A stretch of DNA of 64,000 nucleotides, taken from the NCBI GenBank assembly GCA_035063765.1, contig JAPSFT010000007.1, positions 1-64,000 of the forward strand. The letters are read 5' to 3'. Position numbers and translations under genes: made by a program. The stretch comes from Deltaproteobacteria bacterium (GTDB lineage: Bacteria > Myxococcota_A > UBA9160 > PR03). Shown here one piece after another: positions 1 to 64,000 of this stretch. The notes below the pieces were generated by a model that had not been told where the DNA came from, searched no databases, and worked only from the letters and a program-made list of their open reading frames with translations. Within the stretch, counting starts at the first letter, position 1. Each line of letters starts with the position of its first letter.

Positions 1-2
1 CG

Positions 3-122
3 CGACGGCACACGACCCACGTCGTCTTCACGCCGCAGGAGCTCGTCGAGAAGCTCGCGGCGCTGGTCCCGCCGCCCCGCTTCCACCTGGCCCGCTACCA
101 CGGGATCCTGGGCCCCTGCGCA
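3..122 (+). pseudogene. IS91-family (Y2) transposase, C-terminal fragment
   Basis: The frame starting at base 3 is open from the window edge and reads THVVFTPQELVEKLAALVPP followed by PRFHLARYHGILGPCA. This is the conserved region near the C-terminus of IS91/ISCR-type transposases, where a VPPPR-H-RYHG-L-P block is characteristic. Similarity stops at about base 122, and the frame then continues as arginine-rich shadow of the opposite-strand trbB fragment. The transposase tail is therefore missing, and the gene is cut by the junction or decayed. The N-terminal part lies outside the window. Confidence 0.6.
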
Positions 123-558
123 GCGCCTCGCCGTGCGCGCGAGATGGCTGTCCCTGGTCGATGCAGTCGTCGAGCGTGTAGACGAGGCGCGCGCGCTTGC
201 GGATCGCGACCGTGGCCCGCTGCACGACGGGCGGCACGCTGCCCTCGAAGCGGAAGCCGAAGACGGGGAGCTCTCTCTCGACGACCGGCTGTTCGGCGTT
301 CGCGACGCGGTCCAGCAGCGCCGCGACCGAGCCGACCAGACTCGCGGCGCGGTCGGCACTCAGAGTCTCGTGAAGGCGAGACATGCCCTCGCCGAGGCGG
401 TCGCACCAGACCGCACCGTCCTCGTTGACCATCACCTCGACTACGCGCTCGTCCGCGAGCGCAGCGAGGATCACCTCGCCGATCTCCCGGTGGAGCTTCT
501 GGCGAAAGCGCCCCGCGCGCACTTCGCGCGGGTCGTCGAGCTTCTCAGGTCCCCCCAT
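115..558 (-). pseudogene. trbB: TrbB-like conjugal transfer ATPase, N-terminal fragment
   Basis: The first 148 or so residues match the N-terminal domain of P-type conjugative transfer ATPases (TrbB, VirB11 superfamily). Visible features are VEVMVNEDGAVWCDRLGEGM, the NAEQPVVERELPVFGFRFEG strand region, and RATVAIRKRARLVYTLDD just before where the nucleotide-binding domain should begin. TrbB is normally about 320 residues; here there is no Walker A or B. After residue 148 the frame turns into glycine/alanine/arginine-rich shadow of the IS91 fragment. This is a remnant of an integrative or conjugative element, broken by the adjacent transposase. The start is the ATG at 558. Confidence 0.65.
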
Positions 559-800
559 GGTCGGTCAGGCTACGAGGAGACTCTTGCCCCCCTCAACGCC
601 GGAAGGTGCTGGACGGCGACTCGAGCTGACTACGGAGAGGTCTTTCGGCCGCGTCGAGACTCCCTCTTGTTCTCGAGGGCTTGGTGCCCATGGCGGCAGC
701 CGCGGCCCGAGGTGTGCCGCCGGGCCCACTATCCTCCGACCCCGCCGGTCCGTCATGCTGGCGGAGTCCGGTGGGTCCGGGCGAGCGAGAAGGCAGGGCG

Positions 801-1826
801 ATGGGCGACGGAGCCGAGGTTCTTCGAGACGAGCTGCGGGTCGCGTGGCAGCGCTACGTGGATCTGATCGCGCCGCACCGGCCAGCGCTCCACGGCTCCT
901 GCCGGCGGCTCGCGGGCAACCTGTGGGACGCCGAGGACTTGGTGCAGGACACGATCGTCCGGGGCTTCGGGCAGCTCGGGCTCTTCACTCGCGAAGTGCG
1001 GAATACGTGGGCCTATCTGCTGCGCGTGGCGACGAACCTCTGGATCGACGAGCTGCGACGCCGCGACGTGCACGCGGCCGCACGACTCGGTGATGAGATC
1101 GCAATGCAGACGGCGAGCACGAGCCAAGCGACGGAGGTGCGCGAGGCCGGCGAGCGACTGCTCCAGCGCCTCTCGCCGCAGGAGCGCGCGGCGCTGCTGT
1201 TGAAGGAGGTCTTCGAGATGAGCCTCGACGAGATCGCCGACGTGCTCTCGACAACCCGGGGAGCGGTCAAGGCAGCGCTCCACAACGGGCGCGCACGGCT
1301 GCGGGAGGCCGAAGGCGACGCCGCCTCGCAGCGCCCGTTGCCGTCGCCGGCTCTAGCTGACCGATTCATCGCCCTCTACGACGCGCGGGACGCGAGGGGC
1401 CTCGCCGCGCTGATGCTCGCGACCGGCACAGTCGAGAACGTTGGTGAGGCGGTGCAGCGAGGCGCAGAGTCCTTCATCGCCGCCGAGCGGAACATTCTGG
1501 CTGGTCTGCTGCGCGGTCACGCCGACGAATGGCCGGGCGGTCTCGACTGGGCCTCTCAACGCATCGAGCTCCGCGAACTCGACGGTGAGCCGCTCGGCTG
1601 CATCTTCATCCGCTTCCGCGGCAGCGACCGCCTGATGGCCGTGATGCGCTTCGAGGAGAACGACGGCCGGGTAGCGCGACTGCGGATCTATGGCTTCTGC
1701 CCCGAGACGATGCGCGAGGTGGCGGAGCGACTCGGAACGCCGGTCCTGACCGGCATCTATCGCCCTCCGACGCCGATCGGCGCGGGAGGATCGAACGAGG
1801 AGGACCGACATGACCCTCGTCAATGA
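801..1826 (+). CDS. ECF-type RNA polymerase sigma factor with C-terminal SnoaL-like domain
   Basis: The protein has 341 residues. Region 2 reads NLWDAEDLVQDTIVRGFGQL and then YLLRVATNLWIDELRRRD. Region 4 reads SPQERAALLLKEVFEMSLDE with IADVLSTTRGAVKAALHNGR as the helix-turn-helix. The C-terminal 150 residues resemble the NTF2/SnoaL-like extension of SigJ/ECF41-type factors, which modulates sigma activity in that group. I chose the ATG at 801, behind GAGAAGG; the open frame extends upstream to 681 but that part has no domain. It overlaps the next gene by 17 bases, so the two are co-transcribed. No anti-sigma factor is adjacent, as expected for this group. Confidence 0.85.
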   Translation: MGDGAEVLRDELRVAWQRYVDLIAPHRPALHGSCRRLAGNLWDAEDLVQDTIVRGFGQLGLFTREVRNTWAYLLRVATNLWIDELRRRDVHAAARLGDEIAMQTASTSQATEVREAGERLLQRLSPQERAALLLKEVFEMSLDEIADVLSTTRGAVKAALHNGRARLREAEGDAASQRPLPSPALADRFIALYDARDARGLAALMLATGTVENVGEAVQRGAESFIAAERNILAGLLRGHADEWPGGLDWASQRIELRELDGEPLGCIFIRFRGSDRLMAVMRFEENDGRVARLRIYGFCPETMREVAERLGTPVLTGIYRPPTPIGAGGSNEEDRHDPRQ

Positions 1827-2331
1827 GCGCAGCTTCGAGGTTCCCGTCCCGGTCGAGCGTGCCTGGGCTGCGATGACCGAACCGAGAGGACTGAACCTCT
1901 GGTACTTCCCCGTGAAGCCGGTGGGCGACGACGGATCGATCCGAACCGAGATCTGCGGCGTCGAGCGCACGAGCGAGGTAGTGGGCGCCGAGCGCCACCG
2001 TTTCTTCCACACGCGCACGCGGCTCTCGGGAAGCGAGGGCTTCGGCGTCGTCCCTGGGACGCGAGAGATGCGCGTCGCGTTCGCGCCGACCACGGGGGGT
2101 ACGCGCATCACGATCACGCACTCCGGCTGGCCGGACACGCCCGATGGAGACTGCGACCGTCGCGCGACGGCGCGCGGCAGCGGCGAGAGCATGGCCGACC
2201 TGGAACTCTACCTCCGCACCGGCGTCCCCTTCCCGAGACATCACCACGGCGTGCACTGCGATCTCGGCCTCTCACTGTCCGAGGTGCCGGCGGGCCTCGA
2301 AGTGCGCGCGGTTCAGGAGCGGGGCGCCTGA
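1810..2331 (+). CDS. SRPBCC/AHSA1-like domain protein
   Basis: The 173-residue protein begins with RSFEVPVPVERAWAAMTEP, the opening strand and helix of Bet v1/START-type (SRPBCC) domains of the AHSA1 subgroup. It continues with the beta-sheet and a GTRITITHSGW strand typical of that family. These proteins bind hydrophobic ligands in a cavity; the ligand here cannot be read from sequence. The start ATG is preceded by GAGGAGG six bases upstream, inside the end of the sigma factor gene. It is likely a target or partner of that sigma factor. Many ECF41/SigJ-type sigma genes sit beside one small-molecule-binding or oxidoreductase gene. Confidence 0.75.
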   Translation: MTLVNERSFEVPVPVERAWAAMTEPRGLNLWYFPVKPVGDDGSIRTEICGVERTSEVVGAERHRFFHTRTRLSGSEGFGVVPGTREMRVAFAPTTGGTRITITHSGWPDTPDGDCDRRATARGSGESMADLELYLRTGVPFPRHHHGVHCDLGLSLSEVPAGLEVRAVQERGA

Positions 2332-2383
2332 GCGGAGCGCGGCCCAGCAGCGGGGGTGTCGCGGCCGAGAACTCCTCGGGGGC

Positions 2384-2770
2384 TCACCAACCCGACTGGA
2401 CGTGCGGATAGGAGCGAATCCTGTCGTCGGGCGTGATGATCGGGACTGCGTTCTCCAGAGCGGTCGCGACGATGATGCGGTCCGCCGGGTCGGGATGGAA
2501 CTCCCCAGGCAGCTTGGTGCTCCGCACCGCGATCGCGGGCTCGAGCGGAGCGAGCTGGATCCCGGGAAGGGCGAGCGCGATGTCGACCCACTGCTCGACG
2601 GGACGGTCGAGCTGGATGCGTCGCTTCGCGACCAGCATCGCGACCTCCCAGACGCTGATCGCCGAGACGAGCGCGTGCTCCGCCTGATCGATCGCGCGCC
2701 GCGCGCTCGTTGTGAGCCGCTTGGGGTCGCTCGCGCGCCAGATCCAGGTCGCCGTGTCGAGCACGATCAC
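2384..2770 (-). CDS. vapC: PIN-domain toxin, VapC-like
   Basis: The 128-residue PIN domain opens with IVLDTATWIW (first catalytic aspartate). It has a central acidic position in AISVWEVAML (glutamate) and ends with HPDPADRIIVATALENAVPI followed by ITPDD (the remaining acidic residues). VapC toxins are Mg-dependent RNases that cut specific RNAs when freed from their antitoxin. The GTG start overlaps the antitoxin stop as GTGA, so translation is coupled. This TrpTW variant (DTATWIW) resembles the group paired with Phd-type antitoxins. It sits between mobile-element fragments, consistent with acquisition. Confidence 0.88.
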   Translation of the reverse strand: MIVLDTATWIWRASDPKRLTTSARRAIDQAEHALVSAISVWEVAMLVAKRRIQLDRPVEQWVDIALALPGIQLAPLEPAIAVRSTKLPGEFHPDPADRIIVATALENAVPIITPDDRIRSYPHVQSGW

Positions 2771-3000
2771 GAGGCGGCCTCCCAGTCCTCGGGTCCAACC
2801 ACGGGGCGCGTGAGGTCCGGGTCCAGGTAGGTGACCGAGCCGAGCAGCGCCTCGGGATCGACCGTAACCGCGCGCAGCTCGGCCACCGGCACGCCGCGGC
2901 GGGTGATCGTGATCGCCTCCTTGGTCTCCTCGACTTGCCGGACGAGCTCGGTGGCCCGCTGCCGGAAGTCGCCGACCGCTACCTCGCGTCTAGCCATCAT
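2767..3000 (-). CDS. vapB: Phd/YefM-type antitoxin of the PIN toxin
   Basis: The 77-residue protein has the Phd/YefM fold signature. VAVGDFRQRATELVRQVEET is the N-terminal DNA-binding half, and KEAITITRRGVPVAELRAV gives the strands with the typical GVPVA turn. The acidic C-terminus (DPDLTRPVVGPEDWE) would wrap the toxin. Two adjacent ATGs at 3000 and 2997 follow an AGAGG ribosome site; either could be used. It is encoded first and overlaps vapC by four bases, as usual for autoregulated toxin-antitoxin operons. Confidence 0.85.
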   Translation of the reverse strand: MMARREVAVGDFRQRATELVRQVEETKEAITITRRGVPVAELRAVTVDPEALLGSVTYLDPDLTRPVVGPEDWEAAS

Positions 3001-3100
3001 CTTTACCTCTTGGCCATGCGAGATGGCATGATAGCAAGAATAGCGGCGTCCTACCCCTCATTCGGCTAGACTCGTGCGAGCGGTCCACAAGGGACGTTCG

Positions 3101-3121
3101 GCCTATGCCGCTCGGTCCGCC
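3101..3121 (+). repeat. Left terminal inverted repeat of the IS1595-like element
   Basis: GCCTATGCCGCTCGGTCCGC and one further C. The reverse complement of 3921-3941 differs at only three positions in the middle. Confidence 0.6.
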
Positions 3122-3186
3122 TGTGACCGGGGCTGTCACGCGGTAGGTGCACGATCCGCCTTGGCTTTGACCAAGGAGGACGTCGG

Positions 3187-3939
3187 ATGAAGGCACCGGC
3201 CACGCTCGACGAGTTCTACCGCACGTTCCCGAGCGAGAGGCGCTGCCGGGACATCCTGCGCCGCCTGCGCTGGCCCGACGGCTTCCGCTGTCCACGCTGC
3301 AAGGGGCGCGAGGCGCACCGGCTGCGAGCACGCGGCCTGTGGCAATGCGCCGCCTGCCGCTACCAGGCCTCGCTCACGGCGGGCACGCCCTTCCACGGCA
3401 CGCGCGTGCCGCTGCGGACGTGGTTCCTGGCCATGTTCCTCGTGGCCCGTCACAAGAGAGGGATCTCGGCCCTGCAGTTCCAAGCGCGACGCGGGCTTGG
3501 GCAGCTACAAGACGGCCAGGTTGCTTCTCCACAAGGTGCGTTCCACCCTCGCGCACCACCCGCTCTTCCGCCTCGAGGGAGACGTCGAGGTCGACGAGAC
3601 CTACATCGGAGGTCATCGCCCGGGACGACTCGGGCGCGGGGTGGGCAAGACCGGCGTGGCCATCGCCGTGGAGCGCCGGGAGAAGACGGCGGGCTCCCTG
3701 CGCCCGCTCCAGATTCCCAATGCCACGAGGGTCGTGCTGAACTCGTTCGTCGAGAACTCGATCCGCCCCGAGAAGACCACGGTGTTCACCGACGCCTGGG
3801 GCTCCTACAACGCCCTGACCCACCTCGGAATCGACCACCGCCCCCGAAAGGGAGGCCACTCTTCCGCTTCGTCCTGCGCCGCGTCGTTCGTGGCCAGCCG
3901 CTTCCCTACCGGCTGCTCGTGGCGGAGGGAACGGCATAG
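3187..3939 (+). pseudogene. IS1595-family transposase, frameshifted and internally deleted
   Basis: The N-terminal part has the IS1595 zinc ribbon (FRCPRCKGREAHRLRARGLW, then QCAACRYQASLTAGTPFHGT). After KRGISALQFQ one extra base near 3484 shifts the frame; removing it restores RDAGLGSYKTARLLLHKVR and the DDE domain DVEVDETYIGGH. The second acidic residue is in TVFTDAWGSY. After HRPRKGG the middle of the DDE domain, including its last catalytic residue, is lost by deletion. The original C-terminus resumes in the first frame as LFRFVLRRVVRGQPLPYRLL and ends at the TAG at 3939. The ATG at 3187 follows an AAGGAGG site. Confidence 0.8.
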
Positions 3940-3941
3940 GC
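3921..3941 (-). repeat. Right terminal inverted repeat of the IS1595-like element
   Basis: Partner of the repeat at 3101-3121. It overlaps the last codons of the transposase pseudogene, an arrangement common in compact insertion sequences. Confidence 0.6.
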
Positions 3942-4083
3942 AGAGTTCGGCCTACCCGTGAAGTCGTATTCGGAGAGGGTGTGGCGGGAAGGATTGGGGG
4001 TGGTCGACATGGCGGGCGCGGAGGTTACCCGGCCGCGGCGGCGGTCGCCGCCGACCGGACACGGCGGACCGGAGGTGCGCGGG

Positions 4084-4596
4084 CTACGTCTCCCCGCTCC
4101 CGGCTCGCCGCCGGAGCATCTCCTTCAGCACCGCGACGTCCTGCCGGTCCTGGGGACGGTCCGCGGCCTCCTTCGACCGCACGATGTCCGAAAGGCTCGC
4201 TGCCCACAGCTCCACGCCGAACACCTCGAAGCGGACCGCATCGCGGCGCAGGTCGGCGAAGCCCTCCGTGCCGGAGGGCAGGAAGGCGACGGCCAGGCGG
4301 CCGGCGTCGGTGACGAGGTTCCAGAGCAGCGCGCGCGACAGCGCGGTGGCGCTGCAATCGAACGCGAGACCCTCGGGAACGGCCTCGGTGTACACGCACG
4401 CGCGCAGCTCGCGGAGCGCCGCGGACAGTCGCTCGAGATTCCCGGAGGACCGATCCGGCGTGATGTCGGCGTCCGCCGTGAGTCTCGGAAAGCCCTGGAG
4501 GCGCGCCGCGAGCGCTCCAATCAGGACGTATCTGACGTCGTGCGCCGCGAGGACGCGGACGATCCGCTCCGGGTCGAAGGGCGCGAGCTCAGGCAC
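4084..4596 (-). CDS. Nucleotidyltransferase-fold protein, AbiEii/MNT-like toxin candidate
   Basis: The 170-residue protein opens like the nucleotidyltransferase superfamily proteins often found as toxins or abortive-infection effectors. VRYVLIGALAARLQGFPRLT supplies the G-A/S motif, and ADADITPD gives the paired metal-binding aspartates. A later segment, DLRRDAVRFEVFGVELWAAS followed by SDIVRSKEAADRPQDRQDVA, matches the C-terminal helices of this family (RSKEA-x-RPKD-DV). It overlaps the upstream helix-turn-helix gene by 8 bases, forming a two-gene module. Toxin activity is inferred from organisation only. Confidence 0.72.
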   Translation of the reverse strand: MPELAPFDPERIVRVLAAHDVRYVLIGALAARLQGFPRLTADADITPDRSSGNLERLSAALRELRACVYTEAVPEGLAFDCSATALSRALLWNLVTDAGRLAVAFLPSGTEGFADLRRDAVRFEVFGVELWAASLSDIVRSKEAADRPQDRQDVAVLKEMLRRRAGSGET

Positions 4597-4915
4597 GACG
4601 CGCGGCGCTCGCGAAGCGGCTCGTGTTGCGCACCTCGAGCAGCCGCTGCTCGGGCGTCAGCGCCAGGATGCGCGCGACGTCGTCGAGCATGTGCGATCCC
4701 GCGACCGCGGCGGGCTCGAGCTCCGCCCGGATCTCGAAGCCGGCGGCGGCGACGAGCCGTGCCAGCGTGGCGACGCTCGGGCTCACGCTCCCCTGCTCGA
4801 TGCGCGCGATCACGGATTGCGCGGTCCCGGCGCGCTGCGCGAGCACCCGCTGGGTGAGCCCGGCGCGAAGCCGGGCCGCGCGAAGAAGGACACTCGCGGG
4901 AGGAAGAGACGCCAC
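4589..4915 (-). CDS. XRE-family helix-turn-helix protein, likely antitoxin
   Basis: The 108-residue protein has one HTH_3 domain (LLRAARLRAGLTQRVLAQRA then GTAQSVIARIEQGSVSPSVA). It is followed by an alpha-helical tail containing a conserved hydrophobic patch that could contact its partner. It precedes the nucleotidyltransferase gene and overlaps it by 8 bases. XRE plus nucleotidyltransferase pairs are a recognised toxin-antitoxin arrangement in which the HTH protein represses the operon and neutralises the enzyme. Confidence 0.78.
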   Translation of the reverse strand: MASLPPASVLLRAARLRAGLTQRVLAQRAGTAQSVIARIEQGSVSPSVATLARLVAAAGFEIRAELEPAAVAGSHMLDDVARILALTPEQRLLEVRNTSRFASAARRA

Positions 4916-5060
4916 GGGCGTTTGATATCTGATCGGCTATCAGCAGGTCAACCCGAGACACACGACGTCCGAGCCCCGGGCGCCCCTTCGACGCCTCGAA
5001 GCCCCATCACATCGCTGGCCGCTGCCGACGACACATTTGCTGGATAACGTCGCGCTCCCC

Positions 5061-6323
5061 ATGCGCGCCGTGTCGTTCGCCCTGGTCCCGCTGCTCCTCC
5101 TCACGCCTCGCCCGGCCGGCTCCGCCGGGTGCGCCACGACCCTCCTGACGCCGCACAGCCACGCCCGACTCGTCGCGGTGGTCTGCGAGGAGGCCCTCGC
5201 GGGCCTCCCGGCCTGCAACGAAGCGCTCTTCGACCAGTACCTCGACCCTTCGAGTGGGCTCGAGGTCCCGCCGGACCAACGCGAGACGATCCCCGCCACG
5301 GCGTCGCTCCTCGCCAACGCCCTCGCCGGCGGGAACGCCCTGGCGCAGGCGGCGCTGGCGGCACTCTTCGGAGTCGCCGTGCCCACGGTGCCGCTGAACG
5401 TCGATCCCTGCGACGACCAGCTCGCGAACTCGGACTCCAGCCCGGGTGCTCCCTGCTCGGGGATTCCGGCCCGCGGCCCACACGCCGCCTTCGCCGCCCT
5501 CGGCCCCACCCTGAACCTGGTGCTCACCGACGAACAGGAGGCGCTGCTCGGCTGCGGGCCGTTCTGGGGCGACGACTGCGAGGGCACGGGCATCGAGCCG
5601 CGGTCCGCGCCGGCGAGCGCGCTCGCGCAGGCGTGGGTGGGCTTCGACGGGAGCTGCGCCGGCAGCGAGGGCTCGGAAGACTGGCACCTCGCCAACGGCG
5701 AGCCCCAGCCGGGAACGATCGGGTTCGCGCATCCGCCGCTCCCACCGCAGCCGGCCGGCGCCGTCGCGACCGGCATGCGGAGCCCGTTCCTGCCCGACGG
5801 GACGACGCCGAATCCGATCTACGACGCGAACCGGGACGGGACGATCGGCGGGCTCGTGATCCCGGCGGAGTTCGGCGCCTCGGCCGGCCAGCCGTTCGCG
5901 AACGAGGTCGCGGCGCTCTCCTTCAACCTCCAGCTGCTGCCGGTCGTGCTCTCGGCGTCGGCGGACGTCCCGGAGCTGGACCAGTTCGACCCCGCCGACC
6001 CCTACGCCTACTACGACGAGAACGATCCGGAGACGGCGGGCGACCGCGGCCGCTGCTCGTTCCTGCAGCCCCAGCACTGCCGCGCGGTCCGGACCGTGCT
6101 CGCGCCCGAGGCCGACGCCTCGCAGGCGACGGCGGCCGCGCTCACGACGCTCGGCGCCGTCCTCTTGCGGCGCCGAGCGCGGCGCACGCGAGCGCGAGCA
6201 GCGCGGCGAGCGCGCGGAGTCCGGCCCCCGGCTTCGGCACCGCCATCGCGACGCGGAAGCCGAGATGATCGCCCTCGGTCGCCGGCGCCTCGGCCGGCTG
6301 GCTCGAGGCGGCAAGGTTCGTGA
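5061..6323 (+). CDS. Secreted protein with degenerate PEP-CTERM-like tail and run-on C-terminus
   Basis: No family is recognised. The ATG at 5061 gives a clear signal peptide (VSFALVPLLLLTPRPAGSAG). The mature part is rich in Cys pairs and short Asp/Gly loops such as YDANRDGTIGG. Near base 6110-6190 it has APEADASQATAAALTTLGAV then LLRRRARR, the layout of a PEP-CTERM sorting signal (motif, hydrophobic helix, arginine cluster) but with PEP altered to PEA. The frame does not stop there. It runs 45 more residues antisense to the FGE-like fragment on the other strand, which suggests the original stop was lost or the region rearranged. The last 130 bases may not be true coding sequence. Confidence 0.6.
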   Translation: MRAVSFALVPLLLLTPRPAGSAGCATTLLTPHSHARLVAVVCEEALAGLPACNEALFDQYLDPSSGLEVPPDQRETIPATASLLANALAGGNALAQAALAALFGVAVPTVPLNVDPCDDQLANSDSSPGAPCSGIPARGPHAAFAALGPTLNLVLTDEQEALLGCGPFWGDDCEGTGIEPRSAPASALAQAWVGFDGSCAGSEGSEDWHLANGEPQPGTIGFAHPPLPPQPAGAVATGMRSPFLPDGTTPNPIYDANRDGTIGGLVIPAEFGASAGQPFANEVAALSFNLQLLPVVLSASADVPELDQFDPADPYAYYDENDPETAGDRGRCSFLQPQHCRAVRTVLAPEADASQATAAALTTLGAVLLRRRARRTRARAARRARGVRPPASAPPSRRGSRDDRPRSPAPRPAGSRRQGS

Positions 6324-6405
6324 CGAGGTTGTCCCAGCTTCCGCCGCGCGCGCGCCGGAAGGCGTCCTCGTTTCCCCGTCCTCGAGCGTCACGACCCGCA
6401 GCACC
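6142..6405 (-). pseudogene. Formylglycine-generating-enzyme-like PEP-CTERM protein, C-terminal fragment
   Basis: About 85 residues encode the end of an FGE-sulfatase-type domain (RRARGGSWDNLVTNLAASSQ, then EGDHLGFRVA). A PEP-CTERM-like tail follows at once: AVPKPGAGLRALAALLALAC and an arginine cluster GRRR before the stop. The RGGSW and GFRVA blocks are the standard last two motifs of this domain. Nothing recognisable precedes base 6405, so about three quarters of the gene is gone. It lies tail to tail with the gene at 5061-6323, overlapping it by 182 bases. Confidence 0.55.
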
Positions 6406-6891
6406 CGCGTCGGTCTCTCCGGTCCTCCTGATCCTGCCCCGGTATCGAACCCGCCCGTCCCCCCGGCACCTCGCGCCGGATCGGGGCAGCGGGGACGTGC
6501 CGGCACGACTCGCGCCGGATGTAGGGTGGTGTCGCCCGTTCGATTCTGGCCTGGGCCACCATCCAGCTCGCGAGCAAGTCCGCGGAGATCCCGGCATTTT
6601 CGTCGCGGGAGCGACCGAAGCTCGCGGCCGCGTCGGGATCACCCACCCGCCGTTCCTGCCCGCCTCCAGCGCGAACCCGGCCCGCGTGCAGGGGGTGCAG
6701 CGGCCTCCGGGCGGGCGGCGGCACCAGCAAGACCTTCGCCGCCGGCACCGAGACCCGCACCGACCGCGGCCTGGTCCGCGAGAACGACGGCCTCGCGATC
6801 GACGCGGTGAAGAAGCAGAACAACGCGCACCCGTTCCTGCTCGCGAGCTCCACGGCGACGGGCAACGACAGGAGCAGCTCGCCCCCGACTC
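6406..6891. other. About 490 bases without a recognisable gene
   Basis: Open frames here have no domain content and look like compositional shadows. Two short stretches resemble tRNA T-arms: GTTCGATTC followed by an encoded-type CCA around 6530-6561 on the plus strand, and GGGTTCGATACC on the minus strand around 6441. Neither has the rest of a tRNA. The region probably contains remnants of the rearranged PEP-CTERM genes on each side. Confidence 0.5.
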
Positions 6892-7227
6892 CTAGCGCGA
6901 GAGAGCGGCGCGGCGGCGCCGCGCCGCGCAGCCCGCGAGCGCCGCGCCCGCCACGGCGGCCGAGCCGGCGCCGCCCGGCTCAGGCACGATCGCGACGGCC
7001 GTGTCGGCGTCCGTGGCGATCTCCACGCCCGCGCTGGCGACCCAGGTGCCCGTGAAGACCGTCGTCTCGGCGACGGTCGTGGGATGGGTGAGGAAGGCGC
7101 TCGCGCCCGGGTCCAGGGTGTACGGGAAGGCGGTCAGGATCGCGCCGAGCACGTTGTCGTCGACGTCGTGCTGGGTGAGCGCGACGTCGCCCGTGTTCTC
7201 CACGGAGTAGCAGAGCCGCACGGCGGC
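6892..7227 (-). pseudogene. PEP-CTERM secreted protein, C-terminal fragment
   Basis: From about base 7227 the frame reads VRLCYSVENTGDVALTQHDV, then a strand-rich stretch with LDPGASAFLTHPTTVAETTV. This resembles the DUF11-type or choice-of-anchor beta domains in which a Cys-Tyr-x-Val-x-N-T-G-D strand is typical. It ends with a good sorting signal, IVPEPGGAGSAAVAGAALAG then CAARRRRAALSR. No signal peptide or N-terminal domain is present. The open frame continues upstream to 7335 without recognisable content. It is probably a 5-prime-truncated gene. Confidence 0.55.
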
Positions 7228-7865
7228 CCCGGCGTGCGAGGACCCGCAGCGCCGGCACACCAGGACACCTAGGAACGCCAGTCCGTTCCGAGAGTCCGCC
7301 CCACGCAACGCGCTCGGATGGGAGATCCGAGGCACGGAGTATGTCGCGCAACCTCGCCGGCGCCGGCCGCGCCGTCGCGTGGCTGTGCTGCGCCGGCCCG
7401 GCCCGATCGGAGGACATCCGATCCGTCGTCCAAGCCGGGAACCGCGCCTTCATCGCAGCCTTCCTGTGCGGCGATTCCAGACGGGCGCATCTCGGCCGCG
7501 CGCGAGCCGGCCGTGTTTGCTCCCCTGCTCGCGGTCCTCGGGTCGCTCTGGCTGCTCCAGCCACGGGCCCGGCGGCGCAACACCGATTCGTGAAGCCACG
7601 TGATCCACGACGCCCGCGCCTCTCTCCGAGCCCGGAGCCGTGGCGTGGTGCGCGCCTGGTTGCAGGCACGCTCCGCGCCTGCCCGCAGCTACTCTGGGTA
7701 ACCGAGCGCACGGAGGCGCTCCGCTCGCGGGCGGCGGGGTCGAGTTCGGGCACGTCCTCGCCCACCTGGAGCGGAGCGTCGAGCGCAGGAAGCCGCAGCT
7801 CCGACTCGACGACAGCGGGGCGTGCGCACATGCGCGCGAGATCGTCCGCCCGCTCGAAGGCGAGG
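7228..7865. other. About 640 bases of decayed or non-coding sequence
   Basis: No intact gene is visible. On the plus strand 7498-7593 encodes AREPAVFAPLLAVLGSLWLL then QPRARRR and a stop, which looks like an orphan PEP-CTERM tail. Just upstream, around 7400-7470 in another frame, SEDIRSVVQAGNRAFIAAFL resembles the first helix of a SnoaL/DUF4440-type domain. Both are short and could be chance. I see no promoter or RNA gene. Confidence 0.4.
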
Positions 7866-9362
7866 TCACGGGATTCGCGCGGGTCGGCGGCTGGGTCCTA
7901 GAGGAAGTGCTCTCCCTGCGAGGTCGCGACCAGCGGGGATGCGCGGCGGCTGGCGTACGAGCAGCCGCGAGCGGCGCAGGCACATCACGGCGATCGTACC
8001 GATCCCGACGAGGCCGGAGCCGCGGGGCTCGGGCGCCAGCGTCCAGCCCATGTCCTGGAACATGCCCCGCTCGACGGGGGCCAGCGTACGGATCACGTCG
8101 CCGGGAAGCAGCGCCGCGTCCATCAGGACGTCGCCCGGAAAGAACGTCTCGGAGATGTGGAGCACGCTGGTCGCCGGGATGAAGGTCTCTGCTGCGGAGA
8201 GGTTCGGAGGCACTCCGCCGTTTCCGGCCACGCCGCCGGGACCGCCCCAGAAGAGCCCGTCCCCGCTCGTGACAGCCGCCGCACGCTCCTCCGGAAGCAG
8301 CGCGATCAGCGGAGTGCCGTCCGCGTCTTGGAGGAACAGATCGTAGAGATTGGGGATCGGGCCGAACGGGGCCCCGTTGTAGGTCCCGCCCGCCTCCAGG
8401 TTCGAGATGAATCCGAACACGTGACCGAACTCGTGGAGGGCCAGGGTCACGAAGTCCAGCCGATCGCCTGGATCCCCCGTCGGCTCGAGGTAGAAGTCCA
8501 CCGCCTCGCTGAACTGGATCAGTCCATCCGGCCCGTCGTCCAGGTCTCGTCCGGAGCTGTGCTCCAGGATGGGCCATTGCACCGTGATGTCCCCAACGCC
8601 CGTCGACTGCGTGGTCGCGGCGACGGCGGTCGAGGCCCCGAGCTCGCCCAGCGAGGGAACCATCTCCACCAGGACCTGGACCGTCTCGCCCGGGTAGGAG
8701 CTGGCGAAGAAGCTCCCCCACAGGTCGGCAGCCGTGCGCATCGCGTTCAGCCGCTGCGGACCGAGCACCGGATCGTTGAACCCTCCGCCAGGCTCGTCCG
8801 CCACCTGGACGTCGATGGCGATCGGATCCCCTGCACGCGGCTCGCGCACGAACACGGCCGTCGGGCTCGTGATCTCGAGCTCGAAGCTGCCCGCATCGTC
8901 CGCAGTGAAGGTGGTGAGCACGAGGAAGTAGCTCTCCCCCGGAGCGAGCGTGATGTCGCGAGCCGCCGTGAAGGCGCTCAAGAGGTCCTGCCCGGGCAGG
9001 ATGTCGTCGGCGGTCGCGACGAGGTTGCCACCAGGCTGCAGAGGATCGAAGGGGTCGCAGTAGAGGTAGAGGACGGTGTCCTCGATCGTCGTGCCATCGG
9101 CGACGACGGAGACGGCCAGAGCTTCGGGCTCCGAGACCTGGATCTCGAACACCGCGTACTTCATGCCGTCGTCGGTCGCATCGGTCGTGAAGAGGCCGCA
9201 TGCCAGGTTCCGGAAGCCGTCGTCCGGCACGCGCCGATTCCAGATGGGGGAGGAGCCATCCAGCACGCCCGAAACCGAGTCGACGGCCCAGACGGTTCTC
9301 GCCGAGAGCCCTTGGGCGGCTTGCGCGAGCAGGAGAAGGGAGACGATTCGCGGAAGCGTCAT
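7866..9362 (-). CDS. Secreted zinc metalloprotease-like PEP-CTERM protein
   Basis: The protein has 498 residues with a signal peptide (MTLPRIVSLLLLAQAAQGLS). Residues 70-170 form a beta-rich domain resembling pre-peptidase C-terminal (PPC) domains. The catalytic region contains LDFVTLALHEFGHVFGFIS with H310, E311 and H314 of the HExxH motif. The GF continuation is metzincin-like, but position 320, where a third histidine would sit, is serine, so a different third ligand is required. PEP-CTERM-like APEPRGSGLVGIGTIAVMCL and RRSR follow near residue 450. A 32-residue extension then runs past the arginine cluster, suggesting stop-codon loss. It is probably exported and cell-surface sorted. The substrate is unknown. 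Confidence 0.78.
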   Translation of the reverse strand: MTLPRIVSLLLLAQAAQGLSARTVWAVDSVSGVLDGSSPIWNRRVPDDGFRNLACGLFTTDATDDGMKYAVFEIQVSEPEALAVSVVADGTTIEDTVLYLYCDPFDPLQPGGNLVATADDILPGQDLLSAFTAARDITLAPGESYFLVLTTFTADDAGSFELEITSPTAVFVREPRAGDPIAIDVQVADEPGGGFNDPVLGPQRLNAMRTAADLWGSFFASSYPGETVQVLVEMVPSLGELGASTAVAATTQSTGVGDITVQWPILEHSSGRDLDDGPDGLIQFSEAVDFYLEPTGDPGDRLDFVTLALHEFGHVFGFISNLEAGGTYNGAPFGPIPNLYDLFLQDADGTPLIALLPEERAAAVTSGDGLFWGGPGGVAGNGGVPPNLSAAETFIPATSVLHISETFFPGDVLMDAALLPGDVIRTLAPVERGMFQDMGWTLAPEPRGSGLVGIGTIAVMCLRRSRLLVRQPPRIPAGRDLAGRALPLGPSRRPARIP

Positions 9363-9499
9363 GGGGTACCTCGTCCTCGTCGCAGACGCCCCACCCCCGT
9401 CTTCGGCCGCAGAAGAGCGTAGGGCTCGAGCGCTCGTTCTGCCTGGGCCGCCGCACCCCCCGGCGAAGCGGGCCTCGGCGGTGCCCGTGGCGCTCGTGA

Positions 9500-9715
9500 T
9501 TCGGCATCGACACGAACGACTGGACGCTCGGCAGCCGCGTCACGACGCGCTCCGTGCTCGTCATCGACATCGTCGACGTGCAGAGCGAGCGGCTGGCGTG
9601 GCATTCGGTGGCCACGACGGGGCTGGGCCCCGGCATCACGCCGGGCGCGCGCACCGAAGCGGCGTTGCCCGGGCGGTCACCGAAGCGCTGCTCGGGTTCC
9701 CGGCGAACGGACTCG
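9500..9715 (+). pseudogene. DUF4136-like lipoprotein, C-terminal fragment (frameshifted)
   Basis: After a stop at 9497 the frame reads TRSVLVIDIVDVQSERLAWH then SVATTG, the standard (G-T/S)-L-x-I-D-x-V-D-x-x-x-x-x-L-x-W-x-G/S-V-A block of DUF4136 outer-membrane lipoproteins. A frameshift near 9660-9680 is needed to continue into RAVTEALLGFPAN, which matches the terminal helix of that family. The N-terminal half is missing. The surrounding 9363-9886 contains nothing else that I can identify. Confidence 0.4.
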
Positions 9716-9886
9716 CGACGCGCGCTCGCTCGCACGGGCAGGACGGTGCTCGGGCCGCTCCCACGGGCGCGATCCAGGCGCCGTGCGCTCGACCGCTCCC
9801 GATCGGGCCGCCCGGAAGCGGCTTTTCGTTTGACTCGAACGGGCTGGATCGGTCAAAGTCGCAGCGATGGGGCCGGGGCGTCCGCC

Positions 9887-11209
9887 GTGCCGTACCTGCG
9901 ATCCGCCTGCTCCTGCCTGGCCGCCGCCCTGACCGTTGCGGTCACGGCCCTTCCGGTCCGTGCGCAGACCGCCTCCGCACCCGCCGCCTCGTATCGCTTC
10001 GTGGTGCTCGCGGATTCGGTGACCGAGGTGAAGCCGATCTGGGACAAGGCGCCGAGCATCGACGAGGACGGCGCCGTCGCGTTCATCGCGTGGGAAGGCG
10101 TGTTCGGCGCGGCCCACCGCGTGCTCGTCGCGAGCGAGCCGGGCGCCGAGACCTTCGCGGAGTACACGCAGGTCGATGCCGCGCTCGGCCTGGCCCCCAG
10201 CACCGAGCAGATCGGAAGCTTCGCGAACGGCAGGCTCGCCTACCTGGACTACCTCGCCGCCTCGCCGACAGAGAGCACGATCTACCGCTGGCAGGGCGGC
10301 GCACCGGTACCGGTCGTCCCCGTGACGCCGATCGCCGACGCTCCGGCGATGAACGTCCTCGGTATGGTCACGATCCTGCAGGACCTTCCGCGCGCGGTCA
10401 TCGCGACCGACGGCGAGGAGACGGCGGTGGTCGCCAGCGGCGACACGGTGTTCGGCGACGGCACCGAGATCGACAACCTGATCCTCCCGGCGCCGGACAT
10501 CGACGGGGTCGGGCGCGTCGCATACTTCGCCTCGATCGCAAGCCAGCAGCTGATCTGCGACGACCGGATCCTGCTCTCGGGCACGAATCCGCCGCTCGTG
10601 CTCGCGAGCGGCGGGGTGCTGCGCGACGACTGCACGTTCCGCACCCTCGATCCCACGATCCCGATCGCCGCCAACGACCACGGCAGCGCCGCCTATGCCG
10701 GGGACTTCTCGACGCCGGGCGGGCCGGTGACGGCCATCTTCGTCGACGGGACCGTGGTGTGGGAGACGCGCATCGGCGGCTTCGAGGACCTCGGCGGCTT
10801 CCCGATCGCCGCCGTGGCGCTGAACGACGCCGGCACGGTGGCCTTCCTGCTGGAGTTCTCCGGCGACCTCGGCCGCCGGCTCTACCTCGGCCCCGACCCG
10901 GTCGAGGACCGCGTGATCGGGCGCGGCGACCCGCTCTGCGACGGCGTCGTGAAGGGCATCGAGTTCCATCGCTTCGGGCTCAACGACGCCGGGCAGATGG
11001 CGCTCGGCATCGAGCTCGTGGGGGGGCGGCATCTGGTCGTGCGCGCCGAGCCGACGCTCACCGAGCCGGGCGCCTGCGTGACGGAGGTGCCCGAGCCGGC
11101 GCTCGGCGGCACGGCCGCCGGCGTCGCCCTCGCGCTGCTGACGGCCCTCCGGACCGCGCGCGCGCGTGCGGCACGCGGGGCGCCCGCATGCCGGTCCGGA
11201 CCTCGTTAG
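9887..11209 (+). CDS. Secreted repeat protein with VPEP-type sorting tail
   Basis: The protein has 440 residues if translation starts at the GTG at 9887. That start gives a signal peptide (RSACSCLAAALTVAVTALPV then RAQ); the frame stays open further upstream but is not convincing there. The mature part consists of roughly 55-residue repeats, each with a motif like IDEDGAVAFIA, IDGVGRVAYFA, LNDAGTVAFLL or LNDAGQMALGI, as in surface proteins of predicted beta-propeller fold. It ends with EVPEPALGGTAAGVALALLT and a weak arginine cluster. The function is not known; sorting by an exosortase system is inferred from the tail. Confidence 0.72.
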   Translation: MPYLRSACSCLAAALTVAVTALPVRAQTASAPAASYRFVVLADSVTEVKPIWDKAPSIDEDGAVAFIAWEGVFGAAHRVLVASEPGAETFAEYTQVDAALGLAPSTEQIGSFANGRLAYLDYLAASPTESTIYRWQGGAPVPVVPVTPIADAPAMNVLGMVTILQDLPRAVIATDGEETAVVASGDTVFGDGTEIDNLILPAPDIDGVGRVAYFASIASQQLICDDRILLSGTNPPLVLASGGVLRDDCTFRTLDPTIPIAANDHGSAAYAGDFSTPGGPVTAIFVDGTVVWETRIGGFEDLGGFPIAAVALNDAGTVAFLLEFSGDLGRRLYLGPDPVEDRVIGRGDPLCDGVVKGIEFHRFGLNDAGQMALGIELVGGRHLVVRAEPTLTEPGACVTEVPEPALGGTAAGVALALLTALRTARARAARGAPACRSGPR

Positions 11210-11427
11210 CCACCGACAGCGGCCCGCCCGTTCGCCTTGTCCGTAGGGGGCTGCACGAGGGGATGGCGTCCAGGCGCCCATCCTACGAGCAGATCCTGAC
11301 GGGACTCGGGCGGGAGGGCGTGCGAGCGCGGAGCGGGTCGAGGAGGTGGGGGGACGGCGCGGTCTGACGCCAACGCCTCGGGTGGGCGTTCGGGCGTCGC
11401 GCGTCGATCGGGATCCCCGGGTACTGC

Positions 11428-12027
11428 TCATTCCACGGTGGCGATCGGCTGCTCGGGAGCGCGCAGGAGGAACGCCGTCCCCCCCGGCGTGACGATGCGG
11501 ACCACGACGAAGATCTTGCCCTCCGCACCCCACGGCGGGCCGGCGCGCAGCGCGATCGTGAACTCGGGCGAATCGGGCCGGTTGCGCGCCACCCCTTGGG
11601 CATCGGTGTAGGCCGGATCCTGGGAGTCCGACTCCGGGGGATCCGTGGCCTCCCAGACGTCGTTGCCCTTCACGATCCAGACGTGGTCGATGGCGATCCC
11701 CTTTCCGGCCAGGCTGCCCTGCGTGGCGACCACCTTCACGAGCCCGTTGATCGCCGGAGGGTGCTCCCTGGGCGGCATGCTCGGGCCCACATCGGCCCAC
11801 ATCGACGGCGCCAGTTCGACCCGGGTGGTGGCATCGAGGGCGGCCTCGGTCGGGGCACCGCGCAGCATCGCGACCAGCTCGCTGCCCCCGTCGCCTCCCG
11901 CCTCGCCCGAAAGGCCGGCGCCTTCGCGCCGGGAACCGCCTTCCACGGGATCGGGCGGGATCGGATCTCCGCTGCGGCCGCAGCCCGTAACGACCAGTAC
12001 CAGCAGTGCCGCCATGCTTCGCTGCAT
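11428..12027 (-). CDS. Hypothetical lipoprotein
   Basis: No family is recognised. The 199-residue protein starts with a type II signal peptide whose lipobox is VVTGC (Cys16), followed by a 45-residue low-complexity linker rich in Gly, Pro and Glu. The folded part is beta-strand rich, containing GLVKVVATQGSLAGKGIAID and KIFVVVRIVTPGGTAFLLRA. It stands alone: the flanking genes are on the plus strand and about 220 and 530 bases away. Confidence 0.6.
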   Translation of the reverse strand: MQRSMAALLVLVVTGCGRSGDPIPPDPVEGGSRREGAGLSGEAGGDGGSELVAMLRGAPTEAALDATTRVELAPSMWADVGPSMPPREHPPAINGLVKVVATQGSLAGKGIAIDHVWIVKGNDVWEATDPPESDSQDPAYTDAQGVARNRPDSPEFTIALRAGPPWGAEGKIFVVVRIVTPGGTAFLLRAPEQPIATVE

Positions 12028-12129
12028 CGTCCGCCTCGCCCGGTCGTCACCGGCCTCGGCCGCCGCCCGCGGGTCCGACCCGGACGGCCCGATCCCGACC
12101 CCGAGCGGACGGATCCCGACCGCAGGCAG

Positions 12130-12380
12130 GAGCCCAGCAGATCATCGCAGGCCCCATCCCGAACGGCACGGCCGGGGGACACCATCTCGTTCGTCTACGA
12201 CGCGTCGCGCTCCGGGAGCCGGAGGTCGGCAACGGCCAGTACAACGGCGTCCTGCTCGCAGGTGACACGCGAGCGACGCCACTCGACCCCGGCACCTACA
12301 CGTTCCAGATCGAGCGCACGCTCTTCCCGCTCGAGTCCGGGTCGCTCGCCGCCGGCGATCCTGGCGGCATCGGAGCGGTG
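12130..12380 (+). pseudogene. Fragment of a secreted PEP-CTERM-type protein (frameshifted)
   Basis: Two frames each carry part of what reads as one strand-rich protein. GDTISFVYDAS appears in one frame. EPEVGNGQYNGVLLAGDTRA and TPLDPGTYTFQIERTL appear in the frame shifted by one near 12215. The block resembles mid-regions of choice-of-anchor domains. No start, signal peptide or sorting tail is attached. The remaining part of 12028-12561 shows nothing that I can name. Confidence 0.3.
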
Positions 12381-12550
12381 GTTCGCAAGGGTCTCGGGGC
12401 CGGAGACGGCCAGGCCGGGTCCACGGGCCCGCTTCGTCTGCGAGGCGGACAGGTCGCATTTGGCTTGCAAACGGGGCTCGGGATGCGCTCGAATGGGGCG
12501 CCCGGAGAGGCGTACCCCAGCCTCGGAGTCGCCGCTCCCGGCGGCCCTGC

Positions 12551-12564
12551 AGGAGGACATCGTG
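12551..12564 (+). promoter_or_regulatory. Ribosome binding site deciding a GTG start
   Basis: A perfect AGGAGG at 12551-12556 lies five bases before the GTG at 12562. The reading frame is open far upstream (to 11596), but only this start gives a signal peptide. Confidence 0.75.
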
Positions 12565-13893
12565 CGACGATCCGCCCTCGCGACCACCCTCCTCCTCGCC
12601 GCGCTCGACGCGGGCGCCGCGACCTTCGTGGTGGGATCGACCACCGACGGCGCCGATGCCGTTCCGGGCAACGGCGTCTGCTCCTGGACGGCCGGCATCT
12701 GCACCCTGCGCGCCGCGATCCAGGAGGCCAATGCGTGGCCCGGAGCCGACGTGATCCAGCTCCCGGCCGGCACCTTCGCGCTCTCGATCGCGGGCGCCGG
12801 CGAGGACGCCGCCGCGACCGGGGATCTCGACATCGCCGAGGACCTCACGATCGAGGGAGCCACCGCGGCGGGGACCGTGATCGACGCGGGCTCGCTCGAC
12901 CGCGTCTTCGACGTCCTGGGCATGCCCGGGACCCTCTCCGTGACGATCCGGGACGTGACGATCCGGGGCGGTGCGACCTCGGACGTCGAGGGCGCCGGGG
13001 TCCGCCATGCGGACGACGGCACGCTCACCGTCGAGGACTCGGTCCTCTCCCAGAACCAGGTCTCCGGGACCACGAGCGACGCGATCGGCGGCGCGATCAG
13101 CTCGAACGGTGTCGGCCATCTCGAGGTGCGGCGCGTGCTCTTCTCGGCGAACGGCGCCGACCGCGGCGGCGCGATCTTCCACAACGGCTCGCTCGCGATC
13201 TGGGACTCCACCTTTGCCGGCAACACCGCCAGTACCGGCTCCGCGATCGAATCCTACGGAGACGGCACGGTCGAGCGCTGCACCTTCGTCGGCAACCAAG
13301 CAACGGCCGGATCCGGAGCCATGATCCGCCTGTTGAGCGGCACCTATCGGATCCAGAACTCGACCTCGAGCGACAACGAGAGCCCGGGTCCGGGGATCTC
13401 GGCCTACGCCGATCTCAGGCTCGAGAGCGTCACCAGCCTCGGCAATACGACATGGACCGGCCTCTGGGTCGGGGGCGGGACGACCTCGATCGTGAACAGC
13501 GTGCTCTGGGGCACCTCGGGCGACGAGTGCAACGTGACCGGCGGCACGATCGTCTCCCTCGGTCACAACCTCGACAGCGACGACACCTGCGGCGCCGGCC
13601 CGGGCGACCTGCCGATCCAGGACCCGCAGCTCGCGCCGCTCGCGGACAACGGCGGGCTCACGGAGACGCACCTCCCCGCCCCCGGGAGCCCGCTCGCCAA
13701 CGCGGGCCTCGACGCCGCCTGCCTCCCCGAGGACCAGCGCGGCGTCCTGCGCAACCTGGGGCCCGCCAACGCCTGCGACGTGGGCTCGGTCGAGTTCGCG
13801 GTGCCCGAGCCCGGCGCGACGGGGGCCGGCGTCGCGGCCCTCGGCGCCCTCGCCCTGCTGCGCCGCCGGCGCCGCGCGCCGCCGCGCGGGTAG
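12562..13893 (+). CDS. CSLREA-domain right-handed beta-helix PEP-CTERM protein
   Basis: The 443-residue secreted protein starts with a signal peptide (RRSALATTLLLAALDAGAAT). A CSLREA-type segment follows (GICTLRAAIQEANAWPGADV). Next come parallel beta-helix coils with repeating TVEDSVLSQNQ, EVRRVLFSANGADRGGAIFH and IWDSTFAGNTAS units, as in polymorphic outer-membrane or pectate-lyase-like surface proteins. The C-terminal region has the usual DPQLAPLADNGGLTETHLPA segment. The tail is a textbook sorting signal: VPEPGATGAGVAALGALALL then RRRRRAPPRG. The role is probably adhesion or extracellular matrix; no catalytic residues are apparent. Confidence 0.85.
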   Translation: MRRSALATTLLLAALDAGAATFVVGSTTDGADAVPGNGVCSWTAGICTLRAAIQEANAWPGADVIQLPAGTFALSIAGAGEDAAATGDLDIAEDLTIEGATAAGTVIDAGSLDRVFDVLGMPGTLSVTIRDVTIRGGATSDVEGAGVRHADDGTLTVEDSVLSQNQVSGTTSDAIGGAISSNGVGHLEVRRVLFSANGADRGGAIFHNGSLAIWDSTFAGNTASTGSAIESYGDGTVERCTFVGNQATAGSGAMIRLLSGTYRIQNSTSSDNESPGPGISAYADLRLESVTSLGNTTWTGLWVGGGTTSIVNSVLWGTSGDECNVTGGTIVSLGHNLDSDDTCGAGPGDLPIQDPQLAPLADNGGLTETHLPAPGSPLANAGLDAACLPEDQRGVLRNLGPANACDVGSVEFAVPEPGATGAGVAALGALALLRRRRRAPPRG

Positions 13894-13959
13894 CCCGCCG
13901 CCCCACGCGGCGGGCGTCGAGCCGTGCCCGCCCTCGCGCGATCGATCGACGCCGGGGCC

Positions 13960-14225
13960 GCGGCGCTCGCTCCGCTCGCCCGGGAGCGTGCCTTCCTGCG
14001 GCGGGCCCGCGTCACGAGACCAAGGGCAGCGCTGGCCGCGAGGGCCATCGCGCCCGACGTGGGCTCCGGCGCACGCAGGCCCGAGACGTAGGCGGTCGAG
14101 TCGAGGATCCGGTCCTCGCGATCCCCGATGATCAGGCGCAGCGTGTTGCCCGTCGGATTCACGGGCCCTCCGAAGACCAGCAGCAGATTGCCACCCGGGG
14201 CGCGGACGCCGCGCGCATGCGGCAT
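13960..14225 (-). pseudogene. Choice-of-anchor domain PEP-CTERM protein, C-terminal fragment
   Basis: The frame reads NTLRLIIGDREDRILDSTAY then VSGLRAPEPTSGAMALAASA. This is the end of a choice-of-anchor (type L-like) beta domain, whose last strand typically reads N-T-x-R-L-x-I-x-D-x-x-D-x-x-x-D-S. A PEP sorting motif, hydrophobic helix and RARRRKARS cluster follow. It lacks any N-terminus, and the open frame runs on as shadow to 13563 below the natural end. The rest of 13894-14350 shows no gene. Confidence 0.5.
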
Positions 14226-14350
14226 GCGGCGAACGGGCCGCGGCGGCCTCCTTGCCGTAGCATGCGCCAGCCTGACCCCGGCAGCGGCTAGGCTGCGGGA
14301 CCGGGATTCGACACCGGATCCGGTACAGGGGTGGAGGGCGGCCGCGAGCG

Positions 14351-14860
14351 ATGGACACGGACCTGCTCTACGCGATCGCCGAGGTGGCCGTGGCGTTCGC
14401 GGGCTTCTCCGGGATCGCGGTGGTGCTGCGCCGCTCCGCGACGACGGGCCTCTCCCCGCACGCGCGGCGCACGCTCTGGTACCTCGTCCTCGACTGCATC
14501 GCGGTCCTCTTCCTGTGCTTCCTGCCGGTCGTCCTGCATCAGTTCGGGTGGGACGCCGCCCGGCTCTGGTCGGTGTCGAACGGGCTTCTCGGCTCGATGC
14601 ACCTCGTTTTGCTGGCGCCCGCCGTGGCGTGGTTCGCGCGGGGCTGGCGCCAGATCCGCGCCGAGTGGCTGCCCTGGATCAGCCCGATCCAGAGCTCGCT
14701 CATGTTCTGGTCGGCGGTGATCGGTGTCGTGCAGCTGCTCGCGTCGGTCGGCATCGGCTTCGACGCGAGCCCGGGCCTCTACAGCGTCGGGCTGCTCGCG
14801 CTGCTCTTCTTCGCGGCGGTGGACTTCGTCTTCCTCGTGGCCGGCGAGGACGCAGGATGA
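14351..14860 (+). CDS. Hypothetical four-helix inner-membrane protein
   Basis: The 169-residue protein has four evident transmembrane helices: AIAEVAVAFAGFSGIAVVL, TLWYLVLDCIAVLFLCFLPV, GSMHLVLLAPAVAWFA plus SSLMFWSAVIGVVQLLASVG, and LYSVGLLALLFFAAVDFVFL. The E-V-A-V-A-F-A-G-F-S-G opening is characteristic of a family of small uncharacterised proteobacterial membrane proteins. It is monocistronic and its function is unknown. Confidence 0.7.
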   Translation: MDTDLLYAIAEVAVAFAGFSGIAVVLRRSATTGLSPHARRTLWYLVLDCIAVLFLCFLPVVLHQFGWDAARLWSVSNGLLGSMHLVLLAPAVAWFARGWRQIRAEWLPWISPIQSSLMFWSAVIGVVQLLASVGIGFDASPGLYSVGLLALLFFAAVDFVFLVAGEDAG

Positions 14861-14960
14861 GCACGGACGCCTGTCCCGCGCGGCTGGGCCCCGAAGGCGG
14901 ACGTCCCCGCATCCGCGACGCGAGCGCGAGCGCCGGGGCGCCACCGGCGCGCGGAGGGGC

Positions 14961-15515
14961 TCAGGCGCCGCTCCCGCCCACGACGCGCAGGTACACGTGC
15001 TCGAGTCCCCGCTCCGCGTGCAGCCACTCGCCGGCGCGCCGGAAGCCCAGGCTCGCCGCCAGGCCGGCCGACGCGTGGTTCTTCGGTCCGATCGAGAGCA
15101 CGAACCGCCGCACGCCGTGCTGCGCGTGCGCCCAGCGCATCAGCCCGCGGCTCGCCTCCGCGGCGTAGCCGCGCCGGCGGTCGGCGGGGAAGATCGTGTA
15201 GCCGAACTCGACGCCGTCGGGCGCGTGGTCGCGCAGCCAGGCGCCGCCGGGTGGCCCGCGGAATCCTGCGACGCCGATCGCGCGGCCCTCCCGCTCGAGG
15301 ACGACCGCGCGCGTGAGCCAGGGCTCGAGCCCCGGCTCCTGCTCGAGCTGCGCGAGGCGCATGCGGAACACCTCCGTCATCCCGAGCCAGTCCGCGGGCA
15401 GCCGCGCGCCGAGCTCCTGCTCCGCCGCGGGAAGGTCCCCCGCGAGCGACGCCCGCAGGAGCCTGCGCCCGAGGGTGGGCAGGCGGATCCGCGCGGTCTC
15501 GATGGCGGGCCACAC
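14961..15515 (-). CDS. GNAT-family N-acetyltransferase (RimJ/RimL-like)
   Basis: The 184-residue protein starts at the GTG at 15515 (IETARIRLPTLGRRLLRASL), as in RimJ/RimL-type acetyltransferases. The acetyl-CoA binding motif A is EFGYTIFPADRRRGYAAEAS, where RRRGYA is the pyrophosphate loop. The C-terminal part, FVLSIGPKNHASAGLAASLG then FRRAGEW, is the usual N-x-x-S-x-x-x-x-x-x-x-G-F-x-x-x-G element. The acceptor cannot be predicted. It converges on the membrane-protein gene at 14351. Confidence 0.82.
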   Translation of the reverse strand: MWPAIETARIRLPTLGRRLLRASLAGDLPAAEQELGARLPADWLGMTEVFRMRLAQLEQEPGLEPWLTRAVVLEREGRAIGVAGFRGPPGGAWLRDHAPDGVEFGYTIFPADRRRGYAAEASRGLMRWAHAQHGVRRFVLSIGPKNHASAGLAASLGFRRAGEWLHAERGLEHVYLRVVGGSGA

Positions 15516-15772
15516 CCGCGCAGCCTAGAGCCCATCTCGTGGCCCCGCTCCCGTCGTGGACCCGCTCCCGTCGCCCGACACGCGCCTTCGCCCCGAGCTC
15601 CTCGTTGCGAAGGGTCGCCGTGCCGACGGGGTTGGCTGCGCTTCTCCCGCCTCGACCTCGGGGCGAGCTCGCGCCCTGGCTCGGTCCGGGGTTCACGGGA
15701 GGGTTGCCTGCCCGCGCAAGCCGGCACGAGAGCCCACCGCCCTCCCCCCCGGAGTGCGCGCGCAGGCGTGCC
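15516..15772. other. Non-coding stretch upstream of the TetR gene
   Basis: Open frames here are compositional. With the hexamer repeat and operator that follow, it forms a 340-base intergenic region between the divergent GNAT and TetR genes. I see nothing else in it. Confidence 0.5.
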
Positions 15773-15808
15773 GGACCCGGACCTGGACCTGGACCTGGAC
15801 CTGGACAC
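15773..15808 (+). repeat. Hexanucleotide tandem repeat GGACCT
   Basis: There are six tandem 6-bp units: GGACCC, four perfect GGACCT, then GGACAC. The array ends one base before the palindromic operator upstream of the TetR gene. Slippage-prone repeats at this position could alter promoter spacing. Confidence 0.9.
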
Positions 15809-15809
15809 G

Positions 15810-15825
15810 TAGTGATAATTCACTA
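15810..15825 (+). promoter_or_regulatory. Inverted repeat, candidate TetR operator/promoter
   Basis: TAGTGATAATTCACTA is a perfect 6-bp inverted repeat (TAGTGA / TCACTA) around a TAAT spacer. It lies 30 bases before the TetR ATG, in one of the few AT-rich patches in the region; the centre resembles a -10 box. The position fits autorepression and control of the downstream acyl-CoA dehydrogenase. Confidence 0.65.
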
Positions 15826-15855
15826 TCGTCGCACCACCGTGGAGCGGAGGGTGCG

Positions 15856-16605
15856 ATGGCGGGCGGAAAGACGGGCGGGAAGACCGGCGGGAAGACGGGC
15901 ACGAAGGCAGGGCGCAAGGGCGGCGGACGGGCCCGGGCGGGTGCGCCGGCGCCGGGGGCGCCGGCGGAAGGCCCGGCGGCCGGGCGCCGGCGGGCCACCC
16001 GGCGCCCCGCCCCCGAGCGCCGCGAGCAGATCCTCGAGAGTGCGGGCGCGGTCTTCGCGACCTCGAGCTACGCGAAGGTCGGGACCGCCGACCTGGCGCG
16101 CGCGGCGGGCGTCTCGGAGCCCGCGCTCTACCGCTACTTCTCGGGGAAGCGCGATCTCTACGTGGCGACGCTCGAGGCCATGAGCGCGCGCCTGCTCGGG
16201 ATCTGGAGCGGCATCGCCGCCCGGAGCGACGACCCGCTCGAAGCGATCCGCGCGATCGGGCTCGGCTACTACGACCACCTGGAGAGCCGCGCGCCGGTCC
16301 TGCGCCTCTTCTACGAGGCGATCTCCGAGATCGACGACCCCGCCGTCCGGCGCACCGTCCGCGCAAGCTTCCTCGCGATGGTCGGATTCATCGAGGGCCT
16401 GCTCCTCGAGGCGCGCGAGCGGGGCCGCCTGCGGCCCGACGTCGATCCCCGGGTGGCGGCCTGGCACTTCATGGCGATCGGCTTCTCCTTCGATCTCGTC
16501 CACCTGCTCGGGATCGGCGGTGAGCTCGATCGCGGGAAGGTCGAGGGCTGGGGCTCGCTCTACCTCGACTCGCTCGCGCCCCCTCGCGCGAAGCGACGGA
16601 CCTGA
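15856..16605 (+). CDS. TetR-family transcriptional regulator
   Basis: The protein has 249 residues. An unusual basic N-terminal extension of about 55 residues starts with GGKTGGKTGGKTGTKAGRKG and is built from 12-bp DNA repeats. The TetR HTH follows (RREQILESAGAVFATSSYAK, then GTADLARAAGVSEPALYRYF). The C-terminal ligand-binding domain is all-helical, of the type seen in regulators of fatty-acid degradation. The ATG follows GGAGCGGAGGG. A palindrome lies upstream, and an acyl-CoA dehydrogenase gene begins 47 bases downstream, so it probably controls that gene in response to an acyl-CoA. The Lys-rich tail may add non-specific DNA affinity. Confidence 0.85.
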   Translation: MAGGKTGGKTGGKTGTKAGRKGGGRARAGAPAPGAPAEGPAAGRRRATRRPAPERREQILESAGAVFATSSYAKVGTADLARAAGVSEPALYRYFSGKRDLYVATLEAMSARLLGIWSGIAARSDDPLEAIRAIGLGYYDHLESRAPVLRLFYEAISEIDDPAVRRTVRASFLAMVGFIEGLLLEARERGRLRPDVDPRVAAWHFMAIGFSFDLVHLLGIGGELDRGKVEGWGSLYLDSLAPPRAKRRT

Positions 16606-16652
16606 AGGAGACCCTCCCCGACCAGGCGGAGGAGATGGACAAGGAGACCGTC

Positions 16653-17819
16653 ATGTCGATCCACGCATCGCAAGAGATCGAGATCCTGCGCCGTACGCTG
16701 GCACGATTCGTCCGCGAGGAGGTGCGGCCCCTGGAGGAGGAGCACCGCCTGCCCGGCGACGTCGCGCCTCCGGCGGAGCTCCGCCGCCGGGTGCGCATGC
16801 GCTCGCACGAGCTCGGCCTCTACGCGGCCGACATGCCGCGCGAGGTCGGGGGCGCCGGTCTCCCGCTCGCGGAGCGTGTCGTCCTCGACACGGAGGCCTT
16901 CTCGCACGAGACCGTCTTCTTCGACGACCTCCTGGGAGGCCCGGGCGGACCCTCCTCGATCCTGCTCGCCTGCAACGCGGAGCAGCGCAGCCGCTATCTC
17001 CTCCCGCTCGTCCGGGGCGAGACGAGCACCTGCTTCGCGCTCTCGGAGCCCGAGGCCGGCTCCGACGCGAGCGGGCTCCGCCTGCGCGCGGAGAAGCGGG
17101 GCGATCGCTACGTGCTGAACGGCAGCAAGAACATCATCACGAACGCCGTGCAGTGCGACTTCGCCATGGTCTTCGCCGTGACGGACCCGGCGCGCGGGGC
17201 GATGGGCGGGATCACCTGCTTCCTCGTCGACGCGGGGACCCCCGGGTTCTCGGTCGGCCGCTCGCACACCTGCATGGGCTTCTCGGGCTTCCAGGGCGAG
17301 CTGGTCTTCGAGAACTGCGAGCTCCCGGCCGGGGCGATCCTCGGACAGGAGGGCTTCGGGCTCGCCCTCGCGCTCGACTGGATCAACGCGAACCGGATCA
17401 AGATCGGCGCGATGGCCGCCGGGATCACGAAGCGCCTGCTCGCTGCGAGCGCCGCGCACGCGCGGTCACGGCAGCAGTTCGGCCGCGCGATCGGCGAGAA
17501 CCAGGGCGTGCAGTGGAAGCTCGCCGACATGGCGACCGATCTCTTCGCGACCGAGAGCATGGTCGCGCGCGCCGCGAGGATGTGGGACGAGAAGATCGAC
17601 GTGCGGATGGAGGCGGCGATGGTGAAGCTCTACGCCTCGGAGAGGGTGAACCGCGCCGCCTACGAGGCGATCCAGGTCCACGGCGGGGCCGGCTGCCTCG
17701 CCGAGGCGGGACTCGAGCGCGTCTACCGGATGGTCCGCGTCTACACGATCGTCGAGGGGACGTCCGAGATCCAGCGCATGGGCATCGCCCGGAGGGTCCT
17801 GAAGCAGGCCGCGGCATAG
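16653..17819 (+). CDS. Acyl-CoA dehydrogenase
   Basis: About 388 residues with all three acyl-CoA dehydrogenase domains. The FAD/substrate block is TCFALSEPEAGSDASGLRLR. The middle beta-domain has YVLNGSKNIITNA. The C-terminal helices carry RSRQQFGRAIGENQGVQWKL and IQVHGGAGCLAEAGLERVYR, ending with YTIVEGTSEIQRMGIARRVL. The glutamate in VEGTSEIQ is the usual catalytic base. It oxidises an acyl-CoA to the 2-enoyl-CoA; chain length is not predictable. I chose the ATG at 16653, with AAGGAG six bases upstream, over the one at 16635, whose ribosome site abuts the codon. It is probably in one operon with the TetR gene. Confidence 0.9.
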   Translation: MSIHASQEIEILRRTLARFVREEVRPLEEEHRLPGDVAPPAELRRRVRMRSHELGLYAADMPREVGGAGLPLAERVVLDTEAFSHETVFFDDLLGGPGGPSSILLACNAEQRSRYLLPLVRGETSTCFALSEPEAGSDASGLRLRAEKRGDRYVLNGSKNIITNAVQCDFAMVFAVTDPARGAMGGITCFLVDAGTPGFSVGRSHTCMGFSGFQGELVFENCELPAGAILGQEGFGLALALDWINANRIKIGAMAAGITKRLLAASAAHARSRQQFGRAIGENQGVQWKLADMATDLFATESMVARAARMWDEKIDVRMEAAMVKLYASERVNRAAYEAIQVHGGAGCLAEAGLERVYRMVRVYTIVEGTSEIQRMGIARRVLKQAAA

Positions 17820-17829
17820 CGCCGCGTGC

Positions 17830-18384
17830 TCAGCGCTCTCCCTCCCCGCCCGCTGCGATCTCGAACTCGAGCACGATCGGCTCGAAGACCTGGTGCCGCG
17901 CGAGCCCCTGATGCGCCGTGCGGCCGCCGGGACCGTCGACGGCCACGGCGAAGGGCGCGGGTTCCCGGACGGCGCCGCACGCACGCGGGTAGTCGACCCC
18001 GATGCGATAGCGGCCCGGAGCGAGCGGCGCGGGGAAGCGGATCGTCTCGACCCGGGGCGCCGGATGTGCGCAGCGCTGATCCTGGACCAGCGTGCCGCCG
18101 CTGCGGCTCGGCGAGTTGGCGTAGTAGACGGTCTCCTCGAGCGGGTCGGTGACGTAGAGATCGAGATCGACTGCCGCCCCGAACGCGAGCTCGACGCGCA
18201 GGCCGTCCGGGACCGCCGGCTCGCGCGCGACCAGCCGGGCGGCGAGCTCCTGCGCGGCCTGCGCCCGCTCGGGCGTCCACGCGGGCGCCTCGGCCACTAC
18301 CGGACCCGGCGGCGGGCCGCCGTCGCAGCCGGCGGCGGTGAGGAGCAGCGCGGTCCCCGCCGCGGCGACGAGCTCCGACCTCAT
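17830..18384 (-). CDS. Lipoprotein with DUF2135/YfaP-like domain
   Basis: The 184-residue protein has a lipobox LTAAGC (Cys20). After a helical linker comes a beta-sandwich with VDLDLYVTDPLEETVYYANS, then SGGTLVQDQRC and LAPGRYRIGVDYPRACG. This matches the D-L-D-L-x-V-x-D-P and S-G-G-x-L-x-x-D motifs of DUF2135/YfaP-type domains. Those domains occur in periplasmic and surface proteins of unknown function. It is convergent with the acyl-CoA dehydrogenase gene, ending 10 bases past its stop. Confidence 0.72.
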   Translation of the reverse strand: MRSELVAAAGTALLLTAAGCDGGPPPGPVVAEAPAWTPERAQAAQELAARLVAREPAVPDGLRVELAFGAAVDLDLYVTDPLEETVYYANSPSRSGGTLVQDQRCAHPAPRVETIRFPAPLAPGRYRIGVDYPRACGAVREPAPFAVAVDGPGGRTAHQGLARHQVFEPIVLEFEIAAGGEGER

Positions 18385-18635
18385 CTGGGGATCGCTCCGG
18401 CTGGCGGGCCGCGCAAGCGGCCGGCGCCAGGGTACCAGGCCCGACTGCGGGGCGACGCCGCGGCGGCCGCGATCGCGCCGGGGCCCACCGGCCCACCGGG
18501 GCGCGCGCTCCCCGGGAAGTGCCGGCGGAGCCGAGCGGTCGCTCCTGTCGCCTTGACGACGTCCGGCTCCCCGTCTGGGCCTTCGTTCAAGGCGCGGCGC
18601 GGTCGCGCCGATCGGGCGAGGGCTCCGGAGGCCGC

Positions 18636-19430
18636 ATGAGTCCGTTCGTCGTCGCGATCTACTTCCTCGTGATCACGCTCGCCCTGTTCCTCGCCTACCG
18701 GATGACAAGCCTCGCGCTCCGCACCCGGCAGCTTCCCGAGGCCTGCATCGCCGGCTTCGCGTTCGGGACGGCCGTGGGCACCTTCCTGCTCACGATCGGG
18801 CGCGGGATCGGTGCGCTTCCCGAAGGCTGGGACGTCCCCGTCCACGCGGCGGGCGCCCTCCTGATCTCGATCGCCGCGGCCCTGCTCGGGCTCTTCACGT
18901 GGCGGGTCTTCCGGCCCGACGCGCCGTGGGCGCGCCGCGGATTCGTTGCGCTCGGCGCCCTGGTTCTCGCGAGCCTCGTCGCGAGCCTGGCGACGCCCGA
19001 GGACTTCCGCTCGCACGTGCGCACCCCCCGGAGCGCGGCGAGCCTCGTCTGGCTGCTCGCGCGGGGCGTCTTCTTCGTCTGGGCCTGCCGCGAGGCGCTG
19101 CACTACTGGAACGCGATGCGCCGCCGTCTCGCCCTCGGGCTTGCCGACCCCGTCGTCGTGAACCGCTTCCTCCTCTTCGGCGTCTGGACGGCCGGCATGG
19201 TCGGCCTCTGGCTCAACGCGGTCGCGGCCCGGCTGCTCTTCCACCTGACGGGCGGCAACGCCTCCGAACCGACCCTCTACCTCACCGGATCGGTGTGCGG
19301 CCTGGTCCAGATCGTGTCGATCTGGCTCGCCTTCTTCCCGCCGCGGGCCTACCTGCGGCGCGTCGCCCGGTCCGCAGCTCCCTCCCCGAGCGGCCAGGGA
19401 GATCCGACCGGTTCCCGAGGACGATCGTAA
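18636..19430 (+). CDS. Seven-helix membrane protein of unknown function
   Basis: The protein has 264 residues with seven predicted transmembrane helices at roughly even spacing. The first is FVVAIYFLVITLALFLAY and the last is VCGLVQIVSIWLAFFPP. The layout (N-out, seven helices, FFPPRAYLRR at the end) resembles the 7TM sensory input domains found as separate proteins in deltaproteobacteria. No enzymatic motif is visible. The ATG at 18636 was chosen because the frame upstream is not membrane-like. It precedes the histidine kinase gene by 156 bases and could supply a sensing partner, which is inference. Confidence 0.68.
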   Translation: MSPFVVAIYFLVITLALFLAYRMTSLALRTRQLPEACIAGFAFGTAVGTFLLTIGRGIGALPEGWDVPVHAAGALLISIAAALLGLFTWRVFRPDAPWARRGFVALGALVLASLVASLATPEDFRSHVRTPRSAASLVWLLARGVFFVWACREALHYWNAMRRRLALGLADPVVVNRFLLFGVWTAGMVGLWLNAVAARLLFHLTGGNASEPTLYLTGSVCGLVQIVSIWLAFFPPRAYLRRVARSAAPSPSGQGDPTGSRGRS

Positions 19431-19586
19431 GGCCCCGATCGAGCCGCCGGTCCGGACGCGGCGGAGCCCGGCGTCGGGGCCCGCTCTCGGCGGGACCGCC
19501 CCCGCCGAGGCGCAACACCCGCTCGCTCGCACCGGGCTCCAGGACGGGGCCGGTGCCCTACCCTCGGCCCGTCGTGCGGGGAGCCG

Positions 19587-20660
19587 ATGAGCCGACCGGA
19601 CCAGGACGCCGTGCGTTCCGCGCCGCCTTCCCGGCGGCTGGTTGCCGGTCTCGCGGTGGCCGTCGCGAGCACTGCCTTCCTCTTCGATCTGGCGATGCCG
19701 ATCGGTGTCGGGGCGGGGGTCTTCTACACGCTGCTCATCCTGCTGACGCTGCGCGTCCCGGGTGATCGCCCGACCTGGCTCGCCGCGGCTGGCGTGACGC
19801 TGCTGACCCTGATCGGCCTGCTCCTCGACCTCGGGGACGAAGGCCAGATGCGCTGGAAGGGTTACGTGAACCGAGGGGCCGCGATCGTCACCTTCTGGGC
19901 GATGGCGTGGCTCGCGGTCGCTTACAAGCGCGGCCGCGAGCGGCGCGGGTTGGAGCAGACCGTGTCCCTGCGTGCCGAGCAGCTCGCGAGCCTGGGCGAG
20001 ATGGCCGCCGGGATCGCCCACGAGCTGGGCACACCGCTGGGCGCGCTCCAGGGCCGCCTGGAGCTGCTCGACCAGACCCTCGCAGCCGGACGCGGCGATC
20101 CGGAGCAGGTGCGCGAGACGGTCCGCATCCTGACCGCCCTCGGCGATCGCATGACGCGCACGCTGCGCGCCGTGCGCAACCTCGCGCGCGATGCGTCCGC
20201 CGACCCCTTCCTCGAGGTGCCGGTCGAGCGCATCGTGCGCGAGGCGCTCGCCGTCCTGGAGGAGCGGCTCGAGAAGGCGGGGATCGAGGTCCGCGTCGAG
20301 CCCTTCGACCCGGAGCTGCATCTGAGGTGCCGCGAGACCCAGATCGAGCAGGTGCTGCTCAACCTGATCGCCAATGCGGCGGACGCCGTACACGACCAGC
20401 GCGAGCGCTGGATCCGGATCGAGGTCGCGTCCGGCCACGATCGAGTGACGCTCGCCGTGGTCGACAGCGGGCCGGGCATCCCGGAGAAGATCCGCGCCGA
20501 CATCCTGCTGCCCTTCTTCACGACCAAGCCGGCAGGCCAGGGGACCGGGCTCGGGCTGAGCGTCTCGCGGGCCTTCGTCGAAGCCCACGCCGGTACCCTC
20601 GCGCTCGACCCCGGCTCGCCCCACACCCGATTCGTCGTCTCGCTGCCGATGCAACGCTGA
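19587..20660 (+). CDS. Membrane sensor histidine kinase
   Basis: The protein has 357 residues. Residues 18-115 contain four transmembrane helices with very short loops, so sensing is probably within the membrane. The dimerisation domain carries MAAGIAHELGTPLGALQGRL with phospho-acceptor H145. The ATPase domain has the N box LLNLIANAADAV, G1 DSGPGIP, F box LPFFTTK and G2 GTGLGLSVS, all intact. It belongs to the HPK4-like group (short H box with ELGTPLG). The gene converges on a single-receiver gene 32 bases away, a plausible partner. Confidence 0.88.
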   Translation: MSRPDQDAVRSAPPSRRLVAGLAVAVASTAFLFDLAMPIGVGAGVFYTLLILLTLRVPGDRPTWLAAAGVTLLTLIGLLLDLGDEGQMRWKGYVNRGAAIVTFWAMAWLAVAYKRGRERRGLEQTVSLRAEQLASLGEMAAGIAHELGTPLGALQGRLELLDQTLAAGRGDPEQVRETVRILTALGDRMTRTLRAVRNLARDASADPFLEVPVERIVREALAVLEERLEKAGIEVRVEPFDPELHLRCRETQIEQVLLNLIANAADAVHDQRERWIRIEVASGHDRVTLAVVDSGPGIPEKIRADILLPFFTTKPAGQGTGLGLSVSRAFVEAHAGTLALDPGSPHTRFVVSLPMQR

Positions 20661-20692
20661 AGCGCGTCGTCACGGGATGGGCCGGCGCTGGC

Positions 20693-21073
20693 TCACTCGT
20701 CCCCGGCGGCGAGCAGCCGCTCGATCTCCTCCCGCAGCACGGCCAGCCGGAACGGCTTCTCGACGAAGCCGCTGCGGCCGAGCGCCAGCGCCTCCCCGGC
20801 GAGCGGCCGCTCGCTGAAGGCGGTCATCAGGATGATCGGGAGGCGCGGATGGGCGCGGCGCAGGGTGCGGGCCAGGTCCAGGCCGCTCATGCGAGCCATG
20901 CGCAGGTCCGTCAGGACGAGGCTCGGAGCCTCAGCATCCGCCCCGTCCATGTGGCCAAGCGCCTCTTCGGCCGACGCGAACTCGAGCACGGCGTGGCCGA
21001 GCGAGCGCAGGAAGTCGCTCAGGAGCGAGCGATAGTCCGCGTCGTCCTCGACGAGCAGCAGGCAGCGCGACAT
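20693..21073 (-). CDS. Single-domain response regulator
   Basis: The 126-residue CheY-like receiver has no output domain. The acidic pocket is VEDD (residues 8-11), phospho-acceptor D56 is in VLTDLRM, T84 is in LMTAF and K106 is in VEKPF. All key residues are present, so it should be phosphorylatable. It is encoded tail to tail with the kinase gene and probably relays its signal to another protein. Confidence 0.85.
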   Translation of the reverse strand: MSRCLLLVEDDADYRSLLSDFLRSLGHAVLEFASAEEALGHMDGADAEAPSLVLTDLRMARMSGLDLARTLRRAHPRLPIILMTAFSERPLAGEALALGRSGFVEKPFRLAVLREEIERLLAAGDE

Positions 21074-21201
21074 GGCCCTGGCTCGAGCAAGGACGATGCC
21101 AGCCGGCGGAGGGCCTCAGGGCGGTGTGGCCGAAGGCTCCCCGGGAGCTGCCACACGACACGCTTTGCGGCCACCTACTCCTCGTCAAGGAGGAATCCCG
21201 C

Positions 21202-21870
21202 GTGACCCGGATCGCCCGACGCTCTCGGGCGGTGAGGCCCGACCTCGCCGCCCGGCTCCCGCTGCCGCTGTGGGCCGCCGCCCTCTGCCTGCTCGCCGCC
21301 GGACCGGCGCGCGCCCTCACCCTCGACTTCGACGCGTTGCCGGACCTCTCCGACGCCGCCGCCGCGAGCCTCCCGGGCGTGGCGCTGTCGCCGGCGCAGG
21401 TGCTGAGCGAGGGAAGCGTCGCGCTGCTGCTCGGCTACGAGCCGGCCGGCACCTGGGCCAGCTCGCCCGACCAGGGCATCCTCAACTCGCTCGGCCCGGT
21501 GATCACCTTCTCGTTCACGGCGCCGGTGGCGTCCTTCGCGATCGACGTGCTGGGGCTCCCGAGCGACGGGGTGACGCTGCCGATCGCCCTGCTCGCCTAC
21601 GCGGGCGACGCGCTCGTCGCCAGCGCGGTCTCGGATCCGCTCGTGATCGGCGACAGCGGACTCCACGAGCAGCGCCTCGCACTGGCGGGCGGCGCCTTCA
21701 CGTCGATCCGCCTCGGCGCGCTCGTCGGGTGCGGCGCCGGAGCGTGCCTGGCCGACCTCTCGAGCACCGTGTTCGCCGACTCCGCCACCTTCGCGCCCGT
21801 CCCGGAGCCCGGCACGCTGGCGCTCGTCGGGCTCGGCCTCGCCGCGCTCGCCGGGGGGACCCGTCGATGA
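21202..21870 (+). CDS. PEP-CTERM secreted protein
   Basis: The protein has 222 residues from the GTG at 21202, which follows AAGGAGG with an 8-base spacer; earlier in-frame codons add only a charged stretch. A signal peptide (PLWAAALCLLAAGPARA) precedes a small beta-sandwich. That domain has the LDFDALPD opening and VITFSFTAPVASFAIDVLGL, typical of choice-of-anchor-like or PEP-CTERM-associated domains. The tail is canonical: PVPEPGTLALVGLGLAALAG then GTRR. It overlaps the next gene as ATGA and is translationally coupled to it. Confidence 0.85.
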   Translation: MTRIARRSRAVRPDLAARLPLPLWAAALCLLAAGPARALTLDFDALPDLSDAAAASLPGVALSPAQVLSEGSVALLLGYEPAGTWASSPDQGILNSLGPVITFSFTAPVASFAIDVLGLPSDGVTLPIALLAYAGDALVASAVSDPLVIGDSGLHEQRLALAGGAFTSIRLGALVGCGAGACLADLSSTVFADSATFAPVPEPGTLALVGLGLAALAGGTRR

Positions 21871-24185
21871 CGCTCCGGCTCGCCTTCGCCGCCGCTCCCC
21901 TGGCCCTGCTCGCCTGCGGGCCGCGCCTTGCGATCCTCTCGCCGGCGGACCTCTCGCAGGCCGACGCCAGCGGCGCCGTCCCGATCGTGATCGACCTCGC
22001 GCAGCCGCTCGGCGCGGGTGCAAGCGCCACCGCCAGCCTGCTGCGCGGCATCGATGGTCCCGCTGCGAGCATCCTGCCGGTGCCGCTCGCCGTCGACGGC
22101 GCCGAGGCCACGGCCGCGCTCGCCGCCGCGGACCTCGTGCCGGGCCGGCACACGCTCTTCGTCCGCGTCGACCGCGACGGGGACGGGCGGCCCGACGCGA
22201 CCGCGAGCGCCACCTTCTCGTGGGAGCCCGCCCTCGCGGCCGCGAACCCGGAGCTCTGCGATCCGCTCGACCCGGCGCGCTGCCTGTACCCGTTCCCGAG
22301 CGATCGCTTCACGGTGGCGGACCCGGCGATGGACTCGGGCCGGCGGGTGGCCTTCCCGCTCGCGGCCATGCCGGTCTCGCGCCTCGGGAAGGCGATCGAC
22401 CCGAGCGAGTGGAACCGCAACGACGGCTTCAGCCCGGGCCCCAAGATGCTCACCGTGGTGCCGGGCCTCGACCTCGTCGCGACCGGCGCGCCGCTCATCA
22501 CGCGCATCGCCGACTCGCTCGCGCCGGACTCCCCGGTGGTCCTGATCGACGCCGACAGCGGGGACCGCCAGCTCGTGTGGGCCGAGCTCGACCCCGCAGC
22601 CCCGGGCCTGCTGATCCTGCGGGTCGGCAAGAACCTTCGCTCGGGCGGCCGCTTCATCGTGGCGCTGCGCAACCCGAAGGACGCCGCCGGCCAGCCGATC
22701 GCGCCGGCGCGGGCCTTCGAGCTCTACCGCGACGGCATCCCCACCTTCCTGCCGGCGTTCGAGGAGCGGCGCCCGCACATGGAGAGCCTGTTCGCGGCGC
22801 TCGCCGGCGCCGGCGTGGCCCGCGAGGAGCTCTTCCTCGCCTGGGACTTCACCGTGATCAGCAAGCGCAACCTCTCGGAGCGCATGCTGGCGATGCGCGA
22901 GGACACCTTCGATTCGCTCGCCGAGACCGCGCCGCCCTTCGCAGTGACGCTCGTGGAGGAGAACCCGAACAGCGACGGGCGCGTGGCCCGCCGCATCAGC
23001 GGCACCTTCACGCTGCCGCTCTACCTCACCGGCACCGGCGCACCCGGTTCGCGGCTGCTCCAGGGGCCCGACGGCCTGCCGGTGCGCAGCACGGCCGGGG
23101 ACTTCTCGTCGCCCTTCCGCTGCATCCTGCCCAAGGCCGCGAGCGCCGAGAACCCCTCCCGCCTCGTGCTCTACGGCCACGGCCTGCTCGGCTCCGAGAG
23201 CGAGGTGAACGCCGCCAACCTGCGCCGCTTCGCCGAGGAGCACAACATCACGTTCTGCGCGACGCGCTGGCACGGCATGTCGGACGACGACTACGACTAC
23301 ATCGTCGGCACGATCCTGGGCGACCTGTCGCACTTCCCCGCTCTCGCGGATCGGCTCCACCAGGGCATGCTGTCGTTCCTGGTGCTCGGGCGGCTGATGA
23401 AGCACCCCGACGGCCTCGCCTCGGACCCGGCCTTCCAGGACGCCGGGGGGCGGCCCCTGATCGACACCAGCAACCTGTTCTACGACGGCAACAGCCAGGG
23501 CGCGATCGCCGGCGGCGGTCTCGCCGCCTTCGCGCAGGACTACACGCGCGCGGTGCTCGGCGTGCCGAGCATGAACTACAGCACCCTGCTCCGGCGGAGC
23601 GTGGACTTCGACCCCTTCGCGATGCTCCTCAACGTCGTCTACGGCGACCCCTACGAGACCCCGCTCGACATCGCGCTGATCCAGATGCTGTGGGACCGCG
23701 TCGAGACCAACGGACACGCCAACCACCTGACGAGCGACACCTACCAGGACACGCCGGCCAAGAAGATCCTGCTGCACGTGGCCTTCGGCGATCACCAGGT
23801 GGCGAACGTCTCGGCGGAGGTGGAGGCGCGCACGATCGGCGCGCGCATCCACCAGCCTGCCCTCGCGCCGGGCCGCCACCACGACGAGCAGCTCCCGGAG
23901 GACCCGGACAACCAGGCGTACTTCGGCATCGAGCCGCTTCCGGCCGGGCCCTGGGACGGATCCGCGCTCGTCGTCTGGGACAGCGGCACGCCGACGCCAC
24001 CGACCGGCATCGTGCCGCCGCGCTCGCCGGAGTTCGGGAAGGACCCGCACGAGACGCCACGCTGCATGCCGGAGGCCCGCGTGCAGAAGTCGGAGTTCCT
24101 GCGCTCCGGCGGGGCCGTGATCGACGTGTGCGGCGGTGGGCCGTGCCTGGCGGTGGACCCGCCGCCCTGCCTGCCGTCGCCGTAG
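21867..24185 (+). CDS. Large lipoprotein with alpha/beta-hydrolase domain
   Basis: The 772-residue protein has a lipobox LLAC (Cys17). Residues 30-110 look like an Ig-like domain ending HTLFVRVDRDGDGRPDATAS. The C-terminal half is an alpha/beta hydrolase: oxyanion region RLVLYGHGLLGS, nucleophile elbow YDGNSQGAIAGG (Ser in G-N-S-Q-G), and an acidic/His region later (AFGDHQVANV). The overall pattern matches large secreted esterase or lipase-like lipoproteins seen in deltaproteobacteria. Substrate is unknown. The ATGA overlap with the PEP-CTERM gene suggests a joint surface role. Confidence 0.75.
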   Translation: MTLRLAFAAAPLALLACGPRLAILSPADLSQADASGAVPIVIDLAQPLGAGASATASLLRGIDGPAASILPVPLAVDGAEATAALAAADLVPGRHTLFVRVDRDGDGRPDATASATFSWEPALAAANPELCDPLDPARCLYPFPSDRFTVADPAMDSGRRVAFPLAAMPVSRLGKAIDPSEWNRNDGFSPGPKMLTVVPGLDLVATGAPLITRIADSLAPDSPVVLIDADSGDRQLVWAELDPAAPGLLILRVGKNLRSGGRFIVALRNPKDAAGQPIAPARAFELYRDGIPTFLPAFEERRPHMESLFAALAGAGVAREELFLAWDFTVISKRNLSERMLAMREDTFDSLAETAPPFAVTLVEENPNSDGRVARRISGTFTLPLYLTGTGAPGSRLLQGPDGLPVRSTAGDFSSPFRCILPKAASAENPSRLVLYGHGLLGSESEVNAANLRRFAEEHNITFCATRWHGMSDDDYDYIVGTILGDLSHFPALADRLHQGMLSFLVLGRLMKHPDGLASDPAFQDAGGRPLIDTSNLFYDGNSQGAIAGGGLAAFAQDYTRAVLGVPSMNYSTLLRRSVDFDPFAMLLNVVYGDPYETPLDIALIQMLWDRVETNGHANHLTSDTYQDTPAKKILLHVAFGDHQVANVSAEVEARTIGARIHQPALAPGRHHDEQLPEDPDNQAYFGIEPLPAGPWDGSALVVWDSGTPTPPTGIVPPRSPEFGKDPHETPRCMPEARVQKSEFLRSGGAVIDVCGGGPCLAVDPPPCLPSP

Positions 24186-24263
24186 GACCCATCTCGTGAC
24201 CCCCGGACCGAGCCAGGCCTCCGAGGCCGATCTCGAACGGGCCGCGCGGGCGCAGCCCCAGGG

Positions 24264-24938
24264 TCAGCCCTGTGCCCTCCGATTCCAGACCACCACCTGG
24301 ATCGGCCGCCACAGGTACGTGACGGGGAAGGTGACCAGGTGCACCAGGCGCGTGAAGGGGAACAGGAGGATCACGAGGAACCCGCCCAGCATGTGGAGCT
24401 TCACCGCCCAGGGCAGGGCCGTCACGTACTGGGTCTCAGGCTCGAAGCGCAGGAGCGAGACCAGCCACGGCACGGCGGTGTGGAGGTACCAGTCCGATCC
24501 CCAGCGGTAGACGAGGGCGACCCACGCGCCGAGCGCCACCTGGGCGAGGAGCACCACCAGGAGCAGCCAGTCCATCGTCGAGGTGACGGCCAGGGCGCGC
24601 GGGTTGCGGATGCGGCGCCCGAGCAGCAGCACGAGCCCGACCACGGTCATGAGCGCGAGCGCGAGACCCGTCACCTCGAAGACGTAGAGCCGGAGCTCGT
24701 CGGCGATGAGATCGCCCCAGAGGCCCGGGAAGACGAGCGCCAGCAGGTGCGCGCCGAGGATCGGGATCACTCCGTAGTGCCACGGCACCGAGCCCCAGAA
24801 GAGCGTGCGGTTCTCGAGGAACTGCGACGAGAGGCTCGAGTAGGAGAAGCGGTCGTTCCGGTAGCGGACGATCGCCATCAGGATCGCGATCGTGACCGCC
24901 ACGTACGGGAAGGCGACGAAGAGCACGCTGTTCCACAT
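24264..24938 (-). CDS. narI: Respiratory nitrate reductase gamma subunit NarI
   Basis: The 224-residue cytochrome b subunit of membrane nitrate reductase has five transmembrane helices. It takes electrons from quinol and passes them through two b hemes to NarH. The axial heme histidines are H54 and H64 (WHYGVIPILGAH), and H182 and H200 (KLHMLGGFLVILLFPFTRLV then H). The 18-residue spacing of the second pair equals that of H187/H205 in E. coli NarI. It is last in the nar operon, 15 bases after narJ, as in the classical narGHJI order. Confidence 0.95.
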   Translation of the reverse strand: MWNSVLFVAFPYVAVTIAILMAIVRYRNDRFSYSSLSSQFLENRTLFWGSVPWHYGVIPILGAHLLALVFPGLWGDLIADELRLYVFEVTGLALALMTVVGLVLLLGRRIRNPRALAVTSTMDWLLLVVLLAQVALGAWVALVYRWGSDWYLHTAVPWLVSLLRFEPETQYVTALPWAVKLHMLGGFLVILLFPFTRLVHLVTFPVTYLWRPIQVVVWNRRAQG

Positions 24939-24953
24939 GGGGACCGCCTCCTC

Positions 24954-25577
24954 CTACTCGCAGGCCAGCGAGGGCTGCGGATCGACGAATGTGCCTGCCG
25001 CGGGGTCGCGCACGTCCGGCAGCCGCGTCTCCAGCAGCAGCACGAGGGCGTGCAGCAGGCCCCGGTACGGGGAGCCGGGCCGCGCCGGCTGCGGGACGTC
25101 GGGGTCGGGCGGCTCCTCGGTCCTGCCCTTCGCCATCCTTCCGAGGGCGGGATACAGGGCCTCGCGGATCAGCTCCTGCGCCTCCTCCGGATCCTCGTTC
25201 GCCGCGAGGAAGCGCAGGACCGCCGCCACGTGGTCCGGCAGCTCGGTGCCGCACTCGATCCCGTAGCGCCGGTAGCGGGCCTTGAGCCCGAGCAGGAAGG
25301 CGCTGCGTTTGTAGGACTCACCGAAGAGGTGATAGCCGACGTAGGGGTGATGCGAGGCATCGAGCTCGAACAGGCCCGTGTAGGTCTCCTCGAGCCGTGC
25401 CTGCGGGCTGCCCGTCGCGAACGACGAGAACTCGCGGAGCAGGGTCGCGGCCGCCGGGACCTCCTCTCCCACCAGGGCCGCACAGTGCTCGGCGATCGGC
25501 CCGAGGCCGGGACGGGGATAGTCGAGCAGATCGGCGAAGAGCTGGAAGACACGGCGATCGAGAGAGGCGACCGTCAT
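24954..25577 (-). CDS. narJ: Nitrate reductase assembly chaperone NarJ
   Basis: The 207-residue all-helical protein is of the TorD/NarJ family, which binds the NarG N-terminus and helps insert the molybdenum cofactor. Typical motifs are FQLFADLLDYPRPGLGP, LFELDASHHPYVGYHLFGES and YRRYGIECGTELPDHVAAVL, the last containing the E-L-P-D-H element. The ATG at 25577 comes two bases after the narH stop. It acts in the cytoplasm and is not part of the final enzyme. Confidence 0.93.
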   Translation of the reverse strand: MTVASLDRRVFQLFADLLDYPRPGLGPIAEHCAALVGEEVPAAATLLREFSSFATGSPQARLEETYTGLFELDASHHPYVGYHLFGESYKRSAFLLGLKARYRRYGIECGTELPDHVAAVLRFLAANEDPEEAQELIREALYPALGRMAKGRTEEPPDPDVPQPARPGSPYRGLLHALVLLLETRLPDVRDPAAGTFVDPQPSLACE

Positions 25578-25579
25578 CG

Positions 25580-27088
25580 CTAGGCTCCCCGGACCGGAGC
25601 CTTGCGGAAGCCGAAGCCACCCTCGCGCTTCTGCTCGAGCGGATCCCGCATCGCCTCGATCGCGCTCTCGCGGCCGAGCGGCGGCACGACGAAGCGCTCC
25701 TCGAAGGTCGGCCTCGCGGTGAGCTGGAAGATCGCCTCGACCTCGGCCGGGGTGGTGTCTCCGACCCGCAGCGCCTCCTGCACCTCCGCGTCGGAGATCC
25801 CGCCCGCCGTCTTGGCCCGCATGTAGATGCGCACGGCGATCAGCTTGCGGTAGGAGGCCGCGACCACCTCCTCGTTGCCCGCCGAGAAGAGCTTCGCCAT
25901 GTAGCGCAGCGGCATGCGCGCCCGCTCGAGCGAGCTCAGGAGCGGCGCCAGGCTCGTGCTCGCCGCGTCGGCGTTGTCGTAGCGGCCGTCCTTCACCTTC
26001 GCGAGCACCGGCAGCATCGGCGGCACGTAGAAGAGCATCGGCAGGGTCCGGAACTCGGCGTGCAGGGGCAGAGCGAGGCGCCACTGCTTCACGAACCGGT
26101 AGACCGGCGACTGCTGCGCGGCGTCGATCATCGCGTCCGAGACCCCGTTGGCGCGCGCGGCCGCGATCACCCGCGGGTCGCGCGGGTCCTGGATGATCTC
26201 GCGCTGCGCCTCGACCAGGTCCCGGTCGGGGACCGAGGCCGTGGCCTCGATCCGGCTGGCGTCGTAGAGCAGGACGCCGAGGTAGCGGATCCGGCCGACA
26301 CAGGAGTGGAAGCAAGCCGGGGGCTGACCGCTCTCGAGCCGCGGATAGCACAGGATGCACTTCTCGGACTTGCCCGTGGACCAGTTGTAGTAGGTCTTCT
26401 TGTAGGGGCAGCCCGAGATGCACATGCGCCAGGCGCGGCACTTCTCCTGGCTCAGCAGCACGATGCCGTCCTCGCCGCGCTTGTAGACCGCGCCCGCCGG
26501 GCAGGCAGCCACGCAGCCGGGATTCAGGCAGTGGTTGCAGATGCGCGGCAGGTAGAAGAAGACCACGCGCTCCATCTCGGTGAGCTGCTCGCGCTCCTCC
26601 TCGGTCAGCGCGTCGAGGTTGGGATCGTTCTCGGCGTAGAGGGGCGAGCCCCCGTAGTCGTCGTCCCAGTTGGGGCCTGCCTCGATCTCCATCGGCTTGC
26701 CGGTGATCATCGAGACCGCGCGCGCGGTGGGCTGGTCGTCGCCCGCCGGCGCGTCGAAGAGGTGCCCGTAGTCGTAGGTCCAGGGCTCGTAGTAGTCGTC
26801 GACGGTCGGCAGGTAGGGATTGAAGAAGAGGTTGGACAGGCCGCCCACCCGGCCGTGGAGCTTCAGGGCGAGGCGCTCGCCGTTCTTCGTCCAGCCGCCC
26901 TTGTACTTCTCCTGGTCCTCCCAGAGCGTGGGGTAGCCGGTGCCCGGCTTGGTCTCCACGTTGTTCCACCACATGTACTCGGTGCCCTTGCGATCGGTCC
27001 AGATGTTCTTGCAGGCGACGCTGCAGGTGTGGCAGCCGATGCACTTGTCGAGATGGAACACCATGGAGACCTGTGCACGAACGTCCAT
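25580..27088 (-). CDS. narH: Respiratory nitrate reductase beta subunit NarH
   Basis: The 502-residue electron-transfer subunit carries four iron-sulfur clusters. The first motif is CIGCHTCSVAC (C16, C19, C22, C26). CNHCLNPGCVAAC and CRAWRMCISGC follow, the latter with Trp in place of a Cys as expected for the 3Fe-4S cluster. The last group is CILCYPRLESGQPPACFHSC. GRIRYLGVLLYDASRIEATA is the usual NarH continuation. It bridges NarG and NarI on the cytoplasmic face. The ATG at 27088 gives the standard MDVRAQVSMVFHLDKC start. It is 38 bases from narG. Confidence 0.95.
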   Translation of the reverse strand: MDVRAQVSMVFHLDKCIGCHTCSVACKNIWTDRKGTEYMWWNNVETKPGTGYPTLWEDQEKYKGGWTKNGERLALKLHGRVGGLSNLFFNPYLPTVDDYYEPWTYDYGHLFDAPAGDDQPTARAVSMITGKPMEIEAGPNWDDDYGGSPLYAENDPNLDALTEEEREQLTEMERVVFFYLPRICNHCLNPGCVAACPAGAVYKRGEDGIVLLSQEKCRAWRMCISGCPYKKTYYNWSTGKSEKCILCYPRLESGQPPACFHSCVGRIRYLGVLLYDASRIEATASVPDRDLVEAQREIIQDPRDPRVIAAARANGVSDAMIDAAQQSPVYRFVKQWRLALPLHAEFRTLPMLFYVPPMLPVLAKVKDGRYDNADAASTSLAPLLSSLERARMPLRYMAKLFSAGNEEVVAASYRKLIAVRIYMRAKTAGGISDAEVQEALRVGDTTPAEVEAIFQLTARPTFEERFVVPPLGRESAIEAMRDPLEQKREGGFGFRKAPVRGA

Positions 27089-27126
27089 TGGCCGACTCCT
27101 TGGCTCCCGCTCGCGGGGAGGCCGGG

Positions 27127-30100
27127 CTACCACTCGAGCTTCTCGAGCTTCCGCACCACGCAGTAGGTGTCCCGGGTCAGGATCCCGATCGGGCCCCAGT
27201 AGTTGAAGGCGTAGCTGAACTGGGCGTAGCCCCCGGCGAGCTGGACGGGGTTGATGCGGGTGCGCGTCAGGCTGTTGTGGCCTCCGGCGCGCCGCCCGCC
27301 CCGGATCTGGGACTTCGGGATGTAGATGGTCCGCTCCACCGCGTGGTAGTAGAGGCACATCCCGGACTGCACGCGGGCGCTCACGTTGGCGCGGGTCACC
27401 ACCACACCGTTGTCGTTGTAGACCTCGACCCAGGCGTTGTCCTCGAGGCCGATCCGCTCCGCGTCCTTGTCGTTGATCCAGATCGGATCCATGCCCCGCG
27501 AGAGCGTGAGCATCCGGTGGTTGTCCTTGTAGGTGGAGTGGATGTTCCACTTCCCGTGCGGCGTGATGTAGTTGAGCACCAGGCACTGCTCGTCCACCGG
27601 GCTGTTGACGATGTCACCGGTCCGGCGCGGGTCGAGGCGGGGCTTGAAGGTCGGGAGGTGCTCGCCGAAGTCCAGGTAGTAGAGATGGTCGATGTAGAAC
27701 TGCTGGCGCCCGGTGAGGGTGCGCCAGGGGATCAACCTCTCCACGTTCAGACACCACGCCGCGTAGGCACGGCCGTCGTTCACGTTGCCCGACCAGCAGG
27801 GGCTGACGAGGGTCCGGCGCACCTGGCGGGTGAGGTCGAGGAAGGTCATGCGCACGTCGCGCACGCCCTCGGCCAGGTCCGCCAGGGGCACGCCGGTCAC
27901 CTCCTCCTCGTGCCGGAAGGCGGCCAGGGAGACCGCGCCGTTGGACTCCGGCGCCAGGTGCAGGAGCGCGTTGGCAGCGTCGAGCGCGTCCTCGAGGCTC
28001 GGGTACTTCTGCCCGTCCCACTCGACGCAGCGCTTGTGCCGGGGATCGGGCGAGCCCCCGACCGGGCTGGCCAGGAGCTCGTCGTAGAACTCCCGGGCGG
28101 GCACGTGCACCCCGTTTCCGCTGAAGCCGTTCTCGCGCGCATGCCGGCCGAGCGAGATGAACTGGTGATAGAGCTTGCTGTAGTCGCGCTCCACCACCTG
28201 GAAGTGGGGCATCGTCTTGCCGGGGATCGGCTCGCACTCGCCCCGGGCCCAGTCGAGCGGCTCGGGCTGCGCCAGCTCGTCGGGCGTGTCGTGCATGAGC
28301 GGCGTCGCGACGAGGTCCTTGACCGGGTGGGGGAAGGCCAGCGGCGCCATCTCGCTCACCGACCTCGCGAAGCCCTTGAAGATCTCCCAGTCGGTCTTCG
28401 CCTCCCAGACCGGCGGCACGGCCTGGCCGAGCGGGTGCACGAAGGAGTGCAGGTCCGTGCTGTTCAGGTCGTTCTTCTCGTACCAGAAGGCCGCCGGGAG
28501 GACGACGTCGGAGTAGAGCGCCGAGGTGTCCATGCGGAAGTTCAGGTCCACCACGAGGTCGAACTTCCCGCGCGGCGCCGGCTCGCGGAAGGTCACGGAC
28601 CGGACCTTGTCCCGGGCGTGCTCGCTCGCGACGATGTTGTCGTGGGTGCCGAGGTAGTGGCGCAGGAAGAACTCGTGGCCCTTGGCACTGGCCTGGAGCG
28701 CGTTGCCCCGCCAGATGAACCAGACCCGCGGCCAGTTCTCCGGCGCGTCGGGGTCCTCGACCGCGAAGCGGAGCGTCTTGTCGCGCAGCGCCCGGGCCAG
28801 GTGGTCCGAGACGGCTTCGCGGGTGGTGGCGCCCGCGGTCTCCGCCTCCTCGGCCACCGCCAGCGGGCTGCGGTCGAACTGCGGGTAGTAGGGCATCCAG
28901 CCCATCCGCACCGCCATGGTCTCGAGGTCCATGGCGTGGCCCTTGGCCCACTTCGCGCCGGGCGGCACCGGCGCGTAGTCGGTGAAGTCCCCTTCGTAGC
29001 GCCACTGGTCGCTGTTCACGTAGTGCCAGGTGGGCGACTGCTGGCGGCGGGGCACCATGCCCCAGTCGGTGGCGAAGGCCAGGCTGGTCCACGGGGCCAC
29101 GAGGGTCAGCTTCTCCTGGCCCACGTAGTGGTTCATGCCCCCGCCGTTGCGCCCGCAGCAGCCGCAGAGGAGCAGCGCCGTGATCGGCGCCCGGTAGGCC
29201 AGGTTGTTGTTGTACCAGTGGTTGATGCTGGCACCGACGATCACCATCGAGCGGCCACCCGTGGCCTCGGCGTTGCTCGCGAACTCGCGCGCCAGGCGGA
29301 TCACCGTGTCGCGGCCGATGCCGGTCTGCTCCTCCTGCCAGGCCGGGGTGTAGGGTGCGATCTCGTCGTAGCTCGTCGCGTACTCGCCGGGAAGCCCGCG
29401 TCCCACGCCGAACTGCGCCACGAGCAGGTCGAAGGCGGTGGCGACGGGTACGCGGCCGTCCTTCGTCTGCACGTAGCGCACCGGGATCCCGCGGAGCTGG
29501 GTCTTCCCCGTGCCGAACTCGTGATAGGAGACCTGGAGGACCTCGTCGTGCTCCTCGAGGAACGAGAGCACCGGCTCGATCGGGCTGTCGTCCTGGCCGT
29601 CTTCCAGCTTGATGTTCCACTTGCCGGGCTGGGTCTTCCAGCGGAAGCCCACCGTGCCCTTCGGCATCCTCGGCTGGCCGCTCGCGCGGTCCATCATCAG
29701 GAGCTTCCACTCGCCGTTGTCCTCCTGCGCGTAGCGCTCGAGGCGACCGGCGCGCAGCATCTGTCCGGCGCGATGGCCCTGGCCCTCGCCGCCCGGGTGC
29801 AGCTCGACCAGGAAGGGGCCGTCCGTGTAGCGCGTCACGTAGTCGGTGAAGTAGGGCACCTGCCGGTCCACGTAGAATTCCTTGAGGATCACGTGGTTCA
29901 CGGCCATCCACAGGGCTGTGTCGGTTCCCGGCTTGACGGGGATCCACCAGTCGGAGTACTTCGCCACCTGGCTCAGGTCGGGAGCGATCACCACGAACTT
30001 GGCGCCCTCGTGCCGGGCCTCGGAGATGAAGTGGACGTCGGGGGTCCTCGTCATGTTGGGGTTCGAACCCATCGCCACGATGTACTTCGAGTTGTACCAG

Positions 30101-30777
30101 TCGGCGGCCTCGCAGACGTCGGTCTGGTCGCCCCAGACCTCGGGGAAGGCGTTGGGGAGGTCGGCGTACCAGTCGTAGAAGCTCATGTTGACGCCGCCGA
30201 AGAGCTGGAGGAAGCGCGAGCCGGCGGCGTAGGAGAGGTAGGACATCGCCGGGATCGGCGAGAAGCCGAACACCCGGTCCGGTCCCCATCGCTTTGCGGT
30301 GTAGAGGCAGGCCGCGGAGATCAGCTCCTGGACCTCCTCCCAGCGGGTGCGGCGGAAGCCGCCCTTGCCGCGCGCCTGCTGGATCCGCGTGCGCTTGGCC
30401 TCGTCCTCGACGATCGCGCCCCAGGCCTCGACCGGGTTCGCGTGCTCCTTGCGCGCCGCGCGCCACAGGTCGAGGAGGACGCCGCGCGCGTAGGGGTACT
30501 TCACGCGGATCGGGCTGTAGACGTACCAGGAGGCCGAGATGCCGCGCTGGCAGCCGCGCGGCTCGTAGGGCGGGAGGTGCGGCTCGAGCAGCGGATAGTC
30601 GGTCTGCTGCATCTCCCAGGTGATGACGCCGTCCTTGACGTAGATCGCCCACGAGCAGCCGCCGGTGCAGTTCACCCCGTGCGTGGAGCGGATCACGTTG
30701 TCGTGCTGCCAGCGGTTGCGGTAGAACTGCTCCCACTGGCGTGCCTGCGGCTTGACGAGATCCTGGATCCAACCCAT
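27127..30777 (-). CDS. narG: Respiratory nitrate reductase alpha subunit NarG
   Basis: The 1216-residue catalytic molybdo-bis-MGD subunit reduces nitrate to nitrite. The FS0 cluster ligands are H33, C37 and C41 ([13 protein letters not shown]) and C76 (EPRGCQRG), the His-first arrangement specific to NarG. The molybdenum-ligating Asp is D247 in [13 protein letters not shown]. There is no twin-arginine signal, so the active site should face the cytoplasm as in E. coli NarG. The ATG at 30777 matches the usual MGWIQDLV-type start. It follows the cytochrome c gene by 23 bases in the same operon. A nitrate transporter gene is not in the window. Confidence 0.96.
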
Positions 30778-30800
30778 GGGTGTGTCGCCTCCGGAAGGGC

Positions 30801-31670
30801 TCAGACGCTGCGATCCTGCCGCGCGCGGGCCAGCAGGGGCCGGCGCACCGCGACCAGCCGCTTGCGCCAGTGGATCTGGGCGACGGCGAGCAGCAGCACC
30901 GCCCCGCCGGTCGCCAGGGCGGCGAGCTTGCCGACGGCCTCGATCGGCCGCCCCGAGACCGAGGCCTGCTCGAGGAAGACGCGCAGGTCCGCGCGCTCGG
31001 CGGGGGTGAGCGGCCGGGGCGCCCAGACGGCCTTCATCGTCGGGGTGGGAACGCCCTCGAGGAAGCTCGCGAGGCCGGCCGCGCCACCGTACTTGTTGTA
31101 GGACGGGGTCAGGTCCGGCCCGAGCGCGCCGCCGCCGAGTGCGCCGAGCCCGGCGACGCTGTGGCAGCCCATGCAGGGCGGCCCCCCGTTCGCGAAGCGC
31201 CGCTCGCCGACGAAGAGCGCCTTGCCGACGGTCGGGTCGCCCGCGGGCAGCTCCGCCGGCCGTGCCGGCGCCGCCGCCGAGCCGGATTCGAGGAAGGCCA
31301 GCAGCGCGGCCGCCTGCGAGGCGTCGATCCCGAGGTTCGGCATCGGGACCCGGTGGAACTCCTCGAAGAGCTGCTGCGCCGTCGGGTCCCCGGCCGCGAG
31401 CATGCGATCCGGCTCCCGGATCCAGCGGAGGAGCCACTCCCGCGGCCTCCGCTCCGTCACGCCCGCCAGGTCCGGCCCGACCAGCGCGCCTCCACCGACC
31501 GTGTGGCAGGCCACGCAAAGGGTTCCGAAGAGGGTCTTGCCCTCGGCCGCCGGTGCCGCCGCAGCCTGGGCTCGCGCCGGGGCTGCCGGAGCGAGCCCGG
31601 CCAGCACGAGGGCCAGCGCCGGCGGACCGAGCCGGCCGGGGAGCACGCGAGAGCCACGTCGGAATCGCAT
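30801..31670 (-). CDS. Diheme cytochrome c with C-terminal membrane anchor
   Basis: The protein has 289 residues: a signal peptide (about 1-34), then two class-I cytochrome c domains with heme motifs CVACH (C52-H56) and CMGCH (C166-H170). Likely Met ligands lie in HRVPMPNLG (M110) and [11 protein letters not shown] single transmembrane helix follows near the end ([17 protein letters not shown]) with a basic cytoplasmic tail. It is the first gene of the nar operon. A periplasm-facing cytochrome here could feed electrons to NarI, or pass them on to another acceptor, resembling NarC-type proteins of Thermus nar operons; that role is inference. Confidence 0.85.
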
Positions 31671-31679
31671 CGGCGCCTC

Positions 31680-32087
31680 CTATCGCTTCGTCTCGGGAGC
31701 GCGCGCAGCAGGGCGTGCGCCCGGGTCGCTGCGCAGCGGCAGGCGGCGGATCGCCTCGATCAGCTCGGTCCGGCTGGCGGGTACGGTCCGGGAGGTCAAG
31801 AGGTGGATCGTGTCCTCCCGCAGGCCCACGCGGATCACCGGCACGTCCGGGCAGTGCGCCAGGAGGCGGGCCACGAAGTGCGTGCCGGCCGAGGCCCCAC
31901 CGCCATCCTCGGCGAGCAGCACGAGGTCCGGCTGGAGACGCCCGGCGCGCCGCACCGCCCGTTCGTCGAGCGCCAGCGGACCCACGAGCTCGATGTCCTC
32001 CAGTCCGCCCAGGATCGCCCCCAGCCCATCGCCCAGCAGAGGCTCCGTACACAACAACAGGACACGCCGTCTCGTGTCGCCGGGCAT
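31680..32087 (-). CDS. Receiver-like protein lacking the phospho-aspartate
   Basis: The 135-residue protein has a CheY-like fold: [20 protein letters not shown], then [14 protein letters not shown], then [12 protein letters not shown]. Position 59, where the phosphorylated Asp should be (PDLVLLD in relatives), is Ala, and the acidic pocket reads TE14-15 instead of two acidic residues. It should be a phosphorylation-independent pseudo-receiver. It lies between the NarL gene and the cytochrome c/nar operon on the same strand, 9 bases before the cytochrome gene, and is probably co-transcribed. It may act as an adaptor in nitrate signalling. Confidence 0.7.
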
Positions 32088-32263
32088 CGTGTCTCTTCTC
32101 GGTGCGGCGCTCCGCCCTGTCGTCGTGCGATACGGGACGAGCCTAGGCGCGCGCCCGAGCGCGCTCCATCGTTCGCGGGAGTGGTTTGGAGGACGAAAGA
32201 AGGACGAGCCCGCGACCGGTGCGGCAGGGCCCGAGAACTAGTCCGCGAGACGGAGGAGGAGGG

Positions 32264-32929
32264 TCAGCCCCGGCGCCCGGCCGCGCCCGGCGGGCGCGCG
32301 AAGCGCGCGGCATCGTGACGGCTGCTCACGTGGAGCTTCGCCAGGATGTTGCGCATGTGGCTCTTCACCGTGCTCAGGCTCAGGTGCAGGGCGTCGGCGA
32401 TCTCCTTGTCGGTCGCCCGCTCCGCCACCAGGCCCAGGACCTCCTGCTCCCGGCGCGAGAGCGTCGCCGCGGGCTCGCCGGACCAGCCCGGCCCCTCCTG
32501 GGCGAGGCGGCGGAACTCCTCCAGCATGCGAGCCGCCAGACCCGGGTTGATCGCGGCCTCGCCGCGTACGGCGCCCCGCAAGAGCCCGAGCATCTCGTCC
32601 GAGCGGATGCTCTTCAGCAGGTAGCCCTGGGCGCCGCTCTGGATGGCCTGGAACAGCGCCTCCTCGTCGTCGCGCACCGTCAGCATCACGATCGCGGTGG
32701 CGGGCCGCTCGAGCTTGATCCGCTGCGTCGCCTCGAGGCCGTCGGCGCCGCGCATCTGGACGTCCATCAGGATCAGGTCCGGCGCGAGCTCCCGCGCCTT
32801 CACGAGCGCCTCGAGCCCGTCGCTCGCCTCGCCCACCACCTCGAAGTCCGGCTCCGCGCCGAGGATCCCGGCCAGGCCCTCCCGGAAGAGCGCGTGGTCG
32901 TCGGCGAGGAGCACACGGATCCGGTCCAT
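32264..32929 (-). CDS. narL: NarL-type response regulator
   Basis: The protein has 221 residues. The receiver has DD10-11, phospho-acceptor D56 (LILMDVQM), T84 and K106 (YLLKS). After a linker comes a LuxR/NarL HTH: LSRREQEVLGLVAERATDKE then IADALHLSLSTVKSHMRNIL. The gene begins two bases after the NarX-like kinase gene, a standard NarXL-type pair. It presumably activates the cytochrome c-nar operon when nitrate is present. I could not pick out NarL heptamers or an FNR box in the 176 bases downstream. The assignment as NarL rather than another LuxR-type regulator rests on the context. Confidence 0.88.
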   Translation of the reverse strand: MDRIRVLLADDHALFREGLAGILGAEPDFEVVGEASDGLEALVKARELAPDLILMDVQMRGADGLEATQRIKLERPATAIVMLTVRDDEEALFQAIQSGAQGYLLKSIRSDEMLGLLRGAVRGEAAINPGLAARMLEEFRRLAQEGPGWSGEPAATLSRREQEVLGLVAERATDKEIADALHLSLSTVKSHMRNILAKLHVSSRHDAARFARPPGAAGRRG

Positions 32930-32931
32930 GC

Positions 32932-34893
32932 TCAGAGCCGCTCCGGCGGGGCGGCGGATGCACCGTCGTGGGCGGGTGCGGCCGGCCAGCGCAGGCCGAC
33001 GCGCGTGCCGCTTCCCGGAGCGGAGACCACCTCGAGCCGGCCGCCCAGACGCGCCGCGCGCGCCCGCATGATGCTGAGCCCGAAGTGGCTCGCGCCGTCC
33101 GGGCAGGGGGCCTTCGGGTCGAAGCCCCGCCCGTCGTCCTCCACCGTCACGCTGGCCTCCCCCGCACGCTGCTCGAGCCGTACGGTGATCTGCTCCGCAC
33201 GCGCGTGCCGCTGCGCGTTCACGAGCGCCTCGCCGACCACCCGCAGCACCTGCTCGCTCGCCTCCGGCGGCAGGACCAGCGGCGGCGGGAGCAGGATCGA
33301 CGTGACGCGGGCGCCTGGCTCCCCGTGCGCCTCGCTCTCCTGGACCAGCCGGGTGAGCCGCTCGTGGAGCGTGAGTGGGGCACTCGGCGGCTCCTGCAGG
33401 GCCGCGATCGCCTGCCGCATCTCGCGGGAGGCCTGGGCCATCACGGCGCGCATCCGGCCCAGCCCGTCGGCCGCCTCGCCCGCGCGCCCGGCGGCGGCCA
33501 GCGCCGAGATCTCACCCGCCTTCAGCTCCAGGAAGCCGAGCGTCTGCGCTGCGCCGTCGTGCATCTCCGCGGCGATCCGCTGGCGCTCCTCGAGCATGGC
33601 CAGCCGCTCGGCCTGCTGGTAGAGACGAGCGTTCTCGAGCGCGATCGCGACGGAGTCGGCGAGCTTGGTGAGCAGGTTCGCCGCGTCCGCCGCGAACGCG
33701 TCGCTGCGCCCGCTGCACACGCACAGCGCCCCGATCACGCGATCGCCCACCTGCAGGCGCGCGGCCAGGTGGCTCGCCCGGAACGGCGCGGCGAGCATGC
33801 TGCACGCGCCGGCGCAGCCCGAGGCGCCGCACGCGAGCGCCCGCTCCGCCACCAGGACCTGGTCGGCGGGGGGATCCTGCACCGGGAGGCACGCGCTCAC
33901 GATGGCTTCCTTCGGCCCGCTCGTCGATTGGAGGTTCAGGACCCGCCCGTCGTCGTCCACCAGGCACAGGGCGCCGACGTCCGCTCCGAGAAGCGCCCGC
34001 GCCTTGTCCGTGACCGAGCGCAGGATGTGGTCGATCTCGAGCCGGGAGGAGATCTCGCGGCTCACCTCGAAGAGGGCGACCAGCTCCTGGGTGCGCCGGG
34101 CCACCCGATCCTCCAGCTCGTCCGCCCACGCCCGCAGGGTCCGCTGCGAGGCCTCGAGCTGGCCGCGCATCGTCTCCAGGCTGTTCGCGACGGTGGCGAC
34201 CTCGCGCAGTCCCTGCGGCGGGACCGGCGAGCGGAGGTCCCCCCCGCCGATCCGGCTGGCTGCCCGCGAGAGGTCCCGCAAGGGCCGGAGCACGGAACGC
34301 CGCGTGGTCCGGATGCCCGCGGTCAGGAGCAGGAGGCCGCTCCCCAGGAAGACGCCCTGGATCCCCTTCAGGCGGGCGATCTTGCGCGCGGAGGCGGCCT
34401 CGTAGAGGCTCACCACCGCGTCCGTCTTCTGGATCAGCTCGGGGGCGCTGCGCTCGAGGGCCTCGAGCGCGGTCCGGGCCTCGGGGCTTGCGCGCGGTGC
34501 TTCGATCACGCGCGCCACCTCGGCGTGGAAGGCGCTCCAGGCGCGCTCCACCTGGCCCAGACCGTGGCGGATCCCCGGGTCACGGCTCGCCGGCACCACC
34601 ACGGCGCGGTCGGAGAGCACCCGCACCGGCCCGCCGTGGATCAGGGCCGCGAGGTCCGCCGCGAAGGCCCGATCCGCCTCCTCGAGGGCGGCGGCGCCGG
34701 CCCCGCCCTGGCCCGCCAGCAGGGCGTCCTTCACGATCTGCTGCACCAGCATGCGCTGGCGACCCGCCACGTTGACGAGCAGTGCGTCGCTCGCCTGGGC
34801 GCGTACAGCCAGGATCGTCGCGACCGCGGAGCCCCCGACCAGCAGCAGGAAGCCGAGCAGGATCACACCGAGCTGGGCGTGCAGGGAGCGCAT
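32932..34893 (-). CDS. narX: NarX-type nitrate/nitrite sensor histidine kinase
   Basis: The protein has 653 residues. TM1 is residues 7-30, followed by a periplasmic four-helix sensor with the P-box-like element NVAGRQRMLVQQIVKDAL (41-58). TM2 is about 180-195, then HAMP (200-250) and a GAF-like domain (285-420). The GAF-like domain holds a cysteine group, C355, C360 and C364 plus C391 and C393, recalling the Cys cluster in the NarX central region. The kinase core is HisKA_3 type, RQRIAAEMHDGAAQTLGFLE with H445, and the ATPase has GEALVNAQRHA and VEDDGRGFD. It would phosphorylate the adjacent NarL. The ATG at 34893 puts the first helix at the N-terminus. Confidence 0.9.
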   Translation of the reverse strand: MRSLHAQLGVILLGFLLLVGGSAVATILAVRAQASDALLVNVAGRQRMLVQQIVKDALLAGQGGAGAAALEEADRAFAADLAALIHGGPVRVLSDRAVVVPASRDPGIRHGLGQVERAWSAFHAEVARVIEAPRASPEARTALEALERSAPELIQKTDAVVSLYEAASARKIARLKGIQGVFLGSGLLLLTAGIRTTRRSVLRPLRDLSRAASRIGGGDLRSPVPPQGLREVATVANSLETMRGQLEASQRTLRAWADELEDRVARRTQELVALFEVSREISSRLEIDHILRSVTDKARALLGADVGALCLVDDDGRVLNLQSTSGPKEAIVSACLPVQDPPADQVLVAERALACGASGCAGACSMLAAPFRASHLAARLQVGDRVIGALCVCSGRSDAFAADAANLLTKLADSVAIALENARLYQQAERLAMLEERQRIAAEMHDGAAQTLGFLELKAGEISALAAAGRAGEAADGLGRMRAVMAQASREMRQAIAALQEPPSAPLTLHERLTRLVQESEAHGEPGARVTSILLPPPLVLPPEASEQVLRVVGEALVNAQRHARAEQITVRLEQRAGEASVTVEDDGRGFDPKAPCPDGASHFGLSIMRARAARLGGRLEVVSAPGSGTRVGLRWPAAPAHDGASAAPPERL

Positions 34894-35102
34894 CGCCAAC
34901 CTCGTCGCGGAGGAGAGGGTTCGTCGAGCTCCCGGGATGATGACCCATCGGCTCGCCGATGGAAGAAGGGGCTCTCGCGCCCGCCTCCCCCCCTGCGTCC
35001 GCACCCGATCGCGCCCCGCGTCGGCCCCGGCCGCAGCTCGGGGCGGCGAGCGGCGCGGCGAGCGGCGCGATCGGCGGCAGCGTGGTTCCATAGCGGCGTC
35101 GA

Positions 35103-37568
35103 GTGGCGCCGGCACGCGAGCGCGAGGCGACGGCGACCCGTGGCATCCGCCCGGGTCCCGCGGGTCGCCCGGACGCACGCGAAGGAGGACCCCGCCTGGG
35201 GCCTCGCGATCGGACAGGACGGGGTGCATGGGCGGCTCCCCTGGGCGGGCTCGCGGCCGTCGTGGCGGGCGCCGGCGCGCTCTGGCTCCGCTTCCACGCG
35301 CCCCCCGGCGCCATCGGGTCGGTCTTTCCCTACGACCTGGTCCACTACTACCTCCCGATGACCGGGCTCGTCGCCGAGCGGATGGGTCGCGGCGAGCTGC
35401 CGCTGTGGAACCCCTTCTCCTGCAGCGGGATCCCGCTCCTCGCGACGCTCCAGGTGGGGGTGTTCCATCCGGCGAGCTGGCTCGCGCTGTCGCTCCCCGC
35501 GGAGCAGGCGATCGCGATCCGGGCGCTGCTGGAGACCCTGCTCGCGGGGATCCTGGCCGCAGCACTCTTCCGCCGCTGGGGTGGGAGCTGGTGGGCGGGG
35601 GCGCTCGGGGGCCTGCTCTACGTCTTCGCCTGTGTGCTCGGGGAGGGCTTCTGGCCCCCGAGCCTCTCGAGCCTCGTCTGGCTCCCGGCGATCCTCCTCT
35701 GTGTCGACGTCCTGGGTCGCGGATGGCGGGTCCGATGGTGGATCCTGCTCGTCGTCTGTGCCGCCCTCCAGATCCTCGCGGGCTTCCCGCAGCTCACGGT
35801 CTACGGCTACCTGATCGTCGGACCGTGGGCGCTCGCCCTGCTGGTGGAGCAGCGTGTTCGGCACGGGGTTCGCTGGGGGGTCCTTGCGGCGCGCGCGGCG
35901 GCGCTGGCGCTCGCCATGGGGCTCGCGCCGGGCGTGGCGGCGGTCCAGATCCTGCCCACGCTCGAGCTCGTCCGCGAGAGCCAGCGCACCAGCGCGCTCT
36001 CGGCCGCGCAGGTGCACTATCGGCGCGGCGAGACGCCGCTCACGCCGCTCGGCGCCCTCGCCAATGCGGTCGACCCGGGGCCCAAGCTCGTGAGCCTCGG
36101 CTACGGCACCGGAGCGGGATACCTCGGAACCGCGACGCTCCTGCTCCTCGTGCTCGGGCTCGCCGCCGAGGCCAGGCGGGTACGGGCCTGGCTCCTGCTC
36201 GGGCTCGGAACCCTCGCGCTGGTGCTCTCGGGCGGCTTCCTAGGGCCCGCTCCGGGCCTCTACGCGCGGTTCGCGGCGCTGCCGGTCGTGGGCCTGTTCC
36301 GGGATCCCGAAAGGCTTCGCCTGATCCCCCTGTTCGCCGCCCTCTCGCTCGCGGTGATCGGCTTCGGGCACCTCGCCCGGGGGCTCGCGACGCTCCCGGG
36401 GCGCCGGCGATCGATCGCCCTCGGCGGTGTCGTCGCGGCGGCGGCGCTCGTCGCCGCGATCGGCGCCCCGGGCGCCGCCGCGCGCGCGGCTGGCGGCGCC
36501 ACCCTGATCCTCCTGGCGGCCCGCTGGCGACACGCGCCGCGCCTGCGCGCGGCCGCGCTCGCGGCCCTGCTCGCCGGGATCGGAGCGGATCTCCTGCTGG
36601 CAACACAACCCGATGTCGGGTCGCTGCGCGACGTCCCCGCGGCCTGGTCGCGCAACCTGAGCGCGGGCGGGCGCGTCTTCGTCGATCCCGCGCGAGCCGC
36701 CACGCTCGCGCGCGAGGCGGGGACGAGCCGCGTCGCCCTGCCGAACCTGCGCCCCGAGCTGGCCGGGGGACCGGCAGGGCACCTCTACCGCGTGAGCTGC
36801 CTCGAGCCGCTCGCGCCCCGGCAGTGGCCCGCGCTGCACGAGCGGATCACGGGCCGCGCGCCGATCGCCGGGACCCTCGGCGGCCTGCCGCTCGAGCGGA
36901 GCGATCGCTTCCTCGACCTCGCGGGCGCCGGGCTCGTCGCGTTCGCCGAGGTCGGACCCGACGCCTCGCGGGCGCCGGCGCCCGGCGTCGGGATCGCTCC
37001 CGAGCGCGACCTCCCGCCGGGCATGGCCACGCGCGTGGTACCCAACGCCGGCGCGCTCCCGCGGGCCCGCCTGGTTTCCGAGGCCCGGGTCCTGGCGCCC
37101 GACGCGATGCTGGCGACGCTGGTCGACGGCGGCCTCGACTTCCGCCGCACGGTCTGGCTCGAACGGATGCCGGCGGCGGCCGGCCCGGGGTCTCCGGGCG
37201 CGGCCCCGGTGGGCTCGGCCGAGATCCGCGTCTACGAGCCGGAGCGCGTCACCGTCGCCGTCCGCAGCGATCGCGAGGCGTTCCTGGTGCTGAGCGACAC
37301 CTACTTCCCCGGATGGGTCGCTCGCGTCGGGGGCGAGCCGGTCGAGATCCTGCGCGCCTACGGGCTCTATCGCGCCGTACCGGTTCCCGCCGGAGAGCAC
37401 CTGGTCGAGTTCACGTACCGGCCTGCGAGCCTCGTGACGGGCGCCTGGCTCTCGTTGCTCTCGCTCGCGGCGCTCGCCACCGTGGCCCTCGCCGCCCGCC
37501 GAGGGCGCCCGCGCGCCCGGTCGCCGCAGGGCGGCCGCGCGCGTCAGGTCGCAGGAGCCGAGAGATAG
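35103..37568 (+). CDS. YfhO-like polytopic membrane protein
   Basis: About 820 residues. Features include an extracytoplasmic loop FPYDLVHYYLPMTGLVAERM then GRGELPLWNPFSCSGIPLLA, the signature of YfhO-type and related GT-C-like membrane proteins. About a dozen transmembrane helices are followed by a 300-residue soluble C-terminal domain ending with VLSDTYFPGWVARVGGEPVE and a final helix. The DTYFPGW motif is typical of this family. Members are thought to modify surface polymers with sugars from a lipid carrier. The GTG at 35103 is the only obvious start, but the first 45 residues are low-complexity and the true start could be later. Confidence 0.78.
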   Translation: MAPAREREATATRGIRPGPAGRPDAREGGPRLGPRDRTGRGAWAAPLGGLAAVVAGAGALWLRFHAPPGAIGSVFPYDLVHYYLPMTGLVAERMGRGELPLWNPFSCSGIPLLATLQVGVFHPASWLALSLPAEQAIAIRALLETLLAGILAAALFRRWGGSWWAGALGGLLYVFACVLGEGFWPPSLSSLVWLPAILLCVDVLGRGWRVRWWILLVVCAALQILAGFPQLTVYGYLIVGPWALALLVEQRVRHGVRWGVLAARAAALALAMGLAPGVAAVQILPTLELVRESQRTSALSAAQVHYRRGETPLTPLGALANAVDPGPKLVSLGYGTGAGYLGTATLLLLVLGLAAEARRVRAWLLLGLGTLALVLSGGFLGPAPGLYARFAALPVVGLFRDPERLRLIPLFAALSLAVIGFGHLARGLATLPGRRRSIALGGVVAAAALVAAIGAPGAAARAAGGATLILLAARWRHAPRLRAAALAALLAGIGADLLLATQPDVGSLRDVPAAWSRNLSAGGRVFVDPARAATLAREAGTSRVALPNLRPELAGGPAGHLYRVSCLEPLAPRQWPALHERITGRAPIAGTLGGLPLERSDRFLDLAGAGLVAFAEVGPDASRAPAPGVGIAPERDLPPGMATRVVPNAGALPRARLVSEARVLAPDAMLATLVDGGLDFRRTVWLERMPAAAGPGSPGAAPVGSAEIRVYEPERVTVAVRSDREAFLVLSDTYFPGWVARVGGEPVEILRAYGLYRAVPVPAGEHLVEFTYRPASLVTGAWLSLLSLAALATVALAARRGRPRARSPQGGRARQVAGAER

Positions 37569-37665
37569 GACTGGCGGAGCCGGCCGGTGCGCAGCTTACC
37601 CGTCGGCTCGCGCGGGAGCTCGAAGGAAGCGAGGCGCGGCCGGCGGTGCTCGATCAGACGGCGCT
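37544..37665 (-). pseudogene. Acyl-CoA synthetase, C-terminal fragment
   Basis: The last codons read RRLIEHRRPRLASFELPREP then TGKLRTGRLRQSYLSA. This is the terminus of AMP-binding acyl-CoA ligases, normally LASFK-x(n)-ELPR-E-P-TGKLxKRxLR, including the catalytic lysine of TGK. About ten residues between ASF and ELPR are deleted, and everything upstream is missing. It overlaps the last 25 bases of the YfhO-like gene, tail to tail. Confidence 0.55.
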
Positions 37666-37688
37666 CGAGACCGCGGCTGCTCCGAGAC

Positions 37689-37913
37689 CCGGTGCGCCGC
37701 CTCGACGGCCGCCGCCCGCACCTCGACCTGGGCGTCGCCGGACGCCATGCACAGGCTTCCGGTGCGCTCGAAGCCGCAGTCGACGCCGTGCTCGGCGACC
37801 AAGCGCTCGATCGACGCCGTGCCGGGCTCGATCGCGCCGTACGACCGGGCGCGCAGCAGGTCGGGGTCGCAGAGCTGGATCCTGCGCGGGCCCGCGGAGG
37901 CGACGGTCCGCAC
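37689..37913 (-). pseudogene. FAD-dependent (DAO-type) oxidoreductase, internal fragment
   Basis: A stretch of about 70 residues includes SYGAIEPGTASIERLVAEHG then VDCGFERTGSLCMASGDAQV. It matches the part of D-amino-acid-oxidase-type flavoproteins that follows the FAD-binding motif (I-x-x-L-V-x-E-x-x-I-D-C-x-F-x-x-T-G-S-L-x-x-A). Neither the dinucleotide-binding GxGxxG motif nor the C-terminal domain is present. With the neighbouring ligase fragment, it marks a deletion scar between the YfhO-like and HDOD-GGDEF genes. Confidence 0.5.
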
Positions 37914-37982
37914 CCCGGCACGGATGGCATCTCCGGTCCGGCGCCCGCGTCCGCACGCTCGGAGCGCGGCGACGGGGCGCGG

Positions 37983-39578
37983 CTACAGGCCCTCGAGGTG
38001 GCGGCACACGCAGCAGTCCCGCCCGGCCCGCTTCGCCTCGTAGAGGCACTCGTCGGCCTGCGCCACCAGCGCGAGGCCAGCGTCCGAGCTGCGGACCGCA
38101 TCCACACAAGCGCCGCCGATGCTCACCGTCACGTGGTGTCGCCGGTCCTCGAACATCACCTCGGTGTCGGCGAGGGACCGGCGCAGCCGCTCGGCTACGA
38201 GCTCGAGCTGTTTCAGCGTCACGTTGGGCACGACGATCACGAACTCCTCCCCGCCGTAGCGGGCCGCGAAGCTGGTGTCGCGCACGTTCTCGGCGATCGT
38301 GCGCGCCACGTGGCGCAACACCTCGTCGCCTGCCGGATGGCCGAACTCGTCGTTCAGGCGCTTGAAGCGGTCGACGTCGATCATCAGCACGCCGAGCGCG
38401 TACTCACCACGCCCCTCGAGGCGCGCCTCGATCACCGCCTGCAGGTAGTCGTCGAAGCGGGCGCGGTTGGGCAACCCGGTGAGCGCGTCGACGTGGGCCT
38501 TGGTGGCCAGCTCCCGGTTGCGGCGCTCCAGCTCCTCGGTGCGGCGGGTCGCCTCCTCGAGATCGGCAGCGGTGACGACGCTCAGTTCCATGAGCTGGCG
38601 GCGCGCCTGGTCGAGCAGCGCCTCGTGGCTCTCCGCGCTCGGCAGCTTCACGTTGAGCAGCAACGCCGTTTCGCGGATCCCGCCCTCGAGCCCGACCACG
38701 AAGGCCTCGGTTTCGGCAGCCGCCAGGCCATAGTGCTCGCGGGCCAGGTCCACGAGTGCACCCAGGACCTCGCCCTTGTTGTCGTCGCCGATCAGCGACG
38801 CCGTCGTGTCCGCCAGGTGCAACATCACCGCGAGCTCGCGCACCTCCGACGACACCTCGGGCGGGGCCGCGTCGGGCTGGCCGTACCAGAGCACCGATTG
38901 CCAGAGCAGCTCGGGAATCTGCCACGAGCGCAGCAGGATCGAGGCCGCCTCGTGGCGGTCGAAACCCAGCATCTCGCGCTCGAGGGCGGCGCAGGGCGTG
39001 CCCTCGCCCGTGCGGGTGCGCAGAGCCGCGTAGCCCTCCGGCGCGCACTCGGCGAGCACGAGCTCGCCGATGTGGGAGAGCAGCCCGCATACGAAGGCCT
39101 CGTTCTCGTGCGGGCTGTGCACCAGCCGCGCCAGCGTGCGTGCGGCCACGGTCGTGATCAGGCTCTGGCGCCAGAAGCGCCCGTAGTCGAAGCCCGCCCG
39201 GTCACCATTGCGCGGAAAGGCCTCGGCGAGCGAGAAGCTGAGCGCCATCAGTTTCACCGTCTTGAGCCCGAGGCGCATGGTCGCCTCCTGGAGCGTCGTG
39301 ACGGCCGCGCCGCGCCGAAACAGCGATGAGTTCGCCATCCGGAGCAGCTTGGCCGACAGCGCCGGATCGCGCGCGATCGTGTAGGCCACGTCCTCGATCG
39401 ACGCATCCTCGTCGCGCGCGAGCCGCAGCACCTCGATCGCGACCGCGGGTAGCGTCGGCAGACGATCCGCCGCCTGGATCAGGCGGTCCAGGTCTTCACG
39501 CGCAGCGGCCCCCGGCTTCGGCAAGCGCGTCCCCTCCTCGTGTCGGCCCTGCATCGGCCGTGGCGCGATGGCGCTCAA
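37983..39578 (-). CDS. HDOD-GGDEF protein, probable diguanylate cyclase
   Basis: The protein has 531 residues. Residues 30-250 form an HDOD domain: LPTLPAVAIEVLRLARDEDA, DPALSAKLLRMANSSLF, and GLLSHIGELVLAEC, the last lacking a full HD metal site. A coiled linker follows (DLEEATRRTEELERRNRELA). The C-terminal GGDEF domain has DALTGLPNRARFDDYL and an intact active site RYGGEEF, so synthesis of cyclic di-GMP is likely. The usual inhibitory RxxD motif is not present in the expected position (RDTS instead). The PilZ protein in the flagellar cluster is a plausible local receptor. Confidence 0.88.
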   Translation of the reverse strand: MSAIAPRPMQGRHEEGTRLPKPGAAAREDLDRLIQAADRLPTLPAVAIEVLRLARDEDASIEDVAYTIARDPALSAKLLRMANSSLFRRGAAVTTLQEATMRLGLKTVKLMALSFSLAEAFPRNGDRAGFDYGRFWRQSLITTVAARTLARLVHSPHENEAFVCGLLSHIGELVLAECAPEGYAALRTRTGEGTPCAALEREMLGFDRHEAASILLRSWQIPELLWQSVLWYGQPDAAPPEVSSEVRELAVMLHLADTTASLIGDDNKGEVLGALVDLAREHYGLAAAETEAFVVGLEGGIRETALLLNVKLPSAESHEALLDQARRQLMELSVVTAADLEEATRRTEELERRNRELATKAHVDALTGLPNRARFDDYLQAVIEARLEGRGEYALGVLMIDVDRFKRLNDEFGHPAGDEVLRHVARTIAENVRDTSFAARYGGEEFVIVVPNVTLKQLELVAERLRRSLADTEVMFEDRRHHVTVSIGGACVDAVRSSDAGLALVAQADECLYEAKRAGRDCCVCRHLEGL

Positions 39579-39680
39579 TCAGGGCATTCCCTGAGTTCCG
39601 GGCGCCCCCGGGCGCGCTCCGGCTCCGTGGCGCCGCAGGCTAGGGGTTTCTCCCGATCGAGCGCCGTGCCCCGCCGGCCG

Positions 39681-39902
39681 ATGTGCAACGTGATGGCATG
39701 GCGCGAGCAGATCCTGCGCCGTCTGGCCCGCGGCGACGGCGACGAAGCTGGCCGCCCGCTCGACGCGGGCGTGCTGCTCGGCGTCGTCGACCGTATCGAG
39801 GCGGACCCGGCGCTCGCCACCGAGCTCGCGGGGCGCGACGACGACGCGCTCTGGAGCGCCGTTCTCGCGCTCTACGAGGAGGCCCGCGGGAGCCGGCGCT
39901 GA
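39681..39902 (+). CDS. Small hypothetical protein
   Basis: A 73-residue (or 69-residue, from the second ATG at 39693) soluble acidic protein, containing WREQILRRLARGDGDEAGRP and a helical tail ALWSAVLALYEEARGSRR. No family is recognised. It is divergent from the HDOD-GGDEF gene. It looks coding because Arg, Asp and Leu content and third-position GC resemble neighbouring genes, but no further support is available. Confidence 0.4.
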   Translation: MCNVMAWREQILRRLARGDGDEAGRPLDAGVLLGVVDRIEADPALATELAGRDDDALWSAVLALYEEARGSRR

Positions 39903-39935
39903 CACGACCCGGGGGCGCCCGGCCACCTACCCTGC

Positions 39936-40166
39936 GTGGAATCGGTGTGGGTCCCGCTCGGCTGGCTCTGCGTGGCCTGGACGGCGCGCGAACTCGCGCA
40001 TCTGCTGCGTGCGGCGCGGCGGCCAGGCCTGCTCGTGCGCATCGTCGGGGAGCACCGCTCGACCGCGGCGTGGCTCAGCGGCCCCTCCGCCGCCGCGGCG
40101 GCACCGTCACCTCCAGCACGAGCCCTTCCAGCAGCCGCACGTTCCGTTCCGCCGCCGCCTCGCTGA
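39936..40166 (+). CDS. Doubtful small ORF
   Basis: From the GTG at 39936 the frame reads ESVWVPLGWLCVAWTARELA then HLLRAARRPGLLVRIVG, a possible short amphipathic or membrane helix, before becoming low-complexity. It begins 33 bases after the small gene at 39681. Its second half runs antisense to the secreted protein at 40075-40413, so at most the first 45 residues look real. Confidence 0.2.
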   Translation: MESVWVPLGWLCVAWTARELAHLLRAARRPGLLVRIVGEHRSTAAWLSGPSAAAAAPSPPARALPAAARSVPPPPR

Positions 40167-40413
40167 GCCGACACGGCGGCCGTTCGGCGTGCGCGGCGAG
40201 CGTGCGGCCCACGCCGCGCGGCCCGGGCGGCGGCGGCTCCGGCGCGGGCGAAGCGCAGGGATCCGGGCGCACCCAGATCGCCGAGCGCGGCACCGGCCCG
40301 GCGGACGCCGCCAGCGGCGCCTCGTAGAGCCCGTCGTCCGCGCGCGCACCGACCGCTCCCGCGCCGAGCGCCAGCGCGAACGCGACCCCCGTCGCTCGTC
40401 GGCCTGCGCGCAT
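40075..40413 (-). CDS. Small secreted hypothetical protein
   Basis: The 112-residue protein has a clear signal peptide (RRATGVAFALALGAGAVGAR then A). The mature part of about 87 residues is proline-rich, with a short strand-rich end (ERNVRLLEGLVLEVTVPPRR). No family is recognised. It lies 43 bases downstream of flgE on the same strand and could be the last gene of the flagellar operon. Confidence 0.45.
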   Translation of the reverse strand: MRAGRRATGVAFALALGAGAVGARADDGLYEAPLAASAGPVPRSAIWVRPDPCASPAPEPPPPGPRGVGRTLAAHAERPPCRLSEAAAERNVRLLEGLVLEVTVPPRRRRGR

Positions 40414-40456
40414 CGGAGTCCCCCCGGCACGCCTGCGCGCGCCGCGGCCGCCCCGC

Positions 40457-41749
40457 CTAGCGGCCGAGCTGGACGAGGTCGCCCAGCAGGTCGTTGGTGG
40501 TGGAGATCGTGCGCGTGTTGGCCTGGAAGGCGCGCTGGTTGATGATCAGCCGCACGAACTCCGTCGCGAGGTCGACGTTGGACTGCTCGAGGCTGCTCGA
40601 GCGCACCGCACCGAAGCCGCCCGTGCGGGGCTCACCGATCAGCGGTTGCCCGGAGGTGCGCGTCTCCACCAGGTTGTTGTTGCCCACCCGCTGGAGGCCC
40701 TCGAGGTTCGGGAAGTCGGCCAGCGCCAGCTGCGCCAGGCTGGTGGTCTCGCCGTTCGAGAACACGCCGGAGAGGTAGCCCACGGAGTCGATCAGCAGCC
40801 CCTGCAGCGAGCCGGGGCCGAAGCCGTCCTGGGTGAACCCGTTGATGTTCGAGGGCTGGTCGCCTACCTGGGTGGTGCCGCCCGAGCCCGCGACGCCGAA
40901 GGCCCCGAAGTCGAGCGTCACCGCCTGCGCCGGTGCCGCGCCGCCGCCGAACTCGAGAACCAAGCTCGTGCCCGTGGCACCGCTCAGGATGCCGTTGGCG
41001 TCGAAGGTCAGCGTGCCGCTGCCCTGGAGGACCGTGGCGTCGCCGGGATTGGCCGGTGCCAGCGTGGTATCGCCAGGTGCCAGGCCGAGGCTCCACTCCC
41101 ACGCGTTGCTCCCGGTGTGCGTGAAGTAGAGCGTTGCTGCGTGCTCGATCCCGAGCGAGTCGTAGACGGTGATGACGGTCTGGAGGTCCGAGCTGCCCGA
41201 CGGATCCGCCGGGTCGAAGCCGCCCGGGGTCAACGGCGCTGCGGCACCCAGGTTCGCCGACACCGAGACGTTCGCGGTGGTCCGCGGCAGCGAGATCGCG
41301 TTCGAGATCTGGATGTCGCCGAGCTGGCCGTTCGAGAGGCCGGTGACCGGATCGATCCCGTAGCCCTGCACGCGCAGGCCGGTCGGGCTGACCAGGTATC
41401 CGTCCGAGTCGAAGTTGAAGATACCGGCCCGCGAGTAGGCGCGGCCCTGCGGGCCGTCGAGCACGAAGAAGCCCCGGCCCTCGATCGCGACGTCGGTCTG
41501 GCGGTTGGTCGTCTCGAAGGTGCCCTGGGTGTACAGCGAACGGATCTCGGACACCTTGGAGCCGGCGCCGATCTGCGAGAAGCCACCGGCGGTCGAGATG
41601 CTCTGACCGAGCACGTCGGCAAACTCGGTGCGGCGGGCCTTGAAGCCGGTCGTGTTCACGTTGGCGATGTTGTCGCCGACGACCGAGATCGCCGTCGACG
41701 TGGCGTCGAGACCGCTGACGCTCGAGAACAGGGCTCCGGACAGGGGCAT
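40457..41749 (-). CDS. flgE: Flagellar hook protein FlgE
   Basis: The protein has 430 residues. The N-terminal rod/hook domain is SSVSGLDATSTAISVVGDNI then ANVNTTGFKARRTEF. The D1 region has AIEGRGFFVLDGPQGRAYSR. The C-terminal domain, SNVDLATEFVRLIINQRAFQ and ANTRTISTTNDLLGDLVQL, is the standard D0 helix. The middle (residues 190-330) is the variable exposed part. It polymerises into the hook outside the cell after export by the flagellar type III system. The ATG is preceded by AAGGAG inside the end of the 78-residue gene. Confidence 0.95.
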   Translation of the reverse strand: MPLSGALFSSVSGLDATSTAISVVGDNIANVNTTGFKARRTEFADVLGQSISTAGGFSQIGAGSKVSEIRSLYTQGTFETTNRQTDVAIEGRGFFVLDGPQGRAYSRAGIFNFDSDGYLVSPTGLRVQGYGIDPVTGLSNGQLGDIQISNAISLPRTTANVSVSANLGAAAPLTPGGFDPADPSGSSDLQTVITVYDSLGIEHAATLYFTHTGSNAWEWSLGLAPGDTTLAPANPGDATVLQGSGTLTFDANGILSGATGTSLVLEFGGGAAPAQAVTLDFGAFGVAGSGGTTQVGDQPSNINGFTQDGFGPGSLQGLLIDSVGYLSGVFSNGETTSLAQLALADFPNLEGLQRVGNNNLVETRTSGQPLIGEPRTGGFGAVRSSSLEQSNVDLATEFVRLIINQRAFQANTRTISTTNDLLGDLVQLGR

Positions 41750-41752
41750 CGT

Positions 41753-41989
41753 TCACTCCTTCGACATGCGTGCGGCCAAGGCCGCGCGCGGGGAAACGGA
41801 CGATTCGGGAAGCGGAGGCCGCACGCGCGGCACGCTGCCGACTTCGGGTGCCTCTGACAGCGTGCGGGCGAGCGCCGCGAGGCGCAGCGTCGCGTACTCC
41901 TCGTCACCCAGCGCGCGGCCGAGCACCGCCGCGAAGGACGGCGGGGCCGAGCGCCAGCGCGCGAGCACACGCTCCAGCCACCCACTCAT
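41753..41989 (-). CDS. Small protein between flgD and flgE
   Basis: A 78-residue protein with no recognised family. The N-terminal half is helical (MSGWLERVLARWRSAPPSFA), followed by ALGDEEYATLRLAALARTLS and a flexible tail. It is encoded between flgD (4-base overlap) and flgE (3-base gap). Other bacteria have a small flagellar operon protein in this slot, but the sequence does not resemble the families I know. A hook assembly accessory role is plausible from position only. Confidence 0.6.
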   Translation of the reverse strand: MSGWLERVLARWRSAPPSFAAVLGRALGDEEYATLRLAALARTLSEAPEVGSVPRVRPPLPESSVSPRAALAARMSKE

Positions 41990-42384
41990 CGAGCGGTCTC
42001 CGGCGGCGCCAGCACCGCGACCGGCGCGCGCGCTGCCGCACCCGTGCCGGTCGTCTCGGCGGGCTGGCCGGTCAGCACGTCCTCGAGCAGCTTCTCGACG
42101 CGCCCGATGCCCGACTGGATCGAAATCAGCTGCTCGAGCATCGAGAAGGTCGCGAGCTGCGCCGTGAACTCGGTCGCGTCCTGCGGGTTCAGCGGATCCT
42201 GGTTCTGGAGCTGCGCGAGCAACATGGTGAGGAACTCGTCGCGGCCGAGCGCGCTCGCACGCTCGGCGGGCTCGCTCTCCTCGGCGCCTTGCGCGCCGGC
42301 AGTGCGGCCCGCGAGGCCCGCGCTGCGCGCCTCCAGCGAGGGCAGCCGGGTTGCAAGCCGGGTGATGGCGTCGGCGATGTCCAA
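41986..42384 (-). CDS. flgD: Flagellar hook capping/assembly protein FlgD (short form)
   Basis: A 132-residue scaffold for hook polymerisation. The conserved N-terminal block is complete: LGRDEFLTMLLAQLQNQDPL then NPQDATEFTAQLATFSMLEQ. The protein ends soon after, lacking the C-terminal Ig-like and tudor-like domains of the 220-residue or longer forms. Short FlgD proteins that keep only the conserved block exist, and the flanking genes overlap it cleanly, so this is probably natural. It lies between fliK and the 78-residue gene. Confidence 0.9.
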   Translation of the reverse strand: MDIADAITRLATRLPSLEARSAGLAGRTAGAQGAEESEPAERASALGRDEFLTMLLAQLQNQDPLNPQDATEFTAQLATFSMLEQLISIQSGIGRVEKLLEDVLTGQPAETTGTGAAARAPVAVLAPPETAR

Positions 42385-42408
42385 GGCGGTTCCTCCTCTC
42401 CCAGGGGC

Positions 42409-43959
42409 TCAGACGCGTACGTCGAGGCGTCCGGCACCGCGCGATACGGCGGCGGACCGTAGCGGCGACGCGAGCGGGCCGGTGCCGGCCGCTGGCGGAG
42501 CCGGTGCCGGCCCACGGCCGGGCGGCTCGCCGCCGGGCTCGCGCCCGCCAGCGGACGCACCGCCCTCGGATCCGACACCCGTCGGCGTTTCTCCGCCGCC
42601 TGTCGTCACGACGAAGCTTTCGAGCCGGAGCTCGCGACTCGCGAGGATCTGACCGATCGCGCCCCGCTCGGCGCTCAGCAGCGCGTGTGCGCCTTCGCCG
42701 TGCGTGCGCAGCGTGAGCTCGATGGACTGCCCCCGCAAGCGGACCTCGAGCTCCACCTCGCCGAGCGACGGCGGGTCGAGCCGCACGCGCGCGGTGCCCC
42801 CACCGCGGGCGGCGAGCCATTCGATGCGATCGGCGAGAGCGCCCGGCGCGACGGAGGCGGGCACGCTCTCGGCCGGCGCCGCGGCCACCGCGGGCGCCGG
42901 TGTCGAGCCGATCGCGGCCGCAGCTCCGAGCCCCGCCTCGGGGGGCGCCGATGCAGCGTCGGCAGCGCGCGGTGACGCGAGCGGCGGAACGGCGAGCGAC
43001 TGCGGCGCGCCGGCCGCCGGCGAAGCCGACTGCGCGACGCGCGGTGCGGCGCCGGTCGGCGCGAGACGGGGCGGCGCGGCGGTCGGTGGCACATAGGGCT
43101 CGGGCCCGAGCGCGACGAGCGGCGGGCGCGCCGGCGCGTCGCCGCCGCCCGCGGCGACCGGCATGGCGAGCCCGCCCACGTTGGCAGGATCCCTCCCGGC
43201 AGCGGCGGAAGCGCCTCGCTCGGGCGGCATCGCGGCAGCACTCGCGCCCGGTACGACTTCTTGGGTACGGGTTTCGCCAGCACCGGTGGCTCCCGTAGGC
43301 GGTGCAGCCGGTCCGCACGCGGCCGAAGGCGTCAGCACGTCGACCGCCGCTCGTTCCGTCGTGCCGGCGGCGCGCGTGCTGGCAGCCGCGCCGGGCGGCA
43401 CATCGTCACCGGGCGGCAAGGGTGACGCCGCGGGCGCCACGGGCGCCGCGGGCGCCACGGGCGCCACGGGCGTCACGGGCGCCGCGGGTCGCGATGGCGC
43501 ACCCGCGCCGCCGGGAGGAGCGGATGCCGCGGCGGCGCCCGGAGCGCCAGACAGTGCGGACGTCGTGACACCGGCCGCGCCGCCGCCGGCCGGCGGCGGG
43601 AGGGCGCCGGCGACCCCGGCCGCCCGGCCATCACGCAGACGTGTCGGACCGACGGGCGACGCGGTTGCGCTACTGGGCGCCCCACCGTCGCCGGGAGCTG
43701 CGGTACGCGACGTCCCTGCAGGGGCCGGCTGTACCGCCCCTGCTGCCACGCCCGCGAAGGCGGCCGCCAGCCATTCGGGGAAGACAGACGCAGCGCCCCG
43801 CCCTACCGGCGCGCGCCCGGCCTGGGCGGGCACGGCGGGTGTCGCCGACACCGCGGCTCCGCCCGCCTGCGCGAGCGCCGCACGCCCCACTTCCCCGGCC
43901 GGCGGCGCGGGCGCCGCGGGCACGAGCGCGAGCGGCAGTGCGGTCAGGCCGGCATTCAT
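42409..43959 (-). CDS. fliK: Flagellar hook-length control protein FliK
   Basis: The 516-residue protein has a very long Ala/Pro/Gly-rich ruler region. Its C-terminal domain (about 390-470) carries RVRLDPPSLGEVELEVRLRG then QSIELTLRTHGEGAHALLSA. This is the conserved L-x-P-x-x-L-G-x-V-x-V-x-(V/L) FliK motif, which contacts FlhB to switch export from hook to filament proteins. The tail is Gly-rich. The ATG at 43959 overlaps the preceding gene by four bases. Part of the ruler is encoded by 9-bp DNA repeats. Confidence 0.88.
   Translation of the reverse strand: MNAGLTALPLALVPAAPAPPAGEVGRAALAQAGGAAVSATPAVPAQAGRAPVGRGAASVFPEWLAAAFAGVAAGAVQPAPAGTSRTAAPGDGGAPSSATASPVGPTRLRDGRAAGVAGALPPPAGGGAAGVTTSALSGAPGAAAASAPPGGAGAPSRPAAPVTPVAPVAPAAPVAPAASPLPPGDDVPPGAAASTRAAGTTERAAVDVLTPSAACGPAAPPTGATGAGETRTQEVVPGASAAAMPPERGASAAAGRDPANVGGLAMPVAAGGGDAPARPPLVALGPEPYVPPTAAPPRLAPTGAAPRVAQSASPAAGAPQSLAVPPLASPRAADAASAPPEAGLGAAAAIGSTPAPAVAAAPAESVPASVAPGALADRIEWLAARGGGTARVRLDPPSLGEVELEVRLRGQSIELTLRTHGEGAHALLSAERGAIGQILASRELRLESFVVTTGGGETPTGVGSEGGASAGGREPGGEPPGRGPAPAPPAAGTGPLASPLRSAAVSRGAGRLDVRV
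43427..43489. repeat. 9-bp tandem repeats within fliK
   Basis: Seven tandem units of the form GCCRCGGGC (GCCGCGGGC, GCCACGGGC, one GTCACGGGC). They encode a Pro-Val-Ala/Ala-Ala/Pro-Val-Thr run in the ruler region. Unit number changes would keep the frame and alter ruler length. Confidence 0.85.
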
Positions 43960-44552
43960 CGCACGAGCCTCGGCGTCCGCGCCGGAGCGGGGTCGCCGGC
44001 GCCGGCTTCCGGAGCCGCCGCCTCGCCGGCCGCCGGGAGAGGAAGCACCGTTGCGCGCGAGATGCGCAGTGCGCTCTCCGGCGCCATCGAGGCCAGCACC
44101 GCGGCCGAGCGCTTTCCCTTCATGCGGCCCACGAGTGCGGTCGCCACCTCGGGCTCCAGCCGCTCGAGCAGTGCGGCCGCGCGTGCCGGGGGCATCGTCG
44201 CGTAGACCTTCGCGAGCCGGCCGACACCGTCGCCGCGCAGCGCCTCGAGCGTCGCGATGCGCTGGTCGACCGTGCCGCGCAGGGCCGCGAGCGTGTCGAT
44301 CGTCCGGGTCGCTTCCGTGGAGAGCTCGCCGAGCGAGCGCTCGCGCTCGGCGAGCTCGCGCTCCCGCCGATCGAGCTCCTCGAGGCGCGTCTGGACCTGG
44401 CGCAGCAGCGGCGCGAGCTCGCCCTCCTCGCTGGGCGCCGCGGCAACGCCGCTCGACGGTGTCGGCGGATCCTGTGCCGCAAGGCCGCGACCGCTTCCGA
44501 CCGGCCAGAGCAACGTGCCGAGCACGACGGCTGCACGGAGCGAGCGTCTCAC
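43956..44552 (-). CDS. MotE-like flagellar protein (MgtE-N/FliG-like helical domain)
   Basis: The 198-residue protein has an N-terminal membrane or signal helix (SLRAAVVLGTLLWPVGSGRG). A coiled coil follows (APLLRQVQTRLEELDRRERE then LAERERSLGELS). Next is a domain with RLAKVYATMPPARAAALLER then LEPEVATALVGRMKGKRSAA, typical of MotE-type proteins and related to MgtE-N and FliG middle domains. MotE helps motor stator function or FliI/FliJ-associated export in other bacteria. It starts at a GTG overlapping the fliJ stop (GTGA) and ends overlapping the fliK start (ATGA). Confidence 0.82.
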   Translation of the reverse strand: MRRSLRAAVVLGTLLWPVGSGRGLAAQDPPTPSSGVAAAPSEEGELAPLLRQVQTRLEELDRRERELAERERSLGELSTEATRTIDTLAALRGTVDQRIATLEALRGDGVGRLAKVYATMPPARAAALLERLEPEVATALVGRMKGKRSAAVLASMAPESALRISRATVLPLPAAGEAAAPEAGAGDPAPARTPRLVR

Positions 44553-45004
44553 GAAGGCAACCTCCCGCGCGCCCAGCGGGCGGCGGCGACGTCGTCGAGC
44601 TCGCGCTGGAGCCGGCGCTCGCGCTCGGCGCGCCAGGCGCGCTCGGCTCGCGCGCGCAACCGCTCCAGACTCTCGGCGGCGGCACGCTCGCGCACGACGT
44701 CCTCGGTGAGGGATGCGGCGCGCCCTTCGAGCCGGAGCACGTCGCGTGCAGCGAAGGCCGCCCGCAGGCGCCATGCCTCGATCGCCTGCCGGCCGGTGCG
44801 CACGGCACCCGCGGTGAGCCCGCCCGCCAGGCGCTCGCCCTCGCGCCGTTCGACCCGCGCCGCCTCCGCGCGCGCCTCGGCCTCGCGCGCCTGGCCGCCG
44901 GCCAGCTCGCGCCGCACGGCGCCGAGCGCGCTGAGCCGCCGGCGCAGCGCGAAGCGGCGCAGGCGCAGCAGCGGATCGAGGCGGAAGCGGAAGCCCGCGC
45001 TCAT
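44549..45004 (-). CDS. fliJ: Flagellar export chaperone FliJ
   Basis: The 151-residue protein is an almost continuous coiled coil (FRLDPLLRLRRFALRRRLSA and later RAWRAERERRLQRELDDVAA) with the standard F-x-F-x-L-x-x-L-L-x-x-R start of FliJ. FliJ binds the FliI hexamer and FlhA to energise export. It overlaps fliI and the MotE-like gene by four bases on each side. Family sequence identity is low by nature, so position carries much of the assignment. Confidence 0.85.
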   Translation of the reverse strand: MSAGFRFRLDPLLRLRRFALRRRLSALGAVRRELAGGQAREAEARAEAARVERREGERLAGGLTAGAVRTGRQAIEAWRLRAAFAARDVLRLEGRAASLTEDVVRERAAAESLERLRARAERAWRAERERRLQRELDDVAAARWARGRLPS

Positions 45005-46338
45005 GCCGGCTCCCCGAGCACACCGGCCAGCGCGGCCACGCTCTCGGCAAGGCCGGCGCGTTCGTCGGGCTCCTGCGCGAGCACGCGGCGCAGCGGCTCG
45101 TCGAGGCGGCGCGCCAGGTCCACCGCGGGATCGGAGCCGGGCTGGTAGGCGCCGGTCAGGATCAGGTCTGCGGCCTCACGCCAGGTGGCGAGCACCTCGC
45201 GGGCGCGCCGGGCGAGACGCCGGTGCGGCGCATCGACGACGTCCGGCATCACGCGCGACACGCTCGCGAGCACGTCGATCGCCGGGAACTGGCCGCGCTC
45301 GGCCAGCTCGCGCGCGAGCACGATGTGGCCGTCGAGCAGCGAACGTGCGGCGTCGGCTACCGGCTCGAGCGGATCATCGCCCTCGACGAGCACGGTGTAG
45401 ATACCGGTCACCGTGCCACCACCCACCGCGGTGCCGGCGCGCTCGAGCAGGGCGGGCAGCGCACTCCACATCGAGGGCGGGTAGCCGCGCGTCGCCGGCG
45501 GCTCTCCGGCAGCAAGGCCGATCTCTCGCATCGCTGTGCAGAAGCGGGTCACCGAGTCCATCAGCAGCAGCACATGGCGGCCTGCGTCGCGGAAGGACTC
45601 GGCGATCGCCGTGGCGGCGAGTGCCGCGCGGACGCGCAGGTTGGGGGCCTCGTCGCTGGTCGCCACCACGACTACCGAGCGGGCAAGACCATCGCCGAGG
45701 TCACGCTCGAGGAAGTCACGTACCTCGCGGCCGCGCTCGCCGATCAGCGCGATCACCGCCACGTCACACGCCGTGTAGCGGGCGACCTGACCGAGCAGCG
45801 TCGACTTGCCGACGCCGGAGCCGGCGAAGATGCCGAGTCGCGCGCCGCGGCCCACCGTGAGCAGAGCGTTGATCGCGCGCACGCCGAGGTCGAGCGGCTC
45901 GCGCACGCGAGGGCGGCCGAGTGCGGGCTCGGGCGCGCGGTGGAGCGGGGTCGAGGCGACGCCGTCGAGCGAGGGACCGCCGTCGATCGGGCGGCCGAGG
46001 CCGTCGAGCACGCGGCCGAGCAGCGCCGGGCCGGCGGCGACGCGCGGATGGGTGCGCGCCAGCGACACGCGCCAGCCGGGTGCCACGCCGTGGGGCGCCT
46101 CGAGCGGCATCAGCAGGAAGCGGCCATCGCGGAAGCCCACGACCTCGGCCGCGAAGCCACCGGTACCCCGCTCCGGATCGATGCGGCAGACCGAGCCCAC
46201 GCGGGCCGCCGGCGGGCCTTCGGACTCGACCACCGCGCCCACCACCGAACGCACGCGCCCATCGCGGTGCAGGAGCGGCAGCGCGGCGAGGCGCTCGCAA
46301 CACGCTGCGAGCAACGGGGCGTCGTAGGCAGCGGTCAC
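45001..46338 (-). CDS. fliI: Flagellum-specific ATPase FliI
   Basis: The 445-residue cytoplasmic ATPase of flagellar type III export has its P-loop at residues 173-180 (GSGVGKST, K178). Other F1-ATPase-like blocks include CDVAVIALIGERGREVRDFL, Walker B HVLLLMDSVTRF and the FliI-specific GLAAGEPPATRGYPPSMWSA. The end has DPLEPVADAARSLLDGHIVL. The GTG start at 46338 overlaps the fliH stop as GTGA. It works with FliH and FliJ, both encoded alongside. Confidence 0.95.
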   Translation of the reverse strand: MTAAYDAPLLAACCERLAALPLLHRDGRVRSVVGAVVESEGPPAARVGSVCRIDPERGTGGFAAEVVGFRDGRFLLMPLEAPHGVAPGWRVSLARTHPRVAAGPALLGRVLDGLGRPIDGGPSLDGVASTPLHRAPEPALGRPRVREPLDLGVRAINALLTVGRGARLGIFAGSGVGKSTLLGQVARYTACDVAVIALIGERGREVRDFLERDLGDGLARSVVVVATSDEAPNLRVRAALAATAIAESFRDAGRHVLLLMDSVTRFCTAMREIGLAAGEPPATRGYPPSMWSALPALLERAGTAVGGGTVTGIYTVLVEGDDPLEPVADAARSLLDGHIVLARELAERGQFPAIDVLASVSRVMPDVVDAPHRRLARRAREVLATWREAADLILTGAYQPGSDPAVDLARRLDEPLRRVLAQEPDERAGLAESVAALAGVLGEPA

Positions 46339-47075
46339 GGCACAGGCTCGGGTGCGGGTGTGGACGCGCCGAGCTCGGGCGCCGTCGACGGCGCATCGGC
46401 GAGCTCGGCGCGCACGCGCTCGAGGACGTCGGCTACCACGGCCCTCACGTCGCCGCTGCGGCCGACCACGCGCGCCTCGCCCGGCGCCAGCGTGGCGTCG
46501 GTCACGAGCACGAGCCGTCCGTCGCGCTCGAGCGTCGCACCCTGCGGGCCCGCTCCGAGCGTTGCGCGGTCGGCTGCGCAGACGTGGAGCGCGAGCGGCT
46601 CGTCGGGCGGGAACAGCTCGACGGCGCGGTCCACCAGCGCTGCGAGGAGGTCCTGGGGCGCGGGCGGCAGCCCGAGCACGCGCTCGGCGATCGCGCAGGC
46701 GAGCTCGATCACGAGCCGTCGGTTCTCGGTCAGGTAGGCGCGGCGCAGGGCGCCGAGCTCGCAGGCAGCCGCGGCGAGCGCGTCCGTCGCGGCGCGCAGC
46801 GCGTCGGCTTCCTGCCATGGCAGCGCGCCGCGTCCGGCACGCTCGCCCTCCTCCCAGGCGGCCCGGCGCATCGCCTCGACGTCCAGGGCAGGCGCCGGCG
46901 GCGCGGCAGCCGGCGGCGACTCCGGGCGCCACGGCGCCTCGCCGGCTCGCCGGAACGCGCCGGCGGCGGGCAGCGGCTCGGGCGCGAACGCGCCCGCCCC
47001 GCCCGACGCGGGCGTGAACGCAGTCGACACCGTCTCGCAACTCACCGCTGCCCGCTCCTCCGTCACGCCACGCAC
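46335..47075 (-). CDS. fliH: Flagellar export regulator FliH
   Basis: The 246-residue protein has a Pro/Ala-rich N-terminus and then a helix with MRRAAWEEGERAGRGALPWQ. A C-terminal domain of the FliH/V-type ATPase subunit E type follows: ENRRLVIELACAIAERVLGL, then a strand-rich part with LERDGRLVLVTDATLAPGEA. The last motif (L-x-P-G-x-x-x-V/R-S-x-x-G) is usual for FliH. It anchors and regulates FliI. It begins 4 bases after the fliF stop, where fliG would normally be found. Confidence 0.85.
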   Translation of the reverse strand: MRGVTEERAAVSCETVSTAFTPASGGAGAFAPEPLPAAGAFRRAGEAPWRPESPPAAAPPAPALDVEAMRRAAWEEGERAGRGALPWQEADALRAATDALAAAACELGALRRAYLTENRRLVIELACAIAERVLGLPPAPQDLLAALVDRAVELFPPDEPLALHVCAADRATLGAGPQGATLERDGRLVLVTDATLAPGEARVVGRSGDVRAVVADVLERVRAELADAPSTAPELGASTPAPEPVP

Positions 47076-47079
47076 CGCC

Positions 47080-48660
47080 TCACCCCTGCTGCAGCCAGCT
47101 CTGGATGGCCTTCACGCTCTCGTCCGCCCGGGCGCGCGCGAGCTGCGCCGCGCCCGCCGGACTCGGCCCGCTGGCACCGGCCGCCGCGGCAGCGAGCGTG
47201 CCACCGCCGAGCTCCACCTCGAGGTCCGAGACGCGTGCGGGCAGCCGCGGCGCGCCCGCCCCGCCCAGTGCCGCGAGCAGCGGGCGGACGACGAAGACAC
47301 CCGCCAACGCCAGCGCAGCGAGCAGCACGAGCCCGCGCAGCACCTGCGCGAGCAGCGGCCAGGCGGGGCCGTCGCTCCAGCCACCAGCCTCGCCAGCGTC
47401 GCCCTCCGGAGCGTCCTGGAAGGCGGCGTTGGCGATCGTCAACTGGTCGCCGCGCTCCTCCGAGAAGCCGATGGCGCGCTTCGCCAGTGCCTCGAAGTCG
47501 CGTAGCGCCGGCTCTTCCCACGGCGTGAAACCACCATCGGCGCCGCTCTTGCCGTCGAGGAGGACGGCGACGGTGAGGCGCCTCACCGTACCCGAAGGCT
47601 CGACCGAGCGGCGGACGGTCTTGCTGAGCTCGTAGTTGATCGTCTCGCTGGTGCGCGAGCTGCGCCGGCTCGCGCCTCCGCCGCTGCTCGCCGGCGTCTC
47701 GGTCGTACCCGGCACGTTCGAGGCCACGCCGGGTGGGCCCTCGGCGAGCCCCACCCCGTCCTCGTCGGTCTCGACGGTGCGCTGCTCGCTGCGCTCGATC
47801 TGGGAGTCGGGGTCGAAGCGCTCTTCGGTCTCCTCGGTCTGCGTCCAGTCGAGGTCGGCGCGCACCTGCGCCACGACACGGCCCGCGCCCACCACCGGCG
47901 CCAGGATCGCCTCGACGCGCTGCCCCAGCTCACGTTCGAGCCGGGCCTGGTACTCGCCGGTACCGGCCGGCTGCGCCGGGTCGACCCCGTCGTCGCCGGC
48001 GGGTGCGAGCATGCGCCCGCGTCCGTCCACGACCGTGACGCGGTCTGCCGCCAGCCCCTCCACCGACGACGACACCAGGTGCACGACGCCGCGCACCTGC
48101 GCCGCGGACAGCGCTGCGCCCGGATGCAGCTCGACGATCACCGAGGCGCTCGGCTTGCGCTCGCGGTCGCCGACGAAGGGCGAGCGCTCGGGCAGCGCGA
48201 TCTGCACCCGCGCCCGCATCACCGGCTCGAGCTGGGCGATCGAGCGCGCCAGCTCGCCTTGGAGGGCGCGCCGGTAGTTGACGCGGTGCACGAAGTCCGT
48301 GACCCCGAAGTCCGGCTTGTCGAAGAGCTCGAAACCGGCGCCGCCGCCCGCCGGCAGGCCCTGGCCCGCGAGCTGGATGCGCGCCGCGTAGACGCGGTCG
48401 GCCGGCACCTGCACTTCGTTGCCCCCCGCCGCGAGCTGGTAGGGGATCCGCTCCCCGTCGAGTACCTCGACGACGCGGGCCATCTCCTCCGGAGCGATAC
48501 CGCGGAACAGCGGCGCCCAGGTCGGGCCGCCCGCGCCGGCGCCGAGCCAGGCGAAGAAGGCCAGCGAGCCGACCGCCGTCGCTGCGAACAGCAGCCGGCG
48601 GCCGAGCGGCCAGGCCAGGAACTGCGTGCGGAGGTTCTGGAGCCAATCGGGCATCGGCAT
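47080..48660 (-). CDS. fliF: Flagellar MS-ring protein FliF
   Basis: The 526-residue protein has two membrane helices, RRLLFAATAVGSLAFFAWLG near the start and RGLVLLAALALAGVFVVRPL near residue 440. The periplasmic ring-building motifs include GTWAPLFRGIAPEEMARVVE-like sequence, FDKPDFGVTDFVHRVNYRRA, and RVQIALPERSPFVGDRERKP then SASVIVEL. The C-terminal cytoplasmic tail, which binds FliG in other species, ends DESVKAIQSWLQQG. That tail is typical, so a FliG should exist somewhere in the genome. Confidence 0.95.
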   Translation of the reverse strand: MPMPDWLQNLRTQFLAWPLGRRLLFAATAVGSLAFFAWLGAGAGGPTWAPLFRGIAPEEMARVVEVLDGERIPYQLAAGGNEVQVPADRVYAARIQLAGQGLPAGGGAGFELFDKPDFGVTDFVHRVNYRRALQGELARSIAQLEPVMRARVQIALPERSPFVGDRERKPSASVIVELHPGAALSAAQVRGVVHLVSSSVEGLAADRVTVVDGRGRMLAPAGDDGVDPAQPAGTGEYQARLERELGQRVEAILAPVVGAGRVVAQVRADLDWTQTEETEERFDPDSQIERSEQRTVETDEDGVGLAEGPPGVASNVPGTTETPASSGGGASRRSSRTSETINYELSKTVRRSVEPSGTVRRLTVAVLLDGKSGADGGFTPWEEPALRDFEALAKRAIGFSEERGDQLTIANAAFQDAPEGDAGEAGGWSDGPAWPLLAQVLRGLVLLAALALAGVFVVRPLLAALGGAGAPRLPARVSDLEVELGGGTLAAAAAGASGPSPAGAAQLARARADESVKAIQSWLQQG

Positions 48661-48663
48661 CGT

Positions 48664-48966
48664 TCACACCTGCATCCGCATGATCTCGTGGTAGGCCTCG
48701 AGTGCGCGGTCGCGCACCTGGGTCACGAGCTGGACCGAGAGCTCGGCCCGCGACAGCGACACCATCGTCTCGACCACGTCGCCCTGGCCCGCGGCCAGCG
48801 CGCGGGCTCGTGCTTCGGCGTCCTGCTGCACGCGGTCGGCGTCCTCGAGCAGCGCGCCGAGCCGCTCCGCGAAGCTGCCGCCGGCAGCCGCGCGCGGCCC
48901 GCCGGCGGCGGGCGCCGGATCACCCGCCAGTGCGCGGGCCCCGCTCTCGATGGCGCCCGTCGTCAC
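48664..48966 (-). CDS. fliE: Flagellar MS-ring/rod adapter FliE
   Basis: A 100-residue protein, standard for FliE. It has SFAERLGALLEDADRVQQDA and ends VVETMVSLSRAELSVQLVTQ then VRDRALEAYHEIMRMQV, the conserved C-terminal helices. It joins the FliF ring to the proximal rod. It overlaps flgC by four bases and is 3 bases from fliF. Confidence 0.92.
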   Translation of the reverse strand: MTTGAIESGARALAGDPAPAAGGPRAAAGGSFAERLGALLEDADRVQQDAEARARALAAGQGDVVETMVSLSRAELSVQLVTQVRDRALEAYHEIMRMQV

Positions 48967-49388
48967 CGGCCGATCCGCAGGGCGGCTTCGCCCATCTCGC
49001 GCGTCTTCTTGAGCGCAAGCAGGTCCGCCTCGAACGAGCGGCTCGCCGTGAGCAGGTTCGCGAGCTCCGCGACCAGGTCGACGTTCGGCATGCGCACGTA
49101 GCCCTCGGCGTCGGCATCGGGATGGCCCGGATCGAAGCGCAGCGGGCCCGGCGTCGGGTCGATCTCGACGCGCGGGACCTCGACGCTTCGCAGGCGCCGC
49201 GCCAGCCGGTCGGCGAACGGGCCCTCGAGCGCACGAGCGGCGAAGACGGGGTCGCGTCGCTGATACGGCCCACCCTCGGCGGTGCGGGTGGTCTGGGCGT
49301 TGGCGAGATTCGAGGCAGTCACGAGCATGCGCGCGCGCTGCGCGAGCAGGCCCGAGACGGCCACGTCAGAGATCTGCGTGAGGCTCAT
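48963..49388 (-). CDS. flgC: Flagellar proximal rod protein FlgC
   Basis: The 141-residue protein begins ISDVAVSGLLAQRARMLVTA then SNLANAQTTRTAEGGPYQRR, the FlgC N-terminal rod motif. It ends GYVRMPNVDLVAELANLLTA and SRSFEADLLALKKTREMGE, the C-terminal rod helix. It lies in the order flgB-flgC-fliE that is standard for proximal rod genes. Confidence 0.94.
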   Translation of the reverse strand: MSLTQISDVAVSGLLAQRARMLVTASNLANAQTTRTAEGGPYQRRDPVFAARALEGPFADRLARRLRSVEVPRVEIDPTPGPLRFDPGHPDADAEGYVRMPNVDLVAELANLLTASRSFEADLLALKKTREMGEAALRIGR

Positions 49389-49402
49389 GATCGATGGCCC
49401 TC

Positions 49403-49777
49403 CTAACGGCCGCGCCCGAGTGCGATCTGGCGCAGCGCGAACAGCCGCGAGAGCACCTCGGCCTGCTCGCGGAAGGCCCCGGCGTTGCGGGACAGCGCCA
49501 CCAGCTCGCGGTCGACGTCGACGTCGTTGCCGTCCGGGCGCGGAGCGCCGCCCTGGGCGGTGATCCGCCAGCCCGACGCGGCGTCGCCGCCGAGATGGCC
49601 GGCCTGGGTGCGGCGCGGCGCCGCACCGCGCGCGAGCGCGTCGGCGAAGGTGACCTCCGCGCTTCGGTAGCCGGGCGTGTCGGCATTCGCGACGTTGGCC
49701 GCGAGCACGGCCTGGCGCGCAACGCGGAAGCGCATCGCGTCCTCGACCGCGGAAACGGTCCCCCCGAGCCAGTCCAA
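49403..49777 (-). CDS. flgB: Flagellar proximal rod protein FlgB, TTG start
   Basis: The 124-residue protein starts LDWLGGTVSAVEDAMRFRVA and then has ANVANADTPGYRSAEVTFAD, the rod-protein consensus. It ends FREQAEVLSRLFALRQIALG. A longer frame from an ATG at 49816 exists. The sigma-54 promoter at 49821-49835 would start transcription near 49809, inside that extension. A perfect AGGAGG (49786-49791, minus strand) lies eight bases before the TTG at 49777, which also gives the family-standard N-terminus. I therefore call the TTG as the start. It is the first gene of the rod/basal-body operon. Confidence 0.88.
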   Translation of the reverse strand: MDWLGGTVSAVEDAMRFRVARQAVLAANVANADTPGYRSAEVTFADALARGAAPRRTQAGHLGGDAASGWRITAQGGAPRPDGNDVDVDRELVALSRNAGAFREQAEVLSRLFALRQIALGRGR

Positions 49778-49785
49778 GCGCCGGT

Positions 49786-49791
49786 CCTCCT
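49786..49791 (-). promoter_or_regulatory. Ribosome binding site supporting the TTG start of flgB
   Basis: AGGAGG on the minus strand, eight bases before TTG. The alternative upstream ATG has no such site. Confidence 0.75.
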
Positions 49792-49820
49792 GCGGCGGTG
49801 CGCCGCGGCCTGCCATCGAA

Positions 49821-49835
49821 GCAACTGTCGTGCCA
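49821..49835 (-). promoter_or_regulatory. Sigma-54 promoter of the flgB operon
   Basis: The minus strand reads TGGCACGACAGTTGC: a consensus -24 TGGCACG and -12 TTGC with 10 bases between the invariant GG and GC. Transcription would start near 49809, giving a leader of about 30 bases to the flgB TTG. It lies in the 189-base gap after the degraded activator gene. Confidence 0.85.
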
Positions 49836-49966
49836 CTTGCGGCCCCCTGGTGAAACCGTCGTGATCACGCGGACCTGGACCCGGCGGCCGCTCTCCGGGC
49901 GGGACCCGCGCGCCATCGCACATCGCAACCTGAAATGTCGGAGTGGAAAGGTCTGCCGACCCAGGT

Positions 49967-51190
49967 CTACACCAGGCCATAGTGATGGAGCTTGTTGCGC
50001 AGCGTGCGCACGCTGATCCCGAGCGCGCGTGCTGCCCGGGTCCGGTTGCCCGCGCACAGCGCGAGCGCCTGCTCGACCGCGCGACGCTCGAGCGCGCGCA
50101 GGTCGAGCACCGGCGCCGCCGCCGCCCGGCGGGCGCGCGCGGCCGCGTGCGGCGCCAGGAGCGCTGCCACGTCGACAGCCTCGCCCGGGAACCACAGCAC
50201 CGCGCGCTGCATCAGGTTCTCGAGCTCGCGCAGGTTCCCGGGAAACGGATGCTGGCACAGCGCGGCGAGCGCGGCGGCGCCGAGCCGTGGCGGTGCGACA
50301 CCCTGTGCCGCGGCGAATCGCTCGCCGAGAGCCACGGCGAGCCGCGCCAGCTCGTTCGGCCGCTCGCGCAGCGGCGGTACGAACAGCCGCACGACGTCGA
50401 GGCGCAGTCGAAGCTCCGCGCGCAGCCTCGCGTCGGGGCCGAGAGGGCGCTCACAGATGACCACGACGCGCGGCGCAGCGCCGGCGCCGAGCCCGGCGAG
50501 CAGCCGTGCCTGGGCCACGGGCGACAGAGCGCCCGGCTCCACCAGCACGAGCGTTCCGTCCCGAGCCGCCGCCAGCGCTCCCTGGGTGCCACCGCCGTCG
50601 CCGAGCAGCACGGAGCCGGCCTGGTCGAGCTCGCGCGCATCGAGCTCCATGAGCGGACCGTCCCGGCGCGAGCTTGCCGCGTGCAGATAGCGCGCGAGGC
50701 GGCGCCTCCCGGTGGCGGCCTCGCCCACGATCGCGACGGTGGCGTCGGCACGCGCCGCAGCCTCGGCCTCGCGGACCAGCGCCTGCATCGCGGGATCGCC
50801 GGGGACCGGCGCGAAGTGCGGCGCGAGCGGACCGCGCGCGTGCTGGCCGGCCGCTGCCGCGAGCGCGCGCTCGAGGGCGCGCACGTCGAAGGGCTTGCCG
50901 AGGAAGGCGCGCGCGCCGCCTCGCAACGCCCGCACGGCGAGCGCGAGTCGATCCCGTTCGCCCATCCCGATCGCTGCGGGCGCGTCGGGCCGCCGGCACA
51001 GGCGCTCGAGCCCGGCCACGTCCGCGTCGTCGGCGAGGTCGGTCAGCACCAGGGTGAAGGCGCCGGGATCGCCCGCGAGCGCGGCGTCGAGGCTCGGAGC
51101 GGTGTCGACGCGCCATCCCGCCGCGCGTACGCATCCCGCGAGCAGCTCCGCCAGAGCCGGGTCCGGCTCGACGATCAGGACCCGCTGCAC
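49967..51190 (-). CDS. FlgR/NtrC-like regulator with degraded AAA+ ATPase motifs
   Basis: The protein has 407 residues in three parts. A receiver (1-115) retains D51 and K99. An AAA+ domain of sigma-54-activator ancestry follows (120-345), then a Fis-type HTH (CAGNRTRAARALGISVRTLR). The ATPase is damaged. Walker A is GEAATGRR (156-163), with Arg in place of the Lys of GESGTGKE. Walker B is GTLVLVEPG, with Val for the Asp. The sigma-54-contacting GAFTGA loop is replaced by a shortened GGGTQGA. Later motifs are normal (LRERPNELARLA, PFPGNLRELENLMQRA). DNA binding is plausible but ATP-driven sigma-54 activation is not. The GTG start overlaps the upstream kinase-like gene by 16 bases. Confidence 0.82.
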   Translation of the reverse strand: MQRVLIVEPDPALAELLAGCVRAAGWRVDTAPSLDAALAGDPGAFTLVLTDLADDADVAGLERLCRRPDAPAAIGMGERDRLALAVRALRGGARAFLGKPFDVRALERALAAAAGQHARGPLAPHFAPVPGDPAMQALVREAEAAARADATVAIVGEAATGRRRLARYLHAASSRRDGPLMELDARELDQAGSVLLGDGGGTQGALAAARDGTLVLVEPGALSPVAQARLLAGLGAGAAPRVVVICERPLGPDARLRAELRLRLDVVRLFVPPLRERPNELARLAVALGERFAAAQGVAPPRLGAAALAALCQHPFPGNLRELENLMQRAVLWFPGEAVDVAALLAPHAAARARRAAAAPVLDLRALERRAVEQALALCAGNRTRAARALGISVRTLRNKLHHYGLV

Positions 51191-51825
51191 GCCACCTCCC
51201 CGCTCGCGAAACGCACCGCCAGCCGCTCGCGCCGCAAGGCGCCGTCGCGGCGCTCCTCGTGCTCCAGGCTCGCGCCCTGCGCCGCGACGAGTGTGCGGAG
51301 CGCGCTGCGCGCTGCCGCGTCGCTGGCGCCGTCGCGCGCGGGCCCTGCCGCCTCGACCGCGAGGACCAGTGCCCCATCGTCGGGCGCCTGCTCTGCCGCG
51401 AGCGTCAGCCCGCCGCCCGTCGCGAGCCCGGCCGCCACGCAGCGCAGGAGCAGGAGCGCGGCGCGCCGCAGCGCCTGCGGCTCGCCGGCGAGGGCCGTCT
51501 CGGCTTCGGCCACCGCAGCTTCCAGATGCAGACCGCGCGCGGCCAGGGCCGGCCTCAGGCGCTCGACGATCGTCGTCAAGAGCGGGGCCACCGGCACGGC
51601 CTCGGGGCACCGGGGCTGCGCGCCGCGCCCGGGCGAGGCGGCCAGCGCCGCGAGCCCGCGGTCGAGGTCGGCGACCGCGACCGAGATCGAGCGCAGCAGC
51701 GCGCGTGCACGCGGCGTGGCTACGTCGCGCGCGAGCTGGCTCGCGGCCAGCTCGACGCGCGCCAGCGCACCGCGCAGGCTACGGCTCGTTGCGATCGCTG
51801 CGTGCACCCCTAGCTCCTCTCGCAT
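51175..51825 (-). CDS. FlgS/FleS-like histidine-kinase relative without catalytic residues
   Basis: The 216-residue protein reads RSLRGALARVELAASQLARD where active FlgS/FleS-type kinases have A-H-E-I-R-N-P-L-x-x-I-E-L-x-A-S-x-L; the phospho-accepting His is gone. The ATPase-like part keeps the general layout (LRRAALLLLRCVAAGLATGG in place of the N box). Asn, the DxGxG motif and the GxGL lid are missing. I started it at the ATG at 51825, as the 50 residues upstream are low-complexity. It overlaps the degraded FlgR-like gene by 16 bases. Together they look like a flagellar two-component pair that lost enzymatic activity but stayed in frame. Confidence 0.7.
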   Translation of the reverse strand: MREELGVHAAIATSRSLRGALARVELAASQLARDVATPRARALLRSISVAVADLDRGLAALAASPGRGAQPRCPEAVPVAPLLTTIVERLRPALAARGLHLEAAVAEAETALAGEPQALRRAALLLLRCVAAGLATGGGLTLAAEQAPDDGALVLAVEAAGPARDGASDAAARSALRTLVAAQGASLEHEERRDGALRRERLAVRFASGEVACSGS

Positions 51826-51899
51826 GGCCGTCGCACCTCGTGCGGTCGCTCGGACGGGCCGGTGCGCCGGGCGCTCGCGTTCGCCGCCACCGGCATGTG

Positions 51900-54143
51900 C
51901 TAGCCATCCCCGCGCGTGAGCCGCGCGTCGTGCAAGCTCGCCACGGCTCGACGCTCGCGGGCCAGCGCCGACCACGCTCCGCCCGACGGCTCGGCCGCAC
52001 TCGCCGCGAAGGCGGCTTCACCCCGGTCGTCGCCTTCGGGCGCGAGCGCGCCGATCCAGTAGTGCGCCTGCGCGCGGCGCTCGCCCGGCGGCAGCGCTGC
52101 TGCAGCGAGGGCGTAGAGAGAGGCGGCCCGGCTGCCGCTCCCCTCACGGCGCGCACGATGGGCGGCCAGCAGCGCGGCGTCGCCCAGGGGCTCTCCACCG
52201 CTGGCGGGACCGAGCTCGTCGCCGAGGCGCTCGACCGCACCGATCAGCCGCTCCCCCAGATCGAGGTCACGCGGCGCGCTGCGCGCAGCGCGCGTGAGCA
52301 CGATCAGCGCGGCGATCTGCTCCGCGGGCGCGACGGGCGCAGGAGGGACCTGCACGCGGAGCGGCACCGGCGGATCCGACGCCAGGGCGGCGGCGTTCGC
52401 TGCCGGATCCTGCGACTGCGCATCCCTGTCGAACGAGGCAGTCGCGTCGGACCGTCCCGCCGCATCCAGCGGAGCCGCCGCTGGCGCCAGGGGAGCGGGC
52501 GCGAGCAGCGGCGCCACCATTGCCGCCGCGCCGGCCGCATCACCGCGCGCCAGCGCCACCTCGGCGCGCAGCCGGCGCCAGGCGGCGCCGTCGTCGCCCG
52601 GTGCTTCGAGGCGCTCGTTGGCGGCGGCCGCGACGGCGTCGAGCTGGCCGACGGCGAGCAGGCCTTCGGCGAGCCCGAGCGCGACCGCCGCCCGGCCGCG
52701 CGGGCCGAAGCCCCGCACGACGGCTCGCTGCAGGGGCAGCGCCGCCTCCGGGCCGAGCAGCTCTGCCTGGCACCGCGCCAGCGCCGCCAACGGTGCGGGA
52801 TCCGGGGCGCGGTGCAGGAGCGCATCCAGGTGCGGTGCGAGCAGATCGACGAGCTGCGGGCAGTCGAGATCGTCACCGATCTGGGTCGACAGCCGCGCGA
52901 GCACATCGCCGAGCGTAGCGTCGGCTTCCTCGCCGCCGAGTGCCAACACCCGCTCGAGCGCGGCCGTCGGCCGGTCCGCGAGCAGGTCGAGCCGCGCCGC
53001 GAGCCGGCGCGCGTAGTCCGCGATCGGAGCCGGCTCCGGCCCATCGAGCGCTGCCAGCCGCTCCACCAACTCGGCCGTCCGCAGCTCGCGTGCAGGGGCG
53101 GCCAGGCCGCTTTCCTTCGCCAGCGCGTCGAGATCGAGCTCCAGCACACGCAGCTCCGCCAGTCGTGCAGCCGGCGCCTGCGGGTCGACCCTCCGCACGA
53201 TCTCGAGCTGTGCGCGAGCCTCTCCCTCGCGCCCGGCGCCGGCCAGCAGCTCCGCGAAGCGCAGGTGCGCCACCGCCCGATGCGGCTCGTCGAGCTCCGC
53301 TTCGAGCGCGCGCTCGAACCGGGTCCGAGCGTCGTCCGTGCGGTCGAGCGCGGCAGCCGCGGCGGCGCTGCGCACCACGAAGGGGCCGACCGGGACACCG
53401 CGCGCCGCGGCGCGCGGCAGGGCTGCATCGGCGGCAGCCAGCGCGGTGCGGCTCGCGCCGTGCGCAAGTGCGATGTCGGCAAGGCGGAGAGCGGCGAGCT
53501 CCGGGAGCCCGGCGGGCAAGCGCGGCGACACTGTGTCAGCCGTGGCGAAAGGCGCCTCGCCCGCGGGCGGTGGCATCTCCGAGCGGGCCGTGCCGTCGGC
53601 GGCGCTCCGTTCGGTCTCCCCCCCTCGCGTTGGCTCGGCCTCGTGCCCGCCCTCCGCGGCTCCCGCGTCCATGGCTTCGGTGAGCGTGCGGTAGAGCGCC
53701 TCCGCCTCCTCGACGCGCCCGGCGGCCAGCAGCGCCTCGGCGCGTAGCCAGCGCGCGGCGGCAGCGGCCTCGCCGGCGCCGGCCGCTTCGGCGAGCGACT
53801 CTGCGCGGTGTGCTTCCGCGGCCGCCTCGGGAACGAGCTCGAGCACGAGGGCAAGGGCAGCGGCGCCGAGCCAGCGGCACGCCGCGGCGTCGGCGGCCGA
53901 CAGCTCACGCGCACTGGCGAGGCGCTCTGCACGCAGGGCGAGCCGGGCTCCGCGGGTCGGAAGCGGGGGCGGCGCCTCCGCGGGACACGCCCAGGCGACC
54001 GGAAGGTCGATCGGCGGCGTCGCCGTGGCGTCCCCGTAGAGCGCCCACCAGGGATCCGGCATCGCGGCTTGCGCGGGAACACCCGGCCCGGACGCGCCGG
54101 CGAGCAAGAGCGCCGTGGCCAGGACCCGCCGGCAGACACTCAT
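51900..54143 (-). CDS. Secreted helical-repeat (TPR-like) protein
   Basis: The 747-residue protein has a signal peptide (RRVLATALLLAGASGPGVPA). The mature part is a long array of alpha-helical hairpins with TPR-like periodicity. Examples are AAAARWLRAEALLAAGRVEE then AEALYRTLTEAMD, and AHLRFAELLAGAGREGEARA then QLEIVRRVDPQAP. Two Ala/Pro-rich insertions occur near residues 170-205 and 540-590. It is probably periplasmic. It is translationally coupled to the PilZ gene (ATGA) within the flagellar cluster. The layout recalls large TPR proteins of flagellar motors or gliding machinery, but no specific homologue is recognised. Confidence 0.7.
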   Translation of the reverse strand: MSVCRRVLATALLLAGASGPGVPAQAAMPDPWWALYGDATATPPIDLPVAWACPAEAPPPLPTRGARLALRAERLASARELSAADAAACRWLGAAALALVLELVPEAAAEAHRAESLAEAAGAGEAAAAARWLRAEALLAAGRVEEAEALYRTLTEAMDAGAAEGGHEAEPTRGGETERSAADGTARSEMPPPAGEAPFATADTVSPRLPAGLPELAALRLADIALAHGASRTALAAADAALPRAAARGVPVGPFVVRSAAAAAALDRTDDARTRFERALEAELDEPHRAVAHLRFAELLAGAGREGEARAQLEIVRRVDPQAPAARLAELRVLELDLDALAKESGLAAPARELRTAELVERLAALDGPEPAPIADYARRLAARLDLLADRPTAALERVLALGGEEADATLGDVLARLSTQIGDDLDCPQLVDLLAPHLDALLHRAPDPAPLAALARCQAELLGPEAALPLQRAVVRGFGPRGRAAVALGLAEGLLAVGQLDAVAAAANERLEAPGDDGAAWRRLRAEVALARGDAAGAAAMVAPLLAPAPLAPAAAPLDAAGRSDATASFDRDAQSQDPAANAAALASDPPVPLRVQVPPAPVAPAEQIAALIVLTRAARSAPRDLDLGERLIGAVERLGDELGPASGGEPLGDAALLAAHRARREGSGSRAASLYALAAAALPPGERRAQAHYWIGALAPEGDDRGEAAFAASAAEPSGGAWSALARERRAVASLHDARLTRGDG

Positions 54144-54682
54144 CGGACGGCGCCTTCCGGTCGCATGCGATGCCGCTGGGCCAGATCCACCCGATTCACG
54201 AGGCGCACGATCGCGTCGCGATCGCTCTCGTCGATCAGCCGGAAGCGCACGCTCACCTCGTCATGCGCGGCGTCGCGCCCGCCCGGGTAGCGCGCGACGA
54301 GCTCCCCGATCGCGGTGACCGGGCCCGCCGTCTGGCCGAGCAGCAGCTCTACCAGCACATCGTCGCCCGCCGCCAGGTCTTCGTCCTCGCATTCCATGCG
54401 CATGCCTGCGCCGGAGATGACGACGCGGCGTAGCGCCTGGGGATCGAGCGGCCGCGGTAGCGTGGGATCGAGCAGGGCGATCATGCGGTCGATCTTGAAC
54501 TCGAGCTGGCGAGCCCAGGCCGGTGCGCTGAGGTCCGCCTGGCCATCGCCGTCAGGATCGGGCCCGGCCAGGCGCTGCTCGAGCGTCGCGACGTCGGCGA
54601 GCGTCGCACGCCGCAGCCGTGCGGCAAGGCGCGTCTCGACGCGGTAGTAGGAGCGGGTCGAGCCGGCGATGCGTTGGGCCAC
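54140..54682 (-). CDS. PilZ-domain protein
   Basis: The 180-residue protein opens with TRSYYRVETRLAARLRR, the R-x-x-x-R part of the cyclic-di-GMP binding motif. The second part, normally (D/N)xSxxG, reads VVISGAGMRME. It continues as strands to VSVRFRLIDESDRDAIVRLV. A helical insertion of about 60 residues separates the two halves, as in PilZ proteins of flagellar or gliding clusters. It probably reports c-di-GMP level to the motor or export machinery. It sits 3 bases after the first gene of the operon and overlaps the helical-repeat gene. Confidence 0.78.
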   Translation of the reverse strand: MAQRIAGSTRSYYRVETRLAARLRRATLADVATLEQRLAGPDPDGDGQADLSAPAWARQLEFKIDRMIALLDPTLPRPLDPQALRRVVISGAGMRMECEDEDLAAGDDVLVELLLGQTAGPVTAIGELVARYPGGRDAAHDEVSVRFRLIDESDRDAIVRLVNRVDLAQRHRMRPEGAVR

Positions 54683-54685
54683 GGT

Positions 54686-55294
54686 TCAGCCCTCCGCCGC
54701 AGCGGCGGCACCGGCCGTGTGGAGCGCCCGGAGCCGGCCGGCGAGCGCCTCGACCCGCGCCGCCAGCTCGTAGTCGAGCAGGTCGGCGAGCGCCAGGAGG
54801 TCTCCGCGCTCATGGGCGGCGACTGCGGCCGCCAGTGGCGCGCGCAGCGCGATGGCGGTGGCGGCGGGCAGGTCGCGCGCCTCGGTGAGAGCGGCGCCCA
54901 CGACCGCGAGAGCGTGCAGGAGCATCTCGAGCGCTTCGCAGGCCTCCGCCCACAACGCCACGGCCCGCCCGGACTCGCCCGCGCGCAGCAGGCCGGCGGC
55001 GCGCGCCAGTGCGGCCGCAAGCCCCGGCGCGTAGTCGGCGGCGCTCTCCAGCGCGTCGATCGCGACGCCACGGAGTGGACGCGAGATCACATCGATCTTC
55101 GCCACGCCGTCGCTCGCCAGCTCGTACAACTCGGGAAACTCGCTTTCGTCGATCGCCCGTCCGTCCACGTGCACCGCCACCAGCACGTGCTCTTCGCCAT
55201 CCGCGTGCAGACAGGCTTCGAGCGCCGCACCCACGGTCGGGTGACGCCCTGGATCGAGCCGGTCGAGCCGACCGTTGTGGCGCAAAGCCGTCAT
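54686..55294 (-). CDS. Hypothetical protein, first gene of the sigma-54-controlled cluster
   Basis: A 202-residue protein with no recognised family. The first 75 residues form a small alpha/beta part (ALEACLHADGEEHVLVAVHV then DGRAIDESEFPELYELASDG). The rest is helical and rich in Ala and Leu, ending in LLALADLLDYELAARVEALA. It lies about 50 bases behind a sigma-54 promoter. The helical segment resembles small flagellar chaperones in composition only. The function is unknown. Confidence 0.65.
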   Translation of the reverse strand: MTALRHNGRLDRLDPGRHPTVGAALEACLHADGEEHVLVAVHVDGRAIDESEFPELYELASDGVAKIDVISRPLRGVAIDALESAADYAPGLAAALARAAGLLRAGESGRAVALWAEACEALEMLLHALAVVGAALTEARDLPAATAIALRAPLAAAVAAHERGDLLALADLLDYELAARVEALAGRLRALHTAGAAAAAEG

Positions 55295-55353
55295 CGGGCC
55301 CCTCCGTCGCCGACACACGAATGGATTCCGTGCGGCGCACCCACCCGCAGAGA

Positions 55354-55368
55354 GCAAGGACGGTGCCA
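55354..55368 (-). promoter_or_regulatory. Sigma-54 promoter of the minus-strand flagellar cluster
   Basis: The minus strand reads TGGCACCGTCCTTGC followed by T: the -24 TGGCAC and -12 TTGC elements with 10 bases between GG and GC. The predicted transcript start near 55342 leaves a leader of about 48 bases to the ATG at 55294. Confidence 0.82.
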
Positions 55369-55483
55369 AGCCCATCCGCGCGTGAGCGCTGGGCGCAGGT
55401 CGACGGGTTTCGCCCGCACGCAGGGTGCCTACCAGCGGGCCGTCGCGGCGCGCAGCCGCCGCCGCGCCGGCCGCCACCCGAAA

Positions 55484-55498
55484 GGCACGCCGCTTGCA
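55484..55498 (+). promoter_or_regulatory. Sigma-54-like promoter of the glycan operon
   Basis: The plus strand reads GGCACGCCGCTTGCA, preceded by A in place of the consensus T. GG and GC are separated by exactly 10 bases. The transcript would start near 55509, some 70 bases before the NeuB-type gene. It lies 115 bases from the divergent flagellar sigma-54 promoter, so the two operons may share enhancer sites. Confidence 0.72.
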
Positions 55499-55578
55499 GT
55501 TGCCCCCGGCGACCGCCCCTGGCCGGCTGCGAAGGGCCTGGCGATTTGCAGGATGGAGCGAACGCCTTGCAGAGCGAA

Positions 55579-56493
55579 ATGCGCGACGAGCAGAAGCTGC
55601 CGACCGCACCGGATCCGGGACGGGTGATCTTCGTCGCCGAGGTGGCGAGCAACCACGCCCGCGACCTCGACCGCGCACTGGCCTTCGTCGATACCGCGGC
55701 CGAGATCGGCTGCGACGTCGTGAAGTTCCAGCTCTTCCGCGTACGCGAGCTGTTCGCGGCCGAGGTGCTCGCGGGCAGCGCCACGCACCGCGCGCGCGAG
55801 GCGTGGGAGCTTCCCGAAGCGTTCGTGCCCATCCTCGCCGAACGCGCACGCGCGCGCGGGCTCGGCTTCTCTTGCACGCCGTTCCATCTCGACGCCGTCG
55901 ACTTGCTGGCGCCCTGCGTGGACTTCCTGAAGATCGCCTCCTACGAGCTGCTGTGGGAGGACCTGCTGCGCGCCTGCGCGCGGAGCGGGCTTCCCGTCGT
56001 GCTCTCGACCGGCATGGCAACGCTCGCGGAGGTGGAGCACGCGGCACGCGTGCTCGCCGCGAACGGCTGCCGAGACCTCGGCCTTCTCCACTGCGTGTCG
56101 CTCTACCCGACACCGCCGAGCGCCGCGAACCTGGGCGCGCTCGGCACCTTGCGCGCGCTGGCGCCGGCGCTGCCCGGCGTACGGCTACGGATCGGCTGGT
56201 CCGACCACAGCGCAGATCCCGCCGTCGTGTTGCGTGCCGTGCACCGGCACGGCGCCGAAATCGTCGAGCTGCACCTCGACCTCGACGGAGCGGGTGCCGA
56301 GTTCGAGCCGGGGCATTGCTGGCTGCCGGAGCGCGCCGCCGAGACGATCCGGCTGGTACGCACCGGTCTGGCTGCCGACGGCGACGGCACCAAGGAGCCG
56401 GACGCCGGTGAAGCCGACGAACGCGCCTGGCGCGCCGATCCGGCCGACGGCCTGCGCCCGCTCCGGACGACGCGAGCGGGGCTGGCGGCGTGA
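55579..56493 (+). CDS. NeuB-family (nonulosonic acid synthase-type) enzyme without SAF domain
   Basis: The 304-residue TIM barrel is of the NeuB family. It has IFVAEVASNHARDLDRALAF, EIGCDVVKFQLF, GLGFSCTPFHLDAVDLL, FLKIASYELLWEDLL, GLPVVLSTGMATLAEVEHAA, GLLHCVSLYPTPPSAANLGA and RIGWSDHSADP in order. Members condense PEP with a sugar to make sialic-, pseudaminic- or legionaminic-type acids. The C-terminal SAF (antifreeze-like) domain of standard NeuB is absent; the protein ends about 60 residues earlier. A TTG at 55567 is an alternative start. First gene of the nine-gene glycan operon. Confidence 0.82.
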   Translation: MRDEQKLPTAPDPGRVIFVAEVASNHARDLDRALAFVDTAAEIGCDVVKFQLFRVRELFAAEVLAGSATHRAREAWELPEAFVPILAERARARGLGFSCTPFHLDAVDLLAPCVDFLKIASYELLWEDLLRACARSGLPVVLSTGMATLAEVEHAARVLAANGCRDLGLLHCVSLYPTPPSAANLGALGTLRALAPALPGVRLRIGWSDHSADPAVVLRAVHRHGAEIVELHLDLDGAGAEFEPGHCWLPERAAETIRLVRTGLAADGDGTKEPDAGEADERAWRADPADGLRPLRTTRAGLAA

Positions 56494-57518
56494 GCGTGCC
56501 CGTCGTCCTGCGCTGCTTCTTCACGGCCGGCGCGCGCTACGGCCTCGGCCACGCCATGCGCACCCTCGAAGTGGCGCGCGAGGCCGTCGACCGCAACTGG
56601 TCCGTGGCGCTGGCCCTGCGCGGTGACGCAGCGGCCCACGCGCTGTGTGCCGAGCTGCTACCCGCCGCGGAGATCGAGCCCTGGACCGGGCCCGACGACG
56701 CTGCGCGTCCCGCACGCCACCTGTTCTTCGACACGCGTGAGCCGATCGCCGAGGAGCTGCGCCGCGGCGGCGCAGCCGGTGCCCACCGCGTCGTGCTCGA
56801 TCGCACCGATCACGTCGACGACGCCGAACTCAGCGTGTTGCCCAACCTGCACGGCTCCGGCCGTCGCCACCCGCGCCTGCTCCAGGGCGGGCGCTGGTGT
56901 GTGATCCCGAGGGAGTTCCGCGCGCTCGCCGCGCGTTGCGAGACACCGGCGCGCAGCGGCGTGCTCGTCACGATGGGCGGCGCCGACCCGCACGACCTGA
57001 CTGGCACGCTCTGCGAGCCGCTCGGCAAGGCGCTCGCCGCCGCGGGCGCCGATCTCGGCCCCGTCCACGTGCTGATCGGCCGCTGCTTCGGGCGGCGAGA
57101 GACGCTGCTTCGGCGCATCGACCAGCTCGGCTTCCGCGTACACACGGATCTCGACCGGAGCACGCTCGGACTGCTCATGCAGCGCAGCGTGTTCGCCGTG
57201 TGCGGCTTCGGCACGACGGTCTACGAGCTGGCCTGGTTCGGAACGCCGGCCCTGTACCTCGCGCACGGCCTCGAGGACGCAGCCGACGCCGAGGGGCTGG
57301 AAGCGATCGGCGTCGGCGGCCTCGGCGGCGCCGCGCCCACCATCGAGCCGGAAGCCCTGCACCGGCGGCTGCTCGAGACGGTGCTCGATCCGGAGTGGCG
57401 CCGGCCGCGTTCCGCGCGGGCGCGCGCGCTGCTCGGCGACGGGCGGGGCGCGGTTCGGCTCGTCGAGGCGATGGACGCCGCGCGGTGCGCGATCGCGAGC
57501 GAGGGGGGACAGAGGTGA
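56490..57518 (+). CDS. PseG-like nucleotide-sugar hydrolase or glycosyltransferase-fold protein
   Basis: The 342-residue GT-B-type protein starts RCFFTAGARYGLGHAMRTLE, like the G-x-G-H-x-x-R motif of PseG (FlmD/SpsG). Later it has GVLVTMGGADPHDLT, the strongly conserved nucleotide-binding block, and AVCGFGTTVYELAWFGTPAL near the C-terminus. PseG removes UDP from UDP-sugars in the pseudaminic acid route. The usual catalytic His is present in GLGHAMR. The GTG start overlaps the NeuB-type stop (GTGA). Here it could prepare the substrate of the NeuB-type enzyme. Confidence 0.8.
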   Translation: MSVPVVLRCFFTAGARYGLGHAMRTLEVAREAVDRNWSVALALRGDAAAHALCAELLPAAEIEPWTGPDDAARPARHLFFDTREPIAEELRRGGAAGAHRVVLDRTDHVDDAELSVLPNLHGSGRRHPRLLQGGRWCVIPREFRALAARCETPARSGVLVTMGGADPHDLTGTLCEPLGKALAAAGADLGPVHVLIGRCFGRRETLLRRIDQLGFRVHTDLDRSTLGLLMQRSVFAVCGFGTTVYELAWFGTPALYLAHGLEDAADAEGLEAIGVGGLGGAAPTIEPEALHRRLLETVLDPEWRRPRSARARALLGDGRGAVRLVEAMDAARCAIASEGGQR

Positions 57519-58246
57519 GGCTACGGGGCAAGGTGTGCCTGGTGACGGGGGGGAGCCGCGGGCTGGGTGCGGCGATCGTACGCGCCTTTGCGCGCGAGGG
57601 CGCGATTGCGGTGCCCACGTACTGCACGGGCCGCGCCGACGCGGAGAAGCTCGCGGCCGACGCCGGCTGCGCCGAGCCGCTGGCGCTCGACGTGCGCGAT
57701 CGCACGAGCGTGCGCGGAGCGATGGCGACGGTGGCCGCCCGCTACGGCCGCATCGACGTGCTCGTCAACAACGCGGGCGTCAACGTGACCGGCGACTTCG
57801 ACCAGATCAGCGACGCCCAGTGGGACGCGGTGCTCGACGTCGACTTGAAGGGTGTCTTCGTGTGCTGCCAGGAGGCGCTGCCGTACCTGCCGCAGGGCGG
57901 GCGCGTGATCAACGTCGGCTCGCTGTCGGGCGAGTACGGCGGCCCGCGCACCCCCTCCTACGCCGCCGCCAAGGCTGGCGTGATGGCGCTGACCCACTGC
58001 CTGGCCCGCTTCCTCGGGCCCCGCGGCATCACCGTGAACTGCCTCTCGCCGGGCGTGATCGACTCCGAGCTCACGGACCGCTCGATGCCGGCGTCGCTGC
58101 GCGACCGCATCCTGCCGACGATCCTGCTCGGCCGCCTCGGTCGACCCGACGAGGTACCCGGTGCCGCCGTCTTCCTGGCCTCCGACGAGGCCAGCTACGT
58201 CACCGCGCAGACGATCTCGGTGAACGGCGGCGCGTGGGTGCGATGA
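57515..58246 (+). CDS. Short-chain dehydrogenase/reductase (FabG-like)
   Basis: The 243-residue classical SDR has cofactor motif VTGGSRGLGAAIVRAF, the structural NNAG in DVLVNNAGVNVTGDF, and catalytic Ser/Tyr/Lys in VINVGSLSGEYGGPRTPSYA then AAKAG. The C-terminal block is PRGITVNCLSPGVIDSELTD, with SVNGGAWVR at the end. It is an NAD(P)-dependent oxidoreductase, probably acting on the sugar or sugar acid of this pathway. The GTG start overlaps the preceding stop. Confidence 0.9.
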   Translation: MRLRGKVCLVTGGSRGLGAAIVRAFAREGAIAVPTYCTGRADAEKLAADAGCAEPLALDVRDRTSVRGAMATVAARYGRIDVLVNNAGVNVTGDFDQISDAQWDAVLDVDLKGVFVCCQEALPYLPQGGRVINVGSLSGEYGGPRTPSYAAAKAGVMALTHCLARFLGPRGITVNCLSPGVIDSELTDRSMPASLRDRILPTILLGRLGRPDEVPGAAVFLASDEASYVTAQTISVNGGAWVR

Positions 58247-59547
58247 GCGCGCTGGCGGGACGCCACCTCCTGCTGGTCGGCGGGGGCCGTGAGGCGCTGC
58301 CCGGCTTCGCACGCCTGCGCGCGCTCGGCGCCCGGCTCGCGGTGAGCGACCGGGATCCCGCAGCCCCCGGCTTCGCCCTCGCCGACGAGCGCCTGCTCGC
58401 CAGCACCTACGACGCCGAGGCGACAGTGGCTGCCGCTCGCGCCCTGCACGCGCGCCTGCCGCTCGACGGCGTGCTCACGATCGCGGCCGACGTACCCGTC
58501 ACCGTGGCGAGCGTCGCCGACGCGCTGGGCCTGCCCGGACTCCCGCTCGCCGCTGCACGCCGCGCGGCGGACAAGCTTGCGATGAAGGAAGCGCTGCGCG
58601 CGGGCGGCGTGCCGGTACCCGAGTTCGCTCCGGTAGCCTCCGCTGCCGACCTGAGCTCCGCGCTGCGCCGTATCGGGCTGCCAGCGATCGTGAAGCCGGT
58701 CGACAGCCGTGGCGCGCGTGGCGTGGTCCGGCTGCGCCCGGGCGACGACGTCGCGGCGGCCTTCGCCGCCGCGCAAGCGGCCTCGCCGGCGGGTCGCGTG
58801 CTGGTGGAGCGCTTCGTCCCCGGACCACAGCTCTCGAGCGAGTCCTTCGTCGCGGGCGACACGATCGCGACGCCTGGCCTCGCCGATCGGAACTACGAGT
58901 GGCTCGAGGCGTGCGCGCCGCACGTCATCGAGAACGGTGGCCTCCAGCCGGCCCGGGCGGCCACCGTGCTGGCGCCACGCGTCGACGCGCTGGTGCGCGC
59001 CGCCGCGCATGCGCTCGGCCTGCCGGGCGGCATCGTGAAGGGTGACCTCGTGGTCGACGAGGACGGCACCCTGCGCGTGATCGAGGTGGCGGCGCGGCTC
59101 TCGGGGGGCGCCTTCTGCACGCTCACGATTCCGCTCTCGACCGGTGTAGACCTCGTCGCTGCCGCCGCGTGTCACGCCGTCGGCGTTCCCGTCGATCCGA
59201 CGACGCTGCGGCCGCGCCGCGCGACGCCGGTGGCGAATCGCTTCTTCCGGCCGCCGCCGGGACGATTGCGCGCGGTCACGGGCTTCGCCGCGGCGGCGCG
59301 CCTGCCCGGCGTCGCGTGGGCCGAGCTCACCGTCGAGCCCGGCGACCGGATCCGCCCGCTGACCGACCACACCTGCCGCGTCGGCTCCGTGATCGCGATC
59401 GGCGAAGGCGCCGACCAGGCGATCGCGCGCGCCGAGGCCGCCGTCGCGGCCGTGCGCTTCGATGTCGAACCCGAGGCCGCATCACCCGCGGCCGTTACGG
59501 AGGAAAACCACCGTGAAGCTCTTCCTCGATACGGCCTCGCTCGCTGA
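58243..59547 (+). CDS. ATP-grasp enzyme
   Basis: The 434-residue protein has a Rossmann-like N-terminal domain (LLLVGGGREALPGFARLRAL). The ATP-grasp core follows, with ARRAADKLAMKEALRAGGVP, GLPAIVKPVDSRGARGVVRL, VLVERFVPGPQLSSESFVAG, and GDLVVDEDGTLRVIEVAARL then SGG. This is the carbamoyl-phosphate-synthase-like group that ligates a carboxylate to an amine or other nucleophile using ATP. In this operon the nonulosonate carboxyl group would be a natural target, which is inference. The ATG overlaps the SDR stop; the end overlaps the next gene by 35 bases. Confidence 0.85.
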   Translation: MSALAGRHLLLVGGGREALPGFARLRALGARLAVSDRDPAAPGFALADERLLASTYDAEATVAAARALHARLPLDGVLTIAADVPVTVASVADALGLPGLPLAAARRAADKLAMKEALRAGGVPVPEFAPVASAADLSSALRRIGLPAIVKPVDSRGARGVVRLRPGDDVAAAFAAAQAASPAGRVLVERFVPGPQLSSESFVAGDTIATPGLADRNYEWLEACAPHVIENGGLQPARAATVLAPRVDALVRAAAHALGLPGGIVKGDLVVDEDGTLRVIEVAARLSGGAFCTLTIPLSTGVDLVAAAACHAVGVPVDPTTLRPRRATPVANRFFRPPPGRLRAVTGFAAAARLPGVAWAELTVEPGDRIRPLTDHTCRVGSVIAIGEGADQAIARAEAAVAAVRFDVEPEAASPAAVTEENHREALPRYGLAR

Positions 59548-60208
59548 GATCGAGCGGCTCGCGCCGCTCGGCCTGGTCGACGGGGTCACCAGCAACCCGG
59601 CGTTGCTCGCGCGCGAGCCGGGTGAACCCCTCGACGTGCTGCGCGCGATCGCGGCACGCGTCGCCGGCCCCGTGTCCGCGCAGGTGACGCACGGCGACGC
59701 CAAGGAGATGGTGGCACAGGGTCGCGGACTCGCCGCGCTGGCGCCGAACGTCGTGGTCAAACTTCCCGCCGACCGCGCCGGCCTGGAGGCCGCCCGCACG
59801 CTCGGTGCGGAGGGCATCCCGTGCAACGTGACGCTCTGCTTCGAGCCCGCGCAGATCGTGGCCTTCGCACGGGTGCCCGTCGCCTACGTGAGCCTGATCC
59901 TCGGCCGCACGGAGGACTTCGGGCTCGGTGACGAGCAGCGCGTGGCGGACGCCGCCAGCCTGCTCGCGCGCCTCGGCTCGCCGACCGAGCTGCTCGTCGC
60001 GAGCGTGCGCAACCCCGGCCACCTGCGACTCGCCGCGCTGGCCGGCGCGCACGTTGCCACGGTGCCGCCCGCCACCTGGGACCTCGTACTCGACCACCCG
60101 CTCACCGGCCGGGGCCTCGACGATTTCGCACGCAGCTGGCTCACCCTGCCTGCGCCGCGCCGCGCCGCCTACGACGCGCTGGGGACCCCGTGCCCGGGCG
60201 CGTGCTAG
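59513..60208 (+). CDS. Transaldolase / fructose-6-phosphate aldolase-like protein
   Basis: The 231-residue barrel opens with KLFLDTASLAEIERLAPLGL then VDGVTSNPALLAREP, the transaldolase TSNP motif. The Schiff-base lysine is expected at K83 in NVVVKLPADRAGLEAARTL, matching the K of the MipB/TalC group. NVTLCFEPAQIVAFA and YVSLILGRTEDFG follow. It probably forms or cleaves a C-C bond in a phosphorylated sugar precursor. The GTG start at 59513 has GGAGG ten bases upstream, inside the end of the ATP-grasp gene. Confidence 0.85.
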   Translation: MKLFLDTASLAEIERLAPLGLVDGVTSNPALLAREPGEPLDVLRAIAARVAGPVSAQVTHGDAKEMVAQGRGLAALAPNVVVKLPADRAGLEAARTLGAEGIPCNVTLCFEPAQIVAFARVPVAYVSLILGRTEDFGLGDEQRVADAASLLARLGSPTELLVASVRNPGHLRLAALAGAHVATVPPATWDLVLDHPLTGRGLDDFARSWLTLPAPRRAAYDALGTPCPGAC

Positions 60209-60951
60209 ACCGGCCTTCCGCCGCACCGGCGCCCATCGCAGACAGCGAGGCGGCGTTCTTCGCCGCCTGCGGCGCGCCTCTCGCGGAGCGACTCGCCAAT
60301 TTCGAGAAGTACGTGCCGCGGCCGAGCCTGCTGCGCTTCGTGGTCCGTTACGAGCTGTTCCGCCGCGCGCTCGACGTCAAGGGCTCGGTGATCGAGTGCG
60401 GGGTGCGGCAGGGGGGGGGACTGTTCGCGTGGGCCAAGCTCTCCTCGACCCTCGAGCCCTTCGCGATCCACCGGCGCGTGATCGGCTTCGACACCTTCGA
60501 GGGCTTCCCCGCACTCTCGGCCCACGACGAGCCCGCCGCCGGGACGCCGCTCGCCGAGCGCCGCCCCGGCGGTTTCGCGCCCACGCACGACGTCCACGGC
60601 GAGCTGTCGGCGCTGGCGGAGCTCCACGACCGCGGCCGCATCCTCGGCCACCATCCCAAGATCGAGCTGGTGCGCGGTGATGCTTGCGAGACGATCCCGC
60701 GCTTCGTCGCCGAGAACCGGCACCTGCTGGTGGCGTTGCTGTTCCTCGACTTCGACCTCTACGAGCCGACCCGGGCCGCGCTCGAGCACCTGCTTCCGCG
60801 CATGCCGAAGGGCGCCGTGATCGCCTTCGACGAGGTCAACAGCGCGTACTGGCCGGGCGAGACCGAGGCGCTGCTCGAGCGGTTCGACCTGCGCCGGCTA
60901 CGGCTGCGCAAGTTCCCGTTCGACCCGAACGTCGCGTGGGCGGTGCTGTGA
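60190..60951 (+). CDS. TylF/MycF-type O-methyltransferase
   Basis: The 253-residue SAM-dependent methyltransferase of the macrocin/mycinamicin O-methyltransferase group has SVIECGVRQGGGLFAWAKLS as the SAM loop and IGFDTFEGFPALSAHDEP. The metal-binding block is LLFLDFDLYEPTRAALEHLL, followed by GAVIAFDEVNSAYWPGETEA. MycF-type enzymes methylate sugar hydroxyls using Mg2+. In this operon it would methylate the glycan. It overlaps the transaldolase gene by 19 bases and starts at GTG. Confidence 0.85.
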   Translation: MPGRVLDRPSAAPAPIADSEAAFFAACGAPLAERLANFEKYVPRPSLLRFVVRYELFRRALDVKGSVIECGVRQGGGLFAWAKLSSTLEPFAIHRRVIGFDTFEGFPALSAHDEPAAGTPLAERRPGGFAPTHDVHGELSALAELHDRGRILGHHPKIELVRGDACETIPRFVAENRHLLVALLFLDFDLYEPTRAALEHLLPRMPKGAVIAFDEVNSAYWPGETEALLERFDLRRLRLRKFPFDPNVAWAVL

Positions 60952-61787
60952 CGGCCGTGCCCTCCCGGTCGCGGGCGCCGCGGGTACTCCAATGCGGATT
61001 CCCGAAGTCGGGCAACTATGGCGTCTACCGTCTGCTGGCCGCGCTGCTCGATCGTCACGGCCTGCGCCAATCCTTCAAGCGGCGCACCGGGTTGGCCCAC
61101 GTCGCCGCGACGCTGGGTGCCGAGCAGCTGCTCTTCCCGGAGGCCGCCGAGGTCGACGCCGTCTCGTTTGCGAGCGGGGCTGCGCTCCTCGAGTTCCCGC
61201 ACCCGGACTGCCGCTGGCTGCCCGTCGACGCCGGACTCCTGCTCGCGGGCTCGACCTTGCTCTGGACGCACGACCCGTGCGAGGTAGCGTCCCGTCCCGA
61301 GCTCGACGCGGTCACGCACCGCGTCTACGTCGCCCGCGACGGGCGCGACGTCCTCGACTCGCTCGCCCATCACGTGGTGCGTCCGGAGATCCGGCGCCTG
61401 CACCCCGAGTACCGGCACGCGTCGCCGGCCGCGGTCTACGCCGACCTGCCGCTCTTCACGCGCTACGCCCGGCGCTGGTCCGAGCACGTGGGTTCGTACC
61501 TGAAGCACCGCGAGCGCTTCCTGCTCGTGCGCCTCGAGGACCTGGCACGTGACCCGGCCGGCACCGTGGAGCGGGTCGCAGCGGCGCTCGGGCTTGCCGT
61601 CGACGCACCCGCGCTCGGAGCGCGGCTCACGTTCGCGGCGCTCGCGCCCGATGCGCCGGGCCACCTTCGCCGCGGTGCGCCGGGGGGCTGGCGCGAAGCC
61701 TTCGGCCCCGCCCAACGGCTCGCCTTCGAAGAGGCGGCGGGCGAGGCGCTGGCCGCGCTCGGCTACACGCCGGGAGACGCGTCGTGA
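60948..61787 (+). CDS. Sulfotransferase (first copy)
   Basis: The protein has 279 residues. The PAPS 5-prime-phosphosulfate loop is RVLQCGFPKSGNYGVYRLLA (K20). The 3-prime-phosphate motif is in HRVYVARDGRDVLDSLAHHV. The end, AFGPAQRLAFEEAAGEALAA then LGY, is the usual sulfotransferase terminus. It transfers sulfate from PAPS to a hydroxyl, probably of the sugar made by this operon. It overlaps the methyltransferase gene as GTGA. A paralogue follows two genes later. Confidence 0.84.
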   Translation: MTAVPSRSRAPRVLQCGFPKSGNYGVYRLLAALLDRHGLRQSFKRRTGLAHVAATLGAEQLLFPEAAEVDAVSFASGAALLEFPHPDCRWLPVDAGLLLAGSTLLWTHDPCEVASRPELDAVTHRVYVARDGRDVLDSLAHHVVRPEIRRLHPEYRHASPAAVYADLPLFTRYARRWSEHVGSYLKHRERFLLVRLEDLARDPAGTVERVAAALGLAVDAPALGARLTFAALAPDAPGHLRRGAPGGWREAFGPAQRLAFEEAAGEALAALGYTPGDAS

Positions 61788-63007
61788 GCACGGCGCGCAA
61801 CGTTCCGCTGGCGCGCTTCCTCGTACAGGCGAGCTCGCGCTCCTGGAAGGGCGCACCCGACCCCTGCCTGCAGCCGCTGGAAGGGCGCCCTGCCGTCGTG
61901 CATACCCTCGAGCGCGTCGCTGCACGCTGGCCGGCGCTCGGAGTGACCCTGGTGGCACCGGCCTTCGATCGCGAGGGGCCCTTCCCCGGACTCGCGCCGC
62001 GCATCGCACCGGCCCGCTTCGCGCGCCTGTTCGCCCACGACGGCGATCCGCTCGCGAGGCTCGTCGATGCAACAGCCGATCTCCCCGCCGGCGCACTCGT
62101 CGCGCGCTGCGACGGCCAGCACCCCTTCGTCGACCTCGACGTCACCGAGGCGCTGGCGGCCTGCGCGACGGCCGAGGGACTCGACTGCGCGAAGCTGCCC
62201 GACGACTTCCCGCCGGCTTTCGCCTCCGAGGTGTATCGAGTGGGCGCGCTGCGCCGGCTGGCCGCGGCGCTCCACCCGGCCCGCGACGCCGCCCTGCGCG
62301 CGTACCCGCGCCATGCGGCCTGCCGGGCGGAGAGCGGCCTGCGCTGGCGGCACTTCCCCCCGCCCCGCTACGCGCCGGCCCGCCTGCACGCCTGGCGTCG
62401 TGCCGCGCGTGCCCTCTACGACACGCCGCGCGCCGAGGGGGACCCCGCGCACCGCCAGGCCGCCGGCGACCAGTCGCGCTTCCACTACGAGCTTGCCGCC
62501 GCGCACCTCGCGTCCGACTTCCGCGTCCTCGAGGCCGCCTGCGGAGACGGCGGCGGCACACGCTTCCTGGCCGAGCGGGTGGCCGAGGTCGTCGCCGTCG
62601 ACCTCGCGCGCGGCCAGCTCCCGCGACTTGCCGGGCTGCGCGCACGCCGCTGGCCGGTGCGCGCCGTCGTCGCCGACGTGTCCCGATTGCCCTTCCCCAC
62701 CGGTCGCTTCGACGCCGTTACGTCGTTCGAGACGCTCGAGCACACGGTGGATCCCGAAGCCTGCCTGGCCTCGTTCGCCCGCGTGCTGCGGCCCGGCGGG
62801 GTCCTGGTGCTCTCGACGCCGCAGAGCTCGCTCGGCGCCGTGCCGCTCAACCCGCATCACCACCGGGAGTTCTCGCTCGACGAGTTGCGCGCACTGGTGA
62901 CCGCGCGCTTCCGGATCCACGAACTGATCGGGATCAAGGCTGGACGCATCGTCGTCCCGGGGGATCCGGTGGGCAACAACACGGTGATGGTATGCGAGCG
63001 GCGTTGA
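61784..63007 (+). CDS. Cytidylyltransferase-like (SpsF/NeuA type) fused to a SAM methyltransferase
   Basis: The 407-residue protein has two domains. Residues 8-190 follow the SpsF/KdsB cytidylyltransferase pattern. The segment PLEGRPAVVHTLERVAARWP and VARCDGQHPFVDLDVTEALA (R-C-D-G-D-x-P in relatives) are present. The glycine/lysine-rich NTP loop is altered (SSRSWKGAPDPCLQ). Residues 225-400 form a class-I methyltransferase: FRVLEAACGDGGGTRFLAER, RFDAVTSFETLEHTVDPEAC, and LRPGGVLVLSTPQ. Nucleotide activation of the sugar plus methylation is the simplest reading; the loop change leaves activity of the first domain uncertain. GTG start overlapping the sulfotransferase stop. Confidence 0.78.
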   Translation: MSTARNVPLARFLVQASSRSWKGAPDPCLQPLEGRPAVVHTLERVAARWPALGVTLVAPAFDREGPFPGLAPRIAPARFARLFAHDGDPLARLVDATADLPAGALVARCDGQHPFVDLDVTEALAACATAEGLDCAKLPDDFPPAFASEVYRVGALRRLAAALHPARDAALRAYPRHAACRAESGLRWRHFPPPRYAPARLHAWRRAARALYDTPRAEGDPAHRQAAGDQSRFHYELAAAHLASDFRVLEAACGDGGGTRFLAERVAEVVAVDLARGQLPRLAGLRARRWPVRAVVADVSRLPFPTGRFDAVTSFETLEHTVDPEACLASFARVLRPGGVLVLSTPQSSLGAVPLNPHHHREFSLDELRALVTARFRIHELIGIKAGRIVVPGDPVGNNTVMVCERR

Positions 63008-63834
63008 CTCCTCCGGACGGAGCCCCGCTGCGCGTCCTCCAGTGCGGCTACTCGAAGTCCGGCAACTGGCTGCTGCACGGGATCGTGGCGGCGATCCTCG
63101 GCCGGCACGGACGCTTCCGCTCCTTCGTCGAGGCGAGCGGCGTGGGAGCGGTGATCGATGGACTCTGCGGCGCCACGCGGCGCATGCCCGACGCCCACCG
63201 CGTGGACAACTTCAAGCTCGTCGACGGGCGCTGGCACGTGCAGTTCCCGGACCATCGCTGCCGCTTCCTGCCGCTCGACATCGAGCTGGCACTGGCACAC
63301 TCGACGCTGGTCTGGAGCCACGATCGACCGGACGAGCTGGCGCCCTGGAGCCCACGCTTCTCGCACCGTCTCTACGTGCTGCGCGACGGCCGCGACGTCG
63401 TGAACTCGATGCTCCACTACCTGGTGACGCCCGCGATCCTGGCGCTCTACCCGGACCACCGCTTCGAGACGATCGAGCAGATCTACGGGGACCTCGACTT
63501 CTTCGCCGGCAAGGTGACGGCCTGGCGCGACCACGTGCGCGCTCTGGCCGGCCGCGCCGGTGGCTGGCGGCTGGTGCGCTACGAGGCGCTGGTCGAGGAC
63601 CGAGAGGCGACGGTCGCCGCCCTCGCCGCACACCTCGGTCTGCCGGTCGACGCGTCCGCGATCGCACGCGACGCGGACTTCGCACGCATGCGCGAACAGG
63701 CGCCACGCCACCTGCGCGCGGGCCGGCGCGGCGACTGGCGACGCTGGTTCGGCACCCGGCACCGCGCGGTCTTCAAGGACCTGGCCGGGTGCGAGCTCGT
63801 CGAGCTCGGCTACGCCAGCTCCCTCGACTGGTGA
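62992..63834 (+). CDS. Sulfotransferase (second copy)
   Basis: The 280-residue protein has RVLQCGYSKSGNWLLHGIVA as the PAPS loop (K22), HRLYVLRDGRDVVNSMLHYL as the 3-prime-phosphate motif, and the same terminal helix as the first copy (LAGCELVELGY). The two copies share order, length and motifs (RVLQCG-x-x-KSGN, P-x-I-x-x-L-x-P-x-x-R, R-x-x-LVRxExL), so they arose by duplication. They probably sulfate different positions. The ATG at 62992 lies inside the end of the fusion gene (16-base overlap). This is the last plus-strand gene of the operon. Confidence 0.84.
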   Translation: MRAALTPPDGAPLRVLQCGYSKSGNWLLHGIVAAILGRHGRFRSFVEASGVGAVIDGLCGATRRMPDAHRVDNFKLVDGRWHVQFPDHRCRFLPLDIELALAHSTLVWSHDRPDELAPWSPRFSHRLYVLRDGRDVVNSMLHYLVTPAILALYPDHRFETIEQIYGDLDFFAGKVTAWRDHVRALAGRAGGWRLVRYEALVEDREATVAALAAHLGLPVDASAIARDADFARMREQAPRHLRAGRRGDWRRWFGTRHRAVFKDLAGCELVELGYASSLDW

Positions 63835-64000
63835 GGCGATGCCGCGTTCTGCCAGCGCCAGGGATCCAGGACTGTCTCGGGGAGCGGCGGCACCAGCACC
63901 GCAAGCTCCTGCTGCAGGCGCGCCGCACGCGCGATCGCCGCGTCTGCCCGCAGGTGCGCGCCGAGCTGGGCCGCGCACTCGACGCCGATCACGAGCGCCA
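63810..64000 (-). CDS. Partial gene entering from the right, C-terminus only
   Basis: A minus-strand frame is open to the window edge and ends at 63810, overlapping the second sulfotransferase gene tail to tail by 25 bases. The visible 62 residues include IGVECAAQLGAHLRADAAIA then RAARLQQELAVLVPPLPETV. No family is recognised. A GTG at 63992 could in principle be a start, but the frame continues through it, so it is more likely an internal codon. Confidence 0.45.
   Translation of the reverse strand, partial: ALVIGVECAAQLGAHLRADAAIARAARLQQELAVLVPPLPETVLDPWRWQNAASPHQSRELA

Follow-up and report, generated by a model that had tools for sequence, protein, structure and literature searches.

Where does FlgB begin when two start codons compete and one of them lies inside a promoter? 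In the 64,000-nt stretch of DNA analysed here (the window), only TTG 49777 and ATG 49816 are available as in-frame starts upstream of the MRFR core of the protein; an in-frame CTG was also looked for before the core and was absent. We consider it probable, at roughly 0.88, that flgB belongs to a sigma-54-driven operon and that FlgB starts at TTG 49777 and not at ATG 49816.

Promoter and start codons of flgB

The features on which the question turns are the following:
49835-49820, minus strand: sigma-54 (-24/-12) promoter TGGCACGACAGTTGCT, matching at 12 of 12 scored positions
49816-49814, minus strand: in-frame ATG, rejected as start, 5 nt past the -12 GC and ~7 nt before the point where transcription is predicted to begin
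49791-49786, minus strand: Shine-Dalgarno AGGAGG, with an 8-nt spacer to the TTG
49777-49775, minus strand: TTG start codon of flgB
49403-49777, minus strand: flgB coding sequence from the TTG, 124 aa (TIGR01396)
48963-49388, minus strand: flgC (TIGR01395, 141.6 bits, cut-off 102.1, scored on 48963-49394)
48664-48966, minus strand: fliE (PF02049, E 6.7e-22)
47080-48660, minus strand: fliF (TIGR00206, 299.9 bits, cut-off 129.75)

Boxes were scored against the sigma-54 consensus TGGCACG-N4-TTGCW over 12 positions, with GG at -24 and GC at -12. The perfect box before flgB is unique in the 64 kb, where 0.03 would be expected (three of 100 dinucleotide shuffles had one). Boxes with two or fewer mismatches numbered eight against 6.5 expected, so weaker matches alone carry no meaning. 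Two such boxes were recorded elsewhere on the minus strand. One (55353-55368, 11 of 12 positions) has its first base 74 nt before ATG 55294, the start of a 202-aa ORF without a family match. Next to this ORF comes a PilZ-domain gene (54140-54682), and the longest ORF that can be read in the frame of the 202-aa ORF extends far upstream, across the box. The other (21086-21101, two mismatches, at chance level) immediately precedes an ORF that resembles a response regulator by eye.

Transcripts from sigma-54 promoters usually start 11-13 nt past the -12 GC. By this spacing rule the flgB transcript is predicted to start at about 49809, which would leave a leader of ~32 nt. ATG 49816 lies only 5 nt past the GC and is thus excluded from transcripts made at this promoter, as the initial annotation had argued. 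From the predicted transcript start to the AMRFR core, TTG 49777 is the sole in-frame ATG, GTG, TTG or CTG, and the AGGAGG that had been reported 8 nt before it is indeed present; AGGAGG-N5-9-DTG is over-represented window-wide (17 vs 5.1). RNA folding of the leader was rejected as a supporting signal: the leader is slightly less stable than the majority of its shuffled versions (z 0.88; 165 of 200 were equally or more stable) and two bases of the AGGAGG are paired in the best structure, so that folding offers neither clear help nor clear hindrance.

The family profile agrees with the TTG. Read from this codon, the protein begins MDWLGG, scores 64.0 bits against TIGR01396 (cut-off 59.05) and has residue 7 aligned to profile position 4, in line with the initial claim of a family-typical N-terminus; read from the ATG it scores 63.5 bits, so the 13 extra residues contribute nothing to the match. 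The operon context with flgC and fliE also fits the rod protein FlgB. Counted from the TTG, the invariant Phe falls at residue 44 (alignment of 13 of the 22 proteins described below), which we take to correspond to F45 of Salmonella FlgB. In Salmonella, F45 is described as critical for secretion, and deletion of residues 9-18 or 39-58 reduced it (PMC9307174). Since FlgB leaves the cell through the flagellar secretion system, and export in Salmonella depends in part on the N-terminal half of the protein, the choice of start matters for structural and secretion work.

Taken together, flgB would be the first gene of a flgB-flgC-fliE-fliF operon driven by the sigma-54 promoter and probably read as a single transcript. 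On RNA beginning near 49809, the ribosome would bind the AGGAGG and initiate at TTG 49777, and the resulting FlgB, at 124 aa, would have the usual length. ATG 49816, in frame but lying between the -12 element and the predicted transcript start, would then be a chance codon in promoter DNA.

Alternatively, a longer transcript may allow FlgB to start at ATG 49816 and to carry 13 extra residues (MAGRGAPPQEDRR). Read-through from the upstream regulator gene, which ends at 49967, could in principle span this codon; ATG is also the commoner start, no stop interrupts the frame in the 90 nt before the TTG, and the extra codons are neutral to slightly coding (+0.28). Against these points, no Shine-Dalgarno sequence was found in a search before the ATG, the extension begins just 5 nt past the -12 GC, and the profile score is not raised. 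The comparison with relatives given below also argues against it, and we judge an ATG start improbable.

The initial annotation had also thought it probable that an automated pipeline would pick the wrong start. A crude start-caller emulation, combining start type, ribosome-binding site and codon score, with 37 of the window's ORFs (flgB among them) as its training set, instead preferred the TTG over the ATG by 3.1, 6.5 and 14.5 units at its three weightings. The emulation is not Prodigal, its training set is tiny and it weighted TTG above ATG, which is suspicious; on such weak evidence we conclude only that the expectation of an incorrect automatic call finds no support. The longest-ORF reading of flgB was rejected, and a longest-ORF caller would err here.

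flgB loci across the order

The order-level sample comprised 79 genomes, 22 of which carried flgB, the window's included. Within 300 nt before the core, all 22 loci contain a sigma-54 box matching at 10-12 of 12 positions (15 are perfect), whereas only 42 of 4400 shuffled regions reached 10 and none reached 12. These counts support the sigma-54 promoter proposed by the initial annotation.

Every one of the 22 loci has a start codon at an equivalent place in the protein, 15 codons before the MRFR core (14 in the window). The codon used there is ATG in 17 loci, GTG in three and TTG in two, one of which is the window. Across these sequences it is the start position that is conserved, not the TTG codon. 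The proposal that TTG and AGGAGG would be conserved in relatives thus held for position but failed for the codon, and Shine-Dalgarno strength varies among the loci. The rarity of TTG, and the displacement of the window's start by one codon from the others, weigh against the TTG. In one relative (L030) the start is a TTG preceded by AAGGAGG, and an in-frame stop lies three codons before it.

The predicted transcript start lies 13-106 nt before the conserved start in the 22 loci. Upstream of it, 16 loci have an in-frame start codon, including an ATG in eight, and the window is therefore not unusual in this respect. If the inferred starts are right, longest-ORF calling errs in at least 16 of the 22. 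The distance from box to start differs among loci by non-multiples of three, like non-coding DNA. The stretch matching the 13-residue extension is interrupted by in-frame stops in three relatives (L029, L030 and L032), with that of L029 at the same place as that of L030 and before an ATG, and it has other lengths elsewhere. This pattern weighs against translation from ATG 49816.

Could the box instead be a chance match, with flgB using another promoter? Boxes with two or fewer mismatches do occur at chance frequency in the window, and the enhancer-binding protein (EBP) homologue encoded next to flgB is without GAFTGA. Set against this, the window's match is perfect, boxes are present in all 22 flgB loci, and all 18 flgF loci with enough upstream sequence (19 loci in total) carry a box matching at 11 or more of the 12 positions, a count made without a shuffle comparison; a chance box is highly improbable. 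As for a shorter FlgB from the in-frame ATG 49735 (the M of AMRFR), it would lose 14 residues even though length and start codon are kept within one codon in 22 of 22 loci, and the strong AGGAGG precedes the TTG instead, so that we give this reading hardly any credence.

The probable initiation at TTG 49777 is an ordinary but useful correction, and it illustrates that a promoter can decide between alternative start codons. It also points to the decayed regulator next door. That a perfect sigma-54 promoter should have a decayed activator as its neighbour is the more interesting lead, and it raises the question of how the rod genes are switched on in this group.

The linked regulator, the dyads and a candidate activator

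Upstream of the flgB box lie the following:
49926-49935, minus strand: core of dyad 2, TTTCAGGTTG, a putative enhancer site starting 100 nt upstream of the box
49945-49957, minus strand: dyad 1, GGCAGACCTTTCC, a putative enhancer site starting 122 nt upstream of the box
49967-51190, minus strand: FleR/FlrC/FlbD-like response regulator with a decayed AAA+ domain, 407 aa
51175-51975, minus strand: putative decayed sensor-kinase partner, start approximate (NCBIfam BaeS, weak, E 1.6e-4)

The regulator's start, GTG 51190, was inferred from its REC domain and from a relative (L039) recovered when named genomes were scanned for FlgB (80 loci retained out of 576); the longest ORF extends to 51610. Pfam searches with this longest ORF returned a partial Sigma54_activat match, AAA_lid_14 and HTH_8. 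The Fis-type C-terminal helix-turn-helix is present (HTH_8, 46.7 bits vs a cut-off of 22), and Response_reg reached 28.8 bits, below its cut-off of 30.2. The Walker A motif reads GEAATGR, with the lysine lost, and GAFTGA is absent; the protein is not an intact EBP. Judged from these motifs it looks unable to activate sigma-54, which weighs against the best explanation of the locus. The putative sensor-kinase gene overlaps the regulator gene by 16 nt, an overlap that is identical in L039, and its product had no Pfam match at E 0.001.

A linked regulator homologue with a readable AAA+ domain was available for 19 of the 22 flgB loci, the window and L016 included; two loci (L012 and L021) run off their contigs, and the third (L019) is described below. 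GAFTGA is missing in 13 of the 19, with the Walker A lysine replaced by arginine in nine of these and kept in four, while the six regulators with GAFTGA or GAFSGA also keep the lysine; loop and Walker A labels were assigned by eye from the alignment. Within the window's own family the regulator is intact in G002 and decayed in G000 and G001 (G003 being unreadable). On a tree of 21 rows, made of the 19 linked genes and two intact EBPs from the window's own genome, the 13 decayed members require at least two changes (bootstrap 2-3), although the tree is poorly resolved, with six of 18 inner branches open. At L019 (genome G062), a search of the 1.5 kb upstream of flgB gave no significant homologue of the regulator. 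The flgB of this locus retains the box and both dyads, although its nearest long upstream open frame runs on the opposite strand.

Both dyads of the window sit between the regulator gene, which ends 9 nt before dyad 1, and the flgB box, and they read approximately GGCAGnnnYTKCC and TTTCAGnnTG. Counted with the looser patterns GG[CA]AnnnnYT[TG]CC and TT[TGC]CA[GAT]nnTG, each occurred upstream of flgB in 18 of the 22 loci (means of 0.2 and 0.3 in shuffled sequence, with a maximum of 2), counts that are description and not a test, since the patterns were written after the flgB sequences had been viewed. In the form used for a genome scan, the pair has a single occurrence in the window's own genome.

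The flgF loci gave a partly independent test of the dyads, the flgF of the own genome having been viewed before the test was written. That gene scores 168.7 bits against TIGR02490, slightly below the cut-off of 178.5, and passes the FlgEFG subfamily cut-off with 174.4 bits; it has a perfect box and both dyads, dyad 2 being in the opposite orientation. Dyad 1 was detected in 12 of 18 flgF upstream regions vs an expectation of 0.15 (no more than 3 in any of 500 shuffles); four of these 12 copies stand just 23-34 nt away from the box and may be unrelated. Dyad 2 was present in the flgB orientation in five of 18 regions vs 0.28 expected, and in the opposite orientation in 12 of 18, the latter counted without a shuffle comparison. 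An order-wide scan for the pair retrieved 13 matches in 12 of the 79 genomes. Four of them (L119, L120, L128 and L131), all flgB loci, have a sigma-54 box no more than 260 nt downstream in the orientation of the match. The other nine have no box within that distance downstream, including L130, which lies upstream of the flgF of G070 in the other orientation, with a box; the pair alone is therefore not specific. An EBP may activate flgB through these upstream dyads.

The genome encodes RpoN (PF04552 at C4:242684-243160, 210 bits) and has 16 TGGCAC-N5-TTGC sites vs two for the reversed control pattern. Sigma-54 activator domain matches number 30, of which 24 exceed 190 bits; weak ones mean little, because the profile also matches all 14 control genomes, archaea included. 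A second EBP, outside the window at G000:C7:95968-97644 (stop to stop), has GSFTGA and an intact Walker A motif. It lies upstream, on the same strand, of matches to FliM, FliP, FliR, FlhB, FlhA and FlhF: FliP and FlhA pass their cut-offs, FliR, FlhB and FlhF fall slightly short, and the FliM match is weak (60 bits vs a cut-off of 219.6). Its relatives in G001 (on the same contig as flgB) and G003 are also intact. A search of the order with its N-terminal piece matched 46 of 79 genomes at E 0.01 or better, mostly weakly and probably through generic receiver domains, and clear relatives were found in G001 and G003 only. This EBP is the most natural candidate for the present-day activator of flgB.

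Tentatively, and with the odds against it, the regulator beside flgB could be a former sigma-54 activator that has kept its DNA-binding domain, has lost ATPase activity and sigma-54 contact, and now acts as a non-catalytic, enhancer-bound partner, either brake or scaffold, with the intact EBP supplying catalysis at flgB and flgF. If so, decay in several branches of the order beside an intact flgB promoter would mean that control of the rod genes was rewired while the promoter stayed unchanged.

Comparison with known systems

A literature search for flawed start calls or TTG starts within sigma-54 promoters showed nothing on the subject among the matches listed, which is not proof of absence, and no paper was found on sigma-54 and flagella in uncultured Myxococcota. 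Elsewhere, sigma-54 control of flgB has been reported in Geobacter, Vibrio and Pseudomonas, so that the promoter and start described here belong to an already known type. In Geobacter sulfurreducens, flgB-flgC (GSU0407-0408) have a predicted RpoN promoter and expression changes of -1.38 and -1.31, and the RpoN consensus of that genome is given as TTGGCACGGTTTTTGCT (PMC2725144). The window resembles this case in having flgB under a promoter of the RpoN type, predicted here; the portions of the Geobacter account available to us make no mention of an ATG inside the promoter or of a TTG start for flgB (PMC2725144).

The window's genome is comparable to the FlrBC and FleSR class of flagellar two-component control in having boxes and dyads at flgB and flgF and two EBPs in flagellar clusters. 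FlrA and FleQ are themselves EBPs. They are required for expression of FlrBC in Vibrio cholerae and FleSR in Pseudomonas aeruginosa, pairs that drive flgB together with sigma-54, and V. cholerae flgF has a separate promoter under sigma-54 and FlrBC (PMC7064773). Unlike those systems, the flgB-linked EBP of the window lacks GAFTGA and the Walker A lysine, a difference seen here at the level of sequence.

EBPs with a defective GAFTGA are listed in the supplement of PMC3162934. NtrC of Caulobacter and of Rhodobacter and VspR of Vibrio have lost the motif and still regulate transcription, and for these three, action at sigma-70 promoters has been reported or argued (PMC10274813). The regulator linked to flgB in the window has likewise lost the sigma-54 contact loop; unlike these sigma-70-acting proteins, it is linked to a perfect sigma-54 promoter.

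Follow-up and report, generated by a model that had tools for sequence, protein, structure and literature searches.

What can a flagellar sigma-54 activator homologue do once its catalytic motifs are gone? Sigma-54 activators are taken to act through ATP hydrolysis. The question is raised by a gene pair beside flgB in the 64,000-nucleotide stretch of DNA analysed here (the window; GCA_035063765.1, contig JAPSFT010000007.1), which the first-pass annotation had described as a kinase and a sigma-54 activator that had both lost their catalytic motifs, and which might work as a DNA-binding modulator or anti-activator of the sigma-54 promoters beside it with a true activator encoded elsewhere. The activator homologue, EBP1, is a FlbD/FleR-type enhancer-binding-protein homologue of 407 amino acids (49967–51190, minus strand, GTG start; translation, Pfam, NCBIfam and family alignment), and its putative pseudo-histidine-kinase partner (216 amino acids, ATG start) is encoded at 51175–51825 on the same strand, as identified by alignment and by a weak family-profile match to solved histidine kinases. 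Both frames are open and coupled by a 16-base overlap, as annotated, and their GC3 values (0.88 and 0.90) are of coding type, like those of fliF and flgB. The gene order on the minus strand runs from a protein of ∼200 amino acids that heads the pair's own operon (54686–55297, start approximate; ORF) through a PilZ-domain protein (54140–54682; Pfam PilZ, orthologues) and a TPR protein (51900–54143; Pfam, orthologues), whose genes overlap by 4 bases, to the kinase-like gene, EBP1 and then the flgB operon; the TPR gene is found upstream of the pair, on the same strand, in most orthologous loci. The flgB operon (flgB-flgC-fliE-fliF-fliH-fliI-fliJ, minus strand) is headed by flgB (49403–49816; Pfam Flg_bb_rod), followed by flgC (48963–49388; ORF, orthologues), fliE (48664–48966; Pfam) and fliF (47080–48660; Pfam), with flgC, fliH, fliI and fliJ named from translated ORFs. 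The ATG that opens the flgB ORF (49816) stands a few bases from the −12 element of its promoter (49820–49835), and the true flgB start is thus probably further downstream.

EBP1 exhibits clear homology to the sigma-54 activator domain (PF00158 Sigma54_activat, 44.6 bits against a cut-off of 20.2), to the associated lid (AAA_lid_14, 55.7 bits) and to a Fis-type HTH (HTH_8, 47.5 bits). Alignment with canonical activators nevertheless reproduces every catalytic loss that had been reported. Walker A reads GEAATGRR rather than GESGTGKE, with the Lys replaced by R162, and Walker B reads LVLVEPG, with the Asp replaced by Val217 and Glu218 retained, whereas AGSVLLGDG occupies the position where canonical activators have VKGAFTGAV. 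Sensor I is ICERPL instead of the canonical ATNRDL, and the AAA core is 25 residues shorter (120 versus 145). EBP1 still has the lid, GNLRELEN, the two R-finger arginines (segment LRAELRLRL) and a Fis-type HTH, the last in agreement with the earlier description of it as normal. The receiver had been called normal as well, which is correct for D51 and K99, but the second acid and the Thr/Ser switch are missing; the acid pair is E8-P9 (VEPD for VDDE), such that the Mg2+-binding second acid is Pro9, and the switch position is occupied by Gly. The Pfam Response_reg score of 29.6 falls short of the 30.2 cut-off. The best NCBIfam match is the FlbD model NF050807 at 150.1 bits, under its cut-off of 750, the FlgR model NF049963 gives 78.5 bits, below a curated cut-off that is also 750, and a query of the named genomes with EBP1 returns distant activators only (29–33% identity). 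Single-sequence AlphaFold models (mean pLDDT 45.6 for EBP1 and 58.6 for the kinase-like protein) are credible only for a helical hairpin and the HTH. As the Walker A Lys, the Walker B Asp and the GAFTGA loop, i.e. the defining catalytic features, are all absent, EBP1 is on its sequence a homologue of the sigma-54 activators that should not be filed as one of them, and, judged by the loss of ATPase and GAFTGA motifs, it cannot by itself open a sigma-54 promoter.

The kinase-like protein is confirmed, in translation and alignment, to lack the phospho-accepting His, the N-box Asn and the G boxes by which an active kinase of the flagellar two-component systems is recognized: the H-box His is replaced (SRSLRGAL), the N-box has no Asn and there is no DxGxG. 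Pfam matched no domain in its 216 residues. Kinase homology is weak yet detectable across the family, as HisKA is found, with a best E of 6e-4, in 6 of the 12 members and the family profile matches solved histidine kinases at E about 5e-4. The suggestion that the kinase lost its motifs together with the activator was not borne out, as the His is absent from all 12 aligned orthologues, including those beside an intact EBP1 (G033, G007 and G010), and all kinase-like orthologues read are catalytically dead. Joint loss is thereby ruled out, and the alignment identifies the protein as a standing pseudokinase rather than a recent casualty; on its motifs, the pair does not qualify as a working two-component system. 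A candidate outgroup kinase (G087:C22) turned out to be an ordinary PhoR-like kinase.

The distribution of the pair bears on whether the erosion of EBP1 is peculiar to one genome. Among the 60 relatives searched, fliF is present in 16, and in all 16 an EBP1 and/or kinase-like orthologue is found at the flgB locus, with the gene order unchanged wherever the contig is long enough to show it and with EBP1 identities of 34–52%. In a motif table of these orthologues, Walker A, GAFTGA and Walker B are all intact in G007, G010, G033 and G003 (the last with Gln for the Walker B Glu). The Walker motifs are also intact in G008 and G051, where the loop reads GAFSGA, and G016, G034 and G064 have a GALLEA/GAWLEA-like loop. 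In G028, G061, G052, G055, G074, G076, G001 and the genome of the window itself (G000) the loop is gone and Walker B is changed, with the Walker A Lys replaced by Arg in most. EBP1 of G067 has lost the loop or has an eroded core, together with the receiver Asp and Lys, and that of G002, seen only in part, appears eroded. The receivers of G008 and G051 carry Asp to Glu and Lys to Met substitutions beside an intact ATPase (L167 and L168), which may represent a permanent phospho-mimic. On a tree of FlgB, FlgC, FliE and FliF (912 columns), the eroded f1 genomes group with the intact G003 (support 100), and the eroded f5 and f7 groups are placed apart from f1; read on this topology, the EBP1 ATPase would have been lost at least three times independently (f1, f5 and f7), unless the intact state was regained or transferred. 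Intact relatives, which the first-pass annotation would have taken as a sign of decay in one genome, do therefore exist (G003, G007, G010 and G033), but the loss extends to another species of the genus and to another genus, with at least three separate origins, and this parallel loss, together with the constraint on the HTH described below, rules out one-genome decay. In G057 only a C-terminal piece of EBP1 is present (G057:C188, contig positions 23692–24216, ∼2 kb from the flgB promoter; L173), and neither the pseudokinase nor the upstream part of EBP1 gave a match in that genome, reflecting either natural loss or an assembly fault; as the latter is conceivable, this partial EBP1 was left out.

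Eroded EBP1 orthologues within a genus share 63–91% identity in the HTH versus 37–60% in the AAA core, which shrinks from 145 to 120–139 residues in the most eroded orthologues. Estimates of dN/dS per domain (NG86), which are rough because dS of 0.6–1.6 is near saturation in places but clear in their ordering, give 0.04 for the AAA core and 0.03 for the HTH in the intact pair G008/G051, 0.17 and 0.06, respectively, in the loop-less pair G034/G064, and 0.78 for the receiver, 0.32 for the AAA core, 0.35 for the lid and 0.00 for the HTH in the eroded pair G074/G076. Across the eroded lineages the HTH stays at 0.00–0.08, a mark of strong purifying selection, with the ATPase and receiver relaxed, and these substitution patterns indicate that the DNA-binding domain is the part of EBP1 kept by selection.

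The true activator that had been expected elsewhere was found in a second protein, EBP2 (C7:95968–97275), which has intact Walker A and Walker B motifs and a GSFTGA loop (GETGTGKE, FLDE and GSFTGA). Its gene lies in the flagellar export-gene cluster, between fliG and fliM (gene names from translations), with flhA, flhB, fliR, flhF and flhG nearby. The fliG gene adjoining EBP2 (G000:C7:97662–98756, outside the window) is absent from its usual slot between fliF and fliH (window 46335–48660); it is also relocated in G001 and G002, whereas G003 of the same family retains fliF-fliG-fliH, and within this family the genomes with a relocated fliG are the same ones that have an eroded EBP1. The genome encodes 24 well-scoring sigma-54 activator domains and one rpoN, and a further activator-like domain of clearly lower score (G000:C1:28329–28766; 99 bits, positions 2–147 only) is possibly another degenerate activator. 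Clear EBP2 orthologues are present in nearly all flagellated genomes, whatever the state of EBP1, with identities (59–74%) above those of EBP1 and with intact motifs in 8 of 8 loci read; none was found in the incomplete genomes G057, G061 and G074. Orthologues with few or no flagellar genes nearby occur in G040, G043 and G077 (L149, L150 and L153), and EBP2 may have a role beyond flagella.

The sigma-54 promoters proposed to lie beside the pair were both located by a promoter scan on the minus strand. The flgB operon has a perfect −24/−12 promoter, TGGCACGACAGTTGCT, at 49820–49835, and the operon that ends in the pair has one with a single mismatch, TGGCACCGTCCTTGCT, at 55353–55368. In nearly all genomes, whether EBP1 is intact or eroded, the gap separating its gene from flgB contains a perfect or near-perfect sigma-54 promoter. 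Upstream of this promoter is a pair of palindromic sequences, Box A (CGGCAGATYYTKCCG) and Box B (TTTCAGNCTGMAA), whose scores lie 13 and 19 standard deviations of the mean above those of shuffles, although the patterns were read off the same sequences. The box starts are 22–23 bp apart in most of 18 genomes and 33–34 bp apart in four (approximately two or three helical turns), without overlap, and Box B is 76–109 bp from the promoter. In the window, the predicted composite enhancer at flgB (49923–49958, minus strand; box pattern) comprises Box A CGGCAGACCTTTCCA at 49944–49958 and Box B TTTCAGGTTGCGA at 49923–49935, with starts 23 bp apart, and a second predicted element with two mismatches (Box A CGGCAGCTTCTGCTC, Box B TTTCGCTCTGCAA, starts likewise 23 bp apart; 55567–55602, minus strand) stands ∼200 bp upstream of the promoter of the pair's operon. 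In the whole 4.4 Mb genome, the A-N9-B pattern occurs once with zero mismatches (flgB), once with two (the pair's operon) and otherwise with three, i.e. the predicted composite sites occur only at these two sigma-54 promoters. Box B with a promoter is found in 18 of 79 genomes and Box A with a promoter in 11, all of which have the EBP1 locus (reversed controls, 0 in each case), and loci outside the derivation of the boxes (G067, G045 and G057) match as well. Box B matches in G073 and G054, where flagellar genes are absent nearby, are probably due to chance, as is a site at 55483 (plus strand) near a neuB-like gene that scores low for both boxes.

Box B also occurs apart from Box A. In G012, where EBP2 is present and EBP1 was not found, the fliF promoter carries Box B but lacks a clear Box A, and Box B without a Box A match is found at the promoters of PseB-like genes (G010:C50, G001:C60 and G055:C514; L185, L203 and L204) and of a Maf-like gene (G057:C60; L199). 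Because of these sites we infer that Box A belongs to EBP1 and Box B to EBP2, although the assignment of Box A is confounded, as most Box A sites lie directly behind the EBP1 gene and the EBP1-free contrast comes mainly from one genome. The same promoters suggest that flagellin-glycosylation-like genes belong to the putative EBP2 regulon.

Since the ATPase has repeatedly been lost while the DNA sites and EBP2 are kept, the dead EBP1 is probably a DNA-bound partner or brake of EBP2. On balance we favour a model in which EBP1 is a non-catalytic, DNA-bound co-regulator of EBP2, at Box A beside Box B and under control of the pseudokinase, within a flagellar module conserved across the order. To the motif losses, their recurrence, the constraint on the HTH, the conserved promoter and boxes and the intact EBP2, the model adds the presumed box–protein assignment, a presumed EBP1–EBP2 contact, the sign of the effect and a role for the pseudokinase. 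EBP1 would descend from a FlbD/FleR-type sigma-54 activator. As every partner read is a pseudokinase, control of the module probably relied on protein contact, not phosphotransfer, even before the first ATPase was lost. In this genus and at least two other lineages, EBP1 would have lost its ATPase and sigma-54 contact and kept DNA binding. At the flgB and own-operon promoters it would occupy Box A, with EBP2 bound to the adjacent Box B, and would modulate EBP2 either as a brake or as a non-catalytic subunit that cooperates or forms hetero-oligomers with it; the pseudokinase would set the state of EBP1 through contact, in the way that FliX controls FlbD. More specifically, and only tentatively, the dead EBP1 may combine with the catalytic EBP2 into a mixed sigma-54 activator on the composite enhancers, in which it would be the regulatory subunit that anchors the complex to DNA, gated by the pseudokinase without phosphotransfer; catalysis would have been lost several times in parallel, with anchoring kept under selection.

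It is conceivable, if rather unlikely, that EBP1 is instead an anti-activator or repressor that, from Box A, blocks or poisons EBP2 or the sigma-54 RNA polymerase. FlbD represses early genes, including fliF in Caulobacter, at ftr sites (PMC3930126), Box A lies close to the flgF promoter of G001 where a clear Box B is absent, as would suit a repressor, and the retained R-finger arginines and lid imply that EBP1 could join EBP2 rings as a dead subunit. The two boxes, however, stand side by side, about 22 or 33 bp apart and non-overlapping, and the identical arrangement is found beside ATPase-intact orthologues, so that the layout did not arise for repression alone. The first-pass view of the protein as a DNA-binding modulator or anti-activator is thus upheld in its DNA-binding part, with the HTH kept by selection and promoters flanking the pair, but its anti-activator part is one of two live readings, as the non-overlapping boxes fit co-binding at least equally well. 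That EBP1 has turned into a regulator of sigma-70 promoters appears improbable: there are precedents for loss of the GAFTGA loop in proteins that act with sigma-70, namely VpsR, TyrR, HupR and, in Rhodobacter and Caulobacter, NtrC (PMC10274813, PMC3162934), but the composite element occurs in this genome only at two sigma-54 promoters, and the perfect sigma-54 promoter is retained there in eroded genomes. Still less probable is a functionless, decaying relic, as might be read from the lost motifs, the low overall identity (34–52%), the near-neutral receiver of G074/G076 (dN/dS 0.78) and the missing pseudokinase and upstream EBP1 part in G057; all frames other than the G057 case are open with coding-type GC3, the ORF and HTH persist through repeated ATPase loss, and the HTH dN/dS of 0.00–0.08 in eroded lineages contradicts such decay. 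Least credible of all is a sigma-54 activator working with non-canonical motifs, which the retained Walker B Glu, R-finger arginines and lid would allow, as the Walker A Lys, the Walker B Asp, 25 residues of the AAA core and the whole GAFTGA loop, which is essential for sigma-54 contact (PMC3162934), are gone.

The preferred model, a DNA-bound co-regulator gated by a pseudokinase, has partial counterparts among known systems. By analogy, the pair would work most like FlbD/FliX of Caulobacter, with the activator turned non-catalytic in several lineages: FlbD is a flagellar sigma-54-type regulator with an atypical receiver, is controlled by the non-kinase partner FliX (PMC3096577) and both activates and represses (PMC3096577, PMC3930126), and its model is the best NCBIfam match of EBP1. 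Unlike EBP1, which reaches 150 bits of the 750 required, FlbD has GAFTGA and activates, and FliX is not reported to be kinase-like. With FlgS/FlgR, FlrB/FlrC and FleS/FleR the pair shares a soluble, kinase-like partner whose gene adjoins that of an NtrC-type regulator, sigma-54 rod and hook genes and flgB as a target, but those kinases are active on their receivers (PMC7064773), whereas the partner here lacks the His in every orthologue read. The GAFTGA-less proteins (NtrC of Caulobacter and Rhodobacter capsulatus, HupR, TyrR, DhaR and VpsR) have likewise lost the sigma-54-contacting loop and retained DNA binding, as predicted for EBP1; they are reported at sigma-70 promoters (PMC10274813, PMC3162934), whereas the predicted EBP1 sites are at sigma-54 promoters, alongside a catalytic activator. 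Finally, HrpR/HrpS and FleQ/FleT, the latter flagellar with fleT in an operon with fliEFGHIJ, act as two activators jointly on sigma-54 promoters (PMC9542535, PMC7277832), as EBP1 and EBP2 may do. Their partners are not described as ATPase-dead, and hetero-oligomers have been shown there, whereas here they are conjectural. A literature search of partial coverage returned no report of an ATPase-dead flagellar activator paired with a pseudokinase of this sort.

Taken together, a flagellar sigma-54 activator appears to have shed its ATPase at least three times, with its DNA-binding domain more constrained than the rest and its promoters still sigma-54-like. The orthologues, some intact, some half-eroded and some dead, form a natural series in which the catalytic role comes apart from the DNA-bound one, and the kinase homologue that partners them is dead wherever it was read in the order. 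The role of a dead regulator at a sigma-54 enhancer would thereby become directly testable.

Follow-up and report, generated by a model that had tools for sequence, protein, structure and literature searches.

Introduction

The glycans on flagellin can influence antigenicity as well as how the filament assembles. The described system closest to the locus analysed here is sfmABCDE (SO_3261-3265) of Shewanella oneidensis, a flagellin modification cluster encoding a NeuB of 290 aa (the length of a synthase without the SAF domain), a TPP enzyme, an SDR, a methyltransferase and an ATP-grasp protein (PMC3765264). The flagellins of this organism carry a 274 Da mono-N-acetyl-Pse with an easily protonated amine and, further out, an O-methylated, nitrogen-free unit of 236/250/264 Da, and the loss of sfmA-D abolished the entire mass shift, the inner unit included (PMC3765264). 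As of 2013 neither the 236-264 Da unit nor the functions of SfmB, SfmC and SfmE had been explained (PMC3765264); no later explanation was found in the searchable literature. The ATP-grasp gene of the Clostridioides difficile type B cluster (CDR20291_0244-0247) is genetically needed for an amide- and sulfur-containing flagellin cap, and the corresponding mutant is without the peptidylamido cap (PMC5207246). In Treponema denticola the flagellin glycan has a mass of 450.2 Da (PMC9481697).

The window analysed here is a stretch of 64,000 nucleotides at the start of contig JAPSFT010000007.1 from a Deltaproteobacteria bacterium. Its nonulosonate locus shares with sfm a NeuB of SAF-less length, an SDR, a SAM methyltransferase and an ATP-grasp protein beside Maf, and in both cases PseB and PseC are encoded outside the operon; no PseH is reported for Shewanella. 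The carboligase of sfm is an IlvB-type TPP enzyme, whereas that of the present locus is a transaldolase. Sulfotransferases, a TylF-type gene and a PseG ortholog are not reported for sfm, while the present operon has the first two and a PseG-like gene, and its promoter is of the sigma-54 type instead of FliA. With the Campylobacter/Helicobacter PseBCHGIF pathway and Maf/PseD-E the locus has in common PseB, PseC, a PseG-like protein, a synthase of the NeuB/PseI family, a cytidylyltransferase and Maf; unlike that pathway it has no PseH match and a SAF-less NeuB, and it adds a carboligase, an ATP-grasp protein, methyltransferases and sulfotransferases. The C. difficile type B system differs in that its cap is sulfonated, with no glycosulfotransferase among the studied genes, and its core is GlcNAc-rhamnose and not a nonulosonate (PMC5207246).

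Results

The first-pass annotation had described a nine-gene, sigma-54-driven operon, and the operon is real: nine plus-strand ORFs were confirmed at 55567-63834, and all eight junctions overlap, by 4, 4, 4, 35, 19, 4, 4 and 4 nt (Table 1). The promoter reads AGGCACGCCGCTTGCA (55483-55498). At the one-mismatch level 0.13 sigma-54-type sites were expected per window and 2 were observed, the second lying upstream of the flgB gene. The identical nine-gene set occurs in the same order in L014/L031, which belongs to the same family but to another genus, at 53-80% identity (79-80% between SDR1 and its L014 counterpart), and because the order is unchanged there the operon is beyond chance. The sigma-54-type site is kept in L014 as AGGCATGGCGCTTGCA.

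Table 1. Features of the nonulosonate locus and its candidate regulator (window positions)
Feature	Position	Strand	Basis
Candidate regulator: sigma-54 activator carrying a receiver domain	49967..51190	-	Sigma54_activat E 1.7e-11, HTH_8, Response_reg
Sigma-54-type promoter (-24/-12)	55483..55498	+	AGGCACG-CCGC-TTGCA; one mismatch vs TGGCACGN4TTGCA
NeuB/PseI-type nonulosonate synthase without C-terminal SAF domain	55567..56493	+	PF03102 E 8.5e-49, 166 bits
PseG-like UDP-sugar hydrolase	56490..57518	+	TIGR03590 E 5e-14, 52.6 bits vs cut-off 153.55; GHAMR motif
SDR1, FabG-like ketoreductase	57515..58246	+	PF13561 E 2.6e-62
ATP-grasp carboxylate-amine ligase with LAL_C2 domain	58243..59547	+	PF18603 E 1.9e-23
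Transaldolase/fructose-6-phosphate-aldolase family enzyme	59513..60208	+	PF00923 E 1.4e-40; catalytic-lysine motif VVKLP
TylF-type O-methyltransferase	60190..60951	+	PF05711 E 9.6e-11
Sulfotransferase ST1	60948..61787	+	PF00685 E 4e-11; motifs KSGN (PAPS loop), WTHD (catalytic-type His) and RDGRDVLDS
Gene 8, remote cytidylyltransferase-like N-terminus fused to class I methyltransferase	61784..63007	+	Methyltransf_11 E 3.7e-22
Sulfotransferase ST2	63004..63834	+	PF00685 E 4e-5 (23.5 bits, cut-off 22); KSGN, WSHD, RDGRDVVNS
Aldo/keto reductase, 3' end (gene extends to 64748; final gene of convergent operon)	63810..64000	-	contig sequence past the window edge

Pfam and NCBIfam profiles bore out the earlier labels of NeuB, SDR, ATP-grasp (with LAL_C2), TAL_FSA, TylF and the C-terminal methyltransferase, the last two also upholding the predicted methylation. 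The PseG-like label is based on a sub-cut-off TIGR03590 match and the GHAMR motif. Sulfotransfer_1 was clear for ST1 and barely over the cut-off for ST2, which is 41% identical to ST1, and both proteins contain the 5' PAPS loop (KSGN), the catalytic His in W(T/S)HD and the 3' RxxxxxxxS element as RDGRDV(L/V)(D/N)S; with these motifs intact, the reading of both as sulfotransferases was strengthened. An APS kinase, for PAPS, is encoded in the genome. The operon NeuB is the only one in the genome; no SAF domain was matched in a Pfam profile search, and against the PseI model TIGR03586 it scored 131.8 bits (cut-off 340.25), outside the PseI class of NeuB plus SAF. Its start codon is uncertain (TTG at 55567 or ATG at 55579), as is the start of the transaldolase (59462 or 59513). 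The latter protein matches fsa_talC_mipB below the equivalog cut-off and combines the TAL_FSA profile with the Schiff-base lysine motif. The nearest PDB relatives of the ATP-grasp and TylF-type proteins are the L-amino acid ligase BL00235 (E 7e-21) and CalS11, a TDP-rhamnose 3'-O-methyltransferase (E 6e-38), respectively. The N-terminus of gene 8 resembles the CTP-transferase profile (hhalign probability 70%, E 4e-5). Foldseek with its AF2 model (pLDDT 90) returned methyltransferases alone, and because that domain dominates the matches the N-terminal fold, earlier called cytidylyltransferase-like, is assigned at the profile level only. Relatives of gene 8 of equal length were found at L037, L047, L049, L051 and L102.

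The contig sequence past the window edge contains a convergent operon (63810-73358) encoding AKR, SDR2, a cytidylyltransferase, an RR-like protein, Maf, a GH57-fold protein, PseC and PseB, and beyond it FliS, FliD, flagellin, FliW, FlgL and FlgK. FliS was assigned from size and position. PseB (72387-73358) scored 460.3 bits with TIGR03589, over the equivalog cut-off of 407.75, and TIGR03588 was the best match of PseC (367 bits, under the cut-off of 423.5). The earlier remark that PseB, PseC, PseH and LegB/LegC were missing holds for the nine-gene operon itself; PseB and PseC are encoded about 8 kb downstream on the opposite strand, and of the classical Pse genes PseH alone is absent. No TIGR03585 match for PseH was detected by this one model at E 1e-3 in the genome (96% complete), nor was PseH found above the cut-off in any of 20 module-bearing genomes. 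A new backbone made without PseB and PseC was thus ruled out by the contig sequence past the window edge. A legionaminic route was likewise rejected: the neighbouring dehydratase (TIGR04180, 54 vs 475 bits) and aminotransferase (TIGR04181, 199 vs 420 bits) are much closer to PseB and PseC than to LegB and LegC. The cytidylyltransferase (65566-66306; PF02348 E 1e-17, QARxGSxRLPxK motif) is a PseF candidate. Maf (66896-68887; PF01973 E 2.8e-31 and PF20157) is a single copy in the genome and adjoins the flagellin gene (75803-76630). NeuB and Maf are flanked by FlgB/FlgC/FliF on one side and by FliD, flagellin, FliW, FlgL, FlgK and FlhA on the other. PseB and PseC are thus next door, and the whole gene set lies within the flagellar gene cluster.

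The survey covered 80 named loci that encode a related ATP-grasp protein; 64 of them had room upstream of the ATP-grasp gene and were testable for a carboligase. The recurring module consists of one carboligase, usually a reductase, the ATP-grasp protein, an almost constant GH57-fold protein and often a SAF-less NeuB, the NeuBs near it being short as well in most cases. Shewanella loci (L081, L096 and L107) were recovered with the same ATP-grasp profile, and the sfm-type set of SAF-less NeuB, carboligase, SDR, methyltransferase and ATP-grasp near Maf was found here in content and order, with the transaldolase standing where sfm has the IlvB-type TPP enzyme. The carboligase was a (split) transketolase at 30 of the testable loci, an IlvB-type TPP enzyme at 18 and a transaldolase at nine, with none at seven; two carboligases occurred together at 0 of 64 (Fisher 4e-7, transaldolase vs others). 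The transaldolase had been singled out as unusual; it is not confined to this locus, and its slot is filled in other clusters by a TPP enzyme or a transketolase. Literature searches gave no report of a transaldolase, and nothing relevant on a transketolase, in flagellin nonulosonate clusters. Flagellin was encoded in 38 of 42 tested genomes with a related ATP-grasp, in line with the predicted flagellar use; the module is not strictly flagellar, because four genomes (L038, L046, L059 and L064) had no flagellin match.

Discussion

What the sequence shows directly is the gene content with its synteny and flagellar context, the identity of PseB, the lack of a PseH match, carboligase exclusivity and the PAPS motifs. 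On balance we favour the reading that the nine-gene and convergent operons jointly make a Pse-type nonulosonic acid, acid-capped by the ATP-grasp enzyme, for flagellin; the nonulosonate nature of the product, proposed earlier, is supported. Because PseB and PseC are present the backbone should be Pse-like, and since there is no PseH one sugar amine should be left free. PseB and PseC would yield UDP-4-amino-4,6-dideoxy-L-AltNAc, whose 4-amine would not be acetylated. The transaldolase would extend an aldehyde by a short ketol unit, SDR1 would reduce the ketone of the product and a methyltransferase would O-methylate it to a methylated polyhydroxy acid, which the ATP-grasp enzyme would join to the free 4-amine as an amide replacing the acetyl group of PseH. 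PseG would strip UDP, the SAF-less NeuB would condense PEP with this bulky sugar, and activation of the nonulosonic acid would fall to the cytidylyltransferase; ST1 and ST2 would use PAPS to sulfate hydroxyls of the acid or the sugar, and Maf would move the product onto Ser/Thr of flagellin prior to export. We infer the acid-specific reactions, the attachment point, the order of the steps and the target of sulfation. TylF and the gene 8 methyltransferase, with their sugar-O-methyltransferase relatives, may act on the sugar rather than on the acid. The loss of the whole shift upon deletion of sfmA-D suggests that acid synthesis is perhaps inseparable from the sugar. It also counts against this reading that no obvious enzyme for making the carboxylate was seen and that the near-constant GH57-fold protein has no step in the scheme. 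Foldseek matched this protein with GH57 and GH38 enzymes, giving no clue to function.

The first-pass annotation had placed the ATP-grasp modification at the carboxylate. An ATP-grasp enzyme amidating the acid's own carboxylate with an amine, the transaldolase supplying a different backbone precursor, would agree with the activation of carboxylates by such enzymes, one of which the NulO carries, and a SAF-less NeuB could mean an unusual substrate. Yet PseB and PseC point to a Pse-like backbone, the lack of PseH leaves a free amine, and the nitrogen-free outer unit in Shewanella together with the amine of the inner 274 Da unit (PMC3765264) places the amine on the sugar and the acid outside it. 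Acylation of the sugar amine is preferred because the closest relative of solved structure belongs to the L-amino acid ligases and because the genetics of sfm in Shewanella and of the type B cluster in C. difficile are consistent with an external acid being amide-bonded to an amine of the sugar; amidation at the carboxylate is thus improbable. As the transaldolase is the sole TAL_FSA match in the genome, a housekeeping role is conceivable, and its closest PDB relatives are ordinary short transaldolases; the enzyme would then be a pentose-phosphate enzyme encoded here by chance, and the glycan an ordinary Pse bearing methyl and sulfate groups, to which ATP-grasp adds a simple acyl group. We consider this unlikely, given that its reading frame overlaps those of its operon neighbours, that a close transaldolase is lacking from most genomes of the order and that one occupies the same slot at about ten other loci, to the exclusion of the TPP enzyme and transketolase. 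A destination in capsule, lipopolysaccharide or exopolysaccharide, with the flagellar neighbourhood incidental, appears very unlikely. The four genomes without flagellin would allow it, and Pse of A. caviae serves flagellin and O-antigen alike (PMC3426422), whereas here the genome's single NeuB and single Maf lie together with FliD and flagellin in one flagellar cluster, which weakens this reading and bears out the flagellar use claimed earlier; the sigma-54-type promoter, whose only counterpart in the window precedes flgB, and the prevalence of flagellin among module-bearing genomes tell against it as well.

More tentatively, and with rather less confidence than in the reading of this locus, we propose a widespread PseH-independent route of N-acylated nonulosonate synthesis, in which a ketoreductase and an ATP-grasp enzyme, together with one of three exchangeable carboligases, may build a methylated polyhydroxy acid and attach it through an amide to the flagellin sugar, the two sulfotransferases here sulfating the flagellin glycan. 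To our knowledge no sulfated bacterial flagellin glycan has been described, a limited literature search found no bacterial case among the papers listed, and such a glycan would, if true, be new. The comparative pattern (one of three enzymes that form C-C bonds, plus a reductase and an amide ligase, with PseH usually absent) offers concrete, testable chemistry, and a swappable acid-making module across many bacteria could explain the 236-264 Da unit of Shewanella flagellin. One scheme would tie together Shewanella, possibly T. denticola and dozens of uncultured lineages. The comparison with T. denticola is by mass: its glycan, for which no sulfate is known, equals mono-N-acetyl-Pse plus C7H12O5, the calculated sum of 274 and this residue being 450.18, in agreement with the 450.2 Da recorded. 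A 2017 study of T. denticola reportedly found a methoxy-trihydroxy-hexanoyl group on the flagellin glycan.

The nine-gene operon and its flagellar surroundings

Domain searches backed the gene labels of the first-pass annotation for the nine ORFs, in order NeuB, a PseG-like protein, the reductase SDR1, ATP-grasp, transaldolase, a TylF-type methyltransferase, the sulfotransferase ST1, gene 8 (a methyltransferase fusion) and the sulfotransferase ST2. Three labels call for caution: the PseG-like protein lies far under the PseG equivalog cut-off, the Sulfotransfer_1 match of ST2 barely exceeds its cut-off, and the cytidylyltransferase-like N-terminus of gene 8 is a remote, profile-level match. The domain search found no SAF domain in the NeuB protein. 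Every junction overlaps, as had been claimed (4, 4, 4, 35, 19, 4, 4 and 4 nt at the eight junctions). Two sites this close to the sigma-54 consensus were observed in the window against 0.13 expected, one 5' of the operon and the second 5' of flgB; the former is kept in a relative as AGGCATGGCGCTTGCA. When the nine-gene order was sought in other genomes, the identical set and order were recovered at 53-80% identity in 'Proteobacteria bacterium PRO3' (G002, L014/L031; same family, other genus).

The window covers the initial 64 kb of a 272-kb contig, C7, and a convergent operon runs beyond its edge. Past PseB lie FliS/FliT-sized genes, then FliD, flagellin, FliW, FlgL, FlgK and FlhA; the opposite flank of the nine-gene operon holds PilZ, a sigma-54 activator, FlgB, FlgC, FliF and FliI. 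Between flagellin and FliW is a protein judged GNAT-like by eye, with no NCBIfam or PseH-model match.

Features on contig C7
Feature	Coordinates	Strand	Remark
Predicted sigma-54-type site	55483-55498		AGGCACGCCGCTTGCA; 5' of operon; one mismatch to consensus
Nine-gene operon	55567-63834	+	nine ORFs
Convergent operon	63810-73358	-	
AKR	63810-64748	-	
SDR2	64745-65569	-	
Cytidylyltransferase	65566-66306	-	
Receiver-like protein	66303-66899	-	
Maf	66896-68887	-	
GH57-fold protein	68865-71180 (L002:14865-17180)	-	outside window
PseC	71177-72397	-	best match, score under cut-off
PseB	72387-73358	-	exceeds curated cut-off
GNAT-like protein	77076-78173	+	outside window

PseB, PseC and PseH had been reported missing from the operon. 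None of the three is in it: the PseH model had no match genome-wide, and PseB and a best-matching PseC are encoded next door. NeuB, Maf and transaldolase are each single-copy in the genome. The operon is, judged from sequence, real, flagellar and related to pseudaminic acid (Pse). The sole transaldolase might serve central metabolism as well, since the genome has no second one.

A congener (G001; L022, L111) keeps PseB-PseC-GH57-Maf at 46-69% identity, yet its convergent cassette differs (another ATP-grasp, methyltransferase and nucleotidyltransferase, and a longer NeuB), which suggests that cassettes were swapped at one flagellar locus.

Comparison with Shewanella sfm

Normal flagellin modification in Shewanella requires sfmABCDE, encoding a NeuB protein, TPP enzyme, SDR, methyltransferase and ATP-grasp (PMC3765264). 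The operon is a transaldolase-type variant of this sfm-like module: it has a transaldolase where sfm has a TPP enzyme, and adds the TylF-type methyltransferase (nearest relative, a TDP-rhamnose O-methyltransferase), the gene 8 fusion and two sulfotransferases. ST1 and ST2 are mutually related with intact PAPS motifs, and an APS kinase in the genome makes PAPS supply possible; the product is probably sulfated.

The Shewanella glycan has a 274 Da mono-N-acetyl-Pse core whose amine can be protonated; this core carries a unit that contains no nitrogen and measures 236, 250 or 264 Da according to methylation (PMC3765264). From published formulas (PMC3765264) the 264 Da residue is C11H20O7, calculated as a C9H18O8 acid plus two methyls, a composition that would suit an acyclic polyhydroxy acid. 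Di-O-methylglyceric acid occurs on Pse in C. jejuni (PMC3068675), and the 450.2 Da T. denticola flagellin glycan (PMC9481697) calculates as 274 + C7H12O5. We infer from this that the module would build an O-methylated polyhydroxy acid, which the ATP-grasp would couple to the amine otherwise acetylated by PseH. The entire mass shift is gone in sfmA-D mutants (PMC3765264), for which a simple two-part model accounts only if Maf demands the finished sugar, as the Shewanella authors proposed (PMC3765264).

Distribution of the module

An ATP-grasp profile search of public genomes gave 206 encoding places, of which the best 80 named loci were retained and annotated by tblastn. These 80 span many phyla, including three Shewanella species. 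The reach of the sfm-like module goes far beyond the pair of Shewanella species noted in 2013. A carboligase, usually an SDR, ATP-grasp and a GH57-fold protein recur, the GH57-fold gene lying within 3 kb of ATP-grasp in 67/80 loci across phyla. Within 10 kb, roughly 55% of the 80 have NeuB and cytidylyltransferase genes and roughly 40% one for a PseG-like protein; nearby NeuB proteins are mostly ~285-305 aa (Shewanella SfmA, 290 aa). Several acidic residues are invariant in the GH57/GH38-fold alignment. Sulfotransferase relatives also occur in L050 and L051.

In the 64 loci whose upstream sequence reached 3 kb or more, the carboligase was a split transketolase (30), an IlvB-type TPP enzyme (18), a transaldolase (9) or none detected (7). 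Two kinds never occurred together (0/64; Fisher 4e-7 for transaldolase versus the others, in a count that ignores kinship among akin loci). At least one transaldolase locus, L094, has a zinc dehydrogenase in place of the SDR.

The proposed flagellar link extended to 38 of 42 module-bearing genomes tested, which encode flagellin, but 4 gave no match. Two of the loci without a flagellin match in their genomes, L059 and L064, carry a transaldolase-type module with NeuB, which suggests use outside flagella. PseH exceeded its cut-off in 0/20 genomes screened, with weaker GNAT matches in 12.

Fusions were also seen: cytidylyltransferase with IlvB-type TPP enzyme in a single reading frame (L018:6468-8834, L019:8329-10728), and class III aminotransferase with ATP-grasp within a nonulosonate cluster (L021:9714-12389). 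B12-binding radical SAM proteins adjoin transaldolase or ATP-grasp in L051:7751-9244 and L094:11221-12747, and possibly C-methylate the acid.
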